This document shows positions 1 to 64,000 of a DNA stretch of 64,000 bases, in pieces (position 1 is the stretch's first letter; every line of letters begins with the position of its first letter). The translations under genes were made by a program, and so were the position numbers. The notes under the pieces are model-generated. The model was not told the DNA's origin. It searched no databases and saw only the letters and a list, made by a program, of their open reading frames with translations. This DNA comes from Methylophilaceae bacterium (GTDB lineage: Bacteria; Pseudomonadota; Gammaproteobacteria; Burkholderiales; Methylophilaceae): the NCBI GenBank assembly GCA_018398995.1, contig CP073759.1, positions 124,001 to 188,000 of the forward strand, in the 5' to 3' direction.

Positions 1-329
1 CTGGGTTTGCCCATGCGCTTTGCCAATAAAGCTTGGCCGATGGTGTTATTCACTTTATGTGCACCGGTATGATTGAGATCTTCGCGTTTTAAATAGATTT
101 GGGCACCACCAACTTTATCAGACCATCGTTGTGCATGGTAAATCGGACTAGGCCTTCCAACGAAATGTTTTAAGTCATAGGCATATTCGGCCAAAAAGGC
201 AGGATCATGCCGATACTTTTCATACATGAGACGTAGTTCATCTAGTGCTTCAACCAATGTTTCTGCAACAAAAGAACCTCCAAATTGACCAAAATGACCT
301 CTTTCGTCTGGCATATCGTATAACTGCAT
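1..329 (-). CDS. trpB: Tryptophan synthase beta subunit, N-terminal part (cut by window edge)
   Basis: The first 109 codons of TrpB are present; the rest lies beyond base 1. TrpB condenses indole with L-serine using PLP in the last step of tryptophan synthesis, as an alpha2-beta2 complex with TrpA. The visible N-terminus has the family signature [15 protein letters not shown] near residue 11 and the PLP-lysine region [20 protein letters not shown] near residue 85. The ATG at 327-329 opens the family-typical sequence [11 protein letters not shown]. It lies 72 bases downstream of trpF on the same strand, the usual trpF-trpB order. Identification is firm. Confidence 0.95.
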
Positions 330-401
330 AACTTACCCTTTGCTTTTGGTGTACGTGAATGACACCAAATTAATCATTTTCATAAATTGCGTTCAATCGT
401 T

Positions 402-1016
402 TCAAGCATTAATTGCCGCCATAAACGCGGCTATCTTTTGTGTATCTTTAATACCTTTACTTTGCTCAACACCACCACTCACATCAACGGCAAACGGCCG
501 CACATGATGTATCGCTTGCTTTACATTCTCTGGCGTTAAGCCACCAGCTAGAATAATGGGTTTAGGCAATTGTTTGGGAATTAAATTCCAATCAAATACC
601 AAACCAGTACCGCCAACCGCAACATCAGAATATGCATCTAAGAGCAGCGCTTTAGCATTTGCATAGTCATGTGCATATTGTATCAAATTTGTGTCAGGTT
701 TAACGCGAATTGCCTTTAAATAAGGTAATCCGTATTGTGTGCACGCGGGCTCGAGCTCGTCTCCATGAAATTGCAATAAGTCTATCCGTACATTTGACAA
801 CACCGCATTGATCTCTTGTTGACTAGCATTAACGAATAAAGCAACAACACTAACAAAAGGCGGCAATGCTGCACTAATCAAGGCCGCCTGAGCAACACTT
901 ACACAACGTGGACTGGGCGCATAAAACACCAAACCAATGGCGTCTGCGCCATGTCGAACTGCACATAATGCATCTTCTACCCGAGTAATACCACAAATTT
1001 TGGTTCGTGTTCGCAT
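402..1016 (-). CDS. trpF: Phosphoribosylanthranilate isomerase
   Basis: TrpF converts N-(5-phosphoribosyl)anthranilate to its deoxyribulose isomer, the third step of tryptophan synthesis, in a single TIM barrel of about 205 residues. The start TKICGITR carries the catalytic cysteine. The phosphate-binding ends [11 protein letters not shown] and [15 protein letters not shown] are intact. The frame extends upstream to a GTG at 1028, but the ATG at 1014-1016 gives the usual N-terminus ([11 protein letters not shown]) and is preferred. Neither start has a strong ribosome site. It lies between truA and trpB on the minus strand, as in many betaproteobacteria, and is probably cotranscribed with them. 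Confidence 0.95.
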
Positions 1017-1101
1017 AAATCTTGCCACATAGTTGATTGATAAAGATGTAAGACTATCTTAAAGCGGTCATATTGTCACAATTTCATCGCAATCATGCAG
1101 G

Positions 1102-1881
1102 CTAAATAACTGTAATGACGCGTTCATTGCTTGGCAATTGCCACCGTTCATCGTAGCTAACTCCAGTTAAATACAAGCCATTCGCTGAAAATGTTGGTGG
1201 GGAAATCGTTCTATCTTGTTGCAAAAGTAAATCGCGAATGAATGACGGCGGGTTTTTTCCATTACCCACATAAATCAATGCACCCAGCATATTACGAACT
1301 TGGTGTTGTAAAAATGCATTAGCCGCAAACTTAAAAATAAATTTTTCATCAAATTGTTCTACACTTGCTTGGTATATCGTTCTTACTGCTGTATTGGCTT
1401 GACATTCGCTTGCTCTAAAGGCGCTAAAGTCATGCTCTCCAATTAAATAGTGAGCAGCTTCTTGCATTGTTTTTAAATTGAGTGGCAGATGATACCAACC
1501 TGCTTTGGTGGCTAAAATAGCCGGGGCAACTGAATGATTAACTAATAAATACTGATAACTGCGTCGCTGTGCTGAAAATCTTGCGTGAAAATCATCCATA
1601 ACAGTTTTAGACCAAATCACTCGCACCGCATTAGGTAGTAATGCATTAACACCGCGCAGCCATGCGTTCTCAGGTCGATTAGCTGTCGTATCAAAGTGTA
1701 CAACTTGCATCAGCGCATGGACACCAGCATCTGTTCTGCCAGCGGCATGCAAGCGTATTGGATGCTGTGCAATGGCGCAAATTGCAGCTTCCAAGACATC
1801 TTGTACGCCACATCTATTAGGCTGGCTTTGCCATCCACAGTAGTTTGACCCATCGTACTCTATACCCAATACAATTCGCAT
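1102..1881 (-). CDS. truA: tRNA pseudouridine(38-40) synthase
   Basis: TruA converts uridines 38, 39 and 40 of the tRNA anticodon arm to pseudouridine. The catalytic aspartate is D51 in AAGRTDAGVHA, the family hallmark. The N-terminal GIEYDGSNYCGWQ and the C-terminal FLQHQVRNMLGAL are also typical. At 259 residues it is of normal length. The ATG at 1881 lies three bases after the stop of the upstream membrane-protein gene, so the two are almost certainly translated from one message. It sits in the fimV-truA-trpF order common in betaproteobacteria, with one extra gene between fimV and truA here. Confidence 0.96.
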   Translation of the reverse strand: MRIVLGIEYDGSNYCGWQSQPNRCGVQDVLEAAICAIAQHPIRLHAAGRTDAGVHALMQVVHFDTTANRPENAWLRGVNALLPNAVRVIWSKTVMDDFHARFSAQRRSYQYLLVNHSVAPAILATKAGWYHLPLNLKTMQEAAHYLIGEHDFSAFRASECQANTAVRTIYQASVEQFDEKFIFKFAANAFLQHQVRNMLGALIYVGNGKNPPSFIRDLLLQQDRTISPPTFSANGLYLTGVSYDERWQLPSNERVITVI

Positions 1882-1884
1882 GTA

Positions 1885-2523
1885 TCAACCTAAATAGAGG
1901 GTTACCATGAATAATAAAGCCATCAGCACAATGACAACATAGTCCATCGTAGCCTGCGGTGGATTTTCTAATGCTATCGCCAAATCCATGTCCGGCACCT
2001 CAGTTGCCTCTTGGGTTAAATACTGTGAAATACTGTTTGTTAACGATAGTCGATCCGCCTTTGGTTGTTGCAATTCTACATAGTGCAATGTTAACCAAAG
2101 TCTTGCAGCAAAACGTTGCACATCAACGCCGCAGTAAGTCAATGGCTGTATTAAAAAGTAAATGCCAGATATTAATTGCTGTTTACTATTCTGCATCAGT
2201 ATGAGTGATAGCAATGCAAGTAAACTTGCAATTCTGAGCACTTGTTCTAACCCCATCAACAACCCTTCATAAGTTGGCTTAAAAACAATAGTCGAAATAA
2301 TGACATGTTCACCGGGTGTATTAAATGCAAAAATACTAAACATCACCAAGTAAAACCATTTCAAACGAAAGCTTAGACGAAAGTAATGTCGATTATTAAC
2401 ATATATCAATAAGACAAATAAAATTGGCAACAGTAGCAATAAAGTCGTCAGCTGCCAATAATTGATCAGTAACGCGAAAATAAAAAAAGTAATTAACTGT
2501 GTTTTAGTAGTTACTTGATACAA
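1885..2523 (-). CDS. CbiQ/ECF-T-like integral membrane protein, function unknown
   Basis: This 212-residue protein has about five hydrophobic segments: two near the N-terminus, one around 57-70, one around 93-110 and one at the extreme C-terminus (about 193-211). The middle, with FNTPGEHV, the PTYEGLLMGLEQVLRIASLLALL stretch (about residues 83-105) and RFAARLWLTLHYVE, resembles the transmembrane (T) component of ECF/CbiQ-type transporters. No ATPase or substrate-binding partner lies nearby and I cannot see clear coupling-helix Ala-Arg-Gly motifs. Treat the family link as tentative. It follows the terminator after fimV and abuts truA, so it may share the truA transcript. Confidence 0.6.
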   Translation of the reverse strand: MYQVTTKTQLITFFIFALLINYWQLTTLLLLLPILFVLLIYVNNRHYFRLSFRLKWFYLVMFSIFAFNTPGEHVIISTIVFKPTYEGLLMGLEQVLRIASLLALLSLILMQNSKQQLISGIYFLIQPLTYCGVDVQRFAARLWLTLHYVELQQPKADRLSLTNSISQYLTQEATEVPDMDLAIALENPPQATMDYVVIVLMALLFMVTLYLG

Positions 2524-2573
2524 ATCATGCTCCTACGATGAGCCAATCTCATATTACGTGACCATTCATATAA

Positions 2574-2597
2574 AAAGCCGAGCAAAAGCCCGGCTTT
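2574..2597 (-). terminator. Rho-independent terminator after fimV
   Basis: On the minus strand a ten-base-pair stem (AAAGCCGGGC with GCTCGGCTTT, one G-T pair) closes a TTTT loop and is followed by a T-run. It lies 16 bases past the fimV stop and upstream of the CbiQ-like gene, so it probably attenuates or ends fimV transcription. Confidence 0.75.
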
Positions 2598-2612
2598 CAG
2601 AATCAACAAAGA

Positions 2613-5261
2613 TTAAGCCAGTGAGGCCAACATTTGATCGGCGCGTTTACGCTGGCTAATGCTGCCTTCTTTTAACACTTCTTCTAATAATTCTCTGGCT
2701 CCATCTTTATCTTCCATATCAATATAAGCCGCGACCAATTCAAGTTTTGTCTCAACTTCCTCTTGCGCTGGCGTCATCACGTCTTCATCAATCATCTCTT
2801 CTTCAACCTGCTGTGAAACGTTATCAACAAAAGATAGCTCATCATCCATATCTAAGGAAATGTCCGATACATCCAATACATTATTAGTGTGAGCAGTGTT
2901 AACTTCGTTTTGATTATCCTTATCCACACCGAGGTCAAACCCTACTTCGCTGTTATCATTATCTTCTTGCAGTTGTAATGTTTTTGCATCAGCGCCTAAG
3001 TCAGCTTCATTAAAGCTCGCGCCTGCAGCAATATCTCTATCTTTCTGTCCGGCATCTTTTAGACTCATGGTTTCAATATCTTGGTTGCGTGTACTTTCTG
3101 TTTCTATCGTTGGAAAATCTAAACTAGGTATACTACTAATCACTTTTTTTATTTCTTGATCGCCGGTGTCTGAGGCATTTAAGTCAAATGAAAGCGCCTG
3201 CTCCTGTTCATCGAAATTTTCAAGATCTTTATTTTGGCGCGATGCCAATTCGGTTATATCACTATCGACTCTTGCAACCGCAGGATTATCCGTACTAACA
3301 TTGTCTGATACTGAAAAATCTAAATCAACTTCTGCCGCCAATGGGGAGTCAGAGAAATCTGAAAAATCCAGTGGATCTTCAGATGGCAAATCTATTTGCG
3401 GTGCTTTTTCAATAAAATCTGATGTGTCAGTGTTGGTTTTAACACTATTAGATACAGGAAAATCAGCTTCAGATATCTCATCAACCGTATCATTTGTTTT
3501 TTGATAAAGCGGATTATTTGGCTCTAATTTAGCCCCCATCTCTATCACTTTTGACCATATTGGATTATCACCACCTAAGCTTACATACAATTCACTCGCA
3601 GTGGTTTCAAATGAAATGGTATTTTTATTAGCCGCATACATTTCTAATAATTTCAGATGTAATTCATAGCGTTGCGGTTCTTTTGATATTGCATCTTTTA
3701 GAATTTCTTCAGCTTGTGCATCGCGACCATACGCCATATAGACTTCTGCTTCAGCAATTGGATCAACGTCATTTGTATCAATTAAACCATTGCTAGCACT
3801 ATGGGAGAAATCAGTTAAAAATGAAGTATCGCCTGTGGTTAGTGTGCCTGTCGCTGTATCACCAATAATGGTACTGGCTTTTAAACTACCGGATGTCATG
3901 ATTCCCTGCTCAAAGTCATCAAGTTTTTTACTTCGCTTGTTTCTAAAGTACAACCAGAGAGCAACCAAGAGAATCACTAACGCTAGCAAGGCGGCTATGA
4001 GCGCTTGATTGAAATTTGTTAGCTTATCTAAACCACTTTCAAGCATGTTAGAAAAGAAGTTTGGTTGCTTTTCATTAGACAGCTTAGCACTTGGAGCCAT
4101 CACTGGCGCTGACTTTTCAGACGTATCGACTGTCGGCTGGTTATCACCCGCTTGTTCTGTCGCTTGTTCTTGCGCGTTTAACATTGCATTGTTTTTAAGC
4201 GCCAACAATTTTTGCATGTCTTCAATTTGTTTTTCTAATGCAGCAGTTCTCTCCTCCGCTTCTTTAAGTCCTTTTTCACGTGCAGTAATTTCTTCTTGAA
4301 GCGCGGTTATTTTAGCGTTGGCATTTGCTTCTAATTGATTGATATCGGCAGTCGATAATTTCACAACATCTTTGGTGGCACTCTTAACACCAGACAGCTC
4401 TTCAGTAGCCGATTTTATTTTGCCACTAGTTGATGGCCCAGTTTCAGCATTAAGCTCTGGTGCTTTTTGCAAAACAACTTCAGCCAGTTTGTTACGATAA
4501 TTATTCCAATCTGTTGTTTGTAGCTTTATTTCTTGATGAGCATATTGAGTTGTTATTTTACTGAGCGCCTCTTGGGAAGGTGCTTGTAAAATTTTACCGA
4601 CTTTGAGTCGATTCATATTTTTACCATCAAATGCATCAGGATTTGCTTCAAAAAGTGTAACCAGCACCTGCGCTAAACTCACCCCTGGCTGTTGCATACT
4701 ACGTGCAACCTTGTAGAGCGTATCACCCCTTTTCGTTAAATGCTCTTGAATCGCTGGCGCAAATGTTGGCTCTTCAGCACTGTCATTAAGGTCAGGCATT
4801 TCAACAGTGTCTTTATCCACACGCTTGGTGGTTGGTGCCTGTATTTGACTTGGGCTGGACTCATCAATTGGCGGATCTAATAGTAAAGTATATTGCCTAG
4901 TAACACGACCATTACTCCACTCTGCCACTACAAGCAAATCTAAAAAGGGTTCTAAAACAGGGCTAGCAGACGTCAGTACCAAGGTATTGCGACCAGCATC
5001 TGTGTTGATACGCAGTTTAACCTCATCATGTAGCGGTAATCTTGTTAATCCTTGTTCAGCGTACGCGGCTTTTGTGTCTAGCTTTGTTTTTAAAGTTGCA
5101 AGCTCAGTAGATGTAACCGACAAGAGTTCAACACTTGCCTGCAAGGGCTCTCCAAGTGAGGACGTGACATTAACAGAACCAAGCCCTACCGCTAGTGCGG
5201 AGAAAGGCAGTCCTATTAAAAACAAAATAATTGCTATTTTCTTTATTGCTGAGAAATACAC
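2613..5261 (-). CDS. fimV: FimV/HubP-type cell-pole protein with LysM and TPR regions
   Basis: FimV/HubP proteins organise the cell pole (type IV pili, flagella, chemosensory proteins) in Gammaproteobacteria and Betaproteobacteria. Visible domains in order: signal peptide (1-24), FimV N-terminal beta domain (about 25-130), peptidoglycan-binding LysM (about 174-228), coiled coil (about 310-360), one transmembrane helix (about 418-439), a TPR-like segment starting at the IAEAEVYMAYGRDAQAEEIL stretch, a long acidic Asp/Ser-rich linker, and the conserved C-terminal FimV motif ETKLELVAAYIDMED ending in LASLA. At 882 residues it is a normal family size. It lies downstream of asd, the standard order. 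The acidic linker diverges quickly, so its exact role here is inferred. Confidence 0.93.
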   Translation of the reverse strand: MYFSAIKKIAIILFLIGLPFSALAVGLGSVNVTSSLGEPLQASVELLSVTSTELATLKTKLDTKAAYAEQGLTRLPLHDEVKLRINTDAGRNTLVLTSASPVLEPFLDLLVVAEWSNGRVTRQYTLLLDPPIDESSPSQIQAPTTKRVDKDTVEMPDLNDSAEEPTFAPAIQEHLTKRGDTLYKVARSMQQPGVSLAQVLVTLFEANPDAFDGKNMNRLKVGKILQAPSQEALSKITTQYAHQEIKLQTTDWNNYRNKLAEVVLQKAPELNAETGPSTSGKIKSATEELSGVKSATKDVVKLSTADINQLEANANAKITALQEEITAREKGLKEAEERTAALEKQIEDMQKLLALKNNAMLNAQEQATEQAGDNQPTVDTSEKSAPVMAPSAKLSNEKQPNFFSNMLESGLDKLTNFNQALIAALLALVILLVALWLYFRNKRSKKLDDFEQGIMTSGSLKASTIIGDTATGTLTTGDTSFLTDFSHSASNGLIDTNDVDPIAEAEVYMAYGRDAQAEEILKDAISKEPQRYELHLKLLEMYAANKNTISFETTASELYVSLGGDNPIWSKVIEMGAKLEPNNPLYQKTNDTVDEISEADFPVSNSVKTNTDTSDFIEKAPQIDLPSEDPLDFSDFSDSPLAAEVDLDFSVSDNVSTDNPAVARVDSDITELASRQNKDLENFDEQEQALSFDLNASDTGDQEIKKVISSIPSLDFPTIETESTRNQDIETMSLKDAGQKDRDIAAGASFNEADLGADAKTLQLQEDNDNSEVGFDLGVDKDNQNEVNTAHTNNVLDVSDISLDMDDELSFVDNVSQQVEEEMIDEDVMTPAQEEVETKLELVAAYIDMEDKDGARELLEEVLKEGSISQRKRADQMLASLA

Positions 5262-5422
5262 TATTTCACCTTAAAATTCAGATGCTTAAATCGTTAAGAT
5301 TATCGCCATTTATAAACAAAAACAAGCTAACACCAATTAGTGAGAGATGCAAGCGCGTTACCGTTACGTTTTATATCGCTTGGGTTGTTAATGAATACTG
5401 TCTCTTTTTACACAAATACATT

Positions 5423-6538
5423 TTATTGGTCATGCACCAATATACGCAACATACGCCTTAATGGCTCTGCCGCACCCCATAACAGCTGATCACCAACACT
5501 AAACGCTGACAAATACGTCTCCCCCATTGCCAGTTTGCGTAAGCGTCCAACTGGCGTTTTCAGTTGTCCGGTAACAGCGGCTGGCGATAGTGATTCTACA
5601 GTTGTATCTCGATGATTTGGAATCACTTCTGTCCAATCATTGGCTTCGCTCAACATTTGCTCTATTTCATTTAACGGCACATTTTGCTTCAACTTAAGCG
5701 TAAACGCTTGGGAGTGACAGCGCATTGCACCAATACGCACACATAGGCCGTCAATTGGGATTGGATTATTAAGGCGACCAATGATTTTATTGGTTTCAAC
5801 GCCACCTTTCCACTCTTCTTTACTTTGTCCATTTGCCACTTCCTTGTCAATCCAAGGAATTAAACTACCTGCTAGCGGAACACCAAAGTGATCCGTTGGC
5901 ATACGCTCTGATTGAATTGTTTCTGCCACCCGTTTATCAATCTCTAGTATAGCTGATGCTGGATTGGCCAATAAGCCTTGAACAGAAGCATGAACAGCCC
6001 CCATTTGCGCAATTAACTCACGCATATTTTGCGCGCCAGCACCAGAAGCGGCTTGGTAAGTCATAGAAGTTGCCCACTCAATCAAATCGGCTTTGAAAAG
6101 ACCATGCAATGACATCAACATAAGTGAAACAGTACAGTTTCCACCAATCCAATTTTTACCACCTGTATGTAATGCCTCTTTGATAACATGCATATTAACT
6201 GGATCAAGCACAATCACAGCCTCTTTTTCCATACGTAATGTCGACGCCGCATCTACCCAATGCCCATCCCAGCCATCAGCTCTAAGCTTTGGATAAATAT
6301 CAGTGGTGTAATCACCGCCCTGGCAAGACACAATCACATCCATGACTTTTAATTCTGCAATATTGTTTGCATCTTTCAAGGCAGGCGAGTGCTTGCCTAC
6401 ATCGGGCGCATCAGCACCTATCTGAGAAGTGGTAAAAAATTGTGGTTCTATATCCGCAAAATCATTTTCTTGGATCATACGCTGCATCAGCACAGAGCCC
6501 ACCATGCCACGCCAACCAACAAATCCTACTTTCAACAT
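5423..6538 (-). CDS. asd: Aspartate-semialdehyde dehydrogenase
   Basis: Asd reduces aspartyl phosphate to aspartate semialdehyde with NADPH, the branch point to lysine/diaminopimelate, threonine and methionine. The N-terminal [18 protein letters not shown] is the NADP-binding loop of the gammaproteobacterial-type enzyme. The nucleophile is C135 in GGNCTVSLM. The later [16 protein letters not shown] carries the substrate-binding Arg and catalytic His. At 371 residues it is full length. It stands between a small lipoprotein gene and fimV in the leu-asd-fimV-truA-trp run, with about 160 bases to fimV. Confidence 0.97.
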
Positions 6539-6590
6539 ACTTTATCCAATTCTTTTAACCTAATTTTGAGTCAATGTCGTTTTAATCAAT

Positions 6591-6710
6591 TTATTTTGTT
6601 GATTTTTGAACCGCTTCACCAGCTTTTTCTAAGTCTTTACCTAACCCATGAACAGTATTGCAAGCCGACAACAGCCCCATTAAACCAATCAGAACCAATA
6701 AACGAACCAT
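6591..6710 (-). CDS. Entericidin EcnA/B-like small lipoprotein
   Basis: A 39-residue protein with a basic-hydrophobic signal peptide (MVRLLVLIGLMGLLSAC), a lipobox LSAC with Cys17, and a short tail NTVHGLGKDLEKAGEAVQKS, which matches the entericidin pattern (N-T-x-x-G-x-G-K-D). Three consecutive ATGs (6716, 6713, 6710) are possible starts. A GGAGG box just after the yajQ stop lies seven bases from the third, which is chosen. Entericidins are cell-envelope lipoproteins linked in E. coli to an antidote/toxin pair. Only one copy is seen here, so no toxin role is implied. It sits between yajQ and asd. Confidence 0.82.
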   Translation of the reverse strand: MVRLLVLIGLMGLLSACNTVHGLGKDLEKAGEAVQKSTK

Positions 6711-6723
6711 CATCATGCCTCCG

Positions 6724-7218
6724 TTAATCTCTAAAATTACCAAATTTAAGCGGGAAATCTGTAATACTTTTTTTTACCAATGCAATGGCCTCTTGCAAAA
6801 TATCACGCTTAGCACCATTTACACGGACTGCATCACCTTGAATACTGGCCTGCACTTTCATACCGCTATCTTTAATGGCTTTGACAATTCTTTTAGATAA
6901 GTCACTGTCAATCCCATCTTTCACAACCAACTCTTGCTTTGACTTGCTGCCAGAAATTGTTTGCACATCTTTATGCTCCAAGCGCTTTGATGAGTCAGGC
7001 TCTTTCTTTTCCATCGCTGGTAACAGTATGTCTTTAATCTGATTTAGCTGGAACTCATTATCACCAAACAAAGTAATCACAGCATCTTTATCATTAAATT
7101 CAATTTTGGCCGATGTGCCCTTAAAGTCATATCGATTCGTAATTTGTTTTGCAGCGGTATCAATAGCATTGCTTAATGCCACTTTATCAACCTCTGATGT
7201 AATATCAAATGAAGGCAT
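6724..7218 (-). CDS. yajQ: YajQ-family (UPF0234) nucleotide-binding protein
   Basis: YajQ proteins are small two-domain cytosolic proteins that bind nucleotides; a homologue in Xanthomonas binds cyclic di-GMP. The sequence MPSFDITSEVDK at the start, RYDFKGTSAKIEF and the ending ITDFPLKFGNFRD are diagnostic. The frame is open to 7260, but the ATG at 7218 has an AGGAG six bases upstream and gives 164 residues, close to E. coli YajQ. It is followed after 13 bases by the entericidin-like gene. Its cellular function is not settled in the family. Confidence 0.94.
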   Translation of the reverse strand: MPSFDITSEVDKVALSNAIDTAAKQITNRYDFKGTSAKIEFNDKDAVITLFGDNEFQLNQIKDILLPAMEKKEPDSSKRLEHKDVQTISGSKSKQELVVKDGIDSDLSKRIVKAIKDSGMKVQASIQGDAVRVNGAKRDILQEAIALVKKSITDFPLKFGNFRD

Positions 7219-7292
7219 GTAGCTCCTTTCAGTAATTTCTATTATGCGTTGACTGAGCACTTATTTGCCACATAAGCAATCAGTCATTAATG

Positions 7293-7604
7293 TCATTCAT
7301 AGTGGCAGACGTAATCCAAAGTTTCAACTGTCTCTATATCAAAACTGGTGTTGCCGCCAATCGCAAACTTATCGCCAGCTTGATACTTTTTCCAATCCGC
7401 TTGACCAGCCAAACGCACTTTACACACACCAGAATTAATTTCCATCAACTCAGGAGACTCGGTCTTAAAGGTCAATGTGCTTGGAAAAATCACGCCCAAG
7501 GTATTACGTGTGCCATTCGGAAATAGCACAGTATGACTCACACATTTACCATCAAAGTAAATATTCGCTTTCTTTTTTACACTTACGTTATCAAACTGAG
7601 CCAT
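7293..7604 (-). CDS. ppnP: Pyrimidine/purine nucleoside phosphorylase PpnP
   Basis: PpnP (formerly YaiE, UPF0345) is a small cupin that phosphorolytically cleaves several nucleosides. This 103-residue protein shows the family sequence: [23 protein letters not shown] begins around residue 4, then [22 protein letters not shown], and [18 protein letters not shown] near the end. An AGGAG-like box lies just upstream of the ATG at 7604. It falls between leuB and yajQ on the same strand, a position not usual for leu-asd clusters, so it looks like an insertion of housekeeping genes into the ancestral order. Confidence 0.93.
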
Positions 7605-7702
7605 TTCAAATCTCCTAAATTTGTTTAACTATTATTATCGCAGAAAAGCAACCACCAGTAACGGCAATGTCCTGCTTATTGCTTTTAAAATCAACTACAG
7701 CT

Positions 7703-8773
7703 CTACATTGCTGCGACGATTTGATCGCCCATTTCAGAACAGCTGACTTTTTTCATGCCTTCTTCGTATATATCACCCGTACGATAACCTGCCGCCAATA
7801 CTTTTTTCACTGCATTTTCAATACGCACAGCAGCCGCTTCATGATCAAAGCTATAACGTAGCATCATGGCAACTGAAAGAATCGTTGCGATTGGATTAGC
7901 TAGATTTTTACCTGCAATATCTGGGGCAGAGCCGTGCGAAGGTTCATATAACCCTTGCTTACTTGCATTAAGCGAAGCAGAGGCCAGCATACCGATAGAG
8001 CCTGTCAGCATGGATGCTTCATCAGATAAAATATCACCAAAAATATTGCCAGTCACCATCACATCAAACTGTTTGGGGTTACGAATTAACTGCATGGCGG
8101 CGTTATCCACATACATATGCGTTAACTCAACTTCGGGGTACTCTTTCGCGACATCAATCACAATTTCTTTCCAAAACTCTGTCGTTTCAAGCACGTTTGC
8201 TTTGTCTACAGAACACAGTTTTTTACCCCGTTTCATCGCGATACCAAAAGCCACATGTGCAATGCGGCGCACTTCTGACTCTTTATAAATCATGGTGTTA
8301 AAGCCTTCTCGCTCACCTTCTTCGTTCACACGCATGCCTCGTGGTTGACCAAAATAAACATCACCTGTGAGCTCACGTACAATCATAATATCCAAACCTG
8401 CAACGACTTCAGGTTTTAAGGTAGACGCATTAGCCAACTCTGGATATAACACTGCTGGTCGCAAGTTAGCAAATAAACCTAAGTCTTTACGAATCGCCAA
8501 TAAGCCGCGCTCTGGGCGCAGCGGGCGGTCAAGATTGTCATATTGTGGGCCGCCCACAGCACCTAATAATACCGCATCCGCCGCACGGCAGATTTTTTGT
8601 GTGAACTCTGGGTATGGATGTCCATATTCATCATAAGCTTGACCACCGAGTGGCGCTTCTGTGAATTCCATTTCTAAACCTTCATTTTTCAAAACATCCA
8701 ATACGCGCAACGCTTGTTTAACGATTTCTGGGCCAATACCATCACCTGGCAATACTGCAATTTTCATTGTCAT
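7703..8773 (-). CDS. leuB: 3-isopropylmalate dehydrogenase
   Basis: LeuB oxidises and decarboxylates 3-isopropylmalate with NAD in leucine synthesis. The opening [15 protein letters not shown], the substrate region [11 protein letters not shown], the catalytic [17 protein letters not shown] and the C-terminal NAD site [18 protein letters not shown] are intact. At 356 residues it is full length. Two in-frame ATGs (8773, 8767) are possible; the first has an AGGA eight bases upstream. It follows leuC-leuD after a gap that contains a palindromic intergenic repeat (8806-8883). Confidence 0.97.
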
Positions 8774-8805
8774 CTATTTATCCTAATTATTTAAACTCTT
8801 TTGGT

Positions 8806-8883
8806 CGTCGTTCCCACGAAAGCGAGAATCCATTTTTTTGCTATTTAACGCCACTGGATTCCGTGTCTAGCACGCAATGACGG
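8806..8883. repeat. Degenerate palindromic intergenic repeat between leuD and leuB
   Basis: The left end CGTCGTTCCCACGAAAGCG followed by AGAATCCA and the right end TGGATTCCGTGTCTAG followed by CACGCAATGACGG form an imperfect inverted repeat whose outer (CGTCRTT) and inner (GAATCCA) arms pair. This is a known kind of proteobacterial intergenic repeat with the theme GTCATTCCCGCG...GGAATCCA. It would fold in the leuD-leuB message and could affect its stability; that effect is inference. Confidence 0.7.
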
Positions 8884-8890
8884 TATGTGT

Positions 8891-9529
8891 TTAAGCAAAC
8901 AACCAAGGTTGGCTTTGTTTATGTTTCTCTTCGAAAGATTTAATCTTTTCAGCATGCAATAGGGTCAAGCCAATTTCATCCAAACCATTCAACAAGTTAT
9001 GTTTTGAGGTTGGGTGAATGTCAAATGTAAACGTCTCGCCAGAAGGTAAAGTCACGGTTTGTGATGGTAAATCCACATTGAGGCTGTAGCCTTCAGTAGC
9101 AGCACATTCGTTAAACAACTTATCCACCATAGCGTGACTCGCCACAATTGGCAACATGCCATTTTTGTAGCAATTATTAAAGAAAATATCCGCATAGCTA
9201 GGCGCAATAATCACGCGGAAGCCATAATCTTCAATCGCCCAAGGCGCATGTTCACGCGAAGAGCCACAACCAAAGTTTTCACGCGCTAACATAATTTGCG
9301 CACCTTGGTAGCGTGGCTGGTTTAACACAAAATCTTTGTTTAATGGACGATTGCTACAATCCATGCCAGGTTCGCCGTGGTCTAGGTAACGCCACTCATC
9401 GAACAAATATGGGCCAAAGCCAGAGCGCTTAATACTCTTTAGAAACTGTTTTGGAATAATCGCGTCCGTATCAATATTGGCGCGGTCTATCGGGCAGGCT
9501 AAGCCTTTTAATTGGGTAAATGCTTTCAT
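8891..9529 (-). CDS. leuD: 3-isopropylmalate dehydratase small subunit
   Basis: LeuD is the small (swivel-domain) subunit of isopropylmalate isomerase, which with LeuC isomerises 2- to 3-isopropylmalate. The motifs [14 protein letters not shown] near residue 20 and [16 protein letters not shown] near residue 85 are the family signature. At 212 residues it is normal length. Its start lies 14 bases after the leuC stop, so the two subunits are made from one message. No irregularity seen. Confidence 0.97.
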
Positions 9530-9543
9530 TTTTTGATTCCTTT

Positions 9544-10950
9544 TTACAAACTGCGCACGTCAACAAAATGACCTGCAACTGCCGCGGCAACCGCCATGGC
9601 TGGGCTCACCAAGTGCGTACGCCCGCCTTGACCTTGGCGACCTTCAAAGTTACGGTTAGAGGTTGATGCGCAGCGCTCACCTGGGCTAAGTCTATCAGCG
9701 TTCATGGCTAAACACATACTGCAACCTGGCTCGCGCCATTCAAAACCAGCTTCGATAAAAATCTTGTCCAAGCCTTCTTCTTCCGCCATGCGCTTTACCT
9801 GACCAGAACCTGGCACCACCATCGCAAGTTGAATTGAACCGGCTACTTTTTTACCTTTAGCAACGACTGCGGCAGCACGTAAATCTTCAATGCGGCTATT
9901 GGTGCAAGAGCCAATAAAAATTTTATCCAGTTTGATGTCTTCAATCGGCGTATTCGCTGTTAAGCCCATGTATTTCAATGCGTTTTCAATGCTGGTACGC
10001 TTAGTGGCGTCTTTTTCTTGCGCAGGGTCTGGCACGCGGCCACCCACTGGCAATACTTGCTCGGGCGAGGTACCCCAAGTGACTTGTGGTGCTATATCAG
10101 CGCCATTTAATTCCACCACACTATCAAACGTAGCATCCGCATCGGTGGCTAGTGTGTTCCAATACACCACTGCTTTTTCCCAATCGGCGGCTTTTGGCGC
10201 ATATTGGCGACCTTTTAAGTAATCAGCTGTTTTAGAGTCTGGTGCAATAATGCCAGCGCGCGCACCTGCTTCAATCGCCATATTGCAAATCGTCATACGT
10301 CCTTCCATCGAAAGATTGCGAATCACTTCGCCACCAAATTCAATCGCAAAACCATTACCGCCAGCTGTACCAATTTTGCCAATCACGGCCAATGCCACGT
10401 CTTTTGCCGTTACACCCACACCCAATGCGCCATCTACACGCACCAACATGCGTTTTGATTTTTTGGCGATTAGCGTTTGCGTGGCTAATACGTGCTCAAC
10501 TTCTGAAGTGCCAATGCCGTGCGCTAACGCGCCAAATGCACCGTGTGTAGAAGTGTGGCTATCACCACACACCACTGTCATGCCGGGCAAGGTCGTACCG
10601 TTTTCTGGTCCAATCACATGAATAATACCTTGGTTGGCATGCTTAAACGGAAAGTACACCAACGCACCTGTTTCTTTAATGTTGTTGTCCAAGGTTTCCA
10701 CTTGCAAACGTGAAATCGGGTCTTCAATGCCTTTGGCCCAATCTTTGGTTGGTGTGTTGTGGTCTGGGTTTGCCACAATGGTGTCGCTACGCCATGGTTT
10801 GCGGTTAGCCAAACGCAACCCTTCAAAGGCTTGTGGGCTGGTCACTTCATGCACCAAATGCCGATCAATATAAATTAAACAAGTGCCGTCTGCATCTTCA
10901 TGCACCACGTGCGAATCCCATAATTTATCGTAAAGCGTTTTTCCCGCCAT
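9544..10950 (-). CDS. leuC: 3-isopropylmalate dehydratase large subunit
   Basis: LeuC carries the [4Fe-4S] cluster and active site of isopropylmalate isomerase. The cluster ligands are visible in IGSCTNSR and in [11 protein letters not shown], and the substrate loop is [23 protein letters not shown]. At 468 residues it is full length. An AGGAGC box lies seven bases upstream of the ATG at 10950. It is the first gene of the minus-strand biosynthetic run and is divergent from the XRE-type regulator at 11084, sharing a 133-base promoter region with it. Confidence 0.97.
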
Positions 10951-11036
10951 AACAGCTCCTTAAAAATTACAAATCGATTTTTATTTTAATGTTGACGCTA
11001 TGATAAAGACTTTTCAATACCCTAACAAGAATATAG

Positions 11037-11052
11037 TTTATACTGGTATAAA
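11037..11052. promoter_or_regulatory. Perfect dyad in the leuC/regulator divergent promoter
   Basis: The arms TTTATAC and GTATAAA are separated by TG, forming a perfect 16-base dyad 32 bases upstream of the regulator's ATG (11084) and 86 bases upstream of leuC. Size and place suit an operator for the neighbouring HTH regulator, which may repress itself; that binding is inferred. The sequence also resembles a -10 element. Confidence 0.45.
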
Positions 11053-11083
11053 TATTAATAGCCTGTTGATAGGACGTTGATTA

Positions 11084-11941
11084 ATGCATGATAAACAGAT
11101 TGACAAAAGACGCGCTGAATTAGGTGAGTTTTTACAAGCAATACGTAAGCGCGGCACACCTGAAGCATTTGGGTTCCCTTCAGGTGTAAGGCGTCGTACC
11201 GTAGGATTAAGACGAGAAGAAGTTGCTCAACTGGCTAACATGAGTGCCACTTGGTATACATGGATAGAACAAGGGCGTTACATCAATATGTCTGCCGATG
11301 CCTTAATACGATTGGCACAAGCATTGAAATTAACACGTACGGAACGTGCATATTTATTTGATTTGGCTGGCAGGCGCGATCCGCAAGGACATATTCAAGA
11401 AGAAGATTTAGCCTCAAACACATTAACCACCTTACTAAAAGATATTAAAGTGCCTGCTTATATTTTAGGCCGCACTTGGAATATATTAGCTTGGAACCCA
11501 GAAGCACTGACTTTATTTGGAGATTGGTTATCACCTGACATTGATAATGTTGCACCCAATTTATTGAGGCTAGTATTCACGCATCCAAATGCTAAAGATG
11601 TTGTTGTTAACTGGGAAACCAGAAGTAAACGCTTGGTGGCAGAATTTAGAGCGGATTGTAGAAGCCGTTTAGAAGAGCCGGAATTACAAAGCTTAGTCAC
11701 CGAGTTATCAAAAGCCAGCGCCGATTTTGATCAATTCTGGAAGCAGCACGATGTATTGGAGCGTCAAGGTGGATTACGAGAGTTTAATCATCCCAACTTA
11801 GGCTTTTTAGCCTACCAACAAGTCACCATGCGCCCTGTTGATCAAGAGCAATTAAAATTGGTCATGTTGTCACCAGCCAGCCAGCGCAAGCAGTCAAAAC
11901 ATGACTATTTAGACACTAAGCAGAATCATGTATCAATTTAA
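11084..11941 (+). CDS. XRE-family HTH regulator with MmyB-like ligand-binding domain
   Basis: The N-terminal 95 residues form a Cro/C1-type helix-turn-helix with the family signature RRRTVGLRREEVAQLANMS followed by TWYTWIEQGR. Residues about 110-270 fit the MmyB-like ligand-binding domain (PAYILGRTWNILAWNPEALTLFGDW; FDQFWKQHDV; HPNLGFLAYQQVTM). Relatives in Actinobacteria and Proteobacteria often control an adjacent oxidoreductase gene; none lies next door here. It is divergent from leuC, with a perfect dyad between them. Its last 26 bases overlap the end of convergent cimA. The target genes and ligand cannot be read from sequence. Confidence 0.9.
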   Translation: MHDKQIDKRRAELGEFLQAIRKRGTPEAFGFPSGVRRRTVGLRREEVAQLANMSATWYTWIEQGRYINMSADALIRLAQALKLTRTERAYLFDLAGRRDPQGHIQEEDLASNTLTTLLKDIKVPAYILGRTWNILAWNPEALTLFGDWLSPDIDNVAPNLLRLVFTHPNAKDVVVNWETRSKRLVAEFRADCRSRLEEPELQSLVTELSKASADFDQFWKQHDVLERQGGLREFNHPNLGFLAYQQVTMRPVDQEQLKLVMLSPASQRKQSKHDYLDTKQNHVSI

Positions 11942-13487
11942 ATTCAATCGCATCTTGCAGTGCAATCCAAGATGCCTCCGTAATATCAGTTGACACACCA
12001 ATGGTGTTCCAGCTGCCGTTGGCGTCTGATGATTCAATCATGACCCGAACCTTTGCTGCTGTTGCTAAATTAGAATCTAACACACGCACTTTATAATCCG
12101 TTAACTTCATTTCTTTGATCGATGGATAAGTATCACGCAAAGCATTTCGCATGGCTTTATCTAACGCATCAACTGGGCCATCCCCCTCCGCTGAAGCATT
12201 AACAACATCACCATTCACCAAAAATGCAACTTCAGCCTTTGAACTAATCCCATTTTGCGAAGGCTCTTTAATACTGATGTGATAGCGTTGAAGTGTAAAG
12301 TAAGTTTGGCTTTTACCTAATAATTTGCGTATACGGACATCAAAAGAATCTTCTGCGTTCTCAAATTGATAGCCTTCATGCTCCAACTCTTTTAAATGAT
12401 CAAGCACACGCTTAGTATCTGCCGATTCTTTAGTGAGCGCAGGATCAATCGATTGTAGCTTGGCGAGTAACGCACTTCTGCCAGCTACTTCTGACACCAC
12501 AGTATGCCGTTCATTACCGACTTGCATAGGCGCAATATGCTCATAAGAGATAGGATTTTTATTAACAGCATCAATGTGCATGCCGCCTTTGTGTGAAAAA
12601 GCATCGCCACCAACATAGGGCGCTTTTTCATTAAATGGCACGCCTGCTGCTTCATTAATAAATTTAGAAACACTGGTTAAGTGCTGCATTTGTGATTCGG
12701 GAATACATTGCATACCTAGCTTAAGTTGCACATTCGGAATGATGGAACTTAAATTGGCGTTGCCGCAACGCTCACCTATGCCATTGATGGTGCCTTGCAC
12801 TTGCGAAGCGCCTGCTCGAACAGCAGCAATTGAATTGGCAACTGCCATTTCACAATCGTTGTGACAATGAATACCCACCTGGATATCAAACTGTTCAACC
12901 ACCAACTGGGTCAATTGAAACACTTCTTCTGGGAAAGTGCCTCCATTGGTATCACACAAACACAAGACATCCGCACCAGCATCTGCGGCTGCTTTTAACG
13001 TTTGCATAGCATAATCTGGATTTGCTTTATAACCATCAAAAAAATGCTCGGCGTCAAACACAACTTCTTTACCTTGTGTTTTTAAATAGCTAATCGTATC
13101 GCTTATCATCGCGAGATTTTCTTCTAGTGAAGTGCGTAGAATGTCGGTGACTTGATAATCCCAACTTTTACCAAAAATAGCGACCGCTTGTGTGTTTGCA
13201 CTCAACAAAGACTTTACATTTCGATCGTCAGCCGCATGAATGCCAATTTTGCGTGTGCTTCCAAATGCAATGATTTTGGCATGTTTGAGTTTTAAAGTAG
13301 CCACACGTGCAAAAAAATCTAAATCTTTAGGGTTAGATCCAGGATTACCTGCTTCGATATAACCCACACCTAAATCATCAAGCCTTTTAACAACTTTTAA
13401 TTTATCTTCAACGGTAAATGAAACACCCTGCGCTTGCGCACCATCGCGCAGGGTTGAATCGTAAGCAATGACTCTGTTTGTTTGCAT
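11916..13487 (-). CDS. cimA: (R)-citramalate synthase
   Basis: CimA condenses pyruvate and acetyl-CoA to citramalate, giving a threonine-independent route to 2-oxobutyrate and isoleucine. The DRE-TIM barrel opens with YDSTLRDGAQAQGVSFT, the metal HxH is in GIHCHNDCEMAVANS, and the long C-terminal LeuA-type allosteric domain is present. The segment YIEAGNPGSNPKDLDFF and the 523-residue length match the CimA/LeuA2 subfamily rather than 2-isopropylmalate synthase. Downstream steps would use LeuCD and LeuB, encoded in this window. It follows argG after 20 bases. The 3' end overlaps the convergent regulator by 26 bases. Confidence 0.93.
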   Translation of the reverse strand: MQTNRVIAYDSTLRDGAQAQGVSFTVEDKLKVVKRLDDLGVGYIEAGNPGSNPKDLDFFARVATLKLKHAKIIAFGSTRKIGIHAADDRNVKSLLSANTQAVAIFGKSWDYQVTDILRTSLEENLAMISDTISYLKTQGKEVVFDAEHFFDGYKANPDYAMQTLKAAADAGADVLCLCDTNGGTFPEEVFQLTQLVVEQFDIQVGIHCHNDCEMAVANSIAAVRAGASQVQGTINGIGERCGNANLSSIIPNVQLKLGMQCIPESQMQHLTSVSKFINEAAGVPFNEKAPYVGGDAFSHKGGMHIDAVNKNPISYEHIAPMQVGNERHTVVSEVAGRSALLAKLQSIDPALTKESADTKRVLDHLKELEHEGYQFENAEDSFDVRIRKLLGKSQTYFTLQRYHISIKEPSQNGISSKAEVAFLVNGDVVNASAEGDGPVDALDKAMRNALRDTYPSIKEMKLTDYKVRVLDSNLATAAKVRVMIESSDANGSWNTIGVSTDITEASWIALQDAIEFKLIHDSA

Positions 13488-13507
13488 TATTGATTTGTTA
13501 ATGGGAC

Positions 13508-14746
13508 TTATTTATTAATGGGACGTAGCTTAGCTGCAATACGCATCCGCAATGCGTTCAGCTTAATAAAGCCTTCTGCATCTTGATGGTTATAAGCACC
13601 AGCATCATCTTCAAAAGTAGCAATATTTGGGTCAAATAATGAATCTGTTTTACTATCACGACCAACTACCGACACATTGCCTTTGTACAATTTAACTCGC
13701 ACCCAGCCATTCACGTGTGCTTGTGTATGATTAATCAATGTTTGTAGCGCAATACGCTCAGGACTCCACCAGTATCCGTTATAAATCAGGCTGGCATAGC
13801 GAGGCATTAAATCATCTTTTAAATGCGCCACTTCTCGGTCTAAAGTAATACTTTCGATACCGCGATGCGCTTTCAGCATAATGGTGCCGCCAGGCGTTTC
13901 ATAACAACCACGCGCCTTCATACCGACATACCGATTCTCAACCAAATCTAAACGGCCAATACCGTGTTTACCGCCAATGCGGTTTAATTCAGCCAAAATT
14001 TCATGCGCTTTCATGGGTTGACCATTTAACGCAACGATATCACCATGTTTATATTCTATATCTAAATATTCAGGCGCATTGGGGGCTTGCTCAGGACTAA
14101 CACTCCAGCGCCACATAGCCTCTTCCGCTTCCGCCGCGGGGTCTTCCAAATGACGACCTTCGTATGAAATATGCAACAAGTTTGCATCCATTGAATATGG
14201 GCTACCGCCTTGTTTATGCTTCATATCAACAGCAATCCCATGTTGCTCGGCGTATTGCATTAATTTTTCGCGACTGAGCAAATCCCATTCACGCCATGGC
14301 GCAATGATTTTAATTTCAGGATTTAATGCATAAGCACCTAATTCAAACCGCACTTGGTCGTTGCCTTTGCCCGTTGCACCATGTGAGACGGCATCTGCAT
14401 TGGTTTCTTTGGCAATTTCAATTAATCGTTTAGAAATTAATGGGCGCGCAATCGAAGTGCCTAATAAATATTCACCTTCGTAAATAGTGTTTGCTCTAAA
14501 CATTGGGAACACAAAATCACGCACAAACTCTTCGCGCAAATCATCAATATAAATATCTTTCACACCTGCAGCTGTTGCTTTAGCCCGCGCTGGCTCTAAC
14601 TCTTCGCCTTGACCCAAATCTGCGGTAAATGTCACCACTTCTGCTTGATAAGTATCTTGTAACCATTTCAAAATCACAGAGGTATCTAAACCGCCGGAAT
14701 AAGCCAACACTACTTTTTTAATATCACCTTTTTTAACATTACTCAT
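13508..14746 (-). CDS. argG: Argininosuccinate synthase
   Basis: ArgG joins citrulline and aspartate using ATP in arginine synthesis. The PP-loop is [18 protein letters not shown] near the N-terminus; [15 protein letters not shown] and [19 protein letters not shown] are family motifs. The frame runs back to 14821 inside argF, but the ATG at 14744-14746 is chosen: it gives the usual start ([12 protein letters not shown]), and its first base is the last base of the argF stop codon (TAATG), a translational-coupling arrangement. Length is 412 residues, typical. Confidence 0.96.
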
Positions 14747-15663
14747 TATTTTACTTTTCCTAACAATAAATATTCCATCAAGGCTTTTTGTACATGCAGC
14801 CGGTTCTCTGCCTCTTCCCACACCACTGAGTTAGGGCCATCAATCACATCAGCACTCACTTCTTCGCCACGATGCGCAGGTAAGCAGTGCATAAATAATG
14901 CATCTGGCTTAGCTACTTTCATCATCTCAGCATCCACTTGCCAGTCGGCAAAGTCTTTACGACGCTCTTCGTTTTCAGCTTCAAAACCCATACTCGTCCA
15001 CACATCAGTGGTCACTAAATCTGCGCCTTTTGCCGCATCCATTGGATCTTTAAACTCTTCAAAATGGTCTGTGCCATATAAATTAGCGCGCTCTGGTTCA
15101 ACCTCATATTCAGGCGGGGTAGAAACATGCATATTAAAATCAAGCACTTCCGCAGCTTGTAACCATGTGTTGCACATATTGTTAGAATCACCAATCCAAG
15201 CAACCGTTTTGCCTTTAATCGAACCTCTATGCTCAATATAGGTAAAAATATCGGCCAAAATCTGGCAAGGATGGTATTCGTTGGTCAGCCCATTAATCAC
15301 GGGCACACGCGAATTGGCAGCAAAACGCTCGATAATACTTTGTTCAAAGGTACGAATCATGACCAAATCACTCATGCGAGAAATGACTTGCGCAGCATCT
15401 TCCACTGGCTCTCCACGACCTAATTGTGAGTCGCGCGTATTGAGATAAATTGCCGCGCCGCCTAATTGATGCATGCCTGCTTCAAATGATAAACGTGTGC
15501 GTGTACTGGCTTTTTCAAAAATCATGACCAAAGTACGGTCTTCTAACGGCCAGTATTTTTGATAGCTTTTGAATTGTGATTTAATCCAAGCAGCACGCTC
15601 GAAAATATATTCAATTTCATCGCCTGCCAGGTCATTAAATTGCAAAAAGTGTTTAATACTCAT
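14746..15663 (-). CDS. argF: Ornithine carbamoyltransferase
   Basis: ArgF makes citrulline from ornithine and carbamoyl phosphate. The carbamoyl-phosphate motif is [12 protein letters not shown] (S-T-R-T-R), HPCQ lies in the central hinge, and the ornithine-side loop is [12 protein letters not shown]. At 305 residues it is the anabolic length. It lies 20 bases downstream of argD and shares a one-base stop/start overlap with argG, so argD-argF-argG-cimA looks like one transcription unit. Confidence 0.97.
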
Positions 15664-15683
15664 AACGGTTAACTATTCTTCGC

Positions 15684-16868
15684 TTACGCTGTTTTTAAAA
15701 ATTGTTCGACCACATGCACTAGGCGATTAACCAGTATTTGCGCCTCTTCTTGGCTGATGATTAATGGTGGCAATAAGCGAATCACTTTATCTGCTGTTAC
15801 ATTAATCAACAACTTGTTTGCCAACGCTAGTTTCACCAACTCAGCACATGGCCTATCCAATTCAATACCAATCATTAAGCCAGCATGTCTAATATTCACA
15901 ATAGCAGGATTATCTTTAAATGCTGCGGCAAATTGCTCATGAATAAAGTCACCCATGGCCTGCGCGTTTTCACGTAATTGCTGACGCTCAATAATCTCCA
16001 ATGTGGCCAGCCCTGCTTTAGTTGCAAATGGATTGCCACCAAACGTAGATCCGTGCTTGCCTGGTGTAAACACTTCGGCTGCTTTTCCTTTTGCAACACA
16101 CGCACCAATTGGCACACCAGAACCCAAGCCTTTAGCCAGCGACATCACATCAGGTATCACGCCTGTATGCTGAAAGGCAAACCACGTACCAGTTCGCCCG
16201 ATACCGCTTTGTACCTCGTCTATCATTAACAGCCAGTCATTATCATCACAAATTTGACGTAAACTTTGGAAATAGGCTTGCATATCACTAGGAATATGAA
16301 TGCCGCCCTCGCCTTGGACAGGCTCAACTAAGATAGCCACAACATTATTTTTACGCGCAGCAACCTGCTTTACTGCATCCACATCATCAAATGGCACACG
16401 CACAAAACCACTGACTAATGGCTCAAATCCAGCTTGCGCCTTACGATTACCTGTTGCCGACAATGTTGCTAAGGTCCGTCCATGAAACGACTTTTCCATC
16501 ACGATAATTTCGGGATTTGCGATACCTTTGTTGTGTGCGTACAAACGGGCTAATTTAATCTGTGCTTCATTTGCTTCACAGCCTGAATTGCAAAAAAAGA
16601 CTTTATCCATCCCTGAAATAGCCGCAATTTTATCCGCTAACTGAGCTTGCTCGGCAATGTGATAAACGTTTGAAACATGAATCAATGTTGACGCCTGCGC
16701 ATTAATGGCTTTAACAAAATCTGGATGTGAGTGACCTAAACCGGTTACTGCAATACCAGAAAGTGCATCAAGATATTGCTCGCCTTGATCGTCCCATAAC
16801 CAAACGCCCTGTCCTTTTGTGAAAGTCACAGTTAATCTGCCATATGTATTCATTAAATGTTGCGACAT
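15684..16868 (-). CDS. argD: Acetylornithine aminotransferase
   Basis: ArgD is a class-III PLP aminotransferase that converts N-acetylglutamate semialdehyde to acetylornithine and may also act as succinyldiaminopimelate aminotransferase. The PLP lysine lies in MSLAKGLGSGVPIGA; FFCNSGCEANEAQIKLAR and MIDEVQSGIGRTGTWFAFQ are the class signatures. At 394 residues it is full length. It is the first gene of the argD-argF-argG-cimA run; a terminator 88 bases upstream (16956-16977) insulates it from the preceding small gene. Confidence 0.95.
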   Translation of the reverse strand: MSQHLMNTYGRLTVTFTKGQGVWLWDDQGEQYLDALSGIAVTGLGHSHPDFVKAINAQASTLIHVSNVYHIAEQAQLADKIAAISGMDKVFFCNSGCEANEAQIKLARLYAHNKGIANPEIIVMEKSFHGRTLATLSATGNRKAQAGFEPLVSGFVRVPFDDVDAVKQVAARKNNVVAILVEPVQGEGGIHIPSDMQAYFQSLRQICDDNDWLLMIDEVQSGIGRTGTWFAFQHTGVIPDVMSLAKGLGSGVPIGACVAKGKAAEVFTPGKHGSTFGGNPFATKAGLATLEIIERQQLRENAQAMGDFIHEQFAAAFKDNPAIVNIRHAGLMIGIELDRPCAELVKLALANKLLINVTADKVIRLLPPLIISQEEAQILVNRLVHVVEQFLKTA

Positions 16869-16955
16869 AAAATTCCAATAACGCTAAAGCAGCAAAGCTT
16901 GAGGCATTGCATACCAAAATATCAACACGTTTTCAATCGTGTCCTATAAAACAAA

Positions 16956-16977
16956 AACGGCGGCTAAGGCCGCCGTT
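16956..16977 (-). terminator. Rho-independent terminator after small membrane protein gene
   Basis: A perfect nine-base-pair stem (AACGGCGGC and GCCGCCGTT) with a four-base loop is followed on the minus strand by TTTGTTTTAT. It begins 16 bases past the stop at 16993 and separates that gene from argD. Confidence 0.85.
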
Positions 16978-16992
16978 ACAGCTTCACCTTAA

Positions 16993-17151
16993 CTACCCAT
17001 TCACCAATACTAATCGAATACCTTCACTGGCGACAACTAATATTAAAAATGTAGATATCGCCAATACGAACATCTTTTTACGAGCCAAAAGCGCGGCTGT
17101 TGTTGCAACATCGGATTGAGAAACTTTAATTGGTAATGTTTTTTTCATCAT
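16993..17151 (-). CDS. Small single-pass membrane protein, unknown
   Basis: A 52-residue protein, MMKKTLPIKVSQSDVATTA at the start followed by a basic patch (ARKK) and one hydrophobic helix (about 28-45), ending in IRLVLVNG. I do not recognise a family. The frame extends to 17214, but the longer form begins with an unlikely leader. Two adjacent ATGs (17151, 17148) are possible starts. A clear terminator directly after the stop supports this being a real transcribed gene. It is divergent from the EamA transporter. Confidence 0.55.
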   Translation of the reverse strand: MMKKTLPIKVSQSDVATTAALLARKKMFVLAISTFLILVVASEGIRLVLVNG

Positions 17152-17369
17152 GAATGCTAAAAAGATTAGTATTTCAGTAGCTGGAAGAGTAAAGCAAAAG
17201 TGCATTTTATGCAAGATTTCAAGCGATAATCTATGTGATTAACAAGCGAAATTTAAGATTCAAAACGCTTTCTACATCAGAAAGTAGTCGCTGTTAAAAT
17301 ACTGGATGTCTCAGTCACTTTTAACGTTAGTATTTCAATACATCTCACTGACATTATCAAATATTCAAC

Positions 17370-18242
17370 ATGACCAACAATAAACCATCACAATCGACAC
17401 CTTTTGGTAGCTTATGGATGCTCCTTGCCGCTCTCGGCTTTGCCATCATGGGGGCTTTAGTTAAAGCTGGGTCAGTTAAATTCTCAAGTGCAGAGCTGGT
17501 ATTTTATCGTTCGTTGTTTGGTTTTCTGATGATATTCACGTTTATCCGCATCAAGCATTTACCGGTCAAAACACCACACCTAAACAAACAACTAGCCCGT
17601 GCGTTGATTGGCTTTATCGCACTACTCATGTTTTTTTATGCCATCAGCCACTTACCGTTAGCAACCGCCATTACGCTTAATTACACATCGCCACTATTTC
17701 TTGCTGTATTCATGCCATTTATGCTGCATGAACAACCCAAAAAAACACTCTATCTAGCCATATTAATCAGTTTTATTGGTATCGCACTATTGTTCAAGCC
17801 CAGCTTGGCAAGAGAAGACTTGTTTGCTAGCATCGTTGGCCTATGCTCTGGTATTGGTGCTGGATTAGCTTATCTGCATGTCAAACAACTGGGCAACTTA
17901 TATGAGCCAGACTGGCGCACAGTTTTTTACTTCACGCTTACTTCAACAATAGGGGCAGGTATTTGGATGCTATTTGATCGCATTTCTAGCATTACATGGC
18001 AAGATTTACCTGTGTTATTGGGATTGGCTGTTTCAGCAACCGTAGCGCAACTTGCATTAACTCGCGCCTATCGCACAGGAAAAACACTATCAGTTGCAAA
18101 TCTGAGTTATACAACTGTGGTGTTTTCAAGCTTATTTGGCATACTATTTTGGGGTGAACATTTATCAATAACAGAATGTCTGGCAATTGGACTGATTATT
18201 GTTGGCGGCGTGCTCAGTACTTATAGCGCAAAATCGTTATAA
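17370..18242 (+). CDS. EamA/DMT-family transporter
   Basis: A 290-residue integral membrane protein with about ten hydrophobic segments and two EamA repeats, typical of the drug/metabolite transporter superfamily. The first repeat opens LWMLLAALGFAIMGALVKAG and contains ALNYTSPLF-like sequence (ITLNYTSPLFLAVFMPF); the second has GLGSGIGAGLAY-like and YTTVVFSSLFGILFWGEHL. Substrates of such carriers (amino acids, metabolites, S-adenosylmethionine in some) cannot be told from sequence. It stands alone between divergent and convergent neighbours. Confidence 0.88.
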   Translation: MTNNKPSQSTPFGSLWMLLAALGFAIMGALVKAGSVKFSSAELVFYRSLFGFLMIFTFIRIKHLPVKTPHLNKQLARALIGFIALLMFFYAISHLPLATAITLNYTSPLFLAVFMPFMLHEQPKKTLYLAILISFIGIALLFKPSLAREDLFASIVGLCSGIGAGLAYLHVKQLGNLYEPDWRTVFYFTLTSTIGAGIWMLFDRISSITWQDLPVLLGLAVSATVAQLALTRAYRTGKTLSVANLSYTTVVFSSLFGILFWGEHLSITECLAIGLIIVGGVLSTYSAKSL

Positions 18243-18275
18243 GTAATTAATTTGTAAGAATCAGCTATGGGAAGA

Positions 18276-18914
18276 TTAAGGGTCTATTAAGCCACTGCGC
18301 ATGGCTATTAAGGCAATTTCTGCCGAATTGCTTGCATTCAACTTCTGTTTAATATTGTATAAATGTGTGCCTACCGTACGTGGACTTAAAAATAAATTCT
18401 CTGCAATTTCATTGGTTGTCTTGCCTTTAGCCAACGACATAAACACTTCAAACTCACGTTCGCTCAGAACATCAACAGGGTTTTGTGCGCCGGATAATTG
18501 CTGAATGGCCATTTGTTGTGCCACAGTCGCCTCGATATATTTTTTGCCTGATGCCACTGAGCGAATCGCTTTAATTAACTCCTCGGCTGCGCTACGCTTA
18601 GTCACATAACCCATAGCACCTGCATTGAGAACACGCTTTGGATGCACAGAGTCTTCGTGCGCTGAAAGCACCAATATCTTTGCAGATGGCTCTTTAGCCA
18701 AAATGCGTTCAATGGCCTCCATGCCGCCCATGCCTGGCATGGTAATATCCATAACAATCACATTGGGTTTATGCTCCATGTAAAACTTAATGGCCTCTTC
18801 ACCATTTTCAGCTTCAGCAATGACTTTAATATCATCAGAAGTCTCTAACAACATTTTGAAGCCCATGCGAACTACCGCATGGTCGTCCACCAACATTACA
18901 CTTATCTGACTCAT
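18276..18914 (-). CDS. NarL/LuxR-type response regulator
   Basis: The receiver domain (1-120) has the acidic pocket D10-D11, the phosphoacceptor D56 in VIVMDITMPGMGG, and K at VTKRSAA. The C-terminal LuxR helix-turn-helix (about 145-210) has LSEREFEVFMSLAKGKTTNEIAENLFLSPRTVGTHL. It resembles the UvrY/GacA and NarL groups. Its ATG overlaps the stop of the histidine kinase gene by one base (TAATG), so the pair is translationally coupled. It is near dhaLK but on the other strand; any control of those genes is a guess. Confidence 0.93.
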   Translation of the reverse strand: MSQISVMLVDDHAVVRMGFKMLLETSDDIKVIAEAENGEEAIKFYMEHKPNVIVMDITMPGMGGMEAIERILAKEPSAKILVLSAHEDSVHPKRVLNAGAMGYVTKRSAAEELIKAIRSVASGKKYIEATVAQQMAIQQLSGAQNPVDVLSEREFEVFMSLAKGKTTNEIAENLFLSPRTVGTHLYNIKQKLNASNSAEIALIAMRSGLIDP

Positions 18915-20290
18915 TATTGTGTCCCTATTTTTACCGCGTTTGGTATTTTTATATGAATTGCTGTGCCATTGCCGAGTTCAGCATCTACTCTAAAACTGCC
19001 TTGCAGACCCTGAACACGCTCTCTGATGCCTAATAAACCAAAATGATTGGTTTGATCTACTGCATGAATATCCATGCCTTTACCGTTATCTTTAATGATT
19101 AATTCTAGCGCATTTTCATCAGTTAACATTAAATCAATCTCTAAGATAGTAGCTTGTGCATGTTTAATCGCGTTGTTAATTGATTCTTGTACCATTCTAT
19201 ACAAATTGATATTTAAAGTTTCACCTAGCGCGTCGAGCTTGCCCGTTAAATGCAAACGCACATCCAAATGTTTGTGTTGTTCTTGCAAGGTATTCACTAA
19301 ATCTTTTAACGTCTCTGGTAACCCCAAATTATCTAAGGAACCTGGTCTTAACTGTTTAATAATATTGTGCATACCATCATAAATATGGTTTGCTGCGCCA
19401 ACAATCGTTTGCGCGCTTGCCTCAACTTCGGGTGCTTTTTCTTTCGTTTTGCTGGCAATCGCCACCGCAAATGTTTTAATTGCGGTCACATATTGCCCAA
19501 GTTCATCGTGCAACTCTCTGGCCAAACTCCGACGCTCTTCTTCAATACGCTTTTGAATCAGATGGGTCACTTGACGACTTTCTTTCAACTCATGCTCAAC
19601 AGCCAGCGATTCTGCCATTCTGTTTAAGCTATGCCCAATCTTCTCAAATTCAGGCGATTTAAAATTAGGTAAACGTGCTGTTAAATCGCCCTTTTCCAAT
19701 TGGTTAATGGTTTTTAGAATGGGCTGTAATGGTTTAAGCAAACTGCCCAGCATCCAATAAACACCCGCATTGAGCGCGATAAAAAAGCCTAACCAAATCC
19801 AAAATATCTTTTGTAATTTTGCCCAAGATTCACGAATAGTACCACTCGGGTTGGGTCTCACTTCTAACTTGCCTAGTTTACCCAAGCGAATAAATCGCAT
19901 CACTGGCTCTGCTTTGGGGTCTAATAAATGATTAAACCAATCTGGGGGTATGATATCCGAACGATATTCTGGCCTTGGCGATTGATAGATAATTTGACCA
20001 TTGTGGTCATACAAATAAATCTCGTTACTTCTAACACGCCCGAGTTGCTCTAAAAAGCGTTTCATCACACCATTAGAGTATCCAAGATCTAGATTACTAC
20101 TCGCGCTTAAAATAACGGCATCAAGCAACTGGGTTGTGACATGGGTAGCAGCTTCTACACTTTCTTGGGTAGCTGATTTGGCCGCTTTAATGAGAATAAA
20201 GCCTACCGCCAACATAAACAGTAGCATGAGCAATGTAATAATTAAGTTTAAGCGAAGTCGTAGGCTCATTGTTTCTTGTAAAAAATGCAA
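18914..20290 (-). CDS. NarX/DegS-type sensor histidine kinase
   Basis: A membrane sensor with transmembrane helices at about 12-34 and 162-183, a periplasmic segment of about 125 residues, a HAMP linker (about 184-235), a HisKA_3 dimerisation region with H261 in RRSLARELHDELGQY, and a HATPase with DNGKGMD and HFGLLGIRERV. The ATG at 20290 is used; a second ATG at residue 8 (MSLRLRLNLI) is equally plausible. Partner of the response regulator encoded by the overlapping downstream gene. The 66-base gap to divergent dhaL probably holds both promoters. The signal it senses is unknown. Confidence 0.92.
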   Translation of the reverse strand: MHFLQETMSLRLRLNLIITLLMLLFMLAVGFILIKAAKSATQESVEAATHVTTQLLDAVILSASSNLDLGYSNGVMKRFLEQLGRVRSNEIYLYDHNGQIIYQSPRPEYRSDIIPPDWFNHLLDPKAEPVMRFIRLGKLGKLEVRPNPSGTIRESWAKLQKIFWIWLGFFIALNAGVYWMLGSLLKPLQPILKTINQLEKGDLTARLPNFKSPEFEKIGHSLNRMAESLAVEHELKESRQVTHLIQKRIEEERRSLARELHDELGQYVTAIKTFAVAIASKTKEKAPEVEASAQTIVGAANHIYDGMHNIIKQLRPGSLDNLGLPETLKDLVNTLQEQHKHLDVRLHLTGKLDALGETLNINLYRMVQESINNAIKHAQATILEIDLMLTDENALELIIKDNGKGMDIHAVDQTNHFGLLGIRERVQGLQGSFRVDAELGNGTAIHIKIPNAVKIGTQ

Positions 20291-20365
20291 TCAAAAATGT
20301 TGTAATGAAAATCTAACATGTGTAGAGTTTAGCAACCAACTATCATTAGAAACATAGTGTATTTC

Positions 20366-21007
20366 ATGAGTTTACAAACTGATTTTATCTGTTCGGCCGC
20401 CTCCTCTATCTACAACGCCATTATTTCACAAAAGTCCGATATAGAGACGCTTGATCAAGCGATTGGGGATGGTGACCACTATATTAATGTCCTGCGCGGC
20501 GCCGAAACAATTGCCAATATGCAGGATGAATTGGCATCGCTCGCGCCAGATGAAGCGTTGAATAAAATTGCCATGAAACTGCTCAGTACTGTTGGTGGGG
20601 CAGCGGGCCCATTATTTGCTAGCTTATATATGGGCATGGCAAAAGTAATCAAACACAATGGCGGCAATACGACATTAGACATTGCCGTGGCTTTTGCAGG
20701 CGGTGTGCAGGAATTAATCAAACGCGGCAAAGGTAAAGTAGGCGAAAAAACCATGTTGGATGTACTGGTGCCTGTTGCACATACGTTTATTTTTAGCACA
20801 ATTGAGCACAAAAGCACCCAGGAAATTTGTATTGATATTCAAGCCGCAGCAGACAAAGGTTTAGCTTCAACACGCGATTTAGTCGCAACAAGAGGTCGCG
20901 CTGCTGGCTTGGGCGAACGCACCATTGGGCACCTAGATGCAGGGGCAAAAAGTTGCCAAGTCATGATAAATGAAGTGTGTAATTTAGTATTAAAAACAAA
21001 TCATTAA
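20366..21007 (+). CDS. dhaL: Dihydroxyacetone kinase ADP-binding subunit DhaL
   Basis: DhaL binds the nucleotide and magnesium in dihydroxyacetone kinase. The Mg ligands are D30, D35 and D37 in LDQAIGDGDHYINVLRG; LLSTVGGAAGPLFASLYMGMAK and GRAAGLGERTIGHLDAGAKS are the phosphate-binding and closing motifs. The frame begins at GTG 20357, but the ATG at 20366 places the three aspartates at the same numbers as in E. coli DhaL and is preferred. dhaK follows 27 bases later. No dhaM (PTS phosphodonor) is in the window, so the phosphoryl source is open. Confidence 0.92.
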   Translation: MSLQTDFICSAASSIYNAIISQKSDIETLDQAIGDGDHYINVLRGAETIANMQDELASLAPDEALNKIAMKLLSTVGGAAGPLFASLYMGMAKVIKHNGGNTTLDIAVAFAGGVQELIKRGKGKVGEKTMLDVLVPVAHTFIFSTIEHKSTQEICIDIQAAADKGLASTRDLVATRGRAAGLGERTIGHLDAGAKSCQVMINEVCNLVLKTNH

Positions 21008-21034
21008 TTAAATTGATTAAAGTATATTATTAAT

Positions 21035-22039
21035 ATGAAAAAATTTGTCAATCAAGTCGATAACATGCTTGCTGAGAGCTTATCTGGTTTTGCAAAAGCC
21101 CATACTGATTTGGTATCACTACACTTGGCGCCCAATTATCTAACACGCAAAACGAAAGCAAATAATAAGGTGGCCATTATTTCCGGCGGTGGCGCAGGTC
21201 ACGAACCATTACATGCCGGCTTTATTGGTAAAGGCATGCTAGACGCCGCTTGCCCCGGCCAAGTATTTACTTCACCGACCCCCGATCAAATGATCGCAGC
21301 CGCCGAGGCGGTGCATGCCGATAAGGGCGTGTTGTTTATTGTCAAAAATTATGCGGGTGATGTGATGAACTTTGAAATGGCGGCAGAAATGCTTCCCTTC
21401 GAAAACGCAACCGTACTGACGAGCGATGATTGCGCCGTGATTAATAGCACCTATACCGAGGGAAGGCGCGGTGTGGCTGGAACCGTTATCGTCGAAAAAT
21501 GTGTGGGAAGCCTAGCGGAAACGGGCGCAGATTTACAAACCTGCAAAGCATTTGGCGATAAAATTAATGCACAAACAGCCAGTATCGGCGTTGCCTTAAC
21601 AAGCTGCACCTTACCAGCGGCTGGTAAACCTACGTTTGCAATCAATGAATCAGAAATAGAAATGGGCGTTGGTATTCATGGTGAGCCAGGTCGCAGACGC
21701 GAAACCATGCGTGAGGCAGATGCGATAATTAACGATATGATTGATGCCATTTTGGCGGATTTGCAATCGAGAAAAATAAGTTATAAAAAAGGTGCTGAAA
21801 TTTTACTGTTAATCAATGGTCTAGGTGCAACGCCATTAATGGAGCTCTATTTACTGTATAACACAGCCGAAAAACGACTCAATGATCATGGGCTTAAAAT
21901 TGAGCGTTCATTAGTTGGCAATTACACAACGGCCATCGATATGGCCGGGGCATCCATTACCGTTTGCGTGCTAGATGATGAAATCAAACAACACTGGGAC
22001 AGCCCTGTACATACTGCAGCATTAAGATGGAGCGTTTAG
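21035..22039 (+). CDS. dhaK: Dihydroxyacetone kinase substrate-binding subunit DhaK
   Basis: DhaK binds dihydroxyacetone covalently through a histidine hemiaminal. That histidine is H215 in GVGIHGEPGRRRE, and the substrate loop is SGGGAGHEPLHAGFIGKGMLD (about 50-70). At 334 residues it is the length of a free DhaK, not of the fused ATP-dependent kinases. It follows dhaL. In methylotrophs dihydroxyacetone phosphorylation links C1-derived triose to central metabolism; that role here is inference. Its last 18 bases overlap the convergent glnE. Confidence 0.94.
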   Translation: MKKFVNQVDNMLAESLSGFAKAHTDLVSLHLAPNYLTRKTKANNKVAIISGGGAGHEPLHAGFIGKGMLDAACPGQVFTSPTPDQMIAAAEAVHADKGVLFIVKNYAGDVMNFEMAAEMLPFENATVLTSDDCAVINSTYTEGRRGVAGTVIVEKCVGSLAETGADLQTCKAFGDKINAQTASIGVALTSCTLPAAGKPTFAINESEIEMGVGIHGEPGRRRETMREADAIINDMIDAILADLQSRKISYKKGAEILLLINGLGATPLMELYLLYNTAEKRLNDHGLKIERSLVGNYTTAIDMAGASITVCVLDDEIKQHWDSPVHTAALRWSV

Positions 22040-24781
22040 AGTAAATACACTGTTCCAAAGCATTTTCACTGCTTCAGCGTGCGCTTGCACGTGTTGATAT
22101 TGTACTTTGGCTTGCATATCACCTTGTAGACGAGAAGCATGTTGCAAACGGCGATAATCGCGATAAGCATCGCTCACTTTTTGCGCTAAACCAGCGTCAA
22201 TAATTCCCAGTTCTGCAAGTTGATTGAGTAAAGCAATATTGCCTAAGTTTTGTGTTAACACCGCATGCTCTGCAGCATGCGCCAGCACTAAATATTGCAC
22301 AATAAACTCAACATCAATAATGCCGCCTACACTCTGTTTCAAGTCGAATAAATCGGCATTATGATGTTGTGCCAACCGCATTTTTTCTCGCATGGCTACC
22401 ACATCGGCACTTAATTTATTCGGGTCGCGTGTTTGTTGAATAATGGCTTGACGAATATGGGAAAATGCTTGGCCAATCTGCGGGTCGCCGGCAACAAAAC
22501 GTGCTCTAGTGAGCGCCTGATGTTCCCAAACCCATGCGCGTTTTTGTTGATACGCTTCAAAAGCATGGATAGAACTGACCAATAAACCACTGTTGCCATC
22601 GGGTCTTAATTGCAAATCAATTTCATATAAGATACCCGCAGCCGTTAAACTATTAAACCAATTATTAATGCGCTGTGCAAAACGTGCATAAATACCGCCT
22701 ACATCTGGCGCAGCGTCATCATATAAAAAAATGACATCTAAATCAGAGGCATAACCCAACTCTTTGCCGCCCAACTTGCCGTAACCAATCACCGCAAACT
22801 TCGGTATATCAATGTGTTTATATTTAAACGATTTCCAAATAGTCGGAATAGTTACGTCAACAATCAGGTCGGCTAAAGCACTCAAATAATCTGATAAGGT
22901 TTCTAATGACAACTGTCCTGCAATATCCTGCGCGGCAAACCGAAAAACAGTCGCATGCTGAAAGCGACGCATGGCATCCATTTGCTGCTCAGTATCGCCG
23001 TCAGAAGCCGCCATCAAATGCATTAATTCAGTTCGCAAAGCAGTAAAATCGGGTGCTGCATACAACGTCGCCTCGTCTAAAAGCTCATCTAAGACAATGG
23101 GATGCTGAATCAAATATTGCGCACACCAGGCACTCGCGCCGCACAAACGCACCACCAGCGCCAACGCGCCAGGAAACTCGGCCATTAGCGCCAAATAACT
23201 GGCGCGGCGACAAACAGCATCAATTAAATCGATACTACGCATTAACGCTATATCCGCATTTACATCTTGGCTAGCGGTTGTGATTAATATTGGCAACAAT
23301 TGGTTAACCCGTTGCCGACTCAATTCGGGCAGTTGTTTGTATTTATGGCCTTGATGTAAATGCTGAATTTGCTTAAATAGATCTTGCGGTTTTGTAAAAC
23401 CTAACTGCGCTAAAGCGGCAATACTCTCATCCTCGCTTAATTGTGCTTCCCATACTTTCTGCGCCATCATAACGGCTTTATCTGCCTCGCCAGTTGGCTC
23501 AGCACTGACCATACTAAAGGTTTGATCAAACTGAATCTGCACAGCGTCACGGTGTTGATTTAACACCACCAAAAAAGCATCCCAGCTTACAAAACCCATT
23601 GCGTTGGCTATGCGTAGCTGTGCTTCTGCTTGTTTAGGCAAATCTTGCGTTTGAGCGTCTTCCACATACATCAAACGATGTTCTAAATTGCGTAAAAAAA
23701 CGTAAGCATGACACAAAGCATCCACTATTTCGGGTGGTAATAGTTGCTTATCTTTTAATAAAGCCAACACTTGCAAGGTCGGTCGAATTTGCAAACTTGT
23801 CTCTTGCCCACCGCGAATCAATTGGAACACTTGCGCGATAAATTCAATTTCACGGATACCGCCTCGACCCAGCTTAATATTATCTTTGCCACCAGTCACT
23901 TGGGCACTACGCACATTAACTTCACGTTGAATTTGCACTTTTAAATCACGCATACTGGCAAGCGCGCCATAGTCTAAATATTTACGATAAATAAATGGTT
24001 TAAGCAAAGTGGTAACCGTCTCGCCACCCGTTATTTCACGGCCTTTAATCCACGCATAACGCTCCCACTCACGCCCATTGTTTTGATAATAGTTTTCTAA
24101 GGCATCTAAGTTAGAAACCAACACACCTTCATTGCCAAAAGGACGTAAACGCATATCCACGCGAAACACAAAACCATCTTCTGTTGCATCATCCAATACC
24201 GCAATAAACTGTTTGCCTAATTTGACAAAAAAATCATGATTACTAATGCTATTTTCACCATTTGTTTTACCCTCTTGTGCATAAGCAAAAATCAAATCAA
24301 TATCGGAAGACACATTTAACTCTGCACCGCCCAACTTACCCATGCCAATCACAACCAAGGTCTGCAAGCTACCATCGCTGCCAATTGGTTGACCATAGAT
24401 TGCGCTGAGCCATTGGTGTAAATGTGTAACCGTTAGCTGAATCGCAAAGTCAGCAAAATTGCTGATGGTTGTAACAACCTCATGAAAATCGGCCAATCCA
24501 TTTAAATCACGCAAAATAATGCGTGCCAACACCCGCTTTCTTAAAAATCTTAAGGTTTTTTTTAAGCTTTTTTCATCCTTTATTTCATGGCGATCAACAA
24601 AATCTTGCATTTCCGCTATTTGATAAGAAACGTCATGATTCTCTAGCAAATCTACTAGCAATGCATGGTCTTTAGATAAAAGCCTTGTTAAAAATGGACT
24701 GCAGCGCTCAATCTGCTCTAAATAAGTTTTCTGCAAAGTGCTAATTGTGGCGCCATTGGCTGATGTTAGTGGTATTGACAT
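22022..24781 (-). CDS. glnE: Glutamine synthetase adenylyltransferase/deadenylase
   Basis: GlnE adds and removes AMP on glutamine synthetase in response to PII and glutamine. Both nucleotidyltransferase domains are seen: GMGKLGGAELNVSSDIDLIF in the first and GYGKLGGKELGYASDLDVIF in the second, each with the G-S-D-x-D-like metal site. At 919 residues it is full length. It is divergent from acs, separated by 78 AT-rich bases, and overlaps the dhaK stop by 18 bases tail to tail. Confidence 0.96.
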   Translation of the reverse strand: MSIPLTSANGATISTLQKTYLEQIERCSPFLTRLLSKDHALLVDLLENHDVSYQIAEMQDFVDRHEIKDEKSLKKTLRFLRKRVLARIILRDLNGLADFHEVVTTISNFADFAIQLTVTHLHQWLSAIYGQPIGSDGSLQTLVVIGMGKLGGAELNVSSDIDLIFAYAQEGKTNGENSISNHDFFVKLGKQFIAVLDDATEDGFVFRVDMRLRPFGNEGVLVSNLDALENYYQNNGREWERYAWIKGREITGGETVTTLLKPFIYRKYLDYGALASMRDLKVQIQREVNVRSAQVTGGKDNIKLGRGGIREIEFIAQVFQLIRGGQETSLQIRPTLQVLALLKDKQLLPPEIVDALCHAYVFLRNLEHRLMYVEDAQTQDLPKQAEAQLRIANAMGFVSWDAFLVVLNQHRDAVQIQFDQTFSMVSAEPTGEADKAVMMAQKVWEAQLSEDESIAALAQLGFTKPQDLFKQIQHLHQGHKYKQLPELSRQRVNQLLPILITTASQDVNADIALMRSIDLIDAVCRRASYLALMAEFPGALALVVRLCGASAWCAQYLIQHPIVLDELLDEATLYAAPDFTALRTELMHLMAASDGDTEQQMDAMRRFQHATVFRFAAQDIAGQLSLETLSDYLSALADLIVDVTIPTIWKSFKYKHIDIPKFAVIGYGKLGGKELGYASDLDVIFLYDDAAPDVGGIYARFAQRINNWFNSLTAAGILYEIDLQLRPDGNSGLLVSSIHAFEAYQQKRAWVWEHQALTRARFVAGDPQIGQAFSHIRQAIIQQTRDPNKLSADVVAMREKMRLAQHHNADLFDLKQSVGGIIDVEFIVQYLVLAHAAEHAVLTQNLGNIALLNQLAELGIIDAGLAQKVSDAYRDYRRLQHASRLQGDMQAKVQYQHVQAHAEAVKMLWNSVFTLNAPS

Positions 24782-24859
24782 ACTGTTTTTGGGGTAATAT
24801 CTTAGATAATAATTAATTAAAAAAATATAAATACATCATTTAGTTTAGGGGAGTTTAGC

Positions 24860-26836
24860 ATGTCCATTGAGTCAGTAATGCACGAAAATCGCATCTTTGA
24901 GCCTACAGAAGCGTTTAAACAACAGGCTGCTGTCGGCAGTATGCAAGCCTATCAAGCGCTATGCAAAGAAGCAGAAAATGATTATGAAGGCTTTTGGGCA
25001 AAGCTAGCACGCGAGTTATTGGTTTGGCACAAACCATTTACCAAAACACTCAATGAAGAAAATGCACCCTTTTATAAATGGTTTGAAGATGGCGAACTCA
25101 ACGTTTCTGCCAACTGCCTAGATAAACATTTAGCCACTATTCCAAACAAAACCGCCATTATTTTTGAAGCCGATAATGGCGATGTTAAAACCGTTACCTA
25201 TCAACAGCTTTATCACCAAGTGTGTCAATTTGCCAATGGCTTAAAAACGCTGAATCTGACCGTTGGCGACCGCGTTATTATTTACTTGCCGATGGGTATA
25301 GAAGCCGTTGTAGCCATGCAAGCGTGCGCACGTTTGGGTCTCATCCATTCTGTGGTATTTGGTGGCTTTTCCGCCAAAAGTTTAAATGAGCGCATTATTG
25401 ATGCAGGCGCCTCTGCGGTGATTACCGCCGATGGTCAATACCGAGGCGGCAAAACATTACCCCTTAAATCAGCGGTCGATGAAGGCATTGCCATGGGTGG
25501 TTGTGATACCGTCAAAAACGTTATCGTATTTAAAAAAACAGGAATGGATATTACTTGGAATGCAATTGATCAATGGTGGGATGATTTAATTGCAGATCAA
25601 AGTGATGAATGCGCACCGGTCATGGTAAATGCAGAACACCCATTATTTATTCTGTATACGTCAGGCTCCACAGGCCAACCAAAAGGCGTTCAACATAGTT
25701 CGGCAGGTTATTTATTACATGCCATGAACACCACACGCTGGACATTTGACTTAAAAGCAGACGATGTATATTGGTGTACGGCAGATGTAGGCTGGATTAC
25801 AGGCCATACCTATGTTACTTATGGTCCATTAGCTTTAGGCGCAACGCAAATTGTGTTTGAAGGTATTCCTACTTATCCAAACGCTGGCCGCTTTTGGCAA
25901 ATGATAGAAAAACACAAAGTGTCTATTTTTTATACTGCTCCAACGGCGATTCGCTCTCTAATTAAAGCTGGCGAAACCAATCCAGACACCCATCCAAAAC
26001 AATTTGATTTATCCAGCTTAAGACTATTAGGTACAGTTGGCGAACCAATCAATCCAGAAGCATGGATGTGGTATTACAACGAAGTAGGCGGTAGCAAATG
26101 TCCTATCGTTGATACCTTTTGGCAAACGGAAACAGGCGGCCATGTCATCACACCATTACCAGGCGCCACCGCATTAGTACCAGGCTCATGCACACTGCCC
26201 TTCCCTGGCATTGATATTGATGTAGTAGACGAAACAGGCCACCACTTACCCTGGGGTGAAGGCGGCTTATTGGTCATCAAAAAGCCTTGGCCTTCCATGA
26301 TACGCACCATTTATAACGATCCAGAACGCTTTAAAACCAGTTATTTCCCAGCGGAACTCGGCGGCAAACTGTATTTAGCCGGCGATGGCGCCATTCGCGA
26401 TAAAGCAACTGGCAACTTCACCATTATGGGTCGCATTGATGACGTACTGAATGTATCAGGTCACCGCCTTGGCACCATGGAAATTGAATCTGCTTTGGTG
26501 GCGCACGATTTAGTCGCAGAAGCGGCCGTTGTTGGCAAACCTGATGATATTAAAGGTGAATCTATCGTGGCCTATGTAGTGCTAAAAGGCGAACGCGAAA
26601 CAGGTGAAAAAGCCAAAGCCATTGTGAATGAACTGCGCAACTGGGTTGGCAAAGAAATCGGCCCAATCGCCAAACCAAGTGAAATTCGCTTTGGTGACAA
26701 CCTACCCAAAACCCGCAGCGGCAAAATCATGCGCCGCTTGTTAAGAAGCTTGGCCAAAGGGGAAGAAATTACTTCTGATATTTCTACGTTAGAGAATCCT
26801 GCGATTTTGGAACAGTTGAAAGAGGTAATCAGTTAA
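24860..26836 (+). CDS. acs: Acetyl-CoA synthetase
   Basis: Acs activates acetate to acetyl-CoA through acetyl-AMP. The adenylation P-loop is [16 protein letters not shown], the Acs-type WxxDxGWITGH motif appears as [15 protein letters not shown], and [20 protein letters not shown] and [14 protein letters not shown] (acetylatable lysine) are present. At 658 residues it is full length. A GGGGAG box lies eight bases before the ATG at 24860. An AT-rich inverted repeat at 26933-26971 probably ends its transcript. Directly after that lies the orphan integron cassette. Confidence 0.97.
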
Positions 26837-26932
26837 CAGGTGTATTTTATTTCAAATCCCCGTGATATAAGTGTATGCAAAATTAATAACTGATTCATTA
26901 TATGATGACTATAAAATATTTCGATAAATTAG

Positions 26933-26971
26933 ACACCTTACCTCCTAAAATTTTAGAGACGGGTTTGGTGT
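26933..26971 (+). terminator. Inverted repeat downstream of acs, possible terminator
   Basis: Outer arms ACACC and GGTGT enclose the perfect inner palindrome CTAAAATTTTAG; the right side runs into TTTATTTTAC. The stem is interrupted between the two arm pairs, so strength is uncertain. It ends ten bases before the left edge of the cassette. Confidence 0.45.
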
Positions 26972-26981
26972 TTATTTTACG

Positions 26982-27689
26982 TTAACCATCAAGGAAATAT
27001 ATTGTATAGCACCGTAGACTTTAAAGAGCATCTTAAGAAACAATTAGGTTTTCTTGATCGCTCATGCCAATCATATGATGCTGGCTTCACAGATGAGGCG
27101 GTTCGCATAGCAACAGTTATTCGAGTCCTAATTCATCAAACACGTGAATCCACATCGCTTCTAGAACACTTAAATGCCACAACAATAAATTTTCTATCAA
27201 CAACATTTGAACCTTCGGCGCAAACAGTTTCTTTTGTGGGTATGGGAATGATGCGCGTTGGAGGGGGAGAAAGTGAGTACTTTCCACAGTTAGGTGAAGG
27301 CCCTATAAACGAATTCATTCCCTTTAGTAAGTGGTGGAATCAGGTTGTTATGGTTCTTGATGCCAAGCATAGAATAACAAGAAAAAACATTGTCCTAGCT
27401 GCGGCAAACAAAGATGGGGGAGCTCATGTGGATAAAAAGTTAACGGCAGAATATGTCGCCTTAGCCGCCGCAGGAGCAGTCGGAACGTTTATATATGAAA
27501 GCCAAGGTCAGCGTGACGAGACAGAGATAGAAGGGGCTCATTTAGTTTCTCTGAGGCAAATGGGTTACGAACTGCTTCACTCACCCATGTTGGTTGCATT
27601 GTGCAATGGCTAACAAGGCAAGTTCACACGGACGGCAAAAAGTGCCGCTCGTTCCTCGCTATGGTTTTCGCCTCCGGTGAATTGCGGCG
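26982..27689 (+). mobile_element. Orphan integron-type gene cassette (single ORF plus attC)
   Basis: A 708-base unit bounded on the left by a core site GTTAACC (G at 26981) and on the right by GTTATTC (G at 27689), each close to the integron consensus GTTRRRY. It holds one short gene starting 20 bases inside the left edge and ending within a clear attC fold, which is how integron cassettes are built. No integrase gene and no second attC is in the window. It may have been delivered by an integrase elsewhere, into a secondary site behind acs. Confidence 0.75.
27002..27613 (+). CDS. Cassette-encoded protein of unknown function
   Basis: A 203-residue cytosolic protein starting at TTG (27002) with AAGGAA six bases upstream; no better ATG exists until well inside. 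The N-terminus FKEHLKKQLGFLDRSCQSYD, then EAVRIATVIRVLIHQTRESTSLL, resembles from memory a family of roughly 200-residue proteins scattered on genomic islands and cassettes. No catalytic motif, signal peptide or membrane segment is apparent. The stop codon TAA lies inside the left arm of attC, a common cassette feature. The gene is the only one in the cassette and is in acs orientation. I cannot assign a function. Confidence 0.75.
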   Translation: MYSTVDFKEHLKKQLGFLDRSCQSYDAGFTDEAVRIATVIRVLIHQTRESTSLLEHLNATTINFLSTTFEPSAQTVSFVGMGMMRVGGGESEYFPQLGEGPINEFIPFSKWWNQVVMVLDAKHRITRKNIVLAAANKDGGAHVDKKLTAEYVALAAAGAVGTFIYESQGQRDETEIEGAHLVSLRQMGYELLHSPMLVALCNG

Positions 27690-27695
27690 TTATTC
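27608..27695 (+). repeat. attC recombination site
   Basis: The left arm (27611-27636) begins TAACAAGGCAAGTTCAC and the right arm ends GTGAATTGCGGCGTTATTC. The left arm pairs with the reverse complement of the right, leaving extrahelical G (27622) and A (27628) on one strand as in true attC sites. The inner part CGGCAAAAAGTGCCG can also pair. The outer boxes read GGCTAAC (one mismatch to RYYYAAC) and GTTATTC. Orientation matches a cassette whose gene lies upstream. Confidence 0.8.
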
Positions 27696-27710
27696 ATCAA
27701 AAGCCTGTGT

Positions 27711-27824
27711 AGGGTGATTCTGCCCACGCGTTAAACCCCGTAAGGCGTACCCGCTTGCGGGACGCCGTATGTGTTGGGTTTAATCTCAATAGTTGCAACG
27801 CGTGGATAATTAGTTACTCACCCT
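27711..27824. repeat. 114-base nested palindrome (REP/MITE-like)
   Basis: Four pairs of arms nest: AGGGTGA (27711) with TCACCCT (27818); CCACGCGTT (27724) with AACGCGTGG (27797); TTAAACCC (27731) with GGGTTTAA (27776); and a central hairpin GGCGTACCCGC with GCGGGACGCC (27744-27766). All arms match exactly apart from one bulged base. Such nesting is typical of REP-derived or miniature mobile elements. No target duplication was recognised. Confidence 0.75.
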
Positions 27825-27930
27825 ATCTAACTGGATCACCACGCTGCGCTCGCGATAACGGGTTGGCTAATATTGTAGGGTCACTATACTTTGATGAAGC
27901 GCTTGCCTGAAAAGCGAATAATCAACAACT

Positions 27931-27964
27931 GTCTTTGCGAGGAACAAGGTGACGAAGCAATCTA
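27931..27964. repeat. Intergenic repeat of the TTGCGAGG...GAAGCAATC type
   Basis: GTCTTTGCGAGGAACAAGGT followed by GACGAAGCAATCT matches a short motif found between genes in many proteobacteria. Only this copy was seen in the window. Confidence 0.55.
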
Positions 27965-28021
27965 AGCTAGTTTAAGCATGCTTCTGAATGGTGATTAAAA
28001 GGTAAAATAGGTTTTTATTTA

Positions 28022-28402
28022 ATGATTAGAAATGAATCTACGATGTCGAACAATATTGCGCCACAAGAGTATTTATTTATCGCTGAGGGTTGCTATATCA
28101 CCGAGCTTTCTAATACGCCAGCTGATCCAGATGTGTCTATTGCAAAAGCGCGGCTTGAGCCTGGCGTGACAACTACCTGGCATCGGCTGGATGGTGTGAC
28201 TGAGCGATATTGCATTTTAGAGGGTGTTGGTGTTGTGGAGATTGGTGATGCGCCGGCTAAGGCGGTGGGCGCTGGTGATGTGATTATTATTCCGCCTATG
28301 GTGCGTCAGAGAATTAGTAATATTGGCGCCAACGATTTAATTTTCCTAGCCATTTGTAATCCACGCTTTACGCCAGAATGTTATGAATCTCTTGTTGAGT
28401 AA
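28022..28402 (+). CDS. Small cupin-domain protein
   Basis: A 126-residue single-domain beta-barrel of the RmlC-like cupin superfamily. Cupin motif 1 is recognisable as TTTWHRLDGVTERYCILEGVG (about residues 54-74) and motif 2 as AGDVIIIPPMVRQRISNIG. The expected metal ligands are partly kept: one His (HRL) and the Glu of TERY, while the second motif has R-Q-R where a His is common, so metal binding is doubtful. ATG 28022 is used; ATG 28043 (MSNNI) is an alternative. Alone on its transcript as far as can be seen. Substrate unknown. Confidence 0.82.
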   Translation: MIRNESTMSNNIAPQEYLFIAEGCYITELSNTPADPDVSIAKARLEPGVTTTWHRLDGVTERYCILEGVGVVEIGDAPAKAVGAGDVIIIPPMVRQRISNIGANDLIFLAICNPRFTPECYESLVE

Positions 28403-28471
28403 AGCAATCGTTTATTCATGTTGTGAGAAAATAAGGCTTATCGTATATCACTACTAACCGTTGGAAAACCC

Positions 28472-28771
28472 ATGACAGCAACAAACAATATCGCATTAAA
28501 AGTACCATTTAAAGAAAAAGATGAAGCAAAATCATTGGGTGCACGCTGGAACCCTGATGGCAAACACTGGTATGTACCTGAGGGTATTGATGCGGTGCCT
28601 TTTGCCAAGTGGATAGATGGCGATGCCCCAAGGATGTTTGTCAGCGAGACAAAAACGCCAACACAAGCTAAGAACGCCATGCCAAACAGCTTGCCTGCAG
28701 ATGCTGATATGAATGATATTAATGCTATGTTGCGTGATGCTTATGAACCAAACGACGATGAGCCGATGTGA
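28472..28771 (+). CDS. DUF5710-domain protein
   Basis: The N-terminal 50 residues, with LKVPFKEKDEAKSLGARWNP and KHWYVPEGIDAVPFAKWI, match the short DUF5710 fold found alone or fused to DNA-processing proteins such as primases and topoisomerases. The C-terminal half is acidic and probably disordered (DADMNDINAMLRDAYEPNDDE). Length is 99 residues. The gene's last 14 bases overlap the start of tag in another frame, implying cotranscription with that DNA repair gene. A nucleic-acid role is suggested only by family associations. Confidence 0.8.
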   Translation: MTATNNIALKVPFKEKDEAKSLGARWNPDGKHWYVPEGIDAVPFAKWIDGDAPRMFVSETKTPTQAKNAMPNSLPADADMNDINAMLRDAYEPNDDEPM

Positions 28772-29324
28772 ATGGGCGCATGGCTCTGCTTTATTAATAC
28801 AATACCATGATGCCGAATGGGGAGTGCCCGTTCATGATGATCGTTTGTTATTTGAAGCACTCACCTTAGAAGGTGCGCAAGCTGGCTTAAGCTGGGCAAC
28901 AATACTCAACAAGCGCGAGGGTTATCGACAAGCGTTTGATGATTTTGATATTCAAACAGTCGCGTTATATTCGGCTGAGAAAGTAGAATCATTGCTACAA
29001 AATCCAGCCATTATTCGGAATAAACTGAAAGTCAATGCAACGGTGATTAATGCGCAACGCATACTTGCCGTGCAGTCAGAATATGGCAGTTTTGATGCGT
29101 TTATTTGGTCATTTGTGGATGGCAAACCCATCAATAATCAATGGCAACAACACAGCGATATTCCCGCCACTTCTGTGCTATCTGATTGGATGAGTAAAAC
29201 GCTTAAAAATCATGGGTTTCAGTTTATTGGCTCGACGACTTGCTATGCCTTTATGCAGGCGGTTGGCATGGTGAATGATCACACGAAAAACTGTTTTAGA
29301 CATGATCGACAGCAGGCGTTATAG
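28758..29324 (+). CDS. tag: DNA-3-methyladenine glycosylase I
   Basis: Tag excises 3-methyladenine from alkylated DNA. The zinc ligands C4, H17, H175 and C179 fall at exactly the E. coli positions when the ATG at 28758 is used (MSRCEWAHG; VNDHTKNCF). The catalytic-pocket glutamate E38 is in FEALTLEGAQAGLSW. The frame runs upstream to 28713, but the longer form has an unnatural leader. Length is 188 residues. It overlaps the DUF5710 gene by 14 bases and precedes a monooxygenase-like gene. Confidence 0.95.
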   Translation: MSRCEWAHGSALLIQYHDAEWGVPVHDDRLLFEALTLEGAQAGLSWATILNKREGYRQAFDDFDIQTVALYSAEKVESLLQNPAIIRNKLKVNATVINAQRILAVQSEYGSFDAFIWSFVDGKPINNQWQQHSDIPATSVLSDWMSKTLKNHGFQFIGSTTCYAFMQAVGMVNDHTKNCFRHDRQQAL

Positions 29325-29361
29325 TGATGAACGCCATTTAAATTAAAAAAGGAAACCATTC

Positions 29362-29724
29362 ATGTCAACAATCGATACCTGCTGCACCATCGTTCCTTAT
29401 TTTAAAGTGCCTGCGAACAATATGGCTGCATTTAAAACAATCTGTGAACAGTTTGTTGAAAAAACCAATACCGAAGCTGATTGTTTATATTATGGATTTA
29501 GTTTTTATGGTGATGAGGCGCATTGTCGTGAAGGTTATAAAAATGCAGAGGCCGTATTAGCACATTTGGAAAATGTAGGCCCAACGCTGGCAGAAGCGCT
29601 GAAAATTTCGGCCTTAACACGTTTAGAAATTCATGGCCCTGAATCTGAGTTAGCTAAATTAAGAGCACCATTGGCACCACTTAACCCTGCTTTTTTTGTA
29701 TTGGAATACGGCTTTCGCCGTTAA
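29362..29724 (+). CDS. Antibiotic-biosynthesis-monooxygenase-like (ABM) domain protein
   Basis: A 120-residue dimeric alpha/beta-barrel of the ABM/quinol-monooxygenase superfamily. VPYFKVPANNMAAFKTICEQFVEKT at about 11-35, DCLYYGFSFYGDEAHCREGYKNAEAVLAHL at about 40-70, and a C-terminal strand ending VLEYGFRR fit the fold. A ribosome site AAAGGAAA lies before the ATG at 29362. Members act on quinols or simply bind small molecules, so activity is uncertain. It lies 37 bases after tag in the same direction and tail to tail with the SDR gene at 29730. Confidence 0.78.
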   Translation: MSTIDTCCTIVPYFKVPANNMAAFKTICEQFVEKTNTEADCLYYGFSFYGDEAHCREGYKNAEAVLAHLENVGPTLAEALKISALTRLEIHGPESELAKLRAPLAPLNPAFFVLEYGFRR

Positions 29725-29729
29725 GTGGA

Positions 29730-30503
29730 TTAACGTAGCTTTTTACTGAATTTAAACGATAAACAATACGGCAGTGAACGCAATAGCTTCATGATTAAAG
29801 TAAATTTCTTGGGGAAGTGAATTTCAAAATTTGATGCAGTGATGCCCGCCACAATGTGTTGCGCGGCTTCATCTACTTCTATCATCATGGGCATGTCAAA
29901 GCTATTCATGTCTGTCATTTCGGTACGCACAAAGCCCGGACTAATCAATTTTATATCAATATTTTTTGGCTGATATTCAACATATAAAGTTTCTGCCAAG
30001 TTGATAATCGCAGCTTTTGTAGATGAATAGGGTTGGGCATTTGGCAAGCCAAAGTAGCCTGCCACAGAACCGCACAAATTAATTTGACCATGACCTTGCG
30101 TTTCAAAAAACGGCGTCACAACAGCCAGCATGTTATAAACACCACCCAAATTCACCTGTAGACTTTTATGGATAAAGCGAATATCCGCCCTACCCGCAGC
30201 TGAAGGATCATAGACGGCTGCTAAAAAGATGACTCTATCTAAACGCTTAACGGATTGAAACGCCGCAACTGTTTGTTGATGGTCACTTACATCAAAAGCC
30301 AACACTTGATGATTTGCGCCTTTTAGTTGCGCCCTCACCTCTTTTAATTGCGACTCTCGACGTGCTGACAAAATAAGGTTGGCACCACGCTCACTTAATG
30401 CTTTGGCAGTGGCCGCCCCAATGCCACTACTGGCGCCAATAATCCATATATATTGACCTTGAACTGATTGCATTAACTCTTTATTGTCAGCATAAAAAAG
30501 CAT
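29730..30503 (-). CDS. SDR-family NAD(P)-dependent oxidoreductase
   Basis: A classical short-chain dehydrogenase: cofactor loop IIGASSGIGAATAKAL near residue 20, NLCGSVAGYFGLPNAQPYSSTKAAI holding the catalytic Ser-Tyr-Lys (YxxxK as YSSTK), and SPGFVRTEMT after it. Length is 257. The ATG lies two bases after the stop of the DUF3833 lipoprotein gene, making it the last gene of the seven-gene lipid-modification cluster. In related clusters an SDR is a regular member, presumably reducing or oxidising an acyl or keto intermediate; the substrate is unknown. Confidence 0.9.
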   Translation of the reverse strand: MLFYADNKELMQSVQGQYIWIIGASSGIGAATAKALSERGANLILSARRESQLKEVRAQLKGANHQVLAFDVSDHQQTVAAFQSVKRLDRVIFLAAVYDPSAAGRADIRFIHKSLQVNLGGVYNMLAVVTPFFETQGHGQINLCGSVAGYFGLPNAQPYSSTKAAIINLAETLYVEYQPKNIDIKLISPGFVRTEMTDMNSFDMPMMIEVDEAAQHIVAGITASNFEIHFPKKFTLIMKLLRSLPYCLSFKFSKKLR

Positions 30504-30505
30504 GT

Positions 30506-31057
30506 TTAATCTTGTTTTTGCATAAACAATGTTAACTCAGCGACCGTGATGCCAAATTTTTTCAAATAAGACCGATTAATCAATACGCCATCATTCATTA
30601 AAAACATCCAATCATCAAAAGTGATGCGATAAGTGGTGTCACCAACTGGCAAATCCATTTTATATGCCCAGCGCATCGCGCTTCCACTGGAATGACCGCT
30701 CGCTTTATCTAAAATGTCACCAGCCGTTCCCTCATAGCGATTTTCCGCTGTTTTGGTAATTGTCCAAACGCGCTTCTGTGTTTCGCCATCATAATATTGA
30801 AAATGCTCTTCAAGCGTGCCAACATCACCATTCCATGTGCCATTCATGGTGACATCAAAACGTCGCGTGACTTCTCCACTTCTGTTTTGAATGAGACCCC
30901 AAGCCTTAATGGGGCCAGTAAAGTACGTTTGTAAATCCAATACAGGCTTGGTATCTTTATAAGCTTGCATGGATGGCGTTGCGCAGCCGTTAAGAAACGT
31001 CATAAGCCCCATGATTATTACTCCTTTTAATAGTTTTGTTTTGTACAGTTTCATCAT
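30506..31057 (-). CDS. DUF3833-family lipoprotein
   Basis: The protein has a lipoprotein signal: basic start KLYKTKLLKG, hydrophobic core VIIMGLMTFL, lipobox LNGC, then a 160-residue DUF3833 domain (LQTYFTGPIKAWGLIQNRSGEVTRRF; NGTWNGDVGTLEEHFQYYDGE; YRITFDDWMFLMNDGVLINRS). Starts at 31063, 31057 and 31054 are all possible; AGGA spacing favours 31057. A strong AAGGAG precedes an internal ATG at 31012, but starting there would delete the signal peptide. The gene overlaps the end of the MFS gene by 68 bases. DUF3833 proteins travel with CFA-like methyltransferases and SDRs; the lipocalin-like domain may carry a lipid, which is inference. Confidence 0.87.
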   Translation of the reverse strand: MMKLYKTKLLKGVIIMGLMTFLNGCATPSMQAYKDTKPVLDLQTYFTGPIKAWGLIQNRSGEVTRRFDVTMNGTWNGDVGTLEEHFQYYDGETQKRVWTITKTAENRYEGTAGDILDKASGHSSGSAMRWAYKMDLPVGDTTYRITFDDWMFLMNDGVLINRSYLKKFGITVAELTLFMQKQD

Positions 31058-32324
31058 TTTCATCCTGTGTTTTAATTAATATCCATAAACAAACCGCTGC
31101 GAACAACTTAATGATGCATGGCGCTAGACCATATAACATTAATAGTGATTGCATGGCTGTTTGTGTATTGTTTGCAGCAACCATAAAGCCAACGCTATCC
31201 AGTACTAAAAAAGCGCAGCCACTGGCAATTGCCAACGCTAATTTTGGAATAAACGCCATCACGCCATAATATTGTGTGGCACGGCTTTCTGCTTTTCTGG
31301 CATTGATACGGTCTGCGATAATAGAGGCAGGTAGCGCCAAATCTGCGCCCAATGCAAAGCCAGAGAGCACACAAATAACCGCATAAGAAACAATATCGCC
31401 CGGGGCTAACAAAATAACCCAAACAAATACACTAATAGAGAGCAACATCGATACTAACCATGCACGATATTTATCAAGCCGTTTTGATAAAACAAACCAC
31501 AGTTGCATCAGCGCAGCGCCAGAAACAAAATATAAAAACAGAAATAAACCAGTGTAACTTTCTGCATTTAAATAATCGCGAACAAAAAACAGAATCAATA
31601 CCGCTGGTAGCGATGCCGCAATCTGTGTCAGCAAATAAGTCAAAAAGAACAAGCGCTGTTTATCATACAAAATCTGAAAAAACGGATTCTTGATGACATT
31701 GCTTATTTGGTTGATATGACGTAAATCAACATTGTTTAAAAATTGTAGAAATAATGTCCATGCAATGACCATCGCAATAAAATAAACAACAAATAACCAT
31801 CTAAACGCTTCTGAGGCATCTGTTATCATCAAAAAAATGGTCGGCAAGATTGAGGCAACCAGCAGGCCAAAGAGCGTAAAAGACTCGCGCCAGCCAGCGA
31901 TGCGCGTACGTTGGTGTTTGTCCGCCGACCAAAATCCACCAATCATATTGAGATTAATCACAACAATACTAAAACCAGTCGTGGCTAACAACATGCTAGC
32001 AGCAAACCAAACGGGGGTGGCAACCGTCCATTGTGGTCCAAAAAACAAGGCACATAAACCAATACTAAGTGCAACAACACCACCCAATAAAATATGGCTT
32101 CTATGTGCTGGATAACGGTCAGATATAAAACCAATAATCGGATCTTGGATTGCATCAAACAATCGCACAACCAGTAAAATGATACCAATTAACCCTAATC
32201 CTAAGCCCAAGTGGCGGCTGTAAAAATCTGGCGCATGCACGTATAGCGGTAAGCCTGCAAATGCAACGGGTAAAGCCAAGATTGCATATTGAAACAAGCT
32301 CCAACGGCTAGGCGCTTGCGCCAT
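30990..32324 (-). CDS. MFS transporter of the GPH/MelB-like group
   Basis: A 444-residue carrier with about twelve hydrophobic helices. The motif RLFDAIQDPIIGFISDRYP near residue 50 and RTRIAGWRESFTLFGLL near residue 140 mark the glycoside-pentoside-hexuronide (MelB-like) cation symporter group. The start overlaps the previous stop by one base (TAATG). Homologues are constant members of the CFA/FAD-oxidoreductase clusters, where they are more likely to move a lipid or lysolipid than a sugar; that is inference from context. Confidence 0.88.
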   Translation of the reverse strand: MAQAPSRWSLFQYAILALPVAFAGLPLYVHAPDFYSRHLGLGLGLIGIILLVVRLFDAIQDPIIGFISDRYPAHRSHILLGGVVALSIGLCALFFGPQWTVATPVWFAASMLLATTGFSIVVINLNMIGGFWSADKHQRTRIAGWRESFTLFGLLVASILPTIFLMITDASEAFRWLFVVYFIAMVIAWTLFLQFLNNVDLRHINQISNVIKNPFFQILYDKQRLFFLTYLLTQIAASLPAVLILFFVRDYLNAESYTGLFLFLYFVSGAALMQLWFVLSKRLDKYRAWLVSMLLSISVFVWVILLAPGDIVSYAVICVLSGFALGADLALPASIIADRINARKAESRATQYYGVMAFIPKLALAIASGCAFLVLDSVGFMVAANNTQTAMQSLLMLYGLAPCIIKLFAAVCLWILIKTQDENDETVQNKTIKRSNNHGAYDVS

Positions 32325-32836
32325 TATTTTTGCCCAATTAATTGATTACGTAAGGCTGGTTGACTGGTTTTTTCACCGAACCAGATATTAAAGAAAGCAG
32401 CACAAAATTGTTTATTATTGATTTGTCCGATATGACTATCATTTTTATAAAACGCGCACTCGGTAGGACTTTTATAAATGCCTGTAATATGGTCTCCCTT
32501 TTTCACATTAGGAAAAATATTGCGCATTTGAGAGTGCCAATCGGCTAGTGTCACCTCATCAACTTGGGCTTGATGACGAATTTCTTCTGTTGATTGATCG
32601 GCAATTTTCTCGCCTTTAATATCGCGCAAGTAAGCTAATTTTAAGGCATACGGCGGCACTACTTGACGTTTGCCGTTAGCGGTGTACAGGCTTGCATCAT
32701 AGACATCAAATAAAAATACGGTTAACCGGCCTGAGGCCACCATTTGTGCATTAGGAATTTCTGTTTCTATTAACGTGGTTGCATTGGCTTGTAGACTAAT
32801 TAACAGCAGTGTAATGAATAGGAAAATGTTACGCAT
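32324..32836 (-). CDS. Chalcone-isomerase-like periplasmic protein
   Basis: A 170-residue protein with a cleavable signal peptide (about 1-19, ending ANA), then a chalcone-isomerase-like domain: VASGRLTVFLFDVYDASLYT, PPYALKLAYLRDIKGEKIA and WHSQMRNIFPNVKKGDHITG. Bacterial members are thought to bind fatty acids rather than isomerise chalcones. The start overlaps the methyltransferase stop by eight bases and the stop overlaps the MFS start by one. A periplasmic fatty-acid-binding role would suit the cluster but is unproven. Confidence 0.86.
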   Translation of the reverse strand: MRNIFLFITLLLISLQANATTLIETEIPNAQMVASGRLTVFLFDVYDASLYTANGKRQVVPPYALKLAYLRDIKGEKIADQSTEEIRHQAQVDEVTLADWHSQMRNIFPNVKKGDHITGIYKSPTECAFYKNDSHIGQINNKQFCAAFFNIWFGEKTSQPALRNQLIGQK

Positions 32837-33992
32837 GACTCATCTCCATTTGCATCACATCGGTTTTATTGACCCTAAACCCAGCGGCGCAAGTTGCCAG
32901 ATAAAATCGCCATAATCGGATAAAACCATCATCAAAGCCCAACGCTGTAATCGCTTGTTTTTGTTGGTCAAAATTTGTAAGCCACGTTTCTAGTGTGCGC
33001 GCATAATCTTGTCCAAACATAAAGGGTGTATGCGTTTTTAAACCAGCTTTTTCTGCCTCTTGTTTAAAGCGAGAAACGCTCGGTAACATACCACCAGGAA
33101 AGATAAAACTGCGGATAAAATCACCACCACGTCGATAAGCTGGAAAATCTTTCTCGTTGATAGTAATGGTTTGCACAACTGCCTTGCCGTTTTTAGCCAA
33201 TAACGATTTTAATTTTTGGAAATAAACTGGCCAAAAGCGCTCACCCACAGCCTCGAACATTTCAATTGACAATATACGGTCATATATACCAGTTTGATGA
33301 CGATAGTCTTCTAATGCAATGTGCACATTGTTACCAAGTCGCGCTTGCGCAAAATTATGTTGTTCCTCGGATAATGTGATGCCTTTAATTTCATAATCAC
33401 CCCTGTTAATAGCACGCTCTGCCAAACCGCCCCAACCACAGCCAACTTCTAATAAGCGACCTGATTGTGTTTGCATACAATCTAACATACGGTCATATTT
33501 ATGATGTTGCGCTTGTGTGAGCGAATCTTGCTCTGTTTTAAATAATGCCGACGAGTATGTCATGCTGGGGTCTAGCCATAGCTGATAAAAGGCATTGCCT
33601 AGATCGTAATGGGCATGGATGTTTTTTTTGCTACCCTTAATTGTGTTTAATCTAAACAAATAAAATAAAGAAGAAAGCATATTGTAGAGTTTGTTGCCAG
33701 CCACCATATCTTGCATTGCCATCTGATTATTCAGCCCGAGTTGAACGAGCTTATTAATATCATCCGTATCCCATTTTCCAGAGCGATAATCATCGGCAAA
33801 ACCAATATCACCTTTGCGGATTAAATGTGTGATGACACTCCAATCATGCACAACCAAATGAGCATGATGGTCTACACATTCTTGACCAGTAAAGGTACGT
33901 ACTTTGCCATCGGGCGTTGTTAGCGTTAAAGTTCCCCACGAAAGCTGTTCGAGACGCTTGAGTAGTTGTTCAGAGGCAGTTTTATTTATCAT
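32829..33992 (-). CDS. CFA-synthase-like fatty-acyl methyltransferase
   Basis: A SAM-dependent methyltransferase of the cyclopropane fatty acid synthase family. The SAM loop is LLEVGCGWGGLAERA, preceded by KNIHAHYDLGNAFYQLWLDPSMTYSSALF (about residues 123-151). The segment after it reads IEMFEAVGERFWPVYF; E. coli Cfa has His where this has Ala (FEH/FEA), a residue of the bicarbonate site, so cyclopropanation itself may not be the product. In Rhodobacter, relatives (UfaM-type) methylate unsaturated acyl chains on the way to furan fatty acids. Length is 387. It lies 40 bases after the DUF1365 gene. Confidence 0.9.
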   Translation of the reverse strand: MINKTASEQLLKRLEQLSWGTLTLTTPDGKVRTFTGQECVDHHAHLVVHDWSVITHLIRKGDIGFADDYRSGKWDTDDINKLVQLGLNNQMAMQDMVAGNKLYNMLSSLFYLFRLNTIKGSKKNIHAHYDLGNAFYQLWLDPSMTYSSALFKTEQDSLTQAQHHKYDRMLDCMQTQSGRLLEVGCGWGGLAERAINRGDYEIKGITLSEEQHNFAQARLGNNVHIALEDYRHQTGIYDRILSIEMFEAVGERFWPVYFQKLKSLLAKNGKAVVQTITINEKDFPAYRRGGDFIRSFIFPGGMLPSVSRFKQEAEKAGLKTHTPFMFGQDYARTLETWLTNFDQQKQAITALGFDDGFIRLWRFYLATCAAGFRVNKTDVMQMEMSHA

Positions 33993-34032
33993 CGTTATCC
34001 AAAAAACATATTATTTAAATGTTAAGTAATCT

Positions 34033-34797
34033 TTACAGCGTTGTGCTAATTTTTTGTGGTTTTTGCGGAGGTTTTGGCACATATTTAACACCTTTAAACA
34101 TGAGCTGCACTGCATGCCAATGAATCATGATAATGGCTTTTAATGTGACCAATGGATAATGCCAAAATACATAGCGTAAACTAGATTTTGTTAATGCTTG
34201 CAATTTACCTGATAGGGCAGTAACCAGCTGTTTGTATCCTTCTTCATGGTGCAAATTAATCACAACATTAAAGACATCGTCGTGCACATCAAACCGAAAT
34301 TCATAATGACCTTCACGCTCAAAAAATGGTGAGACATGAAATAATTTCTCTGCAAACAACAGGCTTAACTCAGTGACTGGGCGACTATCTTGGTGCGCAC
34401 AAAGATAGGTATGGCGCTCACCAAAGGTGTTATGCACTTCGCACAGCACCGCACGAATTTGCCCACTTTTATCCTGACACAACCAAAAACTGACAGGATT
34501 AAACACATAACCCAGCACCCGTGGCATACAAACCAAGGTAATTTCACCATCCGCTTGAATGTCGTGTTGCGCTAATAAATTACGCGCCCAATTTTCTAAT
34601 GAGCTGCCGTCACAAGGCCCATGATCTTTATCAAAAAAACTCAATGCGGCAAATCGATTATAAGCAAGGGGCATCTCATTGAGCTGTGAAAGCGGTAAAG
34701 CCATGTAATAAATGCCATACTGAAAAGCATGTTTTTTTGGTACTAAGCGAGTATGCATCACTTTGCCCATCAATACTTTTGCGCTGGTTATTCCCAC
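34033..34797 (-). CDS. DUF1365-family protein
   Basis: A 254-residue protein with the DUF1365 pattern: GKVMHTRLVPKKHAFQYGIYYMALPL at about 11-36, the central RVLGYVFNPVSFWLCQD, VLCEVHNTFGERHTYL, and EKLFHVSPFFEREGHYEFRF. It is almost always next to an FAD amine-oxidase-like protein and a CFA-like methyltransferase. No catalytic mechanism is established. The start overlaps the FAD oxidoreductase stop by ten bases. Probably acts with that enzyme on phospholipid acyl chains (context only). Confidence 0.9.
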   Translation of the reverse strand: MGITSAKVLMGKVMHTRLVPKKHAFQYGIYYMALPLSQLNEMPLAYNRFAALSFFDKDHGPCDGSSLENWARNLLAQHDIQADGEITLVCMPRVLGYVFNPVSFWLCQDKSGQIRAVLCEVHNTFGERHTYLCAHQDSRPVTELSLLFAEKLFHVSPFFEREGHYEFRFDVHDDVFNVVINLHHEEGYKQLVTALSGKLQALTKSSLRYVFWHYPLVTLKAIIMIHWHAVQLMFKGVKYVPKPPQKPQKISTTL

Positions 34798-36035
34798 GGA
34801 ATCGACCCTCCTAAGCTTTTAACCACGTTAACAGCACTTAATAATCCATCTTCATGAAAACCATAGCGTTGGTAGGCTCCACAAAACCACAGCTGGCGCT
34901 TGCCTTGAATATCGGCAATCTTGTCTTGGGCAACAATGGCATTGTAATCAAAAATGGGATGCGAAAAAGAATGCTCATCCATAATCAACGCCTCTTTTGG
35001 GCGACGGGCAGGATTGAGGGTAATAATGACGGGTATTGTTGTATCTAAACTTTGCAGATTGTTCATCCAATAACTAAGTGAAACGCCTGTGGTGTTATTT
35101 TGTGGCTCTGATAGATAAACCCAGCTAGCCCAACATTGTTTATGCTGCGGCATAAAACTAGCATCAGAATGCACAATAATGGCATTGTGTTGATACTGAA
35201 AGCACGACAGAACCGCTGTTTCGTCTGGCGTTGGCGCATTGATCATTTGCAACGCTTCATCTGCATGACAAGCAAAAATAACATGGTCGAATAAGCGCGC
35301 TGCGCCGTGTGAATCAATGACTTCAATTTGTTTGCCTTTTTGCGTTACTTTGGTTGCACCATTATTTAACAAAATATGCTCTTGAAACGACGCAACTAAC
35401 CGCTGTTTATATTCACGACTGCCACCCGTAACGGTATACCATTGCGGCCTATCATTAATGCTAAGTAAGCCGTGATTTTTAAAAAACCGCAAAAAAGTCT
35501 GTGCCGGAAACTTCATAATGGTATCGACCGGACAACTCCAAATGGCCGCGCCCATGGCTAAAATATAATACTGTTTAAACCACGCGCCCATCTTTAATCT
35601 GTCCAAGCAGTCACCAAGGCTAATAGATGGATCTTGATTGATATAGGCTAGCGCTTGTTTATTAAATTTAAAGACATCGAGCAGCATGCGCCAATATTGC
35701 GGACGCAATATGTTTTTACGTTGGGCAAACAAACCCCCAGAACTATATTCTAGCCAGCCTTGATTGATACTCACGCCAAATGACATATCGCTCTTTTGAT
35801 AGGGCACGTTTATTTGATTAAATAAACCCAATAAATTTGGATAATTCCAATCATTAAATACAATAAAACCCGTATCAACGGGTAAAGTGCCATGCTCTAC
35901 AGGAATATCGATTGTTCGACTGTGCCCACCAATGTAGGCGTTTTTTTCATACACAACAATGTCATGTTCTTGATGCAGCAAATAAGCTGCCCCTAAACCT
36001 GATATGCCCGTGCCAATAATTGCAATTTTCATCAC
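34788..36035 (-). CDS. FAD-dependent amine-oxidase-like oxidoreductase
   Basis: The Rossmann loop IAIIGTGISGLGAAYLLHQ at residues 4-22, followed by DIVVYEKNAYIGGHSRTID, is the NAD(P)/FAD-binding amine oxidase pattern. The segment DTGFIVFNDWNYPNLLGLF and the C-terminal GAYQRYGFHEDGLLSAV are shared by the subgroup that accompanies DUF1365. The Rhodobacter furan-fatty-acid enzyme UfaD is described as such a protein and desaturates a methylated acyl chain. Length is 415. It is the first enzyme gene after the sensor kinase, with a 43-base gap carrying a small dyad. Confidence 0.9.
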   Translation of the reverse strand: MMKIAIIGTGISGLGAAYLLHQEHDIVVYEKNAYIGGHSRTIDIPVEHGTLPVDTGFIVFNDWNYPNLLGLFNQINVPYQKSDMSFGVSINQGWLEYSSGGLFAQRKNILRPQYWRMLLDVFKFNKQALAYINQDPSISLGDCLDRLKMGAWFKQYYILAMGAAIWSCPVDTIMKFPAQTFLRFFKNHGLLSINDRPQWYTVTGGSREYKQRLVASFQEHILLNNGATKVTQKGKQIEVIDSHGAARLFDHVIFACHADEALQMINAPTPDETAVLSCFQYQHNAIIVHSDASFMPQHKQCWASWVYLSEPQNNTTGVSLSYWMNNLQSLDTTIPVIITLNPARRPKEALIMDEHSFSHPIFDYNAIVAQDKIADIQGKRQLWFCGAYQRYGFHEDGLLSAVNVVKSLGGSIPWE

Positions 36036-36077
36036 GCTACTATGCCTATACTCAAGTTACCAAGGCATGGAAAGAAC

Positions 36078-36093
36078 ATTACAATTTTGTAAT
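36078..36093. promoter_or_regulatory. 16-base dyad at the end of the sensor kinase gene
   Basis: ATTACAA and TTGTAAT, separated by TT, form a perfect dyad that spans the kinase stop codon and lies 43 bases upstream of the FAD oxidoreductase start. It could be an operator or part of a promoter for the lipid cluster. AT-rich dyads also arise by chance, so confidence is low. Confidence 0.3.
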
Positions 36094-37389
36094 AAATCGC
36101 AAACCTTTGTCGGTATTTTTTAATAACAGTTGTCCATTGTGTAAATCAAAAACAGCCTTCACCAAACTTAAACCCAAACCAGTACCTGCTGATGAGCGAC
36201 TGATATCGCCGCGGTAAAAACGTTGAAATACTTTGTCTACATCACTATTAGCAATACCACCGCCCGTATCTTCAACTGATACCACAGCAAATTCTCCTTC
36301 CGTTTGCATGGTAATGGTAATCATGCCGTGCTCAGGGGTATATTTAATCGCATTATCTATAATGTTGGCATAGGCTTGAAATAACAAATCTTTGTCACCC
36401 ACAAGCGAGATATCGGCCAATTGCTGATGAAAAGTAATGTGCTTCATTTCAGCCAATGGCTCATAAAAAGCTATCACATCTTCTATTAATAATCGCAATG
36501 CTAATGGTGTAAAGTGCTCTCGTTTTTTTTCTGTTTCGATACGTGAAATACGTAATAAGGCATTAAAGGTAGTCAATAGTTTGTCTGCTTCATCTAACAA
36601 CATTTCATTTTTGCTATCGTCGCCCGCCTGACTGCTAGCCTCGATATGATTTCGCAAACGCGTGAGAGGCGTGCGTAAATCATGCGCTATATTGTCTGAC
36701 ATTTGTCTGAGGCCTATCATCAGCGACTCAATTCTATCCAACATTAAGTTGAGTGTGGTCGACATTTTGCCTAAATCATCCCAATGCGAACTCACTTCTA
36801 AGCGTTGAGATAAATCACCAGTAGTCATGATATGTTGTGCAGTGGTGGCAATTCTATTAGTGCCTCTTGCTACAAATACACTAATCATATAGCTGGCTAG
36901 TACCACCAATATAATTAACGCAATACTAATCATGCTCAGCCATTGCATAAAAAGAAACGCGCGCTTGGTTGCGGTAATATCAATAGCAACCAGCAGTTTC
37001 TGATTGTTGTCATAGGTATGAATTTTGCCAGCATATATTTGATGTGAATCGGGATGCTCAAAAACAATCATGCCTTCTTTTAAACGCTCAATATTGCCCG
37101 ACAATAAAGCTGGCGGTTTACCGTTGGCACTAAAAGGTATCAATAATCGGTCTTCTATTTTTTTTTCAAGCATGAGACTGTCGACGGGGGGCTCAGCGGC
37201 AAGGTATCTTATTTCAGTGTCGATTACCGCTTCTGTGCCATGAATGAAATGACCGCGCGCAAAAAAATAGCCAAAGTAACCTAAAATAAACAGAGACAAT
37301 CCGCACAATACGGTAAAAAGCAATGCCATTTTAAAGCTAGAACTATTGGCATAACTATGGCCCTTGGCTACTTTTAGGTTATTCGTCAT
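36079..37389 (-). CDS. EnvZ/QseC-type sensor histidine kinase
   Basis: A 436-residue membrane kinase: helices at about 21-43 and 146-172, a periplasmic loop of about 100 residues between them, a HAMP region (about 173-225), the phosphoacceptor H236 in DNIAHDLRTPLTRLRNH, and an ATPase domain with YANIIDNAIKYTPEHG, VEDTGGGI and GTGLGLSLVKAVFDLHNG. It overlaps the response regulator gene by 11 bases and is followed, 43 bases later, by the lipid-modification genes in the same direction. The periplasmic sensor is not recognisable; linking its signal to lipids or oxidants is inference from place. Confidence 0.94.
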   Translation of the reverse strand: MTNNLKVAKGHSYANSSSFKMALLFTVLCGLSLFILGYFGYFFARGHFIHGTEAVIDTEIRYLAAEPPVDSLMLEKKIEDRLLIPFSANGKPPALLSGNIERLKEGMIVFEHPDSHQIYAGKIHTYDNNQKLLVAIDITATKRAFLFMQWLSMISIALIILVVLASYMISVFVARGTNRIATTAQHIMTTGDLSQRLEVSSHWDDLGKMSTTLNLMLDRIESLMIGLRQMSDNIAHDLRTPLTRLRNHIEASSQAGDDSKNEMLLDEADKLLTTFNALLRISRIETEKKREHFTPLALRLLIEDVIAFYEPLAEMKHITFHQQLADISLVGDKDLLFQAYANIIDNAIKYTPEHGMITITMQTEGEFAVVSVEDTGGGIANSDVDKVFQRFYRGDISRSSAGTGLGLSLVKAVFDLHNGQLLLKNTDKGLRFITKL

Positions 37390-38059
37390 TGGTTTCTATA
37401 ATATAACCAGCACCGCGCACTGTTTGGATAATCGACACATCAAAGCCTTTATCAATTTTGCTACGCAAACGACTAATGTGCACATCAATCACATTGGTTT
37501 GTGGATCAAAATGATAGTCCCATACGTTCTCCAACAACATCGTGCGTGTCACAACTTGATTTTTGTGTTTTAGCAAATATTCAAGCAAAGTAAACTCTCT
37601 TGATTGCAACTCAATGCATAACCTATTTCGCGTCACTTTGCGCGTCATTAAATCGACTTCTAAATCACCTGCGCGCAATATGGCTGGCTGCGCTTGTTGA
37701 TGTTGTCGACGTCCTAAAATTTCGATGCGCGCTAATAACTCACTAAATGCAAATGGTTTAATAAGGTAATCATCACCGCCTGATCGCAAGCCATTGACTC
37801 GATCTTCCACATCACCAAGCGCGCTTAAAATTAAAATAGGTACTGGATTATCCAATGCGCGTAGCGCTTTAATCACAGATAAACCATCTAAGCCGGGCAA
37901 CATACGATCCACAATCAGTGCGTCATAATCTGCTGTTGTAGCGAGCAATAACCCCTCTTTTCCATTGGACGCTACTTCCGCAAAATGGCGTGCTTCTTTT
38001 AGCCCTTTTGCAATAAAAGCGGCCACATCGTCATCGTCTTCAATAATTAATATGCGCAT
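37379..38059 (-). CDS. OmpR/PhoB-type response regulator
   Basis: The receiver domain has E7-D8-D9, phosphoacceptor D51 in LIVDRMLPGLDG, and K in LIKPFAFSELLARI. The C-terminal winged helix has LQSREFTLLEYLLKHKNQVVTRTMLLENVW and NVIDVHISRLRSKID. Length is 226. It is the first gene of a nine-gene minus-strand run with the sensor kinase and the lipid cluster, and is divergent from prfC with an 82-base gap. Autoregulation of the whole run is likely but not shown. Confidence 0.95.
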   Translation of the reverse strand: MRILIIEDDDDVAAFIAKGLKEARHFAEVASNGKEGLLLATTADYDALIVDRMLPGLDGLSVIKALRALDNPVPILILSALGDVEDRVNGLRSGGDDYLIKPFAFSELLARIEILGRRQHQQAQPAILRAGDLEVDLMTRKVTRNRLCIELQSREFTLLEYLLKHKNQVVTRTMLLENVWDYHFDPQTNVIDVHISRLRSKIDKGFDVSIIQTVRGAGYIIETNDE

Positions 38060-38141
38060 AATGATAGATATAGCACGTCCAATATTATTAATCTAGTAAT
38101 CGGTTACAATAACGCCTTTGTCAATTAGCAACACATCTAAC

Positions 38142-39716
38142 ATGAGTAGCCTTAAAAAAGAAATTAACCGCCGTCGTACGTTTGCTATTATCTCTCACCC
38201 AGACGCTGGTAAAACCACATTGACAGAAAAACTATTGTGGTTTGGTGGCGCTATTCAAGTAGCTGGTGAAGTGCGTGGACGCAAAGCGGCGCGGCACGCC
38301 ACCTCTGACTGGATGGAATTAGAAAAGCAACGTGGCATTTCTGTCACCTCTTCTGTTATGCAATTTCCTTATCGCGAACACATGATTAACTTGCTGGATA
38401 CCCCAGGTCATGACGATTTTTCAGAGGACACCTATCGCACACTAACAGCGGTTGATTCAGCTGTGATGGTGATTGATTCGGTCAATGGCGTAGAAGCACA
38501 AACGATTAAATTACTGAACGTATGCCGCATGCGGGACACCCCCATCATTACTTTTATCAATAAATTAGATCGTGAAAGTCGCGAGCCCATTGAATTACTT
38601 GACGAAATCGAAACGACATTAGGTATGGAATGTGCGCCAATGACTTGGCCAATTGGTATGGGAAAAACCTTCCGCGGCGTTTATAGCTTAGTCAATGATA
38701 CGATTTTCTTTTTTGACCCACGCGCAGAAAAAGGCACTTCAGAAGTCATTCAAGGACTCGATAATCCACGTTTGGATGTATTAATCGGTACTCAGGCAGA
38801 CAATTTAAGGGTAGATATTGAATTAGTGCGCGGTGCGTCACACGCATTTGATAAAGCACGTTATTTAAGCGGCAAGCAAACACCTGTCTTTTTTGGCTCT
38901 GCGGTAAATAATTTTGGTGTGCAATCGTTATTGGATGCGGTAGTAGACTTATCGCCCGCACCACAGCCACGCATGACAGCCACGAGAGAAGTGACTGCCG
39001 ATGAAGATAAATTTTCTGGCTTTGTATTCAAAATTCAAGCCAATATGGATCCAAAACACCGCGATAGAATTGCGTTTTTACGTTTATGTTCTGGTCGGTT
39101 TGAACGTGGAATGAAAGTCAAACAAGTCGCATCAGGCAAAATACTAAATGTGAATAATGCCATTACTTTTATGGCGCAAGACCGTACCATCATGGATGAA
39201 GCCTATTCTGGTGACATTATTGGCATACCCAATCATGGCACGATTAAATTGGGTGATACATTTACTACAAATGAAAGCTTAAAATTTATCGGCATTCCTT
39301 CTTTTGCCCCTGAATTTTTCCGCCGCGCTCGCATACAAAACCCCATGAAAATGAAGCAATTGCAAATTGGGCTTAAGCAGCTAGCCGAAGAAGGTGCCGC
39401 TCAATTATTCCGCCCCTTGTTAACCAATGATTTGGTATTGGGCGCAGTGGGCATGTTGCAGTTTGATGTGGTTAAACATAGATTAGAGCATGAATATGGT
39501 GTGGATATGATTTTTGAGCCTTTTGATTGTTACACCGTTCGCTGGTTACATGGCTCTGATGATGATTTAAAAGCGATTGCCGATAAATATGGTTTTAATG
39601 TTGGCTTAGATGGCGCAGATGATTATGTTTATCTGGCGCCTAACCGCGTCAACTTACAAATGGCACAAGAGCGCTATCCGGAAATTCAGTTTGCTGAAAC
39701 ACGTGAAATCGCTTAA
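38142..39716 (+). CDS. prfC: Peptide chain release factor 3
   Basis: RF3 is a translational GTPase that recycles RF1 and RF2 from the ribosome. The G motifs are [31 protein letters not shown] and NKLDRE. The RF3-specific [20 protein letters not shown] is present. The frame extends to a TTG at 38118, but the ATG at 38142 gives the usual [17 protein letters not shown] and 524 residues. No strong ribosome site is visible. The ychJ-like gene begins on the base after its stop. Confidence 0.96.
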
Positions 39717-40112
39717 ATGCAACAAGATTCTTGCCCCTGCGAAAGCGGAAAGCCTTACGCATCGTGCTGCAAACCTTGTCATCAAGGTGTTCCAGCGACG
39801 TATGCGGAAAGCCTAATGCGCGCTCGCTATAGTGCTTATGTATTGGGTTTAACGCAATATGTATTAGATACTTGGCACCCAGACAATAGGCCAAGCGCAT
39901 TGCATTTAAATGATGATATTGCAACAAAATGGTTGGGCTTAAGCATTAAACGTGTTGAAGAAACAAGTAAAACCACTGCGATTGTGGAGTTTGTTGCGCG
40001 CTATAAAATCGGCGGCAATCGCGCCGAAAAGTTACATGAAATCAGCAAGTTTGAATACAGTGATAGATGGTATTATTTATCGGGCGACATTCTTACTGAC
40101 AACAAAACGTAA
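39717..40112 (+). CDS. YchJ-family SEC-C motif protein
   Basis: A 131-residue protein. The N-terminal zinc-binding SEC-C motif is CPCESGKPYASCC (C6, C8, C17, C18), followed by the conserved YAESLMRARYSAYVLG and an NTF2-like domain with the RVEETSKTTAIVEFVARYK and FEYSDRWYYLSGD sections. Its ATG directly follows the prfC stop, so it is probably translated by reinitiation. The family (UPF0225) has no settled role. Confidence 0.92.
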   Translation: MQQDSCPCESGKPYASCCKPCHQGVPATYAESLMRARYSAYVLGLTQYVLDTWHPDNRPSALHLNDDIATKWLGLSIKRVEETSKTTAIVEFVARYKIGGNRAEKLHEISKFEYSDRWYYLSGDILTDNKT

Positions 40113-40126
40113 GACATATGCTAAGG

Positions 40127-40693
40127 CTATGCTTGTTCAAACGCCTCACATAGCTGACTCAACAATTGCCCAAACAAAGGCAATACTTCCTCTTTGCGAT
40201 GTGGACTTTCATCATCAGTGCCGGCCACAACAAAGCTAATGGTTAATTTATCTAAATTTTCGCGAAACTCGCGCCAATGTTCAACATCGGCATCGCTAAT
40301 GAGTTTCACTTTATGCAAACCTGAGTTGATAATATCAATTATTTGCTCATCAGGAATACCAGAAAACAAGGTTTTTGCAATGGTGACCTGTGCAGCTTGA
40401 TAATCTGGCTTAATCTCCTCGCCAGACAATGGCGTAGTTAAAAAAGCAAAGGTTAATAAAGCATAAGCTTGATACACACTGAGCATATCGAAATTTTCAG
40501 TTAACTCTTCTTTTGGGTTACGTCCAGCCGCAGTAATGGCATTAAAACTCAGATAACTGGCTAAGTAATAAGCAGCATCTAGCGCGTCGTAATCAGCCAA
40601 ATCGGTGCTTGGTGTGGCGCCATCGGCATGCGTTTCAGCCAAACAAATGCCATGCAATAATGTTAATCGTTGTGAATAGGTAAGATTTTCCAT
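40127..40693 (-). CDS. Conserved-looking hypothetical cytosolic protein
   Basis: A 188-residue acidic, mostly helical protein with no signal peptide, membrane segment or motif that I recognise. Stretches such as LTLLHGICLAETHADGAT, the YDALDAAYYLASYLSFNAIT segment and EEVLPLFGQLLSQLCEAFE suggest a compact helical bundle. It lies 41 bases downstream of the ABC-F gene and tail to tail with the ychJ-like gene, 15 bases apart. It may belong to the ABC-F transcript. Codon use looks like its neighbours, so it is likely a native gene. Confidence 0.65.
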   Translation of the reverse strand: MENLTYSQRLTLLHGICLAETHADGATPSTDLADYDALDAAYYLASYLSFNAITAAGRNPKEELTENFDMLSVYQAYALLTFAFLTTPLSGEEIKPDYQAAQVTIAKTLFSGIPDEQIIDIINSGLHKVKLISDADVEHWREFRENLDKLTISFVVAGTDDESPHRKEEVLPLFGQLLSQLCEAFEQA

Positions 40694-40734
40694 CTGTTCG
40701 CTTTCAATCTTTCTTTTAAAATAATCATGTGCTT

Positions 40735-42642
40735 TTAGGTATGCATTTCAGGTAGCATTTCTAGCTGCTCTTGCACATGAAGCCAGCGCTCTTCTGCTTG
40801 TGTAATATTAGACGTTAACGCAGATTGCAGTTTTAGCAAAGCCTGCAATTCTGTTTTATCTGTATTTTCATACAAAGCGGCATCATTTAAACGTGCATCG
40901 CAAGCCGATTTTTCTGATTGCCATTTGGCAATATCTTTTTCTATTTGTTCAGATTCTTTAATCAGCGGTCTGCGTTCTGCTATTCTGGTCTGACGCTCTC
41001 GTTTATTCTGCGCGTAATCATTTTTCTTGTCAGATGAAGCCATCTCCTGAACAGCAGCCACTGATGCTTGGCTACGTTGCTCTGCTATCCAAGCGGCATA
41101 ATCCTCTAAATCACCATCGAATATGGTTGCTTTGCCATTGGCGACCAATAAGAATTGATCACAGGTGGTACGCAATAACGAACGATCATGGGAAATTAAC
41201 ACCACACCCCCCTCAAACGCTTGTAATGCCAGCGTTAGCGCATGGCGCATTTCTAAATCTAAGTGATTAGTTGGCTCATCTAACAATAACAAACTAGGCC
41301 GCGTCCAAATTAACAACGCTAATGCCAGACGTGATTTTTCGCCGCCTGAAAATTTTTCACAAGGCGCTCTAGCCATATCGCCACGAAAATCAAAGCCACC
41401 CAAATAATTAAGTAGCTCTTGTTCAGTTGCGTTTTTGTCCAAGCGTTGCATGTGTTGCAATGGTGATTCTTCCGCACGTAACTGCTCTAATTGATGCTGT
41501 GCAAAATAACCAATATTTAAATCTTTACCCAACACCCGTTTACCTGAATTGGCACTCAACTCACCAGCAAGTAATTTAATTAATGTCGATTTACCTGCTC
41601 CATTCGGCCCCAGTAAGCCAATCCGCTCTTTTGGCCTGACGGTCAGTGACACATTGTTTAAAATGGGTTTATTGGCATAGCCAACATCAATATCGCTAAT
41701 CGCCAATAAAGGCTCTGGCGCACTGGATGGCGGTCTAAAATTAAAGCTGAATTGTGAGTCTACGTGAGCGGCACTTGTCATTTCCATACGTTCTAACGCT
41801 TTTATTCGGCTCTGTGCCTGCCTTGCTTTAGTCGCTTGCGCCTTAAAACGGTCAATATATTTGTGCAAGTGCGCTACTTTGTGCTGTTGCTTTTCATACA
41901 TGGCTTGTTGCAATGCCATCTTTTCTGCGCGTTGGCGCTCAAAATCGCTATAAGCACCTTTATACAAAACCAGTGTTTGGAATTCAATATGGGCAATATG
42001 ATTAACAATGGCATCTAAAAAATCTCTATCATGCGAAATCAATAGTAAAGTGCCATTGTAGTTTTTTAACCAATTTTCTAGCCAAATAACTGCCTCTAAA
42101 TCCAAGTGATTGGTTGGTTCATCTAATAACAATAAATCAGAGCGACACATTAAAGCACGCGCCAAATTCAAACGCACACGCCAGCCGCCTGAAAATGAGG
42201 AAACGCTATTTTGTAAATCGGTTTGACTAAATCCCAGACCATTAAGTAGGCTGGCCGCACGCGCTTTAGCTGCATAGCCGTCTATTTCAGATAAACGCCC
42301 GTGTAACTCAGCAATGCGCTCACCCTGCTCATTTGCTTCTGCTTCTAGCAACGCATTTTCTATGCGATGTAATTCTTCATCACCTTCCAAAACAAACTGT
42401 AGCGCAGAAATACTTAAAGCCGGTGTTTCTTGCGCGACATGACCAATGACCCAGCTTGACGGTATATCCAAGTCGCCTTTATCAGCCTCTAGTTCGCCAC
42501 GTAGCATAGCAAATAAGCTGGATTTTCCTGCGCCGTTTGCGCCCGTTAAACCGACTTTGTGTCCTGGGTGCAATTGCAATGAAGCCGCTTGAATGAGTAC
42601 CTTAATGCCACGTGCGATAGTGATATTTTTAAATTGAATCAA
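40735..42642 (-). CDS. ABC-F family ATPase (YheS-like)
   Basis: A soluble protein with two ABC ATPase domains and no membrane helices. Walker A motifs GLTGANGAGKSSLFA and GLLGPNGAGKSTLIK, signatures SSFSGGWRVRLNLARAL and EKFSGGEKSRLALALLIW, and Walker B LLLDEPTNHLDLE occur twice. The linker between them is rich in Lys/Gln/Arg, and the C-terminus ends in a coiled coil (about 555-630). The 635-residue length and this order match E. coli YheS rather than Uup or EttA. ABC-F proteins act on the ribosomal E site; exact role unproven. It is divergent from yhdP. Confidence 0.93.
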   Translation of the reverse strand: MIQFKNITIARGIKVLIQAASLQLHPGHKVGLTGANGAGKSSLFAMLRGELEADKGDLDIPSSWVIGHVAQETPALSISALQFVLEGDEELHRIENALLEAEANEQGERIAELHGRLSEIDGYAAKARAASLLNGLGFSQTDLQNSVSSFSGGWRVRLNLARALMCRSDLLLLDEPTNHLDLEAVIWLENWLKNYNGTLLLISHDRDFLDAIVNHIAHIEFQTLVLYKGAYSDFERQRAEKMALQQAMYEKQQHKVAHLHKYIDRFKAQATKARQAQSRIKALERMEMTSAAHVDSQFSFNFRPPSSAPEPLLAISDIDVGYANKPILNNVSLTVRPKERIGLLGPNGAGKSTLIKLLAGELSANSGKRVLGKDLNIGYFAQHQLEQLRAEESPLQHMQRLDKNATEQELLNYLGGFDFRGDMARAPCEKFSGGEKSRLALALLIWTRPSLLLLDEPTNHLDLEMRHALTLALQAFEGGVVLISHDRSLLRTTCDQFLLVANGKATIFDGDLEDYAAWIAEQRSQASVAAVQEMASSDKKNDYAQNKRERQTRIAERRPLIKESEQIEKDIAKWQSEKSACDARLNDAALYENTDKTELQALLKLQSALTSNITQAEERWLHVQEQLEMLPEMHT

Positions 42643-42850
42643 AACGTGAATATCGATTTCATGTTATAAAAGGCGTTATTCTAAAGCAATGTTGAGATTT
42701 ACCTTGCAAGAGTTTCCAATAAATAACTTGGAAAAGAATATAAAGTAGGCACTTATTCAACAATTGCGTGTCTATATTCAAGTAAAATAATGGAACCATT
42801 TTTTCGCCAGATACAATGTATTACAAAGTACCCAACCATCAATCCATGCC

Positions 42851-45800
42851 ATGCTTAGTATAAAAAAAACCCCACGCTGGATTATTTATTTTAGCCTCGC
42901 GGTGCTGACGATCGTCGTGATGACTGCCGCCACGATTCGATTGGTCATATTTCCCAACATTAATGATTATAAAAATGATGTTGCAGCCATGATTACGAAA
43001 AAAATTGGCTTGCGCACCACGGTAGGGAATATTGTGACAGGATGGGATGGTTTGTCACCAAAGATATTAATCCGCGAAATCAATATTTATGACTCGGATA
43101 ATCAGCCAGCATTACACCTTGAAAATGTAAACGGTACTTTTTCATGGCTTAGTCTGCCAATGCTAAGCCCGCATTTATCACATATCTCGGTGAGCAATCC
43201 AACCCTATCGGTAAAGCGAACCAAAACCGGTGCGATTTATATCGCGGGTATTGCAATAGCGGGCGAAGGAAAGCCTGACTTTGCTAACTGGCTATTAAGC
43301 CAAGCGAGTATTGATATCAACAATGCTGCGATTGTTTGGCACGATGAGTTGCGGCAAGCACCTGCACTCTCCCTAAATGCAGTGGACTTTAATCTACACA
43401 ATCCTGCTTGGCGTAAAATTTTTGGGCAACATTTATTTAGCATGCACGCCCTTCCCTCAACAGGAACCCAATATCCCATTCTTTTAAATGGACACTTTTT
43501 TGGTAGAGATATTACAAAAATAGACACTTGGCACGGGGAAGTCAGTCTCAGCGCAAAATCAATTGATTTAACAGCATGGAAAGCATGGTTCGACTATCCG
43601 ATTGATTTACAGAGTGGCTTAGGCAAGGCTGATGTCACGCTTACATTTGCCGATCAGGCAATCAATAAGCTCACAGCAAATGTCCAGCTCAATCAACTAT
43701 CAGCGAAATTAAATACCTCGACAGAATGGCTCATTGCAAGCGCACTATCTGGCGTATTAAGCTGGGAGGAAACAAAAAATACAACTACCCTGTCTGGACA
43801 GCAAATTAAACTTGATACCGATGATGGCTTTCACATTAAAAATGGCTCTGGATTTTTCTCACAGTCGATTAAACATCAACAGCCTTGGTTAAACGCCGCA
43901 TTATCACTTGATGAATTTGATTTAAGCTATTTAGGCAAGATACAAAAGATCGTCAAATTACCTGAACATATACAGCAACCTATCAACACGCTAAATCCAC
44001 AAGGCAAACTGAGCAAGCTCAGTATGCGCTTTGAAGGCAACCCCAAACGCCCAAGCCATTTTGCAATCGAGAGTGAATTCACATCCTTAAGTGTTCAGCC
44101 TTATCAAAAAATACCGGGTTTTAGCAATCTGTCAGGTGAAATAAAAACCAATGAAAACAAGGGCACACTGCTCTTATCATCCACCAATGCGGTTTTGCAT
44201 TTAAAAGATATTTTGCGGTGGCCAATTCCAATCAATACCCTCAGCGGAAAAATTTACTGGAACAATCACAATGAAATAGTCAACATTTTCGCCAGTAACG
44301 TTGCCATAGCTAACGACCACATGGCTGGCACGATCAATGGGAACTACCTAATGAATAAAATCAAAGGTGGTTATCTTGATCTCAATGCGCAATTTGAACG
44401 TGGCGATGCGCAGTTTGCATCTTTCTATTACCCACTTAGCTTGGGAGAGAAAAGCTTAAACTGGTTAGACACTGCAATTTTAAGTGGTAAGGCAAATGAT
44501 ATTCAATTGAAGGTTAAAGGAAAATTAGATGATTTTCCATATGTAGATAAACAAAATAAACCCAACCCATCGCTTGGTGCTTTCAAGGTAACAGCAAGAA
44601 TCAATGACGCAACATTACAATATGGCAAAGATTGGCCAAGGCTAGAAAAGCTAGGCCTCGATATGCGCTTTGAAGGCAACAGCATGGAGCTCACTGCCGA
44701 TACAGGCAATATACTGGATCTGAACATTATCAAAGCTAAGGCAATCATTCCAGCGCTCAATACCAATGGAACCATGGCACAAGCGTTGCGCATTGATGCG
44801 ATAAGTGAAGGCCCTGTCGCGGCAGGGATTGCATTAATTAATAACAGTCCGATCAAACAAGTCACGTTAGGTTTTACTGACGATTTAAAAACATCAGGAA
44901 AAGCAAAGCTTGATATGAATATTGAGATACCGTTGAACAACATTGTTGATACGCAATACAAAGGTGAATATTTAATTAACAATGGGGCGATGTATGCAAA
45001 TGAGAGACTAGGTTTACCTGAAATTTCTATGATTAATGGCACATTACGCTTTGATGGCTCAGGTATTCATGCACGAGCAGTCAATGCTAATATATTAGGT
45101 GGCCCCGCCCAATTTGATGTCACCACAGCAGAAAATAAGACCATCAACATACATGCTAAAGGCTTGATGACAGCCAGAGGCATCCAACAATTGAATGACA
45201 ATACCTTGACTAAAGCATTCAATGGCAGTGCCGGCTGGTCAACCGATATTGCAATTAAGCAACCTTTAATCAACCTAACCATTCGATCTAACCTAAAAGG
45301 CTTGGCAATCAATCTACCCTCGCCACTAGGCAAGCATAGCAGTGAGGAAGCGAGCTTAACAATCCAAAAACAGCAATTTCGCGCAGAAGAAGATAGCATC
45401 AACATTGACTATAAGCAGGCTGTTTCTGCCATTCTTGTGCGCAAACAAAAAAATGATGGCTTACAATTTGATGGCGGCGACATTGCGATTAATATGCCTG
45501 CCAAGGCACCAACAAAGCCGGGTTTAGCATTGCGTGGTCAGTTGGATTACTTCGATGCGGATGAATGGCTGGCGTTACCAAGCAATCAAGATAATAGCAG
45601 CAATCTATCTCATGTCCCCTTCAATAGCGCAGCATTATCTATTCAACAACTCAATATTTTTAATCGCAGTTTTTACGGATTAAACGTAAGTAGCAGCCCA
45701 AGTGATCGGCATTTACAGATGACGGTCAACAGCCAAGAGATTAATGGGGAGATTGAATGGAGAAGCCCAACCAAAACACAAGCAACAGGGGCATTAATTG

Positions 45801-46732
45801 CACGACTCAACAAACTTTATATACCCGCTAGCAACGATATAGACCAGACTGATACTAAACAAACAGAAATTAAAAAGTTAGATAATCACTATCCTGCTTT
45901 AGATATTCAAGTAGATGATTTTAAGCTTGGCAAAAAAGAGCTTGGTCGATTTGCGCTTAATGCCTATCAGGCTAATGATGACTGGGTCATTCAACAACTT
46001 AAAATCAGCAACCCTGATCATGTCTTAATGGCAGAAGGTCGCTGGTTTAACTGGACCAGTAGCCCAAATACTAACTTAGTCTTTTCATTAACCGCAAATG
46101 ATGTGGGCAATACCTTAAAGCGTTTTGGTCAACCCGATGTCATTAAAGGTGGAGTGGCACTTATCGCTGGTCAGCTAAACTGGCCAGGCAGCCCTCATCA
46201 ATTTCAGTCAAAAGGATTAAACGGTGAATTGCAACTAGGTGCATCAAAAGGACAAATTGTTAAAGTTAAACCAGGCGTCGGCCGACTCTTTGGTCTACTG
46301 ACACTGCAAAGCCTACCTCGGCGCCTAACATTGGATTTTAGAGATTTATTTAGCGAAGGTTTTGCATTTGATGAAATCAGTGGTAACGCCAATATTACTG
46401 ATGGCATTATGCATAGTAATGATTTCTTTATGACTGGCCCAGCGGCAGAAACCAAAATTAAAGGCGATATTGATTTAAATAAAGAAACGCAATATCTACA
46501 CATAAAAGTTATTCCGCACATCAGCGACAGCTTTTCATTGGCCGCGCTTGCTGGAGGTCCAATCGTTGGTGCAGCCGCCTTTGTTGCGCAGAAGTTATTA
46601 AAAGACCCGCTAAACAAAATCGCACAAAGCGAATATACTATTGTTGGCACTTGGGATAACCCTGTAGAAGTAGGTGCCGAAAAAATGCAACCAGATAAAC
46701 AACCCACTAACTCACCATTGAATTCGCAATAA
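42851..46732 (+). CDS. yhdP: YhdP/AsmA-family envelope lipid-transport protein
   Basis: A 1293-residue protein anchored by one N-terminal helix (about 10-33), with a very long periplasmic beta-rich body. The N-terminal DUF3971 region begins near IGLRTTVGNIVTGWDGLSPK, and the C-terminal AsmA_2 region includes SKGQIVKVKPGVGRLFGLLTLQSLPRRL (about residues 1135-1162) and AALAGGPIVGAAAFVAQKLL. In E. coli, YhdP together with TamB and YdbH moves phospholipid to the outer membrane. Followed after two bases by a nitrilase-family gene and then tldD, the usual order. Full length. Confidence 0.92.
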   Translation: MLSIKKTPRWIIYFSLAVLTIVVMTAATIRLVIFPNINDYKNDVAAMITKKIGLRTTVGNIVTGWDGLSPKILIREINIYDSDNQPALHLENVNGTFSWLSLPMLSPHLSHISVSNPTLSVKRTKTGAIYIAGIAIAGEGKPDFANWLLSQASIDINNAAIVWHDELRQAPALSLNAVDFNLHNPAWRKIFGQHLFSMHALPSTGTQYPILLNGHFFGRDITKIDTWHGEVSLSAKSIDLTAWKAWFDYPIDLQSGLGKADVTLTFADQAINKLTANVQLNQLSAKLNTSTEWLIASALSGVLSWEETKNTTTLSGQQIKLDTDDGFHIKNGSGFFSQSIKHQQPWLNAALSLDEFDLSYLGKIQKIVKLPEHIQQPINTLNPQGKLSKLSMRFEGNPKRPSHFAIESEFTSLSVQPYQKIPGFSNLSGEIKTNENKGTLLLSSTNAVLHLKDILRWPIPINTLSGKIYWNNHNEIVNIFASNVAIANDHMAGTINGNYLMNKIKGGYLDLNAQFERGDAQFASFYYPLSLGEKSLNWLDTAILSGKANDIQLKVKGKLDDFPYVDKQNKPNPSLGAFKVTARINDATLQYGKDWPRLEKLGLDMRFEGNSMELTADTGNILDLNIIKAKAIIPALNTNGTMAQALRIDAISEGPVAAGIALINNSPIKQVTLGFTDDLKTSGKAKLDMNIEIPLNNIVDTQYKGEYLINNGAMYANERLGLPEISMINGTLRFDGSGIHARAVNANILGGPAQFDVTTAENKTINIHAKGLMTARGIQQLNDNTLTKAFNGSAGWSTDIAIKQPLINLTIRSNLKGLAINLPSPLGKHSSEEASLTIQKQQFRAEEDSINIDYKQAVSAILVRKQKNDGLQFDGGDIAINMPAKAPTKPGLALRGQLDYFDADEWLALPSNQDNSSNLSHVPFNSAALSIQQLNIFNRSFYGLNVSSSPSDRHLQMTVNSQEINGEIEWRSPTKTQATGALIARLNKLYIPASNDIDQTDTKQTEIKKLDNHYPALDIQVDDFKLGKKELGRFALNAYQANDDWVIQQLKISNPDHVLMAEGRWFNWTSSPNTNLVFSLTANDVGNTLKRFGQPDVIKGGVALIAGQLNWPGSPHQFQSKGLNGELQLGASKGQIVKVKPGVGRLFGLLTLQSLPRRLTLDFRDLFSEGFAFDEISGNANITDGIMHSNDFFMTGPAAETKIKGDIDLNKETQYLHIKVIPHISDSFSLAALAGGPIVGAAAFVAQKLLKDPLNKIAQSEYTIVGTWDNPVEVGAEKMQPDKQPTNSPLNSQ

Positions 46733-46734
46733 CA

Positions 46735-47577
46735 ATGACATCAAAAAAATCGACAAAATACGCAAGTAGCATCGTTAAAGTAGCTGGCATACAAATGGCA
46801 TCCAGCCCCAGTGTATCCTCTAATCTAACAGAAGCTGAACGTTTAATTACGCTGGCGGCCAAAGCCGGTGCAAAGATAGTTGTACTACCAGAATATTTTT
46901 GCATCATGGGTATACATGACACTGATAAAGTGAAGATAAAAGAAAAAGAAGGCGATGGCCCTATTCAACATTTCTTATCTAAAATGGCCAAAAAACACAA
47001 GATATTCCTCATCGGCGGCACCGTGCCTCTTATCAGCAATCTGCCTAACAAAGTACGTAATAGTTGTTTAGTCTATAACGATAAAGGTAAGCAAATTGCA
47101 CGCTACGACAAAATCCATTTATTTGGTTTAGATTTAGCCACCGAACGCTATCACGAAGAAAACACCATCGAAGCTGGCAATCAAGTCGTTGTGGTTGAAA
47201 CGCCTTATGGCAAAATCGGACTATCAACTTGTTATGATTTGCGCTTCCCAGAGCTATATCGCGCAATGGGAGAAGTCGATATGATTGTTGTTCCGTCTGC
47301 ATTTACCGAGACGACAGGCAAGGCGCACTGGGAAACACTCATCCGGGCACGTGCGATAGAGAATTTATGTTATGTGATTGCACCAGCGCAAGGCGGTTAT
47401 CACCTGTCTGGTAGAGAAACCCATGGTAATAGTATGATAGTCGATCCCTGGGGCGTCATCTTAGATAGACTACCCCGCGGTTCTGGTATTGTGATAGCGG
47501 GCGTTAATACGCATTACGAAGCCAGCCTTCGTAAAAGCTTACCAGCCCTTAAACACAAGACCATCAAGGCAATTTAA
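46735..47577 (+). CDS. Nitrilase-superfamily amidohydrolase (Nit1-like)
   Basis: A carbon-nitrogen hydrolase with the Glu-Lys-Cys triad E53 (VVLPEYFCIMG), K126 (RYDKIHLFGLD) and C166 (GLSTCYDLRFPELYR). The later sequence HWETLIRARAIENLCYVIAPAQGG and DPWGVIL fit the Nit1/deaminated-glutathione amidase branch, which repairs side products of glutathione transamination. Length is 280. It starts two bases after the yhdP stop and overlaps the tldD start by one base (TAATG). Substrate assignment is by family only. Confidence 0.9.
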   Translation: MTSKKSTKYASSIVKVAGIQMASSPSVSSNLTEAERLITLAAKAGAKIVVLPEYFCIMGIHDTDKVKIKEKEGDGPIQHFLSKMAKKHKIFLIGGTVPLISNLPNKVRNSCLVYNDKGKQIARYDKIHLFGLDLATERYHEENTIEAGNQVVVVETPYGKIGLSTCYDLRFPELYRAMGEVDMIVVPSAFTETTGKAHWETLIRARAIENLCYVIAPAQGGYHLSGRETHGNSMIVDPWGVILDRLPRGSGIVIAGVNTHYEASLRKSLPALKHKTIKAI

Positions 47578-49019
47578 TGCAACAAACCAACCATTTACAC
47601 ATAGCGAATGAGGCATTATTAGTGCCTGCAGGCCTCGATACACAATCAATACAAGGTATATTGAGCAATATAATGTCGCATCAAGTCGACTATGCTGATT
47701 TATATTTTCAATACAGCAGAAGTGAATCTTGGGGCTTAGAAGAAGGTCAAGTCAAATCTGGCGCATTCTCAATTGATCAAGGTGTTGGTGTTCGTGCCAT
47801 TAGTGGTGAGAAAACAGCCTTTGCCTACTCGGATGAAATCAACTTACCTGCCTTACAACAGGCAGCTAATGCAACCAAAGCCATCGCTGCTATCGGCGCT
47901 GAGCAAACAGCTAGCCGCATTATCACACCGGCAGCAACACCACTCTATTTACCCAACGATCCAATTGCCTCACTTTCTGCAGATGCCAAAGTAAAATTAC
48001 TAGAACGCTTAGAACAATTTGCCAAGCAAGCTGACCCCCGTATCACGCAAGTCATGGCGTCTATCGGTGGTGAATATGAAGTTATCATGGTTGCGCGAAG
48101 TGACGGTGTAATGGCAGCTGATGTACGTCCGCTAGTACGCGTTTCAATTCAAGTGATTGCTGAACAAAATGGGCGGCGCGAACAAGGTACTGCAGGTGGT
48201 GGCGGCCGTTTCGACTACCACTATTTCACAGATGCCGTATTACAAGATTATGCAAAAAAGGCAGTGCATCAAGCATTAGTTAATTTAGACGCACGCCCTG
48301 CCCCAGCCGGCAGCATGACAGTTGTACTAGCTTCAGGCTGGCCCGGCATACTCTTACATGAAGCGATTGGTCATGGTTTAGAAGGTGACTTTAATCGTAA
48401 AGGTAGCTCAGCATTTTCTGGCATGATAGGCCAACAAGTGGCATCGAAAGGCATTACCATTGTTGATGATGGCACAATCAACGACCGTCGCGGCTCGCTA
48501 AGCGTTGATGATGAAGGCAATCCAACCCAGCGCAATGTGCTTATTGAAGATGGCATCTTACGCAACTATATACAAGATACGTTAAACGCGCGTTTAATGA
48601 AACAAGCCACAACCGGCAATGGTCGTCGAGAGAGTTATGCACACATCCCTATGCCACGCATGACAAACACTTATATGCTCAATGGCGACAAAGCACCAGA
48701 GGAAATTATTCAATCCGTGAAAAAGGGTTTATATGCTGCCAACTTTGGTGGTGGTCAAGTTGATATTACCAGTGGCAAGTTTGTCTTCAGCGCAGCTGAA
48801 GCTTACATGATAGAAGACGGTAAAATTACCCATCCCGTTAAAGGGGCAACTTTAATTGGTAATGGGCCAGACGTGCTTACACGGGTCAGCATGATTGGTA
48901 ACGATATAGCACTCGATAGTGGCGTTGGCACTTGTGGAAAAGAAGGTCAAAGTGTCCCTGTTGGTGTTGGTCAGCCAACCCTTAAAATTGACGGCTTGAC
49001 AGTAGGTGGTACCGTTTAA
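47577..49019 (+). CDS. tldD: TldD metalloprotease subunit
   Basis: TldD with TldE (PmbA) forms a zinc protease that trims unfolded or modified peptides. The zinc motif is HEAIGHGLEGD (H261, E262, H266), with the metal-coordinating Cys in GVGTCGKEGQSVPVG. Length is 480, typical. It overlaps the nitrilase gene stop by one base. The pmbA partner is not in the window. A small palindrome (49041-49056) lies just after the stop and may end the transcript. Confidence 0.96.
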   Translation: MQQTNHLHIANEALLVPAGLDTQSIQGILSNIMSHQVDYADLYFQYSRSESWGLEEGQVKSGAFSIDQGVGVRAISGEKTAFAYSDEINLPALQQAANATKAIAAIGAEQTASRIITPAATPLYLPNDPIASLSADAKVKLLERLEQFAKQADPRITQVMASIGGEYEVIMVARSDGVMAADVRPLVRVSIQVIAEQNGRREQGTAGGGGRFDYHYFTDAVLQDYAKKAVHQALVNLDARPAPAGSMTVVLASGWPGILLHEAIGHGLEGDFNRKGSSAFSGMIGQQVASKGITIVDDGTINDRRGSLSVDDEGNPTQRNVLIEDGILRNYIQDTLNARLMKQATTGNGRRESYAHIPMPRMTNTYMLNGDKAPEEIIQSVKKGLYAANFGGGQVDITSGKFVFSAAEAYMIEDGKITHPVKGATLIGNGPDVLTRVSMIGNDIALDSGVGTCGKEGQSVPVGVGQPTLKIDGLTVGGTV

Positions 49020-49040
49020 TATGATATTGCTAACGGGGCC

Positions 49041-49056
49041 ATAAGCCTCGGCTTAT
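49041..49056 (+). terminator. Short palindrome after tldD, possible weak terminator
   Basis: ATAAGCC and GGCTTAT flank TC to make a perfect dyad, followed by TTATCTGCTTTT. The loop is tight and the T-run is broken, so only weak termination is expected. Confidence 0.4.
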
Positions 49057-49090
49057 TTATCTGCTTTTACTTCACAAAAGGAGCAATATT

Positions 49091-49356
49091 ATGGCTGTTA
49101 GTCCTGCTAAAAACCCCGCATCAAAACCCCCTGTCAAAAAAACCACCACTAAAAAACCAGCCGTAAACAAAGCGACTGCAGCAAAAACGACAGTAAAAAA
49201 ACCAGTGCGCCTAAAACACGCAAAATAAGCGCCGAAGAGCGTTACAAAATGATTGAAGTAGCCGCTTATTATATTGCTGAACATCACAATTTTCAGGGCA
49301 GTGCTATTGATTTTTGGATTGCTGCTGAGGAAGAAATCAATAAAAAAATTGCTTAA
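49091..49356 (+). pseudogene. DUF2934 protein with Lys/Ala/Pro-rich tail, frame broken at A7
   Basis: From ATG 49091 (AAAGGAG seven bases upstream) the frame gives a 45-residue Lys/Ala/Thr/Pro-rich peptide that stops at 49226-49228. The -1 frame, readable from about 49199 to 49356, continues as SAPKTRKISAEERYKMIEV and on through WIAAEEEINKKIA, which is a DUF2934 domain. The frames meet at GTAAAAAAACC: seven A where eight would restore one 88-residue reading frame. It is either a one-base deletion, a sequencing error in a homopolymer, or programmed -1 slippage (A-AAA-AAA is a slippery heptamer). Histone-H1-like tails plus DUF2934 are usual for this small family; function unknown. A terminator follows. 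Confidence 0.75.
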
Positions 49357-49386
49357 CTTAATTGCTCTACAGATTATTGACATTAA

Positions 49387-49411
49387 AAAAGGGTGCTTCG
49401 CGCACCCTTTT
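49387..49411. terminator. Bidirectional terminator between DUF2934 gene and efp
   Basis: AAAAGGGTGC and GCACCCTTTT form a ten-base-pair stem around TTCGC. A run of A on one side and T on the other lets it serve the plus-strand DUF2934 gene and the minus-strand efp, whose stops lie on either side. Confidence 0.85.
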
Positions 49412-49426
49412 GCTTAGCAATTGCTA

Positions 49427-49987
49427 TTATTTTAAGACACGATTTCTATATTCGCTTGTGCGTGTATCAATCTCAATATTATCACCTTGCGCCACAAAAA
49501 GCGGCACTGATATTTCATATCCCGTTGCTAATTTTGCCGGCTTCATTACCTTACCCGAAGTGTCACCTTTAACTGCAGGTTCAGTGTAAACCACTTCTCG
49601 CACGACCGTTGTTGGCAACTCAACTTGTATCGCTTTGCCTTCATAAAAACGTACATCGCATGTCATACCATCTTCTAAAAATGGCAACACATCTTCCATA
49701 AATTCTGCATCTACGTCATATTGGTTATAGTCAGCATCCATAAACACATAGCTAGGATCTGCAAAATAAGAATAAGTCACTTCTCTTTTTTCTAGCACAA
49801 CGATATCAAATTTGTCACCGGCGTTATAGACGTTCTCGCTTGGTGCTTCTGTTAGCAAGTTTTTAAACTTAGCTTTGACTACCGCACCACTGCGGCCAGA
49901 TTTATTATATTCAGATTTCACTAAAACCAATGGCTGTCCATCAACCATTACAACATTACCAACACGAAGTTCTTGAGCTGTTTTCAT
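49427..49987 (-). CDS. efp: Elongation factor P (arginine type)
   Basis: EF-P relieves ribosome stalling at polyproline. The modifiable loop reads [14 protein letters not shown], placing Arg32 at the tip where E. coli has lysine. Arg32 EF-Ps are rhamnosylated by EarP, whose gene lies 48 bases upstream on the same strand, so the two fit together. Length is 186 with the usual three beta domains ([51 protein letters not shown]). A strong terminator follows. Confidence 0.97.
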
Positions 49988-50035
49988 ATATTCAACACCA
50001 AAATAAGGGAATTATTTAAAAGCGAATATTATACG

Positions 50036-51160
50036 CTAGTTTGCCAAATACGCACAAAAAGCAACTAACTTGCTTGCCAAATCTTCTTGCTGAGTTATCG
50101 CTTGTGATTGTTGTTGCGTGTATCGCGTAAGTGCTGAAAGATTGTTCAAATAGTGTTGCCAAGCCTCAGCATGGAATCTTTCCGTCGACCATGCTTCATG
50201 TAGCTGTACGAGTGTTTGCTGTAATGTTGAATAGCGATAGAAACTTGATAAAAAGGCATTAAGCTTTAAAAGGTGTGCATTATCTTCTTGCCAATAAGGT
50301 TGCCAGATAAATGGCTTACCTGCAAAAATCGCTCTTACCCAACTATCTTCGCCTCGAACGAAATTAATATCGCATACCCACAATAATCGATCATAATCAT
50401 CTTGCGTTAGAAATGGCAGCACATGCAAAGTCAATGCTCCTAGCGTTATACAATCGCCAACTGCCAACGCTGTATAGCCTAATACCGATGTCGGCATGTG
50501 CTGATTAAGTGGCATCAAGACAATCACAGACTGTTGACCACCTGCTAATGATTGTAATAAAGCATCAACCGGTGCTTGCCGATAATGAAACAATGAAATG
50601 GTTAAATCGGTTGCATGCTTAGCAATCGTTAACGAGCGCCAAAAGGCTTCTTGTAAAGACGCTGATGCTTGAAACGCATCGCGATTAGCAAGCAAGTCTT
50701 TCTCACGTAACAACCCACCTGTTTTGTCGCTAAAGCCAGGAAAATAAAAATGACGTGTGAATGCTGTTTCACGGTGTTTGCCATGCAAGCCATGAAAGGC
50801 TGTTACCCAAGATTCTGCTGATAAATAATCGACATTAACCCAAACGGTTTGCTTACTCATCAACGATAAATAAGCGGCAGGCAAACCACAAGCAAATGTC
50901 TCAATCACGACATCAGCGGCAACATCAAAAGCGGTGTTAGCATCCCATCGTATAACTGTAATGCCTTGAAATGGCTGTTCTGGCCTATCAACAATATCAG
51001 TCAATATGTTGGCGGCGGCTGACAAATCATCAACGAACAATTTAATGTGAACATCATGCGCTTGATGTAGCTGTTTAGCTAATCGCCAGCAAACACCAAT
51101 ATCGCCGAAGTTATCAACGATTTTACAGAAAATATCCCATTTTTTTTGAATGTGAATCAC
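50036..51160 (-). CDS. earP: EF-P arginine rhamnosyltransferase
   Basis: EarP (DUF2331) transfers rhamnose from dTDP-rhamnose to Arg32 of EF-P. The start IFCKIVDNFGDIGVCWRLAKQL contains the catalytic-region aspartates (D-N-F-G-D). The nucleotide-sugar pocket FVRGEDSWVRAIFAGKPFIWQPYWQEDNAH (about residues 275-304) is intact. Length is 374. It is upstream of efp on the same strand, the arrangement in which this modification was first recognised. dTDP-rhamnose synthesis genes are not in the window. Confidence 0.95.
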   Translation of the reverse strand: MIHIQKKWDIFCKIVDNFGDIGVCWRLAKQLHQAHDVHIKLFVDDLSAAANILTDIVDRPEQPFQGITVIRWDANTAFDVAADVVIETFACGLPAAYLSLMSKQTVWVNVDYLSAESWVTAFHGLHGKHRETAFTRHFYFPGFSDKTGGLLREKDLLANRDAFQASASLQEAFWRSLTIAKHATDLTISLFHYRQAPVDALLQSLAGGQQSVIVLMPLNQHMPTSVLGYTALAVGDCITLGALTLHVLPFLTQDDYDRLLWVCDINFVRGEDSWVRAIFAGKPFIWQPYWQEDNAHLLKLNAFLSSFYRYSTLQQTLVQLHEAWSTERFHAEAWQHYLNNLSALTRYTQQQSQAITQQEDLASKLVAFCAYLAN

Positions 51161-51195
51161 AATACAAATGTTAAACGTGTATCAATCATGCGAAG

Positions 51196-51242
51196 AAGTG
51201 GTTTAAAGCAATCAATCGCCATTAAACCACTTTATTGCATCA
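51196..51242. repeat. Long inverted repeat between metal cluster and earP
   Basis: AAGTGGTTTAA (51196-51206) and TTAAACCACTT (51232-51242) pair perfectly over 11 bases with a 25-base loop. It lies 14 bases past the last metal-cluster gene and 36 bases before the earP start. It lacks a T-run on the minus strand, so a Rho-independent terminator is doubtful; it may stabilise the 3' end or act as a leader structure. Confidence 0.55.
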
Positions 51243-51255
51243 AGCCCAACGCATA

Positions 51256-51663
51256 TTACATCAGCAATGGTGCGATGAATGCAAAAAAAGCACCAAGCAT
51301 CAATATGGCAACAGAAAGCCAATAAATAAGTAGTGCATTCTTGCGCGCCTTTATGCAACTTGCCGCTAATAATGGATCGACTGGACAAGGCGAATTACGC
51401 GCTTTCCATTGCAAATAGCCTGCCAACACTAACATCAAAGCAGCCAAGCCAAACACTGGCATTTTATGCTCACTCACCCAAATAAGCTGTGGAAATATCG
51501 TGAACAAACTGGTTAATGTAGCGGCCGACCCAATGGCAACAAATGTAGCAGGTAAAGCACAACAAATTAAGGTTGAGCCGCTAGTGAATAGCGAGAGTAT
51601 ATTTGCACGCTTAACGATTGTGATAAGACCCAGATCTGGGTTTGCCTGTTTATTTACTTTCAT
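51256..51663 (-). CDS. MerT/MerC-like putative metal-transport membrane protein
   Basis: A 135-residue membrane protein with about four hydrophobic helices. The first bears an adjacent cysteine pair (C34-C35 in STLICCALPATF), as in mercury-uptake MerT/MerC proteins, and a second pair C93 and C103 flanks the loop SPCPVDPLLAASC. It starts three bases after the stop of a periplasmic HMA-domain protein, echoing the merT-merP layout. No merA or merR is nearby, so the ion could be copper, mercury or something else. Confidence 0.6.
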   Translation of the reverse strand: MKVNKQANPDLGLITIVKRANILSLFTSGSTLICCALPATFVAIGSAATLTSLFTIFPQLIWVSEHKMPVFGLAALMLVLAGYLQWKARNSPCPVDPLLAASCIKARKNALLIYWLSVAILMLGAFFAFIAPLLM

Positions 51664-51666
51664 GGC

Positions 51667-52008
51667 TTACCTTTCTTGAGTAGGGCTATTGGCGTTGAAC
51701 GCTGCTTTAATCTCATCAATAGACTGCGCTACTTTTTCTACTTTATTCACTGCATAGCCAGCATCTTTAATCACTTGAGTAAAAGTATCCAGCGAAACAT
51801 CTTGCTGTGGCTTCAGCTCCAATACAACAATACGTCGTTTCAAATCAACAAAAGCACCCTGCCCCTCTGGCATTGCGTTTAACTTTTTCTCAATGCCTTT
51901 GGCACAAAATGCACACACCATACCGTTCACTTCAGCTTGAATACTACTAGCTGCAAAAACGACTGGTGAGGTGAAAATATACAATAAAATAATAAGTGTG
52001 TTTTTCAT
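51667..52008 (-). CDS. Secreted HMA-domain metal-binding protein (MerP-like)
   Basis: A 113-residue protein with a signal peptide (about 1-20) followed by a heavy-metal-associated domain. The metal motif is GMVCAFCAKGIEKKL (C32, C35; Met-x-Cys-x-x-Cys variant), with the typical C-terminal DAGYAV. The tail is a helical extension ending at the stop. It is expected to bind a soft metal in the periplasm and hand it to the downstream membrane protein. The gene sits between that protein and an outer-membrane-like protein. Confidence 0.75.
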   Translation of the reverse strand: MKNTLIILLYIFTSPVVFAASSIQAEVNGMVCAFCAKGIEKKLNAMPEGQGAFVDLKRRIVVLELKPQQDVSLDTFTQVIKDAGYAVNKVEKVAQSIDEIKAAFNANSPTQER

Positions 52009-52027
52009 ACGATATCCTTTAAGTAGG

Positions 52028-52675
52028 TTAATAAGTAACCATTAGATTAAGTCGAGGTGCACGTTCACTTTTATCAAAAGGATTGGTGACACCCAGTTCT
52101 AGGAAGTAATTTTTGTTAATCAGGCGCAATGCTGGTGTTAGCTGAAAGCCTGGATGAAAGTCGCGCGTTGTTTTGGCCTCTAATACAAACCAAGGCTGCG
52201 TTTCATCAAAATCTGTTTCGTAAAATGAAAACCCACCTTGTAATGCCGCCATGTCGTTGTTCATACCAGGCGCACGCAGCATACGCATCTTAGCTAAAAA
52301 ATAAAGCCGTGTTGTTTCATAATCAAATTGCACACTCGGGCTATAACTAAACCCATGATGCAATCCCCTTGCCTCGCCCACACTCCCCATAAACCAAACA
52401 TTGGCTTGCGCGGCCGGCAAATTCCAACGCTGAATAAGCCCTGTGTAATTAATACCTGTGATGGTTGTCGCGTGCTTATTTCTGGGCGACATACGCATCA
52501 CCTCAACGCCAACAGCATGACGTATGCTAGGGGCATAATTAATCATTATTTCTTGATTATATTCACCCATCTCGGTCATCAGCATATAGCTATCTTCAAA
52601 ACCCATGAGGGCAGCTGATTGTACGTGTGTGGCTAAAAAGGCCAATAAAACCGCAACCTGTAGTTGCTTAAACAT
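52028..52675 (-). CDS. Outer-membrane-like beta-barrel protein, unknown
   Basis: A 215-residue secreted protein with a signal peptide (about 1-20, ending in QSA). The mature part is rich in alternating strands, such as TITGINYTGLIQRWNLP, SPSVQFDYETTRLYFLAKMRM and PALRLINKNYFLELGVTNPF, and ends with LNLMVTY, an aromatic terminus typical of outer-membrane barrels. I do not recognise a named family. It lies 19 bases upstream of the HMA-domain gene on the same strand and may be part of the same envelope metal system. Confidence 0.6.
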   Translation of the reverse strand: MFKQLQVAVLLAFLATHVQSAALMGFEDSYMLMTEMGEYNQEIMINYAPSIRHAVGVEVMRMSPRNKHATTITGINYTGLIQRWNLPAAQANVWFMGSVGEARGLHHGFSYSPSVQFDYETTRLYFLAKMRMLRAPGMNNDMAALQGGFSFYETDFDETQPWFVLEAKTTRDFHPGFQLTPALRLINKNYFLELGVTNPFDKSERAPRLNLMVTY

Positions 52676-52727
52676 ATTAAACCTCCAATAACTCGATTAA
52701 AAAACGTGGACGGATTTGTCCTAGTGA

Positions 52728-53063
52728 TTAATGTCGTATTGGCGGCCTGTACAGAGGTGAGTGATCAATCGACTGAAGTGCATCATCAACAAATGACAAC
52801 TTAAGTGATTGAAAGGTAGGGATATTAATGAGTGGAATAAAGCCAATGTTAATAACAGAAGTTGCAACCGCACACAAAGGACAACTCATACAGCGATGTG
52901 ATTGAACAGTGGCTTGATCAGATTCAGCATGACAAGGCATAGTGGCTTGCATCTGTGTTTGATCATGCATTGTGTTAGTTGCCATTTGCATACGCATTGC
53001 ATTGGCTGTCACCATAAAAATAGGTAACCAAATAACCAACACGGTACACATCAACTTTTTCAT
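52728..53063 (-). CDS. Small Cys/His/Met-rich secreted protein (DUF2946-like)
   Basis: Using ATG 53063, the protein is 111 residues with an N-terminal hydrophobic segment (about 3-22), then a Met/His-rich stretch (MRMQMATNTMHDQTQMQ), then C44 and a CxxCxxC cluster (C58, C61, C64 in HRCMSCPLCAVA), ending YRPPIRH. This resembles copper-related DUF2946 proteins. The frame extends to 53087, but the shorter form has the better signal peptide. It is the first gene of the four-gene metal-handling run. Metal identity is inferred from residues only. Confidence 0.62.
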   Translation of the reverse strand: MKKLMCTVLVIWLPIFMVTANAMRMQMATNTMHDQTQMQATMPCHAESDQATVQSHRCMSCPLCAVATSVINIGFIPLINIPTFQSLKLSFVDDALQSIDHSPLYRPPIRH

Positions 53064-53121
53064 TATTGATAGGATAGCCCGCGTCAAGCATTAGTTCAAT
53101 GCTTTTTTATACCTTAATACT

Positions 53122-53304
53122 ATGACATCAGAGATGGTGATAACCAACTTGCTCTCCCTCATCAATTTGTCTATGCTATTGATGCAGTCGCTAATTGAGT
53201 TAGTGTATGAAAAAACACGATGGTTAATACAAAACAGAATCTCAATAAGCTGCACTGGCGATACTGAAACGAAAAATGGGCTTGGTGAATCGATTAAACA
53301 ATGA
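53122..53304 (+). CDS. Possible small hydrophobic-start protein upstream of BFD-like gene
   Basis: A 60-codon frame begins at ATG 53122 with a hydrophobic first half (VITNLLSLINLSMLLMQSLI) and ends in an ATGA overlap with the BFD-like gene. No ribosome site is clear and no family is recognised. The overlap suggests translational coupling, but the frame may equally be chance. Confidence 0.25.
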   Translation: MTSEMVITNLLSLINLSMLLMQSLIELVYEKTRWLIQNRISISCTGDTETKNGLGESIKQ

Positions 53305-53495
53305 CAAACACGAGTGAAGATTTAGCTGCAGAAATCATGTGTGAATGTACAGGGACTACACGTGGAAAAATTTTTGATTTAGTAACTGAAGGTTTGGATT
53401 TTAATGCAATCTCAAGAAAAACTGGGGTCAACACTGGTTGTGGCGGCTGCGAATGGGAAATTGAAACATTTATCGAAGCATTGCAAGAAAAATAA
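53301..53495 (+). CDS. BFD-like [2Fe-2S] protein
   Basis: A 64-residue protein with four cysteines in the bacterioferritin-associated ferredoxin pattern CxC...CxxC: C14 and C16 in IMCECTG, C47 and C50 in TGCGGCEWE. BFD domains reduce bacterioferritin to release iron or act as cluster-binding modules in other oxidoreductases. No bacterioferritin gene is near. Divergent from the metal-handling genes with about 240 bases between. Confidence 0.88.
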   Translation: MTNTSEDLAAEIMCECTGTTRGKIFDLVTEGLDFNAISRKTGVNTGCGGCEWEIETFIEALQEK

Positions 53496-53726
53496 CATGC
53501 GCGTAGTGACCATCTCAATCATCGGCTTTGTCTCAAGTGCAGCCGTCAATACATCTCATTTGCGTACACCTCAAATCGACTGACTCATTCAGCTGGTATT
53601 AACACTTGCGCCAGAAACAAAGCAGTAACAAACGGCCTATTGATTCAGGAACAGGCGTGATCAATGAAGTATTAACATGTTTTCATCACTGCATAATGAT
53701 TCACGCCTAAGGCGCATATCAACAGG

Positions 53727-54212
53727 TTAATATCTCACTTCAATTATTTCAAACTCACCCTCACCTTTTGGTGTTTGCACCCGCACAATATCGCCTATAT
53801 TTTTACCGTGCAGCGCTTTAGCCAAAGGCGAGACCCACGAAATATAACCCTTCTTCGGGTCTATCTCATCTTTGCCCACAATACGATACCTATGCTCGCT
53901 ATCATCCGCTAAGTTAAAAACGGTCACCCAAGCGCCAAAAAAAACCTTTTCAAGGTGTTGCTGTTCTTTACTGTCTACAATCACAGCAAAATCCATGCGC
54001 TTCATTAAATGACGGCAACGGCTGTCAATTTGACGTAAACGACGCTTACCATAAATATAATCGCCATTTTCACTGCGATCGCCATTACTTGCTGCCCAAG
54101 CTACCGTGCGCACAACTTCAGGTCGCTCCACTTTATAAAGCTGATGAAATTCGGCTTGCAACGCTGAAAATCCTTCTGGCGTAATGTAGTTTTTTTCGTC
54201 AGTTTGCGCCAT
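53727..54212 (-). CDS. greB: Transcription elongation factor GreB
   Basis: GreB stimulates RNA cleavage by backtracked RNA polymerase. The N-terminal coiled coil begins NYITPEGFSALQAEFHQLYKVERPEVV (residues about 8-34) with the acidic tip in AASNGDRSENGDYIYGKRRLRQID; the C-terminal FKBP-like domain has WVSPLAKALHGKNIGDIVRVQTPKGEGEFEI (about 126-156). The basic GKRRLRQIDSRCRHL distinguishes GreB from GreA. Length is 161. Its start overlaps the end of the upstream small membrane protein gene by 14 bases. Confidence 0.95.
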   Translation of the reverse strand: MAQTDEKNYITPEGFSALQAEFHQLYKVERPEVVRTVAWAASNGDRSENGDYIYGKRRLRQIDSRCRHLMKRMDFAVIVDSKEQQHLEKVFFGAWVTVFNLADDSEHRYRIVGKDEIDPKKGYISWVSPLAKALHGKNIGDIVRVQTPKGEGEFEIIEVRY

Positions 54213-54594
54213 AGTCTTCTTGATTTTCTAACACTTCCACCGCGTAAACAAAATACTCTGTATCACCAAAACAGCTACTCGGAATCCATTTATGTTGCTT
54301 ATAAAATAACCGTACACGCTGCCTATTACTTTCATTAATTTTGGTATATACCGCCGCATTTTTTGCGGTAAAAAAGAACTTCTCTGCTTGTGTGCCAGGC
54401 ACCGTCATCAACACCTGCTCACCTTCATACGTTTTACAAATAAATCCCTTTTGCGAGATTTTCTGCACAAAACCAACCCGTTCACCAGATGAATAAACCC
54501 AATGCAAAGTAAAAAAAGTGTAAATAATAAACAGCATGAGTGGGATAAGAATAATGCCTAACCATTTAAAGCATTTTTTAATACTTGCCAGCAT
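54199..54594 (-). CDS. Small single-pass membrane protein, unknown
   Basis: A 131-residue protein with one N-terminal membrane helix (about 10-31, LGIILIPLMLFIIYTFFTLHW), then a probably periplasmic beta-rich domain (SGERVGFVQKISQKGFICKTYEGE; IPSSCFGDTEYFVYAVEVL). The two cysteines (one in GFICKT, one in SSCFG) might pair. I do not recognise a function. It precedes greB with a 14-base overlap and is probably cotranscribed. Similar proteins beside gre genes may carry misleading dehydrogenase names in databases; nothing here supports that. Confidence 0.7.
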   Translation of the reverse strand: MLASIKKCFKWLGIILIPLMLFIIYTFFTLHWVYSSGERVGFVQKISQKGFICKTYEGEQVLMTVPGTQAEKFFFTAKNAAVYTKINESNRQRVRLFYKQHKWIPSSCFGDTEYFVYAVEVLENQEDYGAN

Positions 54595-54711
54595 AACAGA
54601 TTCCCCAAACCAATTATTTTGAGAGTCTATTATCGTACATAACGCTCAGTGGTGTGCACGTTTTATAAGGAAAAGCATAGAGATTATTGCAGTGTCGTTT
54701 AGAATAATGCC

Positions 54712-57474
54712 ATGTCATCAAGCGCTTCTCATTTTATTCTTTGCGTCACTTCCCGACTTGCGCGTAGCTTGCAAGCTGCTCAACAACGGGCGCAAATGGC
54801 AAGTGGTGAAACACAGTGGTTAGCGCCACAGATTACTACGCTTGCTGATTGGCTCAATCGTGTGATTGAAACAGCGATTTTACTGAATGAAATCGATGCC
54901 GACTCTGTACCAACCAGTGGACTGAACGCGACACAAGAAGGTGTATTGTGGGAGCAAAGTATACAGCAATCGCTAAAAACCAACGCAGCTGCTAGTTTGT
55001 TTGACACCTCGGGATTAGCAAGTGCGGCAATGGAAGCGAATCGTTTGTTAACAGAATGGCGTTTAACCATAGACTTAGCCAATCTAACTGAAGAAACACA
55101 GCAATTGATGCAATGGCGTGACGACTTTCAGCGGCGTTGTAAAGCCAATAACGTATTAGAAGCAGTACGCTATCAGGATTGGCAAATCACGTGTCTAGAA
55201 AAAGATGCTGGCCAATTACCAACCCATATTCAACTCGCAGGCTTTGATCGTATACACCCGCATACACGCCGATTAATAGCGGCATTAGAAAAGCGCGGTG
55301 TAACCGTCAGCACTTATCCGCTCACCCTCGCTGAGCCACAAGCATTAACGCATGTTATGCTCAATGATCAAGACGCAGAGTGTCGTGCCGCTGTGGCTTG
55401 GGCACACGCTCATCTCACGCAACATCCAACAGCTAAATTGGCGATTGTTGTGCCTGAGCTAGAGGCCTTGCGCCCTGCACTATCCAATTTATTAGATGAT
55501 GTATTCCATCCGTCTACCGCTGCCCCTGCACAAGCCGAAATCATGCGTTGCTATGATTTCACATTAGGTGTACCTCTATCTCGTGTACCAATCATCTCTA
55601 CCGCTTTGGATTTACTGCACTTTGCTTGGCATAAGCAAGCGTTGCTACAAACTGATATCTCACCACTCATCAACAGTGTGTATTGGTCTAACCACATTGA
55701 AGAAGCTGATGCTCGCGCCAAGCTAGATGCTCGCATGCGACAAGAAATGCCATTAAGCCTGAGCAATGATGGTTTTATCCGCTATTTGCAACATGCATGT
55801 GACGGCGAGCATGCTTTAATATTGCCTAAACTGTTAGCAGACAGCAAAGCGCTGCTCGGCGTTGCTCAAGAGAACAATCGCTTTGCTAGCATAGATGAAT
55901 GGGCAACCATATTCAAAACCGCACTTTACTTAAGCCATTGGCAAGGGGCGCGCAGCCTATCAAGCCATGAATTCCAAGCAGTTAAAGCGTTTCACAAGGT
56001 TTTACAGCAATTAGGCAGCTTAGCGCCATTCGCTGGCAAAGTGAGTGCCAGCGAGGCAATTAAACGCTTAAGACAATTATGCAAAGCACAGATATTTCAA
56101 CCAGAACGTAAATCACAAGCCAGCATACAAGTCATGGGTATGTTAGAAGCAGTCGCTGAACCATTAGATGCAATTTGGGTGATGGGCATGAATGATCATA
56201 TTTGGCCGCCCATGGCGCGGCATAATGCTTTGCTACCAGCGCATATTCAACGAGCAGCAAAAACGCCCAATGCCAGTAGCGATGTGCAAGCGGCATTTGC
56301 CCTAGCAATTCATCAACGCCTGATAAAAAGTGCGGCACAAGTGACTTTTTCAAGTGCAAAAAAAGAGGGTGAACGTGAATTGCGCGTGAGTCCATTAATG
56401 CACGGCATTCCTCAATTAAGCGAAGCGCCAACGTTAACTCATACGTTAGCTGAATCGTTAGCGCAACAATCGACACGTGATTGGCAATGGCTAGATGACC
56501 ATCAAGCACCTCCAATACATGCTGGTGAGCACGTTGGAGGGGGCACGGGTTTGCTAAAAGCACAAGCAATTTGCCCTGCTTGGGCATTTTATCAATATCG
56601 CCTTAATGCTAGAAAGCTAGGTGAACCTGCGAATGGGCTAGATGCAATGGAGCGCGGCAATTTAGTGCATGCGGTATTGGCCAAGTTTTGGAATGGTCGT
56701 AGCCAAGCTGAGTGGCAAGATACGATTCCAGAGCAATTAAAAGCAACATTGTTAGTGATTGCACAGCAGGTATTAACGACATTTAACACAGAACGCAATC
56801 AACTATTTTCTGAAGCCTTTTTAAATTTAGAAGCGGCGCGTTTAAGTAAGCTGGTTTTTGCATGGTTAATTGAAGTTGAAATGTTACGCCCACAAGGCTT
56901 TACGGTGCTTGCTTGCGAACAGGAACACAACATTGAAATTGAAGGCATCCGCATTAGACTCATTATTGACCGCATTGACCAATTAGATGATGGTCGCTTA
57001 GTTGTGATTGACTATAAAACTGGGAGCCAGCTCGATTATAAAAACTGGGCGCAATCACGTATCACCGAGCCACAATTACCAATTTATGCCGCTTTTATTT
57101 TGCAAGATTCACAAAGTGATATTGGCGCAGTCTGTTATGCCAAAGTGCGTAACGCAGACAACGCTTTTGCAGGTATTGCGGCGACAAACGATTTGATACA
57201 AGGCGCAACTATTTTTAATGACACGCGTGGCAGAAAAATATTTGATGAAGCTGATTTTCCCAATTGGCAAAGCATTATTCAACACTGGCAGAATCGCATC
57301 ACCAGCACAGCAGTTAGCTTAAAAAATGGCGATGCCGCGGTCACTTTTGATAGTGAAAAGCAACTGGCCTTTTGTGATATAAAAGCACTCCTGCGTTTAC
57401 CTGAACGTCAATTGCAGTTTGAACATCAACAGCAGGCGTCTAGCAGCGCCACTTTTAAAGACAAGTCGAAATGA
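54712..57474 (+). CDS. AddB-like PD-(D/E)XK nuclease (DNA repair, TIGR03623-type)
   Basis: A 920-residue protein with an N-terminal inactive-helicase-like body and a C-terminal RecB-type nuclease. Nuclease motifs: IRLIIDRIDQLDDGR, then VVIDYKTGSQ (near residue 766) and QLPIYAAF. It has the domain plan of AddB, the partner of an AddA-like helicase encoded next. AddB proteins use four Cys for an Fe-S clamp; here only ICPAWAF (near 621) and FCDIKALL (near 888) keep one each, so the cluster is probably absent. It overlaps the next start by four bases (ATGA). The pair presumably processes double-strand breaks. Confidence 0.85.
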   Translation: MSSSASHFILCVTSRLARSLQAAQQRAQMASGETQWLAPQITTLADWLNRVIETAILLNEIDADSVPTSGLNATQEGVLWEQSIQQSLKTNAAASLFDTSGLASAAMEANRLLTEWRLTIDLANLTEETQQLMQWRDDFQRRCKANNVLEAVRYQDWQITCLEKDAGQLPTHIQLAGFDRIHPHTRRLIAALEKRGVTVSTYPLTLAEPQALTHVMLNDQDAECRAAVAWAHAHLTQHPTAKLAIVVPELEALRPALSNLLDDVFHPSTAAPAQAEIMRCYDFTLGVPLSRVPIISTALDLLHFAWHKQALLQTDISPLINSVYWSNHIEEADARAKLDARMRQEMPLSLSNDGFIRYLQHACDGEHALILPKLLADSKALLGVAQENNRFASIDEWATIFKTALYLSHWQGARSLSSHEFQAVKAFHKVLQQLGSLAPFAGKVSASEAIKRLRQLCKAQIFQPERKSQASIQVMGMLEAVAEPLDAIWVMGMNDHIWPPMARHNALLPAHIQRAAKTPNASSDVQAAFALAIHQRLIKSAAQVTFSSAKKEGERELRVSPLMHGIPQLSEAPTLTHTLAESLAQQSTRDWQWLDDHQAPPIHAGEHVGGGTGLLKAQAICPAWAFYQYRLNARKLGEPANGLDAMERGNLVHAVLAKFWNGRSQAEWQDTIPEQLKATLLVIAQQVLTTFNTERNQLFSEAFLNLEAARLSKLVFAWLIEVEMLRPQGFTVLACEQEHNIEIEGIRIRLIIDRIDQLDDGRLVVIDYKTGSQLDYKNWAQSRITEPQLPIYAAFILQDSQSDIGAVCYAKVRNADNAFAGIAATNDLIQGATIFNDTRGRKIFDEADFPNWQSIIQHWQNRITSTAVSLKNGDAAVTFDSEKQLAFCDIKALLRLPERQLQFEHQQQASSSATFKDKSK

Positions 57475-60400
57475 GCAAAGCAACTATTTTGCCAGAAGCG
57501 TTGTTAAATGAGGATAGCGTAAGCCGAGAGCAAGCGTTGGCACATGATTCATTTATCGTTGAAGCGCCAGCAGGCGCGGGTAAAACTGAGTTACTGACGC
57601 AACGCTTTTTAAAGCTATTGACCACGATAGAGGCGCCAGAAGAGGTCGTTGCTATTACTTTTACCAATAAAGCTGCCTCTGAGATGAAATCGCGGATTAT
57701 GGATAGCTTGGCAATGGCAGCATCTGATGAATTACCCGCTCAACCACATAAACAAAAGACTTTTCACTTAGGTAAAGCCGTACTCGATCGCTCGGCTGAG
57801 CTACAGTGGAATTTAGTGAACACGCCTTCAAGATTACGTATTTACACAATCGATTCGCTGAGCGCCAATCTTGCAAGACAAATGCCATTATTAAGCCGCT
57901 TCGGAACTCAACCTGGTGTGCGCGATGATGCAAGAACCTATTATGAAGAAGCCGCCATTAACGTCATTGAGCACCTCGCGCATGAAGACTATGGCGCTAT
58001 TATCCATCGCGCGCTGGACTATTTTGATAACGACACATACAAATTAACCCAACTGTTGTCTGACATGTTAGCCAAGCGCGATCAATGGTTACCTTATACA
58101 CAAAGCCAACATACTGCGGAAGATGCCGAAGCAGCATTATCCAACATGATCAGTGAAGATATTCAAGCGGCAGCTGTCATGATGACACCACAGCATCAAC
58201 AAGCGTTGATGCCTATTGCACGATTCGCCGCAAGCAATCTGGAGTCGACACATCCGATTAGCCAATTATTGGATTGGGATACCTGCATACCAGCAGACGC
58301 TCAACATTTAGCCCAATGGCAAGCAATAGCACACGTATTACTTACCGCCAGCGGCACATTTCGCAAACGCTTTGATAAAAACATGGGTTTACCGCCAACG
58401 ACTAAAGCAGAACCCTATAAAGAGGCTTTAGACGAAATCATTAAATCGCTGCTTCAAACAAAAGGTGCACAAGCAGCAATCGCGCGTTTACACACCTTGC
58501 CTAACCCTCAGCAAGATGAAAACACGTGGCAAATGATTGCCACGCTAGCGCAGTTGCTCCATATTGCCGTGGGTGAATTATGGTTGGTGTTTCAAAGGTA
58601 TGGAGAAGTCGACTTTGTGGAAATCTCACAACGCGCATTGCTCGCGCTAGAAGACATTGGGGGCAATGCAACTGATTTAGCATTAACACTAGATTACCGT
58701 ATTCAACATTTATTAGTTGATGAATTTCAAGATACCAGCCCTTCCCAAATTCAGTTAATCCAAGCATTAACGCGCGGCTGGCAACCAGATGATGGTCGCA
58801 CCTTGTTTTGTGTAGGCGATCCAATGCAGTCTATCTATCGGTTTCGTAAAGCCAATGTCGGTTTATTTTTACGTGTGGCGCAACAAGGTATTGGCAATAT
58901 TAAGCTGAAGTCTTTGAAATTATGGCGTAATAATCGTTCAACGCCCCCTATCGTTGATTGGATCAATCATGCTTTCAATCCTATTTTTCCTGCTCAAGAC
59001 AGCATTAGCAGAGGCGCTATTCAATACCGTCCGTTTGTCGCAACCAAAGCCAACGAGGCATTAGCTGGTGTTACCGTGCACGCCCTATTGGATGAAAAAC
59101 CAACCATCCCTTCTGTTGACAACACGGATGATGACGAAGAAGCACTGTTAGCAACCGATATTCGTCAGCTAGAAGCAGATATCATGATCGAGATTATCCA
59201 ACAAACGAGAGCACAGCAACCTTCAGCAAAAATTGCCGTCTTGGTTCGCGCGCGTAGGCATTTAGCCGCATTAGTGACTACAATACGGCGCAATCATCCT
59301 ACGCTCAGCTTTCAAGCTGTTGAAATTGAAGAACTCGCCAATCGTCAAATCGTGCAAGACCTACTCTCCCTTATTTATGCACTGCATCAACGAGCAGACC
59401 GGGTGCATTGGCTAGCAATTTTAAGAGCGCCTTGGTGTGGTTTGACCCTTGCTGATCTGCATGCCCTCGTTGGCAATGATAAAAACAGCACTATATTAGA
59501 ACTGATACAGAATGAAACCTGTGTTAACAAACTCAGTGCAGATGGTCAGCAGCGTTTATTGCATGTTCGAGATGTGCTATTACAAGCGCTACAACATCAA
59601 GGTCGCCTGTCTATTAGTCGCTGGCTACATGGCGTATGGCTCATGTTAGGTGGTGCAGATTGTTTATGGGATGCGGGTGATGTGCGCGATGTGCAAGCCT
59701 TTTTTGCGCGTATTCAAACATTAGAAAATACGGGGCAATTTTCACCACAGCAACTCGCCATCGAAGTAGAAAAACTCTATGCTGCGCCTGATGCTAAAGC
59801 CGATGACAGCTTGCAATTGATGACCATTCATAAATCCAAAGGCTTGGAATTCGACACGGTGATTTTGCCGAGTCTTGATCGTAAAACTGGCGGCAATGAA
59901 CAACCATTGCTACTATGGGAAGAAGTGTCATCCGAGCGACCACATGATGATAATCAACCTGTTGATTTGGTGGTGGCGCCTTATATCCCCAAAGGTAATC
60001 TATCGCAAACAACAAATCATGCTACGCCCTATGACTATTTAAAAATGTTAGAAAAAGAACGCGCGGCGCATGAAAATACACGGGTGCTATATGTAGCCGC
60101 AACCAGAGCTAAGCACAGTTTACATTTAATCGGTGCCGCTAAAGTTGATGCTAAAGGGCAAATCACTGCGCCAAAAAATACTTTTTTGGCTACCTTGTGG
60201 CCAATTGTGCACAGTCAATTTAATGAAGCGCAAGCGATTAAGCCTACTGCCAATATAAGTAACTACGCAATCAAGCATGCTGGCACCATCACATTAGAAC
60301 ATTTCAAGCCGCAATTGATACGCTTGCAAACGCCAACCATAGCCAAACTATTCACACAAACCAGCACGTCAATCAATCCAAATAATCTTATTTTAGAAGA

Positions 60401-60920
60401 TGATAACAACACGTTAGATGCAAATGTTGGCATTTTAACGCATTTATATTTACAGCTAATTGCTGACAATGGTGTAGAAAACTGGTCAGCGCCAACAATT
60501 GCTGGCTTAGCTGGCGCAATGCGTCGTTGGTTCAAACAAAAGGCCTATGATGCGATCACAATTGAACAAGCCGTAACGCGTGTGCAGCACCTATTAACAA
60601 CAACACTTGCTAGCGAGCAAGGGCAATGGATATTACGCGACAGAGCAAGCGCGGCTAGCGAATTAGCCATTGAATCTAGTGACGACCAAGTTACTGCCAA
60701 AAAAATTATTGATCGTACGTTTATCGAAGAAGGTGTGCGCTGGGTGATTGATTACAAATCAGTGGAGCTGGCTAAAGATAGCACAGCATCGACACTTAAA
60801 GCCATTGCCGTACAGTACCAAGCACAACTGGATGCATATGCCACGTTGTTTGAATCACAAGGATTACCCATTCAAAAAGCGATTTTCTTTGTTAGTCTAG
60901 GCCAGTTAGTCCTATTATAA
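57471..60920 (+). CDS. AddA-like UvrD-family helicase-nuclease
   Basis: A 1149-residue superfamily-1 helicase. Walker A is EAPAGAGKTELLTQRFLKLL near residue 30, Ia is TFTNKAASEM, the DExx box is LLVDEFQDTSPSQIQLI (near 417), motif III region VGDPMQSIYRFRKANV, motif V MTIHKSKGLEFDTVILPS and motif VI VAATRAKHSLHL. The C-terminus keeps a nuclease motif VIDYKSVELA followed by QYQAQLDAYATLF (near 1093). Together with the overlapping upstream gene this forms a two-subunit AddAB-like repair enzyme, probably serving the RecBCD role. Chi specificity cannot be told. Confidence 0.9.
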   Translation: MSKATILPEALLNEDSVSREQALAHDSFIVEAPAGAGKTELLTQRFLKLLTTIEAPEEVVAITFTNKAASEMKSRIMDSLAMAASDELPAQPHKQKTFHLGKAVLDRSAELQWNLVNTPSRLRIYTIDSLSANLARQMPLLSRFGTQPGVRDDARTYYEEAAINVIEHLAHEDYGAIIHRALDYFDNDTYKLTQLLSDMLAKRDQWLPYTQSQHTAEDAEAALSNMISEDIQAAAVMMTPQHQQALMPIARFAASNLESTHPISQLLDWDTCIPADAQHLAQWQAIAHVLLTASGTFRKRFDKNMGLPPTTKAEPYKEALDEIIKSLLQTKGAQAAIARLHTLPNPQQDENTWQMIATLAQLLHIAVGELWLVFQRYGEVDFVEISQRALLALEDIGGNATDLALTLDYRIQHLLVDEFQDTSPSQIQLIQALTRGWQPDDGRTLFCVGDPMQSIYRFRKANVGLFLRVAQQGIGNIKLKSLKLWRNNRSTPPIVDWINHAFNPIFPAQDSISRGAIQYRPFVATKANEALAGVTVHALLDEKPTIPSVDNTDDDEEALLATDIRQLEADIMIEIIQQTRAQQPSAKIAVLVRARRHLAALVTTIRRNHPTLSFQAVEIEELANRQIVQDLLSLIYALHQRADRVHWLAILRAPWCGLTLADLHALVGNDKNSTILELIQNETCVNKLSADGQQRLLHVRDVLLQALQHQGRLSISRWLHGVWLMLGGADCLWDAGDVRDVQAFFARIQTLENTGQFSPQQLAIEVEKLYAAPDAKADDSLQLMTIHKSKGLEFDTVILPSLDRKTGGNEQPLLLWEEVSSERPHDDNQPVDLVVAPYIPKGNLSQTTNHATPYDYLKMLEKERAAHENTRVLYVAATRAKHSLHLIGAAKVDAKGQITAPKNTFLATLWPIVHSQFNEAQAIKPTANISNYAIKHAGTITLEHFKPQLIRLQTPTIAKLFTQTSTSINPNNLILEDDNNTLDANVGILTHLYLQLIADNGVENWSAPTIAGLAGAMRRWFKQKAYDAITIEQAVTRVQHLLTTTLASEQGQWILRDRASAASELAIESSDDQVTAKKIIDRTFIEEGVRWVIDYKSVELAKDSTASTLKAIAVQYQAQLDAYATLFESQGLPIQKAIFFVSLGQLVLL

Positions 60921-60932
60921 AACGCTAGTTAG

Positions 60933-62015
60933 TTACCTATCGTTGTCAGCAATATGCAAGGTTTGTGTTGGAAAAGCAATTTCAGCACCATGCTTGGCAA
61001 TAATATCGGCAATCTTCAGCAAAACATCTTGTTTAACAGCATGAAACTCATCCCAAATCACTGTGCGTGTAAACGTATAAATAAAGAAGTCTATTGAGGA
61101 AGCATTAAACGTATTGAAATTAACAATCAAGGTTTTCGTCGTATCGATAGCCTCATGCGTCATCAACATTGCTTTTACATCGGCAACAATTGCTGCCATT
61201 ACGCCAATATCAGCGTAGCGTATGCCAATCGTTTCTTTAATGCGCCTATTACTCATACGTGATGGGTTTTCTACCGCAATATTAGTAAAAATAGCGTTGG
61301 GGACATAAAGCGGGTTTCTATTAAAGCGCCGGATTTGGGTATAACGCCAGCTTATTTTTTCTACCGTACCTTCAATATCTTTATCGGGTGAACGTATCCA
61401 ATCGCCAACAACAAAAGGTCGATCGGTATAAATCGTTAAGCCTCCAAAAAAGTTAGCCAAAATATCTTTCGCTGCAAAACCAATTGCAATGCCGCCAATA
61501 CCGCCCGCTGCTAACAAACCAGAAACACTAAAGCCAAAGGTATGCATCAAGGTTAAAATCAAACCGACTAACACAATAAGGCGACCAAGCTTAGATAAAG
61601 CATCAACTGTGGTGTAATCGACCTGTTCGCCACTATCGCGCTGCTGCTCCAAGCAACGCGAACACGACTCTTGAATTAACCGCCAGAAAAACCAAGCAAA
61701 ACAAATGGCCATCATCGCATCACGCAATATTGGAACAAATAAGAATAAATCATGATGTGTTTGCTTACCGGCAATGTTGAGAACAATCGCAATTCCCAAC
61801 ACCCAAATCGCAACCAACACTGGCTTAGAGGCTGAAACGACTAGGGCATCATCCCAATAACTGTTTGTTGTTTTAGCTGCCCGTATCAGCTGTTTAAAGA
61901 CATAAACGGCGACAAAATCAATGACGATTGTTGCAATAGATACCGCTACTATGGTCAATATCCATTGCTCATACAAACCAAATATCTCCATACTGTTTAT
62001 TATTTCGTCCAACAC
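60933..62015 (-). CDS. MscS-family mechanosensitive channel
   Basis: A 360-residue protein with four or five membrane segments; the pore helix and following beta domain read LAAGGIGGIAIGFAAKDILANFFGGLTIYTDRPFVVGDWI (about residues 163-202), the classic MscS core. The C-terminal alpha/beta domain ends with AEIAFPTQTLHI. It extends the basic MscS by two extra N-terminal helices, as in the YbdG/YjeP-like small channels. It relieves turgor on hypo-osmotic shock. Tail to tail with the AddA-like gene. Confidence 0.92.
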   Translation of the reverse strand: MLDEIINSMEIFGLYEQWILTIVAVSIATIVIDFVAVYVFKQLIRAAKTTNSYWDDALVVSASKPVLVAIWVLGIAIVLNIAGKQTHHDLFLFVPILRDAMMAICFAWFFWRLIQESCSRCLEQQRDSGEQVDYTTVDALSKLGRLIVLVGLILTLMHTFGFSVSGLLAAGGIGGIAIGFAAKDILANFFGGLTIYTDRPFVVGDWIRSPDKDIEGTVEKISWRYTQIRRFNRNPLYVPNAIFTNIAVENPSRMSNRRIKETIGIRYADIGVMAAIVADVKAMLMTHEAIDTTKTLIVNFNTFNASSIDFFIYTFTRTVIWDEFHAVKQDVLLKIADIIAKHGAEIAFPTQTLHIADNDR

Positions 62016-62136
62016 AATACTCCCTACAAAATTTGACGCATCTTAAAAACATCTAAGCCATGACTACTTACTCACACTAGCATCTGGTGTAGAATCTTGC
62101 AATCACGCATCATCACCCATAAATACCTACATTTAA

Positions 62137-62718
62137 ATGAAACTATTTTCCAATTTATATAACCGCGTCATGTTGTGGTCTAAACAAGCCAATGCACCTT
62201 GGTATTTAGGGCTACTCAGTTTTGCTGAATCATCTTTTTTCCCTATTCCACCCGATGTTATGCTAGCACCCATGTGTTTAGCCAATCCATCAAAAGCCTG
62301 GCATCTTGCATTATTAACCACCATTACTTCATTATTGGGCGGCTTACTTGGCTATTTAATCGGCGCAAGCGCATTTGACTTCATTTCACCTTACCTACAA
62401 GCTAATGAACATTATTGGCAAGCCTTTCAACAAGCAGAAGCTTGGTTTAAAGAATGGGGCGTGTGGGCTATTTTTATTGCTGGCTTTTCTCCCATACCTT
62501 ATAAAGTATTCACCATTGCCGCAGGTGCATTAAGCATGCCTTTGCTGCCATTTATTATCGCTTCTTTTATTGGTCGTGGCGCTCGATTTTTTATGGTCGC
62601 TGGTTTAATGAAATGGGGCGGTCCAAGCATGGAAAAAAGTTTGAAACAACATATTGACCGTATCGGCTGGGCAACAGTAGCCATGATTGTCGCCATCATT
62701 GTCATGATCAAGCTTTAA
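62137..62718 (+). CDS. VTT/DedA-superfamily membrane protein (YqaA-like)
   Basis: A 193-residue membrane protein with the VTT fold: LLSFAESSFFPIPPDVMLAPMCLANPSKAW (about 27-56), LGGLLGYLIGASAFD, and AIFIAGFSPIPYKVFTIAAGALSMPLLPFI. The last of these is the G-(F/Y)-x-P-(I/V)-P re-entrant signature. YqaA-type members lack the longer DedA N-terminus. Some VTT proteins flip phospholipid or undecaprenyl phosphate; whether this one does is unknown. Divergent from the MscS gene. Confidence 0.9.
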   Translation: MKLFSNLYNRVMLWSKQANAPWYLGLLSFAESSFFPIPPDVMLAPMCLANPSKAWHLALLTTITSLLGGLLGYLIGASAFDFISPYLQANEHYWQAFQQAEAWFKEWGVWAIFIAGFSPIPYKVFTIAAGALSMPLLPFIIASFIGRGARFFMVAGLMKWGGPSMEKSLKQHIDRIGWATVAMIVAIIVMIKL

Positions 62719-62751
62719 ACACTCGCTTCAGTCCATTATTGAAAGCAAGCA

Positions 62752-63108
62752 TTACCCGTGCAAATGAAAAACCTTATTCATTATTTTCCATTCACCTGCA
62801 ACTTTTAACAGTGTAAAAAAATCAGTAAAGCGATGACCAGTCCAGTTATCTGATTCTAATCTCACTGTTGCAATTGTTCCTTCAACATCAATATTCGCAA
62901 TCTTTGTGACGATACCTGCTGCAGGGCCATTTTCATCATTCCAATCAAAAAGCTTTTGAATAGGACCAGCAAATAAATCAGGTCCAATATAGCCAAAAAT
63001 GGTTGCATCCTCATGAAATGCTGGCTTCATGTCATCACCTTTACCAGACTTTGCACCTTTAATATAGTGTCCAATCGTCAATTCAATCAGTCGAATATCT
63101 TCATTCAT
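62752..63108 (-). CDS. NTF2/SnoaL-like small protein
   Basis: A 118-residue single-domain protein of the NTF2-like (lumazine-binding-like) fold. RLIELTIGHYIKGAKSGKGDDMKPAFHEDATIFGY (about residues 5-40), FAGPIQKLFDWNDENG, and DFFTLLKVAGEWKIMNKVFHLH are typical of the cluster that includes ketosteroid-isomerase-like enzymes. No catalytic assignment is possible. An AGGAG precedes ATG 63108. It lies alone between the VTT gene (convergent) and mfd (same strand, upstream). Confidence 0.82.
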   Translation of the reverse strand: MNEDIRLIELTIGHYIKGAKSGKGDDMKPAFHEDATIFGYIGPDLFAGPIQKLFDWNDENGPAAGIVTKIANIDVEGTIATVRLESDNWTGHRFTDFFTLLKVAGEWKIMNKVFHLHG

Positions 63109-63201
63109 GATGCATTACTCCTTGGGTTGGTTTAAAAATCGATCTCTTAAAAGTCTAGCATTAAGCGCTGGCTAGCGATAGCAAGAGAAGCAAACAGTCT
63201 A

Positions 63202-64000
63202 TTAGCGCTCGAACGCCTTTAAGATCTCTTTTATCAATTCAACGCGATGGTTGATATTGCCAAGCTGGACAGATATTCTTAATTTTTCGGGCCCGTTCAT
63301 GCGGCAGCGTTTATCGCGCTGTAACAAATGAATCAATTTCATAGGATCAATATCGGCTTTGGGATTAAATTGCAATTGAATGGCCGCATCCGAGGCATCA
63401 ATTTTGACAATACCCAACGGTTTTGCCGCAATACGTAAGCGATGGCAAGCCATGAGGGCTTCTCCAGGCTCGGGCAATAAACCGAAGCGGTCTATTAACT
63501 CTTCTTGCATTTCATCTAAGGCTTCATCATCGTCGCAATTGGCTAGGCGCTTATAAATGACTAAGCGTTCATGAATATCTGGGCAATAATTGGACGGCAA
63601 TAATGCTGGTGTATGTAAATTAATTTCGGTTGTGACACCCAATGGCGCATCTAAATCAGGCTCATTACCTGCTTTTAATTGTTTCACCGCGTGGTTGAGC
63701 ATATCCGAATAAAGGCTAAATCCAATCTCCTGCATTTCGCCACTTTGGCTATCACCTAGCAGCTCGCCAGCGCCACGAATTTCTAAATCATGCATGGCAA
63801 GATGAAAGCCAGCGCCCAAGTCTTCTAGTAATTGAATCGCATCTAAGCGTTTTTGTGCTTGTGGCGTGATTTTACGGTGCGGATCGGTTAATAAATAAGC
63901 ATACGCTTGGTGGTGACTGCGCCCTACACGTCCTCTTAATTGATGCAATTGCGCCAAACCAAACATATCGGCTTTATTCATGATAATCGTGTTGGCGGAT
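63202..64000 (-). CDS. mfd: Transcription-repair coupling factor, C-terminal part (cut by window edge)
   Basis: Mfd is an ATP-driven translocase that removes stalled RNA polymerase and recruits UvrA. The part here starts within the second RecA-like lobe (SANTIIMNKADMFGLAQLHQLRGRVGRSHHQAYAYLL, running from the window edge), through DLEIRGAGELLGDSQSGEMQEIGFSLYSDML, and includes the complete C-terminal TRCF domain (YKRLANCDDDEALDEMQEELIDRFGLLPEP). It ends LIKEILKAFER. The N-terminal UvrB-like and RNA-polymerase-binding regions lie beyond base 64000. No irregularity is seen. Confidence 0.95.
   Translation of the reverse strand, partial: SANTIIMNKADMFGLAQLHQLRGRVGRSHHQAYAYLLTDPHRKITPQAQKRLDAIQLLEDLGAGFHLAMHDLEIRGAGELLGDSQSGEMQEIGFSLYSDMLNHAVKQLKAGNEPDLDAPLGVTTEINLHTPALLPSNYCPDIHERLVIYKRLANCDDDEALDEMQEELIDRFGLLPEPGEALMACHRLRIAAKPLGIVKIDASDAAIQLQFNPKADIDPMKLIHLLQRDKRCRMNGPEKLRISVQLGNINHRVELIKEILKAFER

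Follow-up and report, generated by a model that had tools for sequence, protein, structure and literature searches.

A furan-fatty-acid type gene cluster adjoined by a two-component system, its apparent switch, in a Methylophilaceae bacterium

Nine genes on one strand

The window, a stretch of 64,000 nucleotides from the Methylophilaceae contig CP073759.1, carries nine genes at positions 29730–38059, all on the minus strand (Table 1). A check of the open reading frames (ORFs) and a Pfam profile search, in which each of the nine proteins exceeded the cut-off of its own family, confirmed the genes, families, and strand of the original prediction: a regulator and a kinase precede, in the same direction, a run of FAD oxidoreductase, DUF1365, CFA-like, chalcone-isomerase-like, MFS, DUF3833, and SDR genes. 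Adjacent ORFs overlap or lie 2–43 bases apart, the 43 bases—also as predicted—falling between the kinase stop and the start of the ufaD ORF, which opens with GTG and has its likely ATG 3 bases downstream (36032–36030). The intergenic element on the far side of the regulator is almost identical across four aligned congeneric loci, that of the window included.

Table 1. Genes and sequence elements of the locus (window positions)
Feature	Position	Strand	Basis
Conserved intergenic element GCGTTATTGTAACCGATTA, between prfC and regulator	38097..38115	-	congener alignment
OmpR-type response regulator, CusR/HprR-like	37379..38059	-	Pfam Response_reg + Trans_reg_C
Membrane sensor histidine kinase	36079..37389	-	Pfam HAMP, HisKA, HATPase
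Candidate regulator box TATTACAAAATTGTAATG	36077..36094	-	17/18 vs published E. coli HprR/CusR box
-10-like hexamer CATAGT	36039..36044	-	33 bases past 16-base box core 36078-36093
ufaD-type FAD oxidoreductase	34788..36035	-	Pfam NAD_binding_8/Amino_oxidase
ufaO-type DUF1365 protein	34033..34797	-	Pfam DUF1365
ufaM-type SAM-dependent fatty acyl methylase, CMAS/CFA-like	32829..33992	-	Pfam CMAS + NCBIfam search
Chalcone-isomerase-like protein	32324..32836	-	Pfam Chalcone_3
MFS (GPH-type) transporter	30990..32324	-	Pfam MFS_2 + NCBIfam search
DUF3833 protein	30506..31063	-	Pfam DUF3833
Short-chain dehydrogenase	29730..30503	-	Pfam adh_short

UfaM-, UfaD-, and UfaO-type genes are adjacent, with CMAS, FAD, and DUF1365 domains above the Pfam cut-offs, which supports the predicted assignment of the cluster to the furan-fatty-acid type; its lipid product would be a furan fatty acid. 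PMC7380195 describes UfaD, assigns the DUF1365 domain to UfaO, and reports that UfaM, UfaD, and UfaO together are sufficient for furan fatty acid formation in Rhodobacter. The Rhodobacter sphaeroides genes RSP1091–1087 and ufaM (RSP2144), of the sigma-E/ChrR core regulon, encode the same UfaD and UfaO domain types and similarly sized companions (RSP1087, 245 aa; RSP1088, 186 aa; RSP1089, 402 aa), a likeness that rests on domain types and sizes. In the window, however, ufaM and a chalcone-isomerase-like gene lie inside the run, a two-component pair adjoins it, and no ChrR was found.

Regulators at the locus and elsewhere in the genome

Bacterial furan fatty acids are tied to singlet-oxygen signalling via ChrR, whose turnover requires them (PMC6852236). 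The window genome (G000; 2.03 Mb, 98.6% complete) gave no match to Cupin_7 and none to the ChrR model TIGR02451; the ChrR of a sigma-E/ChrR (ECF11) regulon was thus not found there, in agreement with the sigma/ChrR pair having been reported missing. None of 100 genomes, its own included, passed the ChrR cut-off (20 held weak TIGR02451 matches), which the Caulobacter control did pass. Five relatives' ufa loci with annotated regulators have an ECF factor with an RskA-like protein, a B12-binding MerR, or a TetR. ChrR control, assumed in the original prediction to be typical of such gene sets, is therefore not the local norm. A nearby alphaproteobacterial branch includes a sigma/ChrR-linked ufaD. 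Control of the operon by an rpoE-chrR pair at some other genomic site is extremely improbable: two ECF-like sigma factors are present, at 575615 and 779593 (the latter falls short of the Pfam cut-off for region 2), but neither model found ChrR and the annotated genes beside them are DUF1841 and zf-HC2 in one case and DUF3619 and DUF3106 in the other.

The regulator and kinase genes themselves are intact as read from the sequence, and kinase H236 and regulator D51 are invariant in the two aligned congeners. By BLASTP, the regulator is 48% identical to E. coli CusR and 41% to HprR; none of the other regulators of the genome exceeds 37% identity to it. Its best NCBIfam models are the copper/silver response regulator model NF007346 (243.7 bits; cut-off 420) and then TIGR01387 (239.8 bits; cut-off 279.2), and with 202.2 against the HprR model (cut-off 353) it stays below all three cut-offs and thus outside curated CusR/HprR membership. 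Kinase residues 152–436 align to CusS at 29% and residues 117–419 to HprS at 27% (BLASTP); since these alignments begin at residues 152 and 117, a matching CusS/HprS periplasmic sensor domain was not found. The predicted kinase structure has a pLDDT of 66 and a pTM of 0.37.

Copper or silver sensing as in CusRS, with furan lipids as part of metal tolerance, would accord with CusR being the closest protein by identity and with heavy-metal subfamily models ranking best or second best, below cut-off, for kinase and regulator. It is nevertheless unlikely, as the kinase–CusS alignment begins only at about TM2, metal-efflux families are absent among the nine genes, and a related kinase (L159) is without an extracytoplasmic domain.

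A candidate box and promoter before ufaD

The candidate box, which differs from the E. coli HprR/CusR (hiuH) box at one of 18 bases, overlaps the last kinase codons and stop and lies immediately upstream of ufaD. Scanning the window with up to three mismatches returned this single place, matched on both strands, where 0.30 matches were expected; at least two matches arose in 5 of 100 shuffled windows, the shuffles preserving base content only. The window genome contains the exact 16-mer once, as do congeners G003 and G005, at the same place; G001 carries two mismatches there. Other box-like places in the genome were about as numerous as in a reversed-pattern control, and those read had at most three of six TATAAT matches at offset 33. 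Before the regulator there is a weak box only (3–5 mismatches, 12 loci), as there is before ufaM in the window (3 mismatches).

A palindrome of the ATTACA-n4-TGTAAT type with fixed -10 spacing, putatively a binding site, is present at ufaD, and the E. coli hiuH and cusC promoters are likewise of the form box-N33-hexamer. It appears that the enzymes are served by a regulated promoter of their own, located between the kinase gene and ufaD. The original prediction had listed a separate strong promoter, along with a lack of regulator dependence, as counting against a replaced switch; a separate promoter of this kind is compatible with regulator dependence.

The pair or a relic of it is present at 13 loci, of which seven have a box with at most one mismatch before ufaD or ufaM (four of them congeneric; four separate lineages overall); the other six have none near either gene, and the site is therefore not universal. 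None of eight near relatives has such a box, seven of these being without the pair and one cut by a contig end. The box stands at a distance of 61 from the ATG in the window, in three congeners, and in the alphaproteobacterial locus L210, whose box is intergenic. Across 15 sites with up to three half-site mismatches, the -10 score is highest at offset 33, where it averages 3.6 of 6. The mean there is 3.42 with three congeners removed (12 sites; P 0.001 over all offsets) and 4.0 at the five non-congeneric sites with at most one mismatch (P 5e-5 at 33), P values that are not fully prior, because it was the window that first drew attention to box and spacing, the other loci being tested later, and because the E. 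coli spacing was consulted only once that of the window had been seen. Seven sites with 2–3 mismatches average 3.0, and ten box-less places 1.6. At three loci, those of the window, L061, and L062, the box shares bases with kinase codons (ITKL-stop, with a longer tail in L061), and the ufaM box of several alphaproteobacteria overlaps a conserved LTK tail; part of the box conservation could therefore be that of protein.

Linkage, origin, and proposed mechanism

Of the 15 loci from one kinase search, those examined for ufa genes were the six other than nine core-only matches (24–33%); a further search scored up to four candidates per genome. Among the matches listed, all 12 kinases of one clade (tree support 87/95), which share ancestry, stand beside ufaD or its operon, whereas 12 of 12 fetched weaker relatives lie away from ufa genes. 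Of five congeners searched, two keep the gene order; a third, G005, has open enzyme genes but only a relic of the pair, and the remaining two assemblies are 76% and 48% complete. The same order recurs in nine further genomes (the L207 contig stops after ufaD, and the L168 and L171 runs showed no MFS gene). This conserved order is not chance.

The pair could alternatively be an envelope- or metal-stress system of general function that happens to lie upstream, the enzymes being constitutive or reached by read-through from its promoter. The short gaps allow co-transcription, and G005 retains the enzymes without the pair. Related alphaproteobacterial pairs, moreover, exist unlinked to ufa (L212–L223): 11 of 12 have a regulator 57–64% identical to that of the window (at the fetched L223 locus none was detected), and seven of the 12 sit behind an ORF with an HtrA/DegP-like motif. 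Their kinases, however, form a separate group, with no ufa genes within the fetched loci. Against this alternative, which is improbable, stand the box at ufaD itself, which matches E. coli in sequence and spacing and recurs in other lineages, and the 12-kinase linkage, which in L211 holds with the kinase on the downstream side of the operon. On box, spacing, and co-occurrence, the two-component pair is very probably the switch of the ufa operon.

The original prediction of a replaced switch thus holds as regards the pair, but the replacement was probably not made here, since the pair and the enzymes were most likely acquired jointly from alphaproteobacteria; the closest kin of the window operon in the tree are alphaproteobacterial. 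Loss of sigma/ChrR from the operon in this lineage was accordingly rejected, the relatives being without ChrR above cut-off. The best 12 alphaproteobacterial UfaD hits comprise six with the pair, five without, and one cut by a contig end, and this ufaD-first search overturned the impression from the kinase-first search that this ufaD type always accompanies the pair. Pair presence needs six changes on the tree, and among alphaproteobacteria the pair looks repeatedly lost or replaced; the G005 relic and the five hits without it indicate that the module can persist alone. Regulators beside the ufa operon include ChrR, OxyR-like, MerR-B12, TetR, RskA-type, and two-component systems, a variety that makes a good case for studying regulator exchange.

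The locus is probably a furan-fatty-acid module that is mobile and brings a switch of its own. The kinase would sense membrane or envelope stress of some kind and phosphorylate the adjacent CusR/HprR-like regulator, which would bind the palindrome ATTACAAAATTGTAAT and activate a promoter with its -10 element 33 bases downstream. This promoter would drive ufaD-ufaO-ufaM and the four following genes, and UfaM, UfaD, and UfaO would methylate, desaturate, and oxygenate phospholipid acyl chains to furan fatty acids. Such a predictable output promoter means that the signal can be screened with a reporter.

E. coli HprSR/CusSR share the regulator subfamily, the palindrome, and the 33-base spacing; the window differs in its targets, which are membrane-lipid enzymes, in a kinase sensor part that is mostly unaligned, and in a regulator below the NCBIfam cut-offs. 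The Vibrio cholerae blue-light response via ChrR and MerR also has a CFA-like gene, induced by blue light (PMC5241685), but relies on sigma/anti-sigma and MerR rather than on a two-component pair. Among the papers listed, from mainly open-access literature, none linked furan fatty acids or DUF1365 to a two-component system or to CusR. The same kind of enzyme beside a phosphorelay suggests that furan lipids are useful outside the ChrR loop.

A more specific and unlikely version has the kinase as a membrane-embedded lipid-state sensor of acyl-chain oxidation or furan content within the bilayer, which would tune furan-lipid synthesis accordingly and close the loop without ChrR. Mean pairwise identity, compared descriptively between 11 ufa-linked and 11 unlinked kinases (excluding L223, with an overlong kinase ORF, and L159, with no sensor part), is 0.60 versus 0.44–0.45 for juxtamembrane SSSF[KQ]MA plus TM1, 0.55 versus 0.42–0.47 for TM1 alone, and 0.52 versus 0.40 for TM2. 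The periplasmic part (0.32 versus 0.33) and the catalytic domain (0.45 versus 0.46–0.48) are no more alike. This likeness of SSSF[KQ]MA, TM1, and TM2, together with the L159 kinase, which has TM1 and TM2 and almost no extracytoplasmic part, hints at membrane-embedded lipid sensing.

Gene run and absence of ChrR

All nine genes lie between 38059 and 29730 on the minus strand of the window and belong to the families assigned in the original prediction. In Rhodobacter, UfaM, UfaD, and UfaO, whose types the run contains, are reported to suffice for furan fatty acid synthesis, with DUF1365 stated in UfaO and an NAD-FAD domain in UfaD, and the furan lipid is reported not to need RSP1087-1089 (PMC7380195). 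The original prediction saw no sigma/ChrR pair, and the searches agree: in the window's genome, a Methylophilaceae genome on a single contig of 2,025,576 bases (window at 124001-188000), Cupin_7 and TIGR02451 each returned 0 matches (Caulobacter control positive for TIGR02451). None of 100 genomes, this one included, passes the ChrR (TIGR02451) cut-off, with weak matches in 20.

DUF1365 is present in 58 of the 100 genomes, the window's included, and the loci of the other 57 were fetched. Outside the genus, these form ufa-type arrangements of other kinds; annotated proteins place ECF sigma and RskA-like genes by the ufa locus in L064, a B12-binding MerR gene in L083 and L099, and a TetR gene in L100 and L093. 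Genes for DNA photolyase or the photolyase-related DPRP near some ufa operons (table) point tentatively to light stress as a shared context.

The regulator and its putative box

The best models for the window's regulator are the copper/silver and heavy-metal OmpR subfamilies, with scores below curated cut-offs. It shares 48% identity with CusR and 41% with HprR (BLASTP), and its identity to the remaining regulators of its genome does not exceed 37%. The published HprR/CusR box, CATTACAAAATTGTAATG, comes from the hiuH-hprR intergenic region (PMC9302797, figure legend); HprR and CusR reportedly recognise this same sequence with differing affinity (PMC8249747), and a related palindrome is reported for Pseudomonas CusR, CopR, and CzcR (PMC11195947). 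The putative box before ufaD has one mismatch to the published HprR/CusR box, with 0.30 matches of up to three mismatches expected in the window. The exact 16-base core occurs once each in the window's genome and two congeners (G003 and G005), always before ufaD, and the site before ufaD in a further congener, G001, has two mismatches. Elsewhere, two-mismatch places for the core are no more frequent than the reversed-pattern control level.

The distance from box to ufaD start is constant in four congeners despite sequence drift, and in the alphaproteobacterial locus L210 (kinase 44% identical), ATTACCATTTTGTAAT lies at the window's distance of 61, here outside any gene. For 15 box sites, TATAAT matches were scored at each downstream offset, and the maximum fell at 33 (3.6 of 6); the value was 3.42 without the three congeners (12 sites), and 0.1% of 5000 shuffles reached it at one offset or another. 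At offset 33, the eight sites with at most one mismatch averaged 4.12; the five of these that are not congeneric gave 4.0 (P 5e-5, 20,000 shuffles), against 3.0 for the seven sites with two to three mismatches and 1.6 for the 10 places without a box. In E. coli K-12, hiuH has box-N33-TATCCT and cusC box-N33-TAAAGT, hexamers that in our reading would be the true -10 elements. A further regulated promoter, upstream of ufaM, is suggested by box-like sites near the end of ufaO (table); these matches partly coincide with a conserved LTK tail.

Features of the ufa loci
Locus	Position	Feature	Remark
Window	36077-36094 (-)	Putative box	TATTACAAAATTGTAATG
Window	38097-38115	Intergenic element, prfC-regulator gap	GCGTTATTGTAACCGATTA; near-identical in four congeneric loci aligned
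L061 (G001)	15195-17341	Second regulator-kinase pair, other side of prfC	Only distantly related
L063 (G005)	1684-2350	Relic pair	prfC-ufaD interval
L159	9962-11017	Same-clade kinase	TM1 and TM2; extracytoplasmic domain almost absent
L160	10454	Box-like site, ufaO end	-10-like hexamer 33 bases on
L171	13424	Box-like site, ufaO end	-10-like hexamer 33 bases on
L168	13438	Box-like site, ufaO end	-10-like hexamer 33 bases on
L209	12421	Box-like site, ufaO end	-10-like hexamer 33 bases on
L168	17805-19217	DNA photolyase	Near ufa operon
L171	17298-18833	DPRP gene	Near ufa operon
L099	3804-5333	DPRP gene	Near ufa operon

Linkage of kinase, ufaD, and box

Scanning the kinase alignment against the genome_contigs collection gave 15 loci, of which two belong to congeners, four to full-length relatives (40%-47%), and nine are weaker core-only matches. 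In all four full-length relatives, ufa genes come after the kinase. Within the family, the kinase occurs in 3 of 187 genomes (own included), all of this genus; many of the genomes compared are incomplete assemblies, and loci L159, L160, L168, and L171 are metagenome assemblies. In the class around L171, with up to four candidates scored per genome, at least 130 of 385 genomes match at 1e-40; among the matches listed, only five besides L171 reach 1e-90 (next, 8e-71), and all five adjoin ufa genes; at L211, the pair sits downstream of SDR, and at L207, the contig stops after ufaD. Among 12 loci fetched from the 124 remaining genomes, none has ufa genes beside the weaker kinase match, and the kinase tree unites the 12 ufa-linked kinases (support 87/95) apart from 12 others. 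Seven of these 12 unlinked relatives (L212-L223) have a 500-576 aa ORF within 900 bases upstream, with an HtrA/DegP-like G[NS]SGG motif; such pairs are a possible ancestor of the ufa switch.

A ufaD-first search corrects the picture from the kinase-first search: at the 12 best class hits (E < 1e-140, L171's own included), the pair is present at six, absent at five (L257, L258, L260, L261, and L262), and one (L259) is cut. L260 carries a LysR gene of OxyR-like type upstream of ufaD, scoring 237.8 bits and thus short of the 329 cut-off. In the ufaD tree, every pair-linked ufaD falls within one group of 21 (100/99), comprising 13 with pair or relic, seven without, and one unknown, which needs six changes. 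A box with at most one mismatch, expected in 0.05% of shuffled stretches, precedes ufaD or ufaM in 7 of the 13 loci (window, L061, L062, L063, L160, L171, and L210) and in none of eight comparison loci (the seven without pair plus L259), ufaM not being found in three.

Probable origin and decay of the module

The original prediction envisaged a sigma/ChrR switch replaced by a two-component system. For the genus this probably does not hold as stated: since both ufaD and the kinase of the window fall inside alphaproteobacterial groups in trees, enzymes and switch were most likely received together. On a nearby outer ufaD branch, L269 combines an ECF sigma gene with a true ChrR gene (206.9 bits against a cut-off of 124.5), divergent to ufaD; this one annotated locus, with inner branches weakly supported, suggests a replacement of ChrR by the pair inside the alphaproteobacteria. 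A record titled as a Cytophagales MAG (L168) also bears the pair-ufa module, which may reflect transfer across phyla or a binning error.

In G005, what can still be recognised of the pair is codons 1-45 of the regulator and the final 37 of the kinase, the latter with one stop. Despite this, its box is intact, and seven enzyme-side genes are open up to the contig end, where SDR is cut. Modest conservation differences, together with the shortened kinase of L159, raise the idea of intramembrane sensing.
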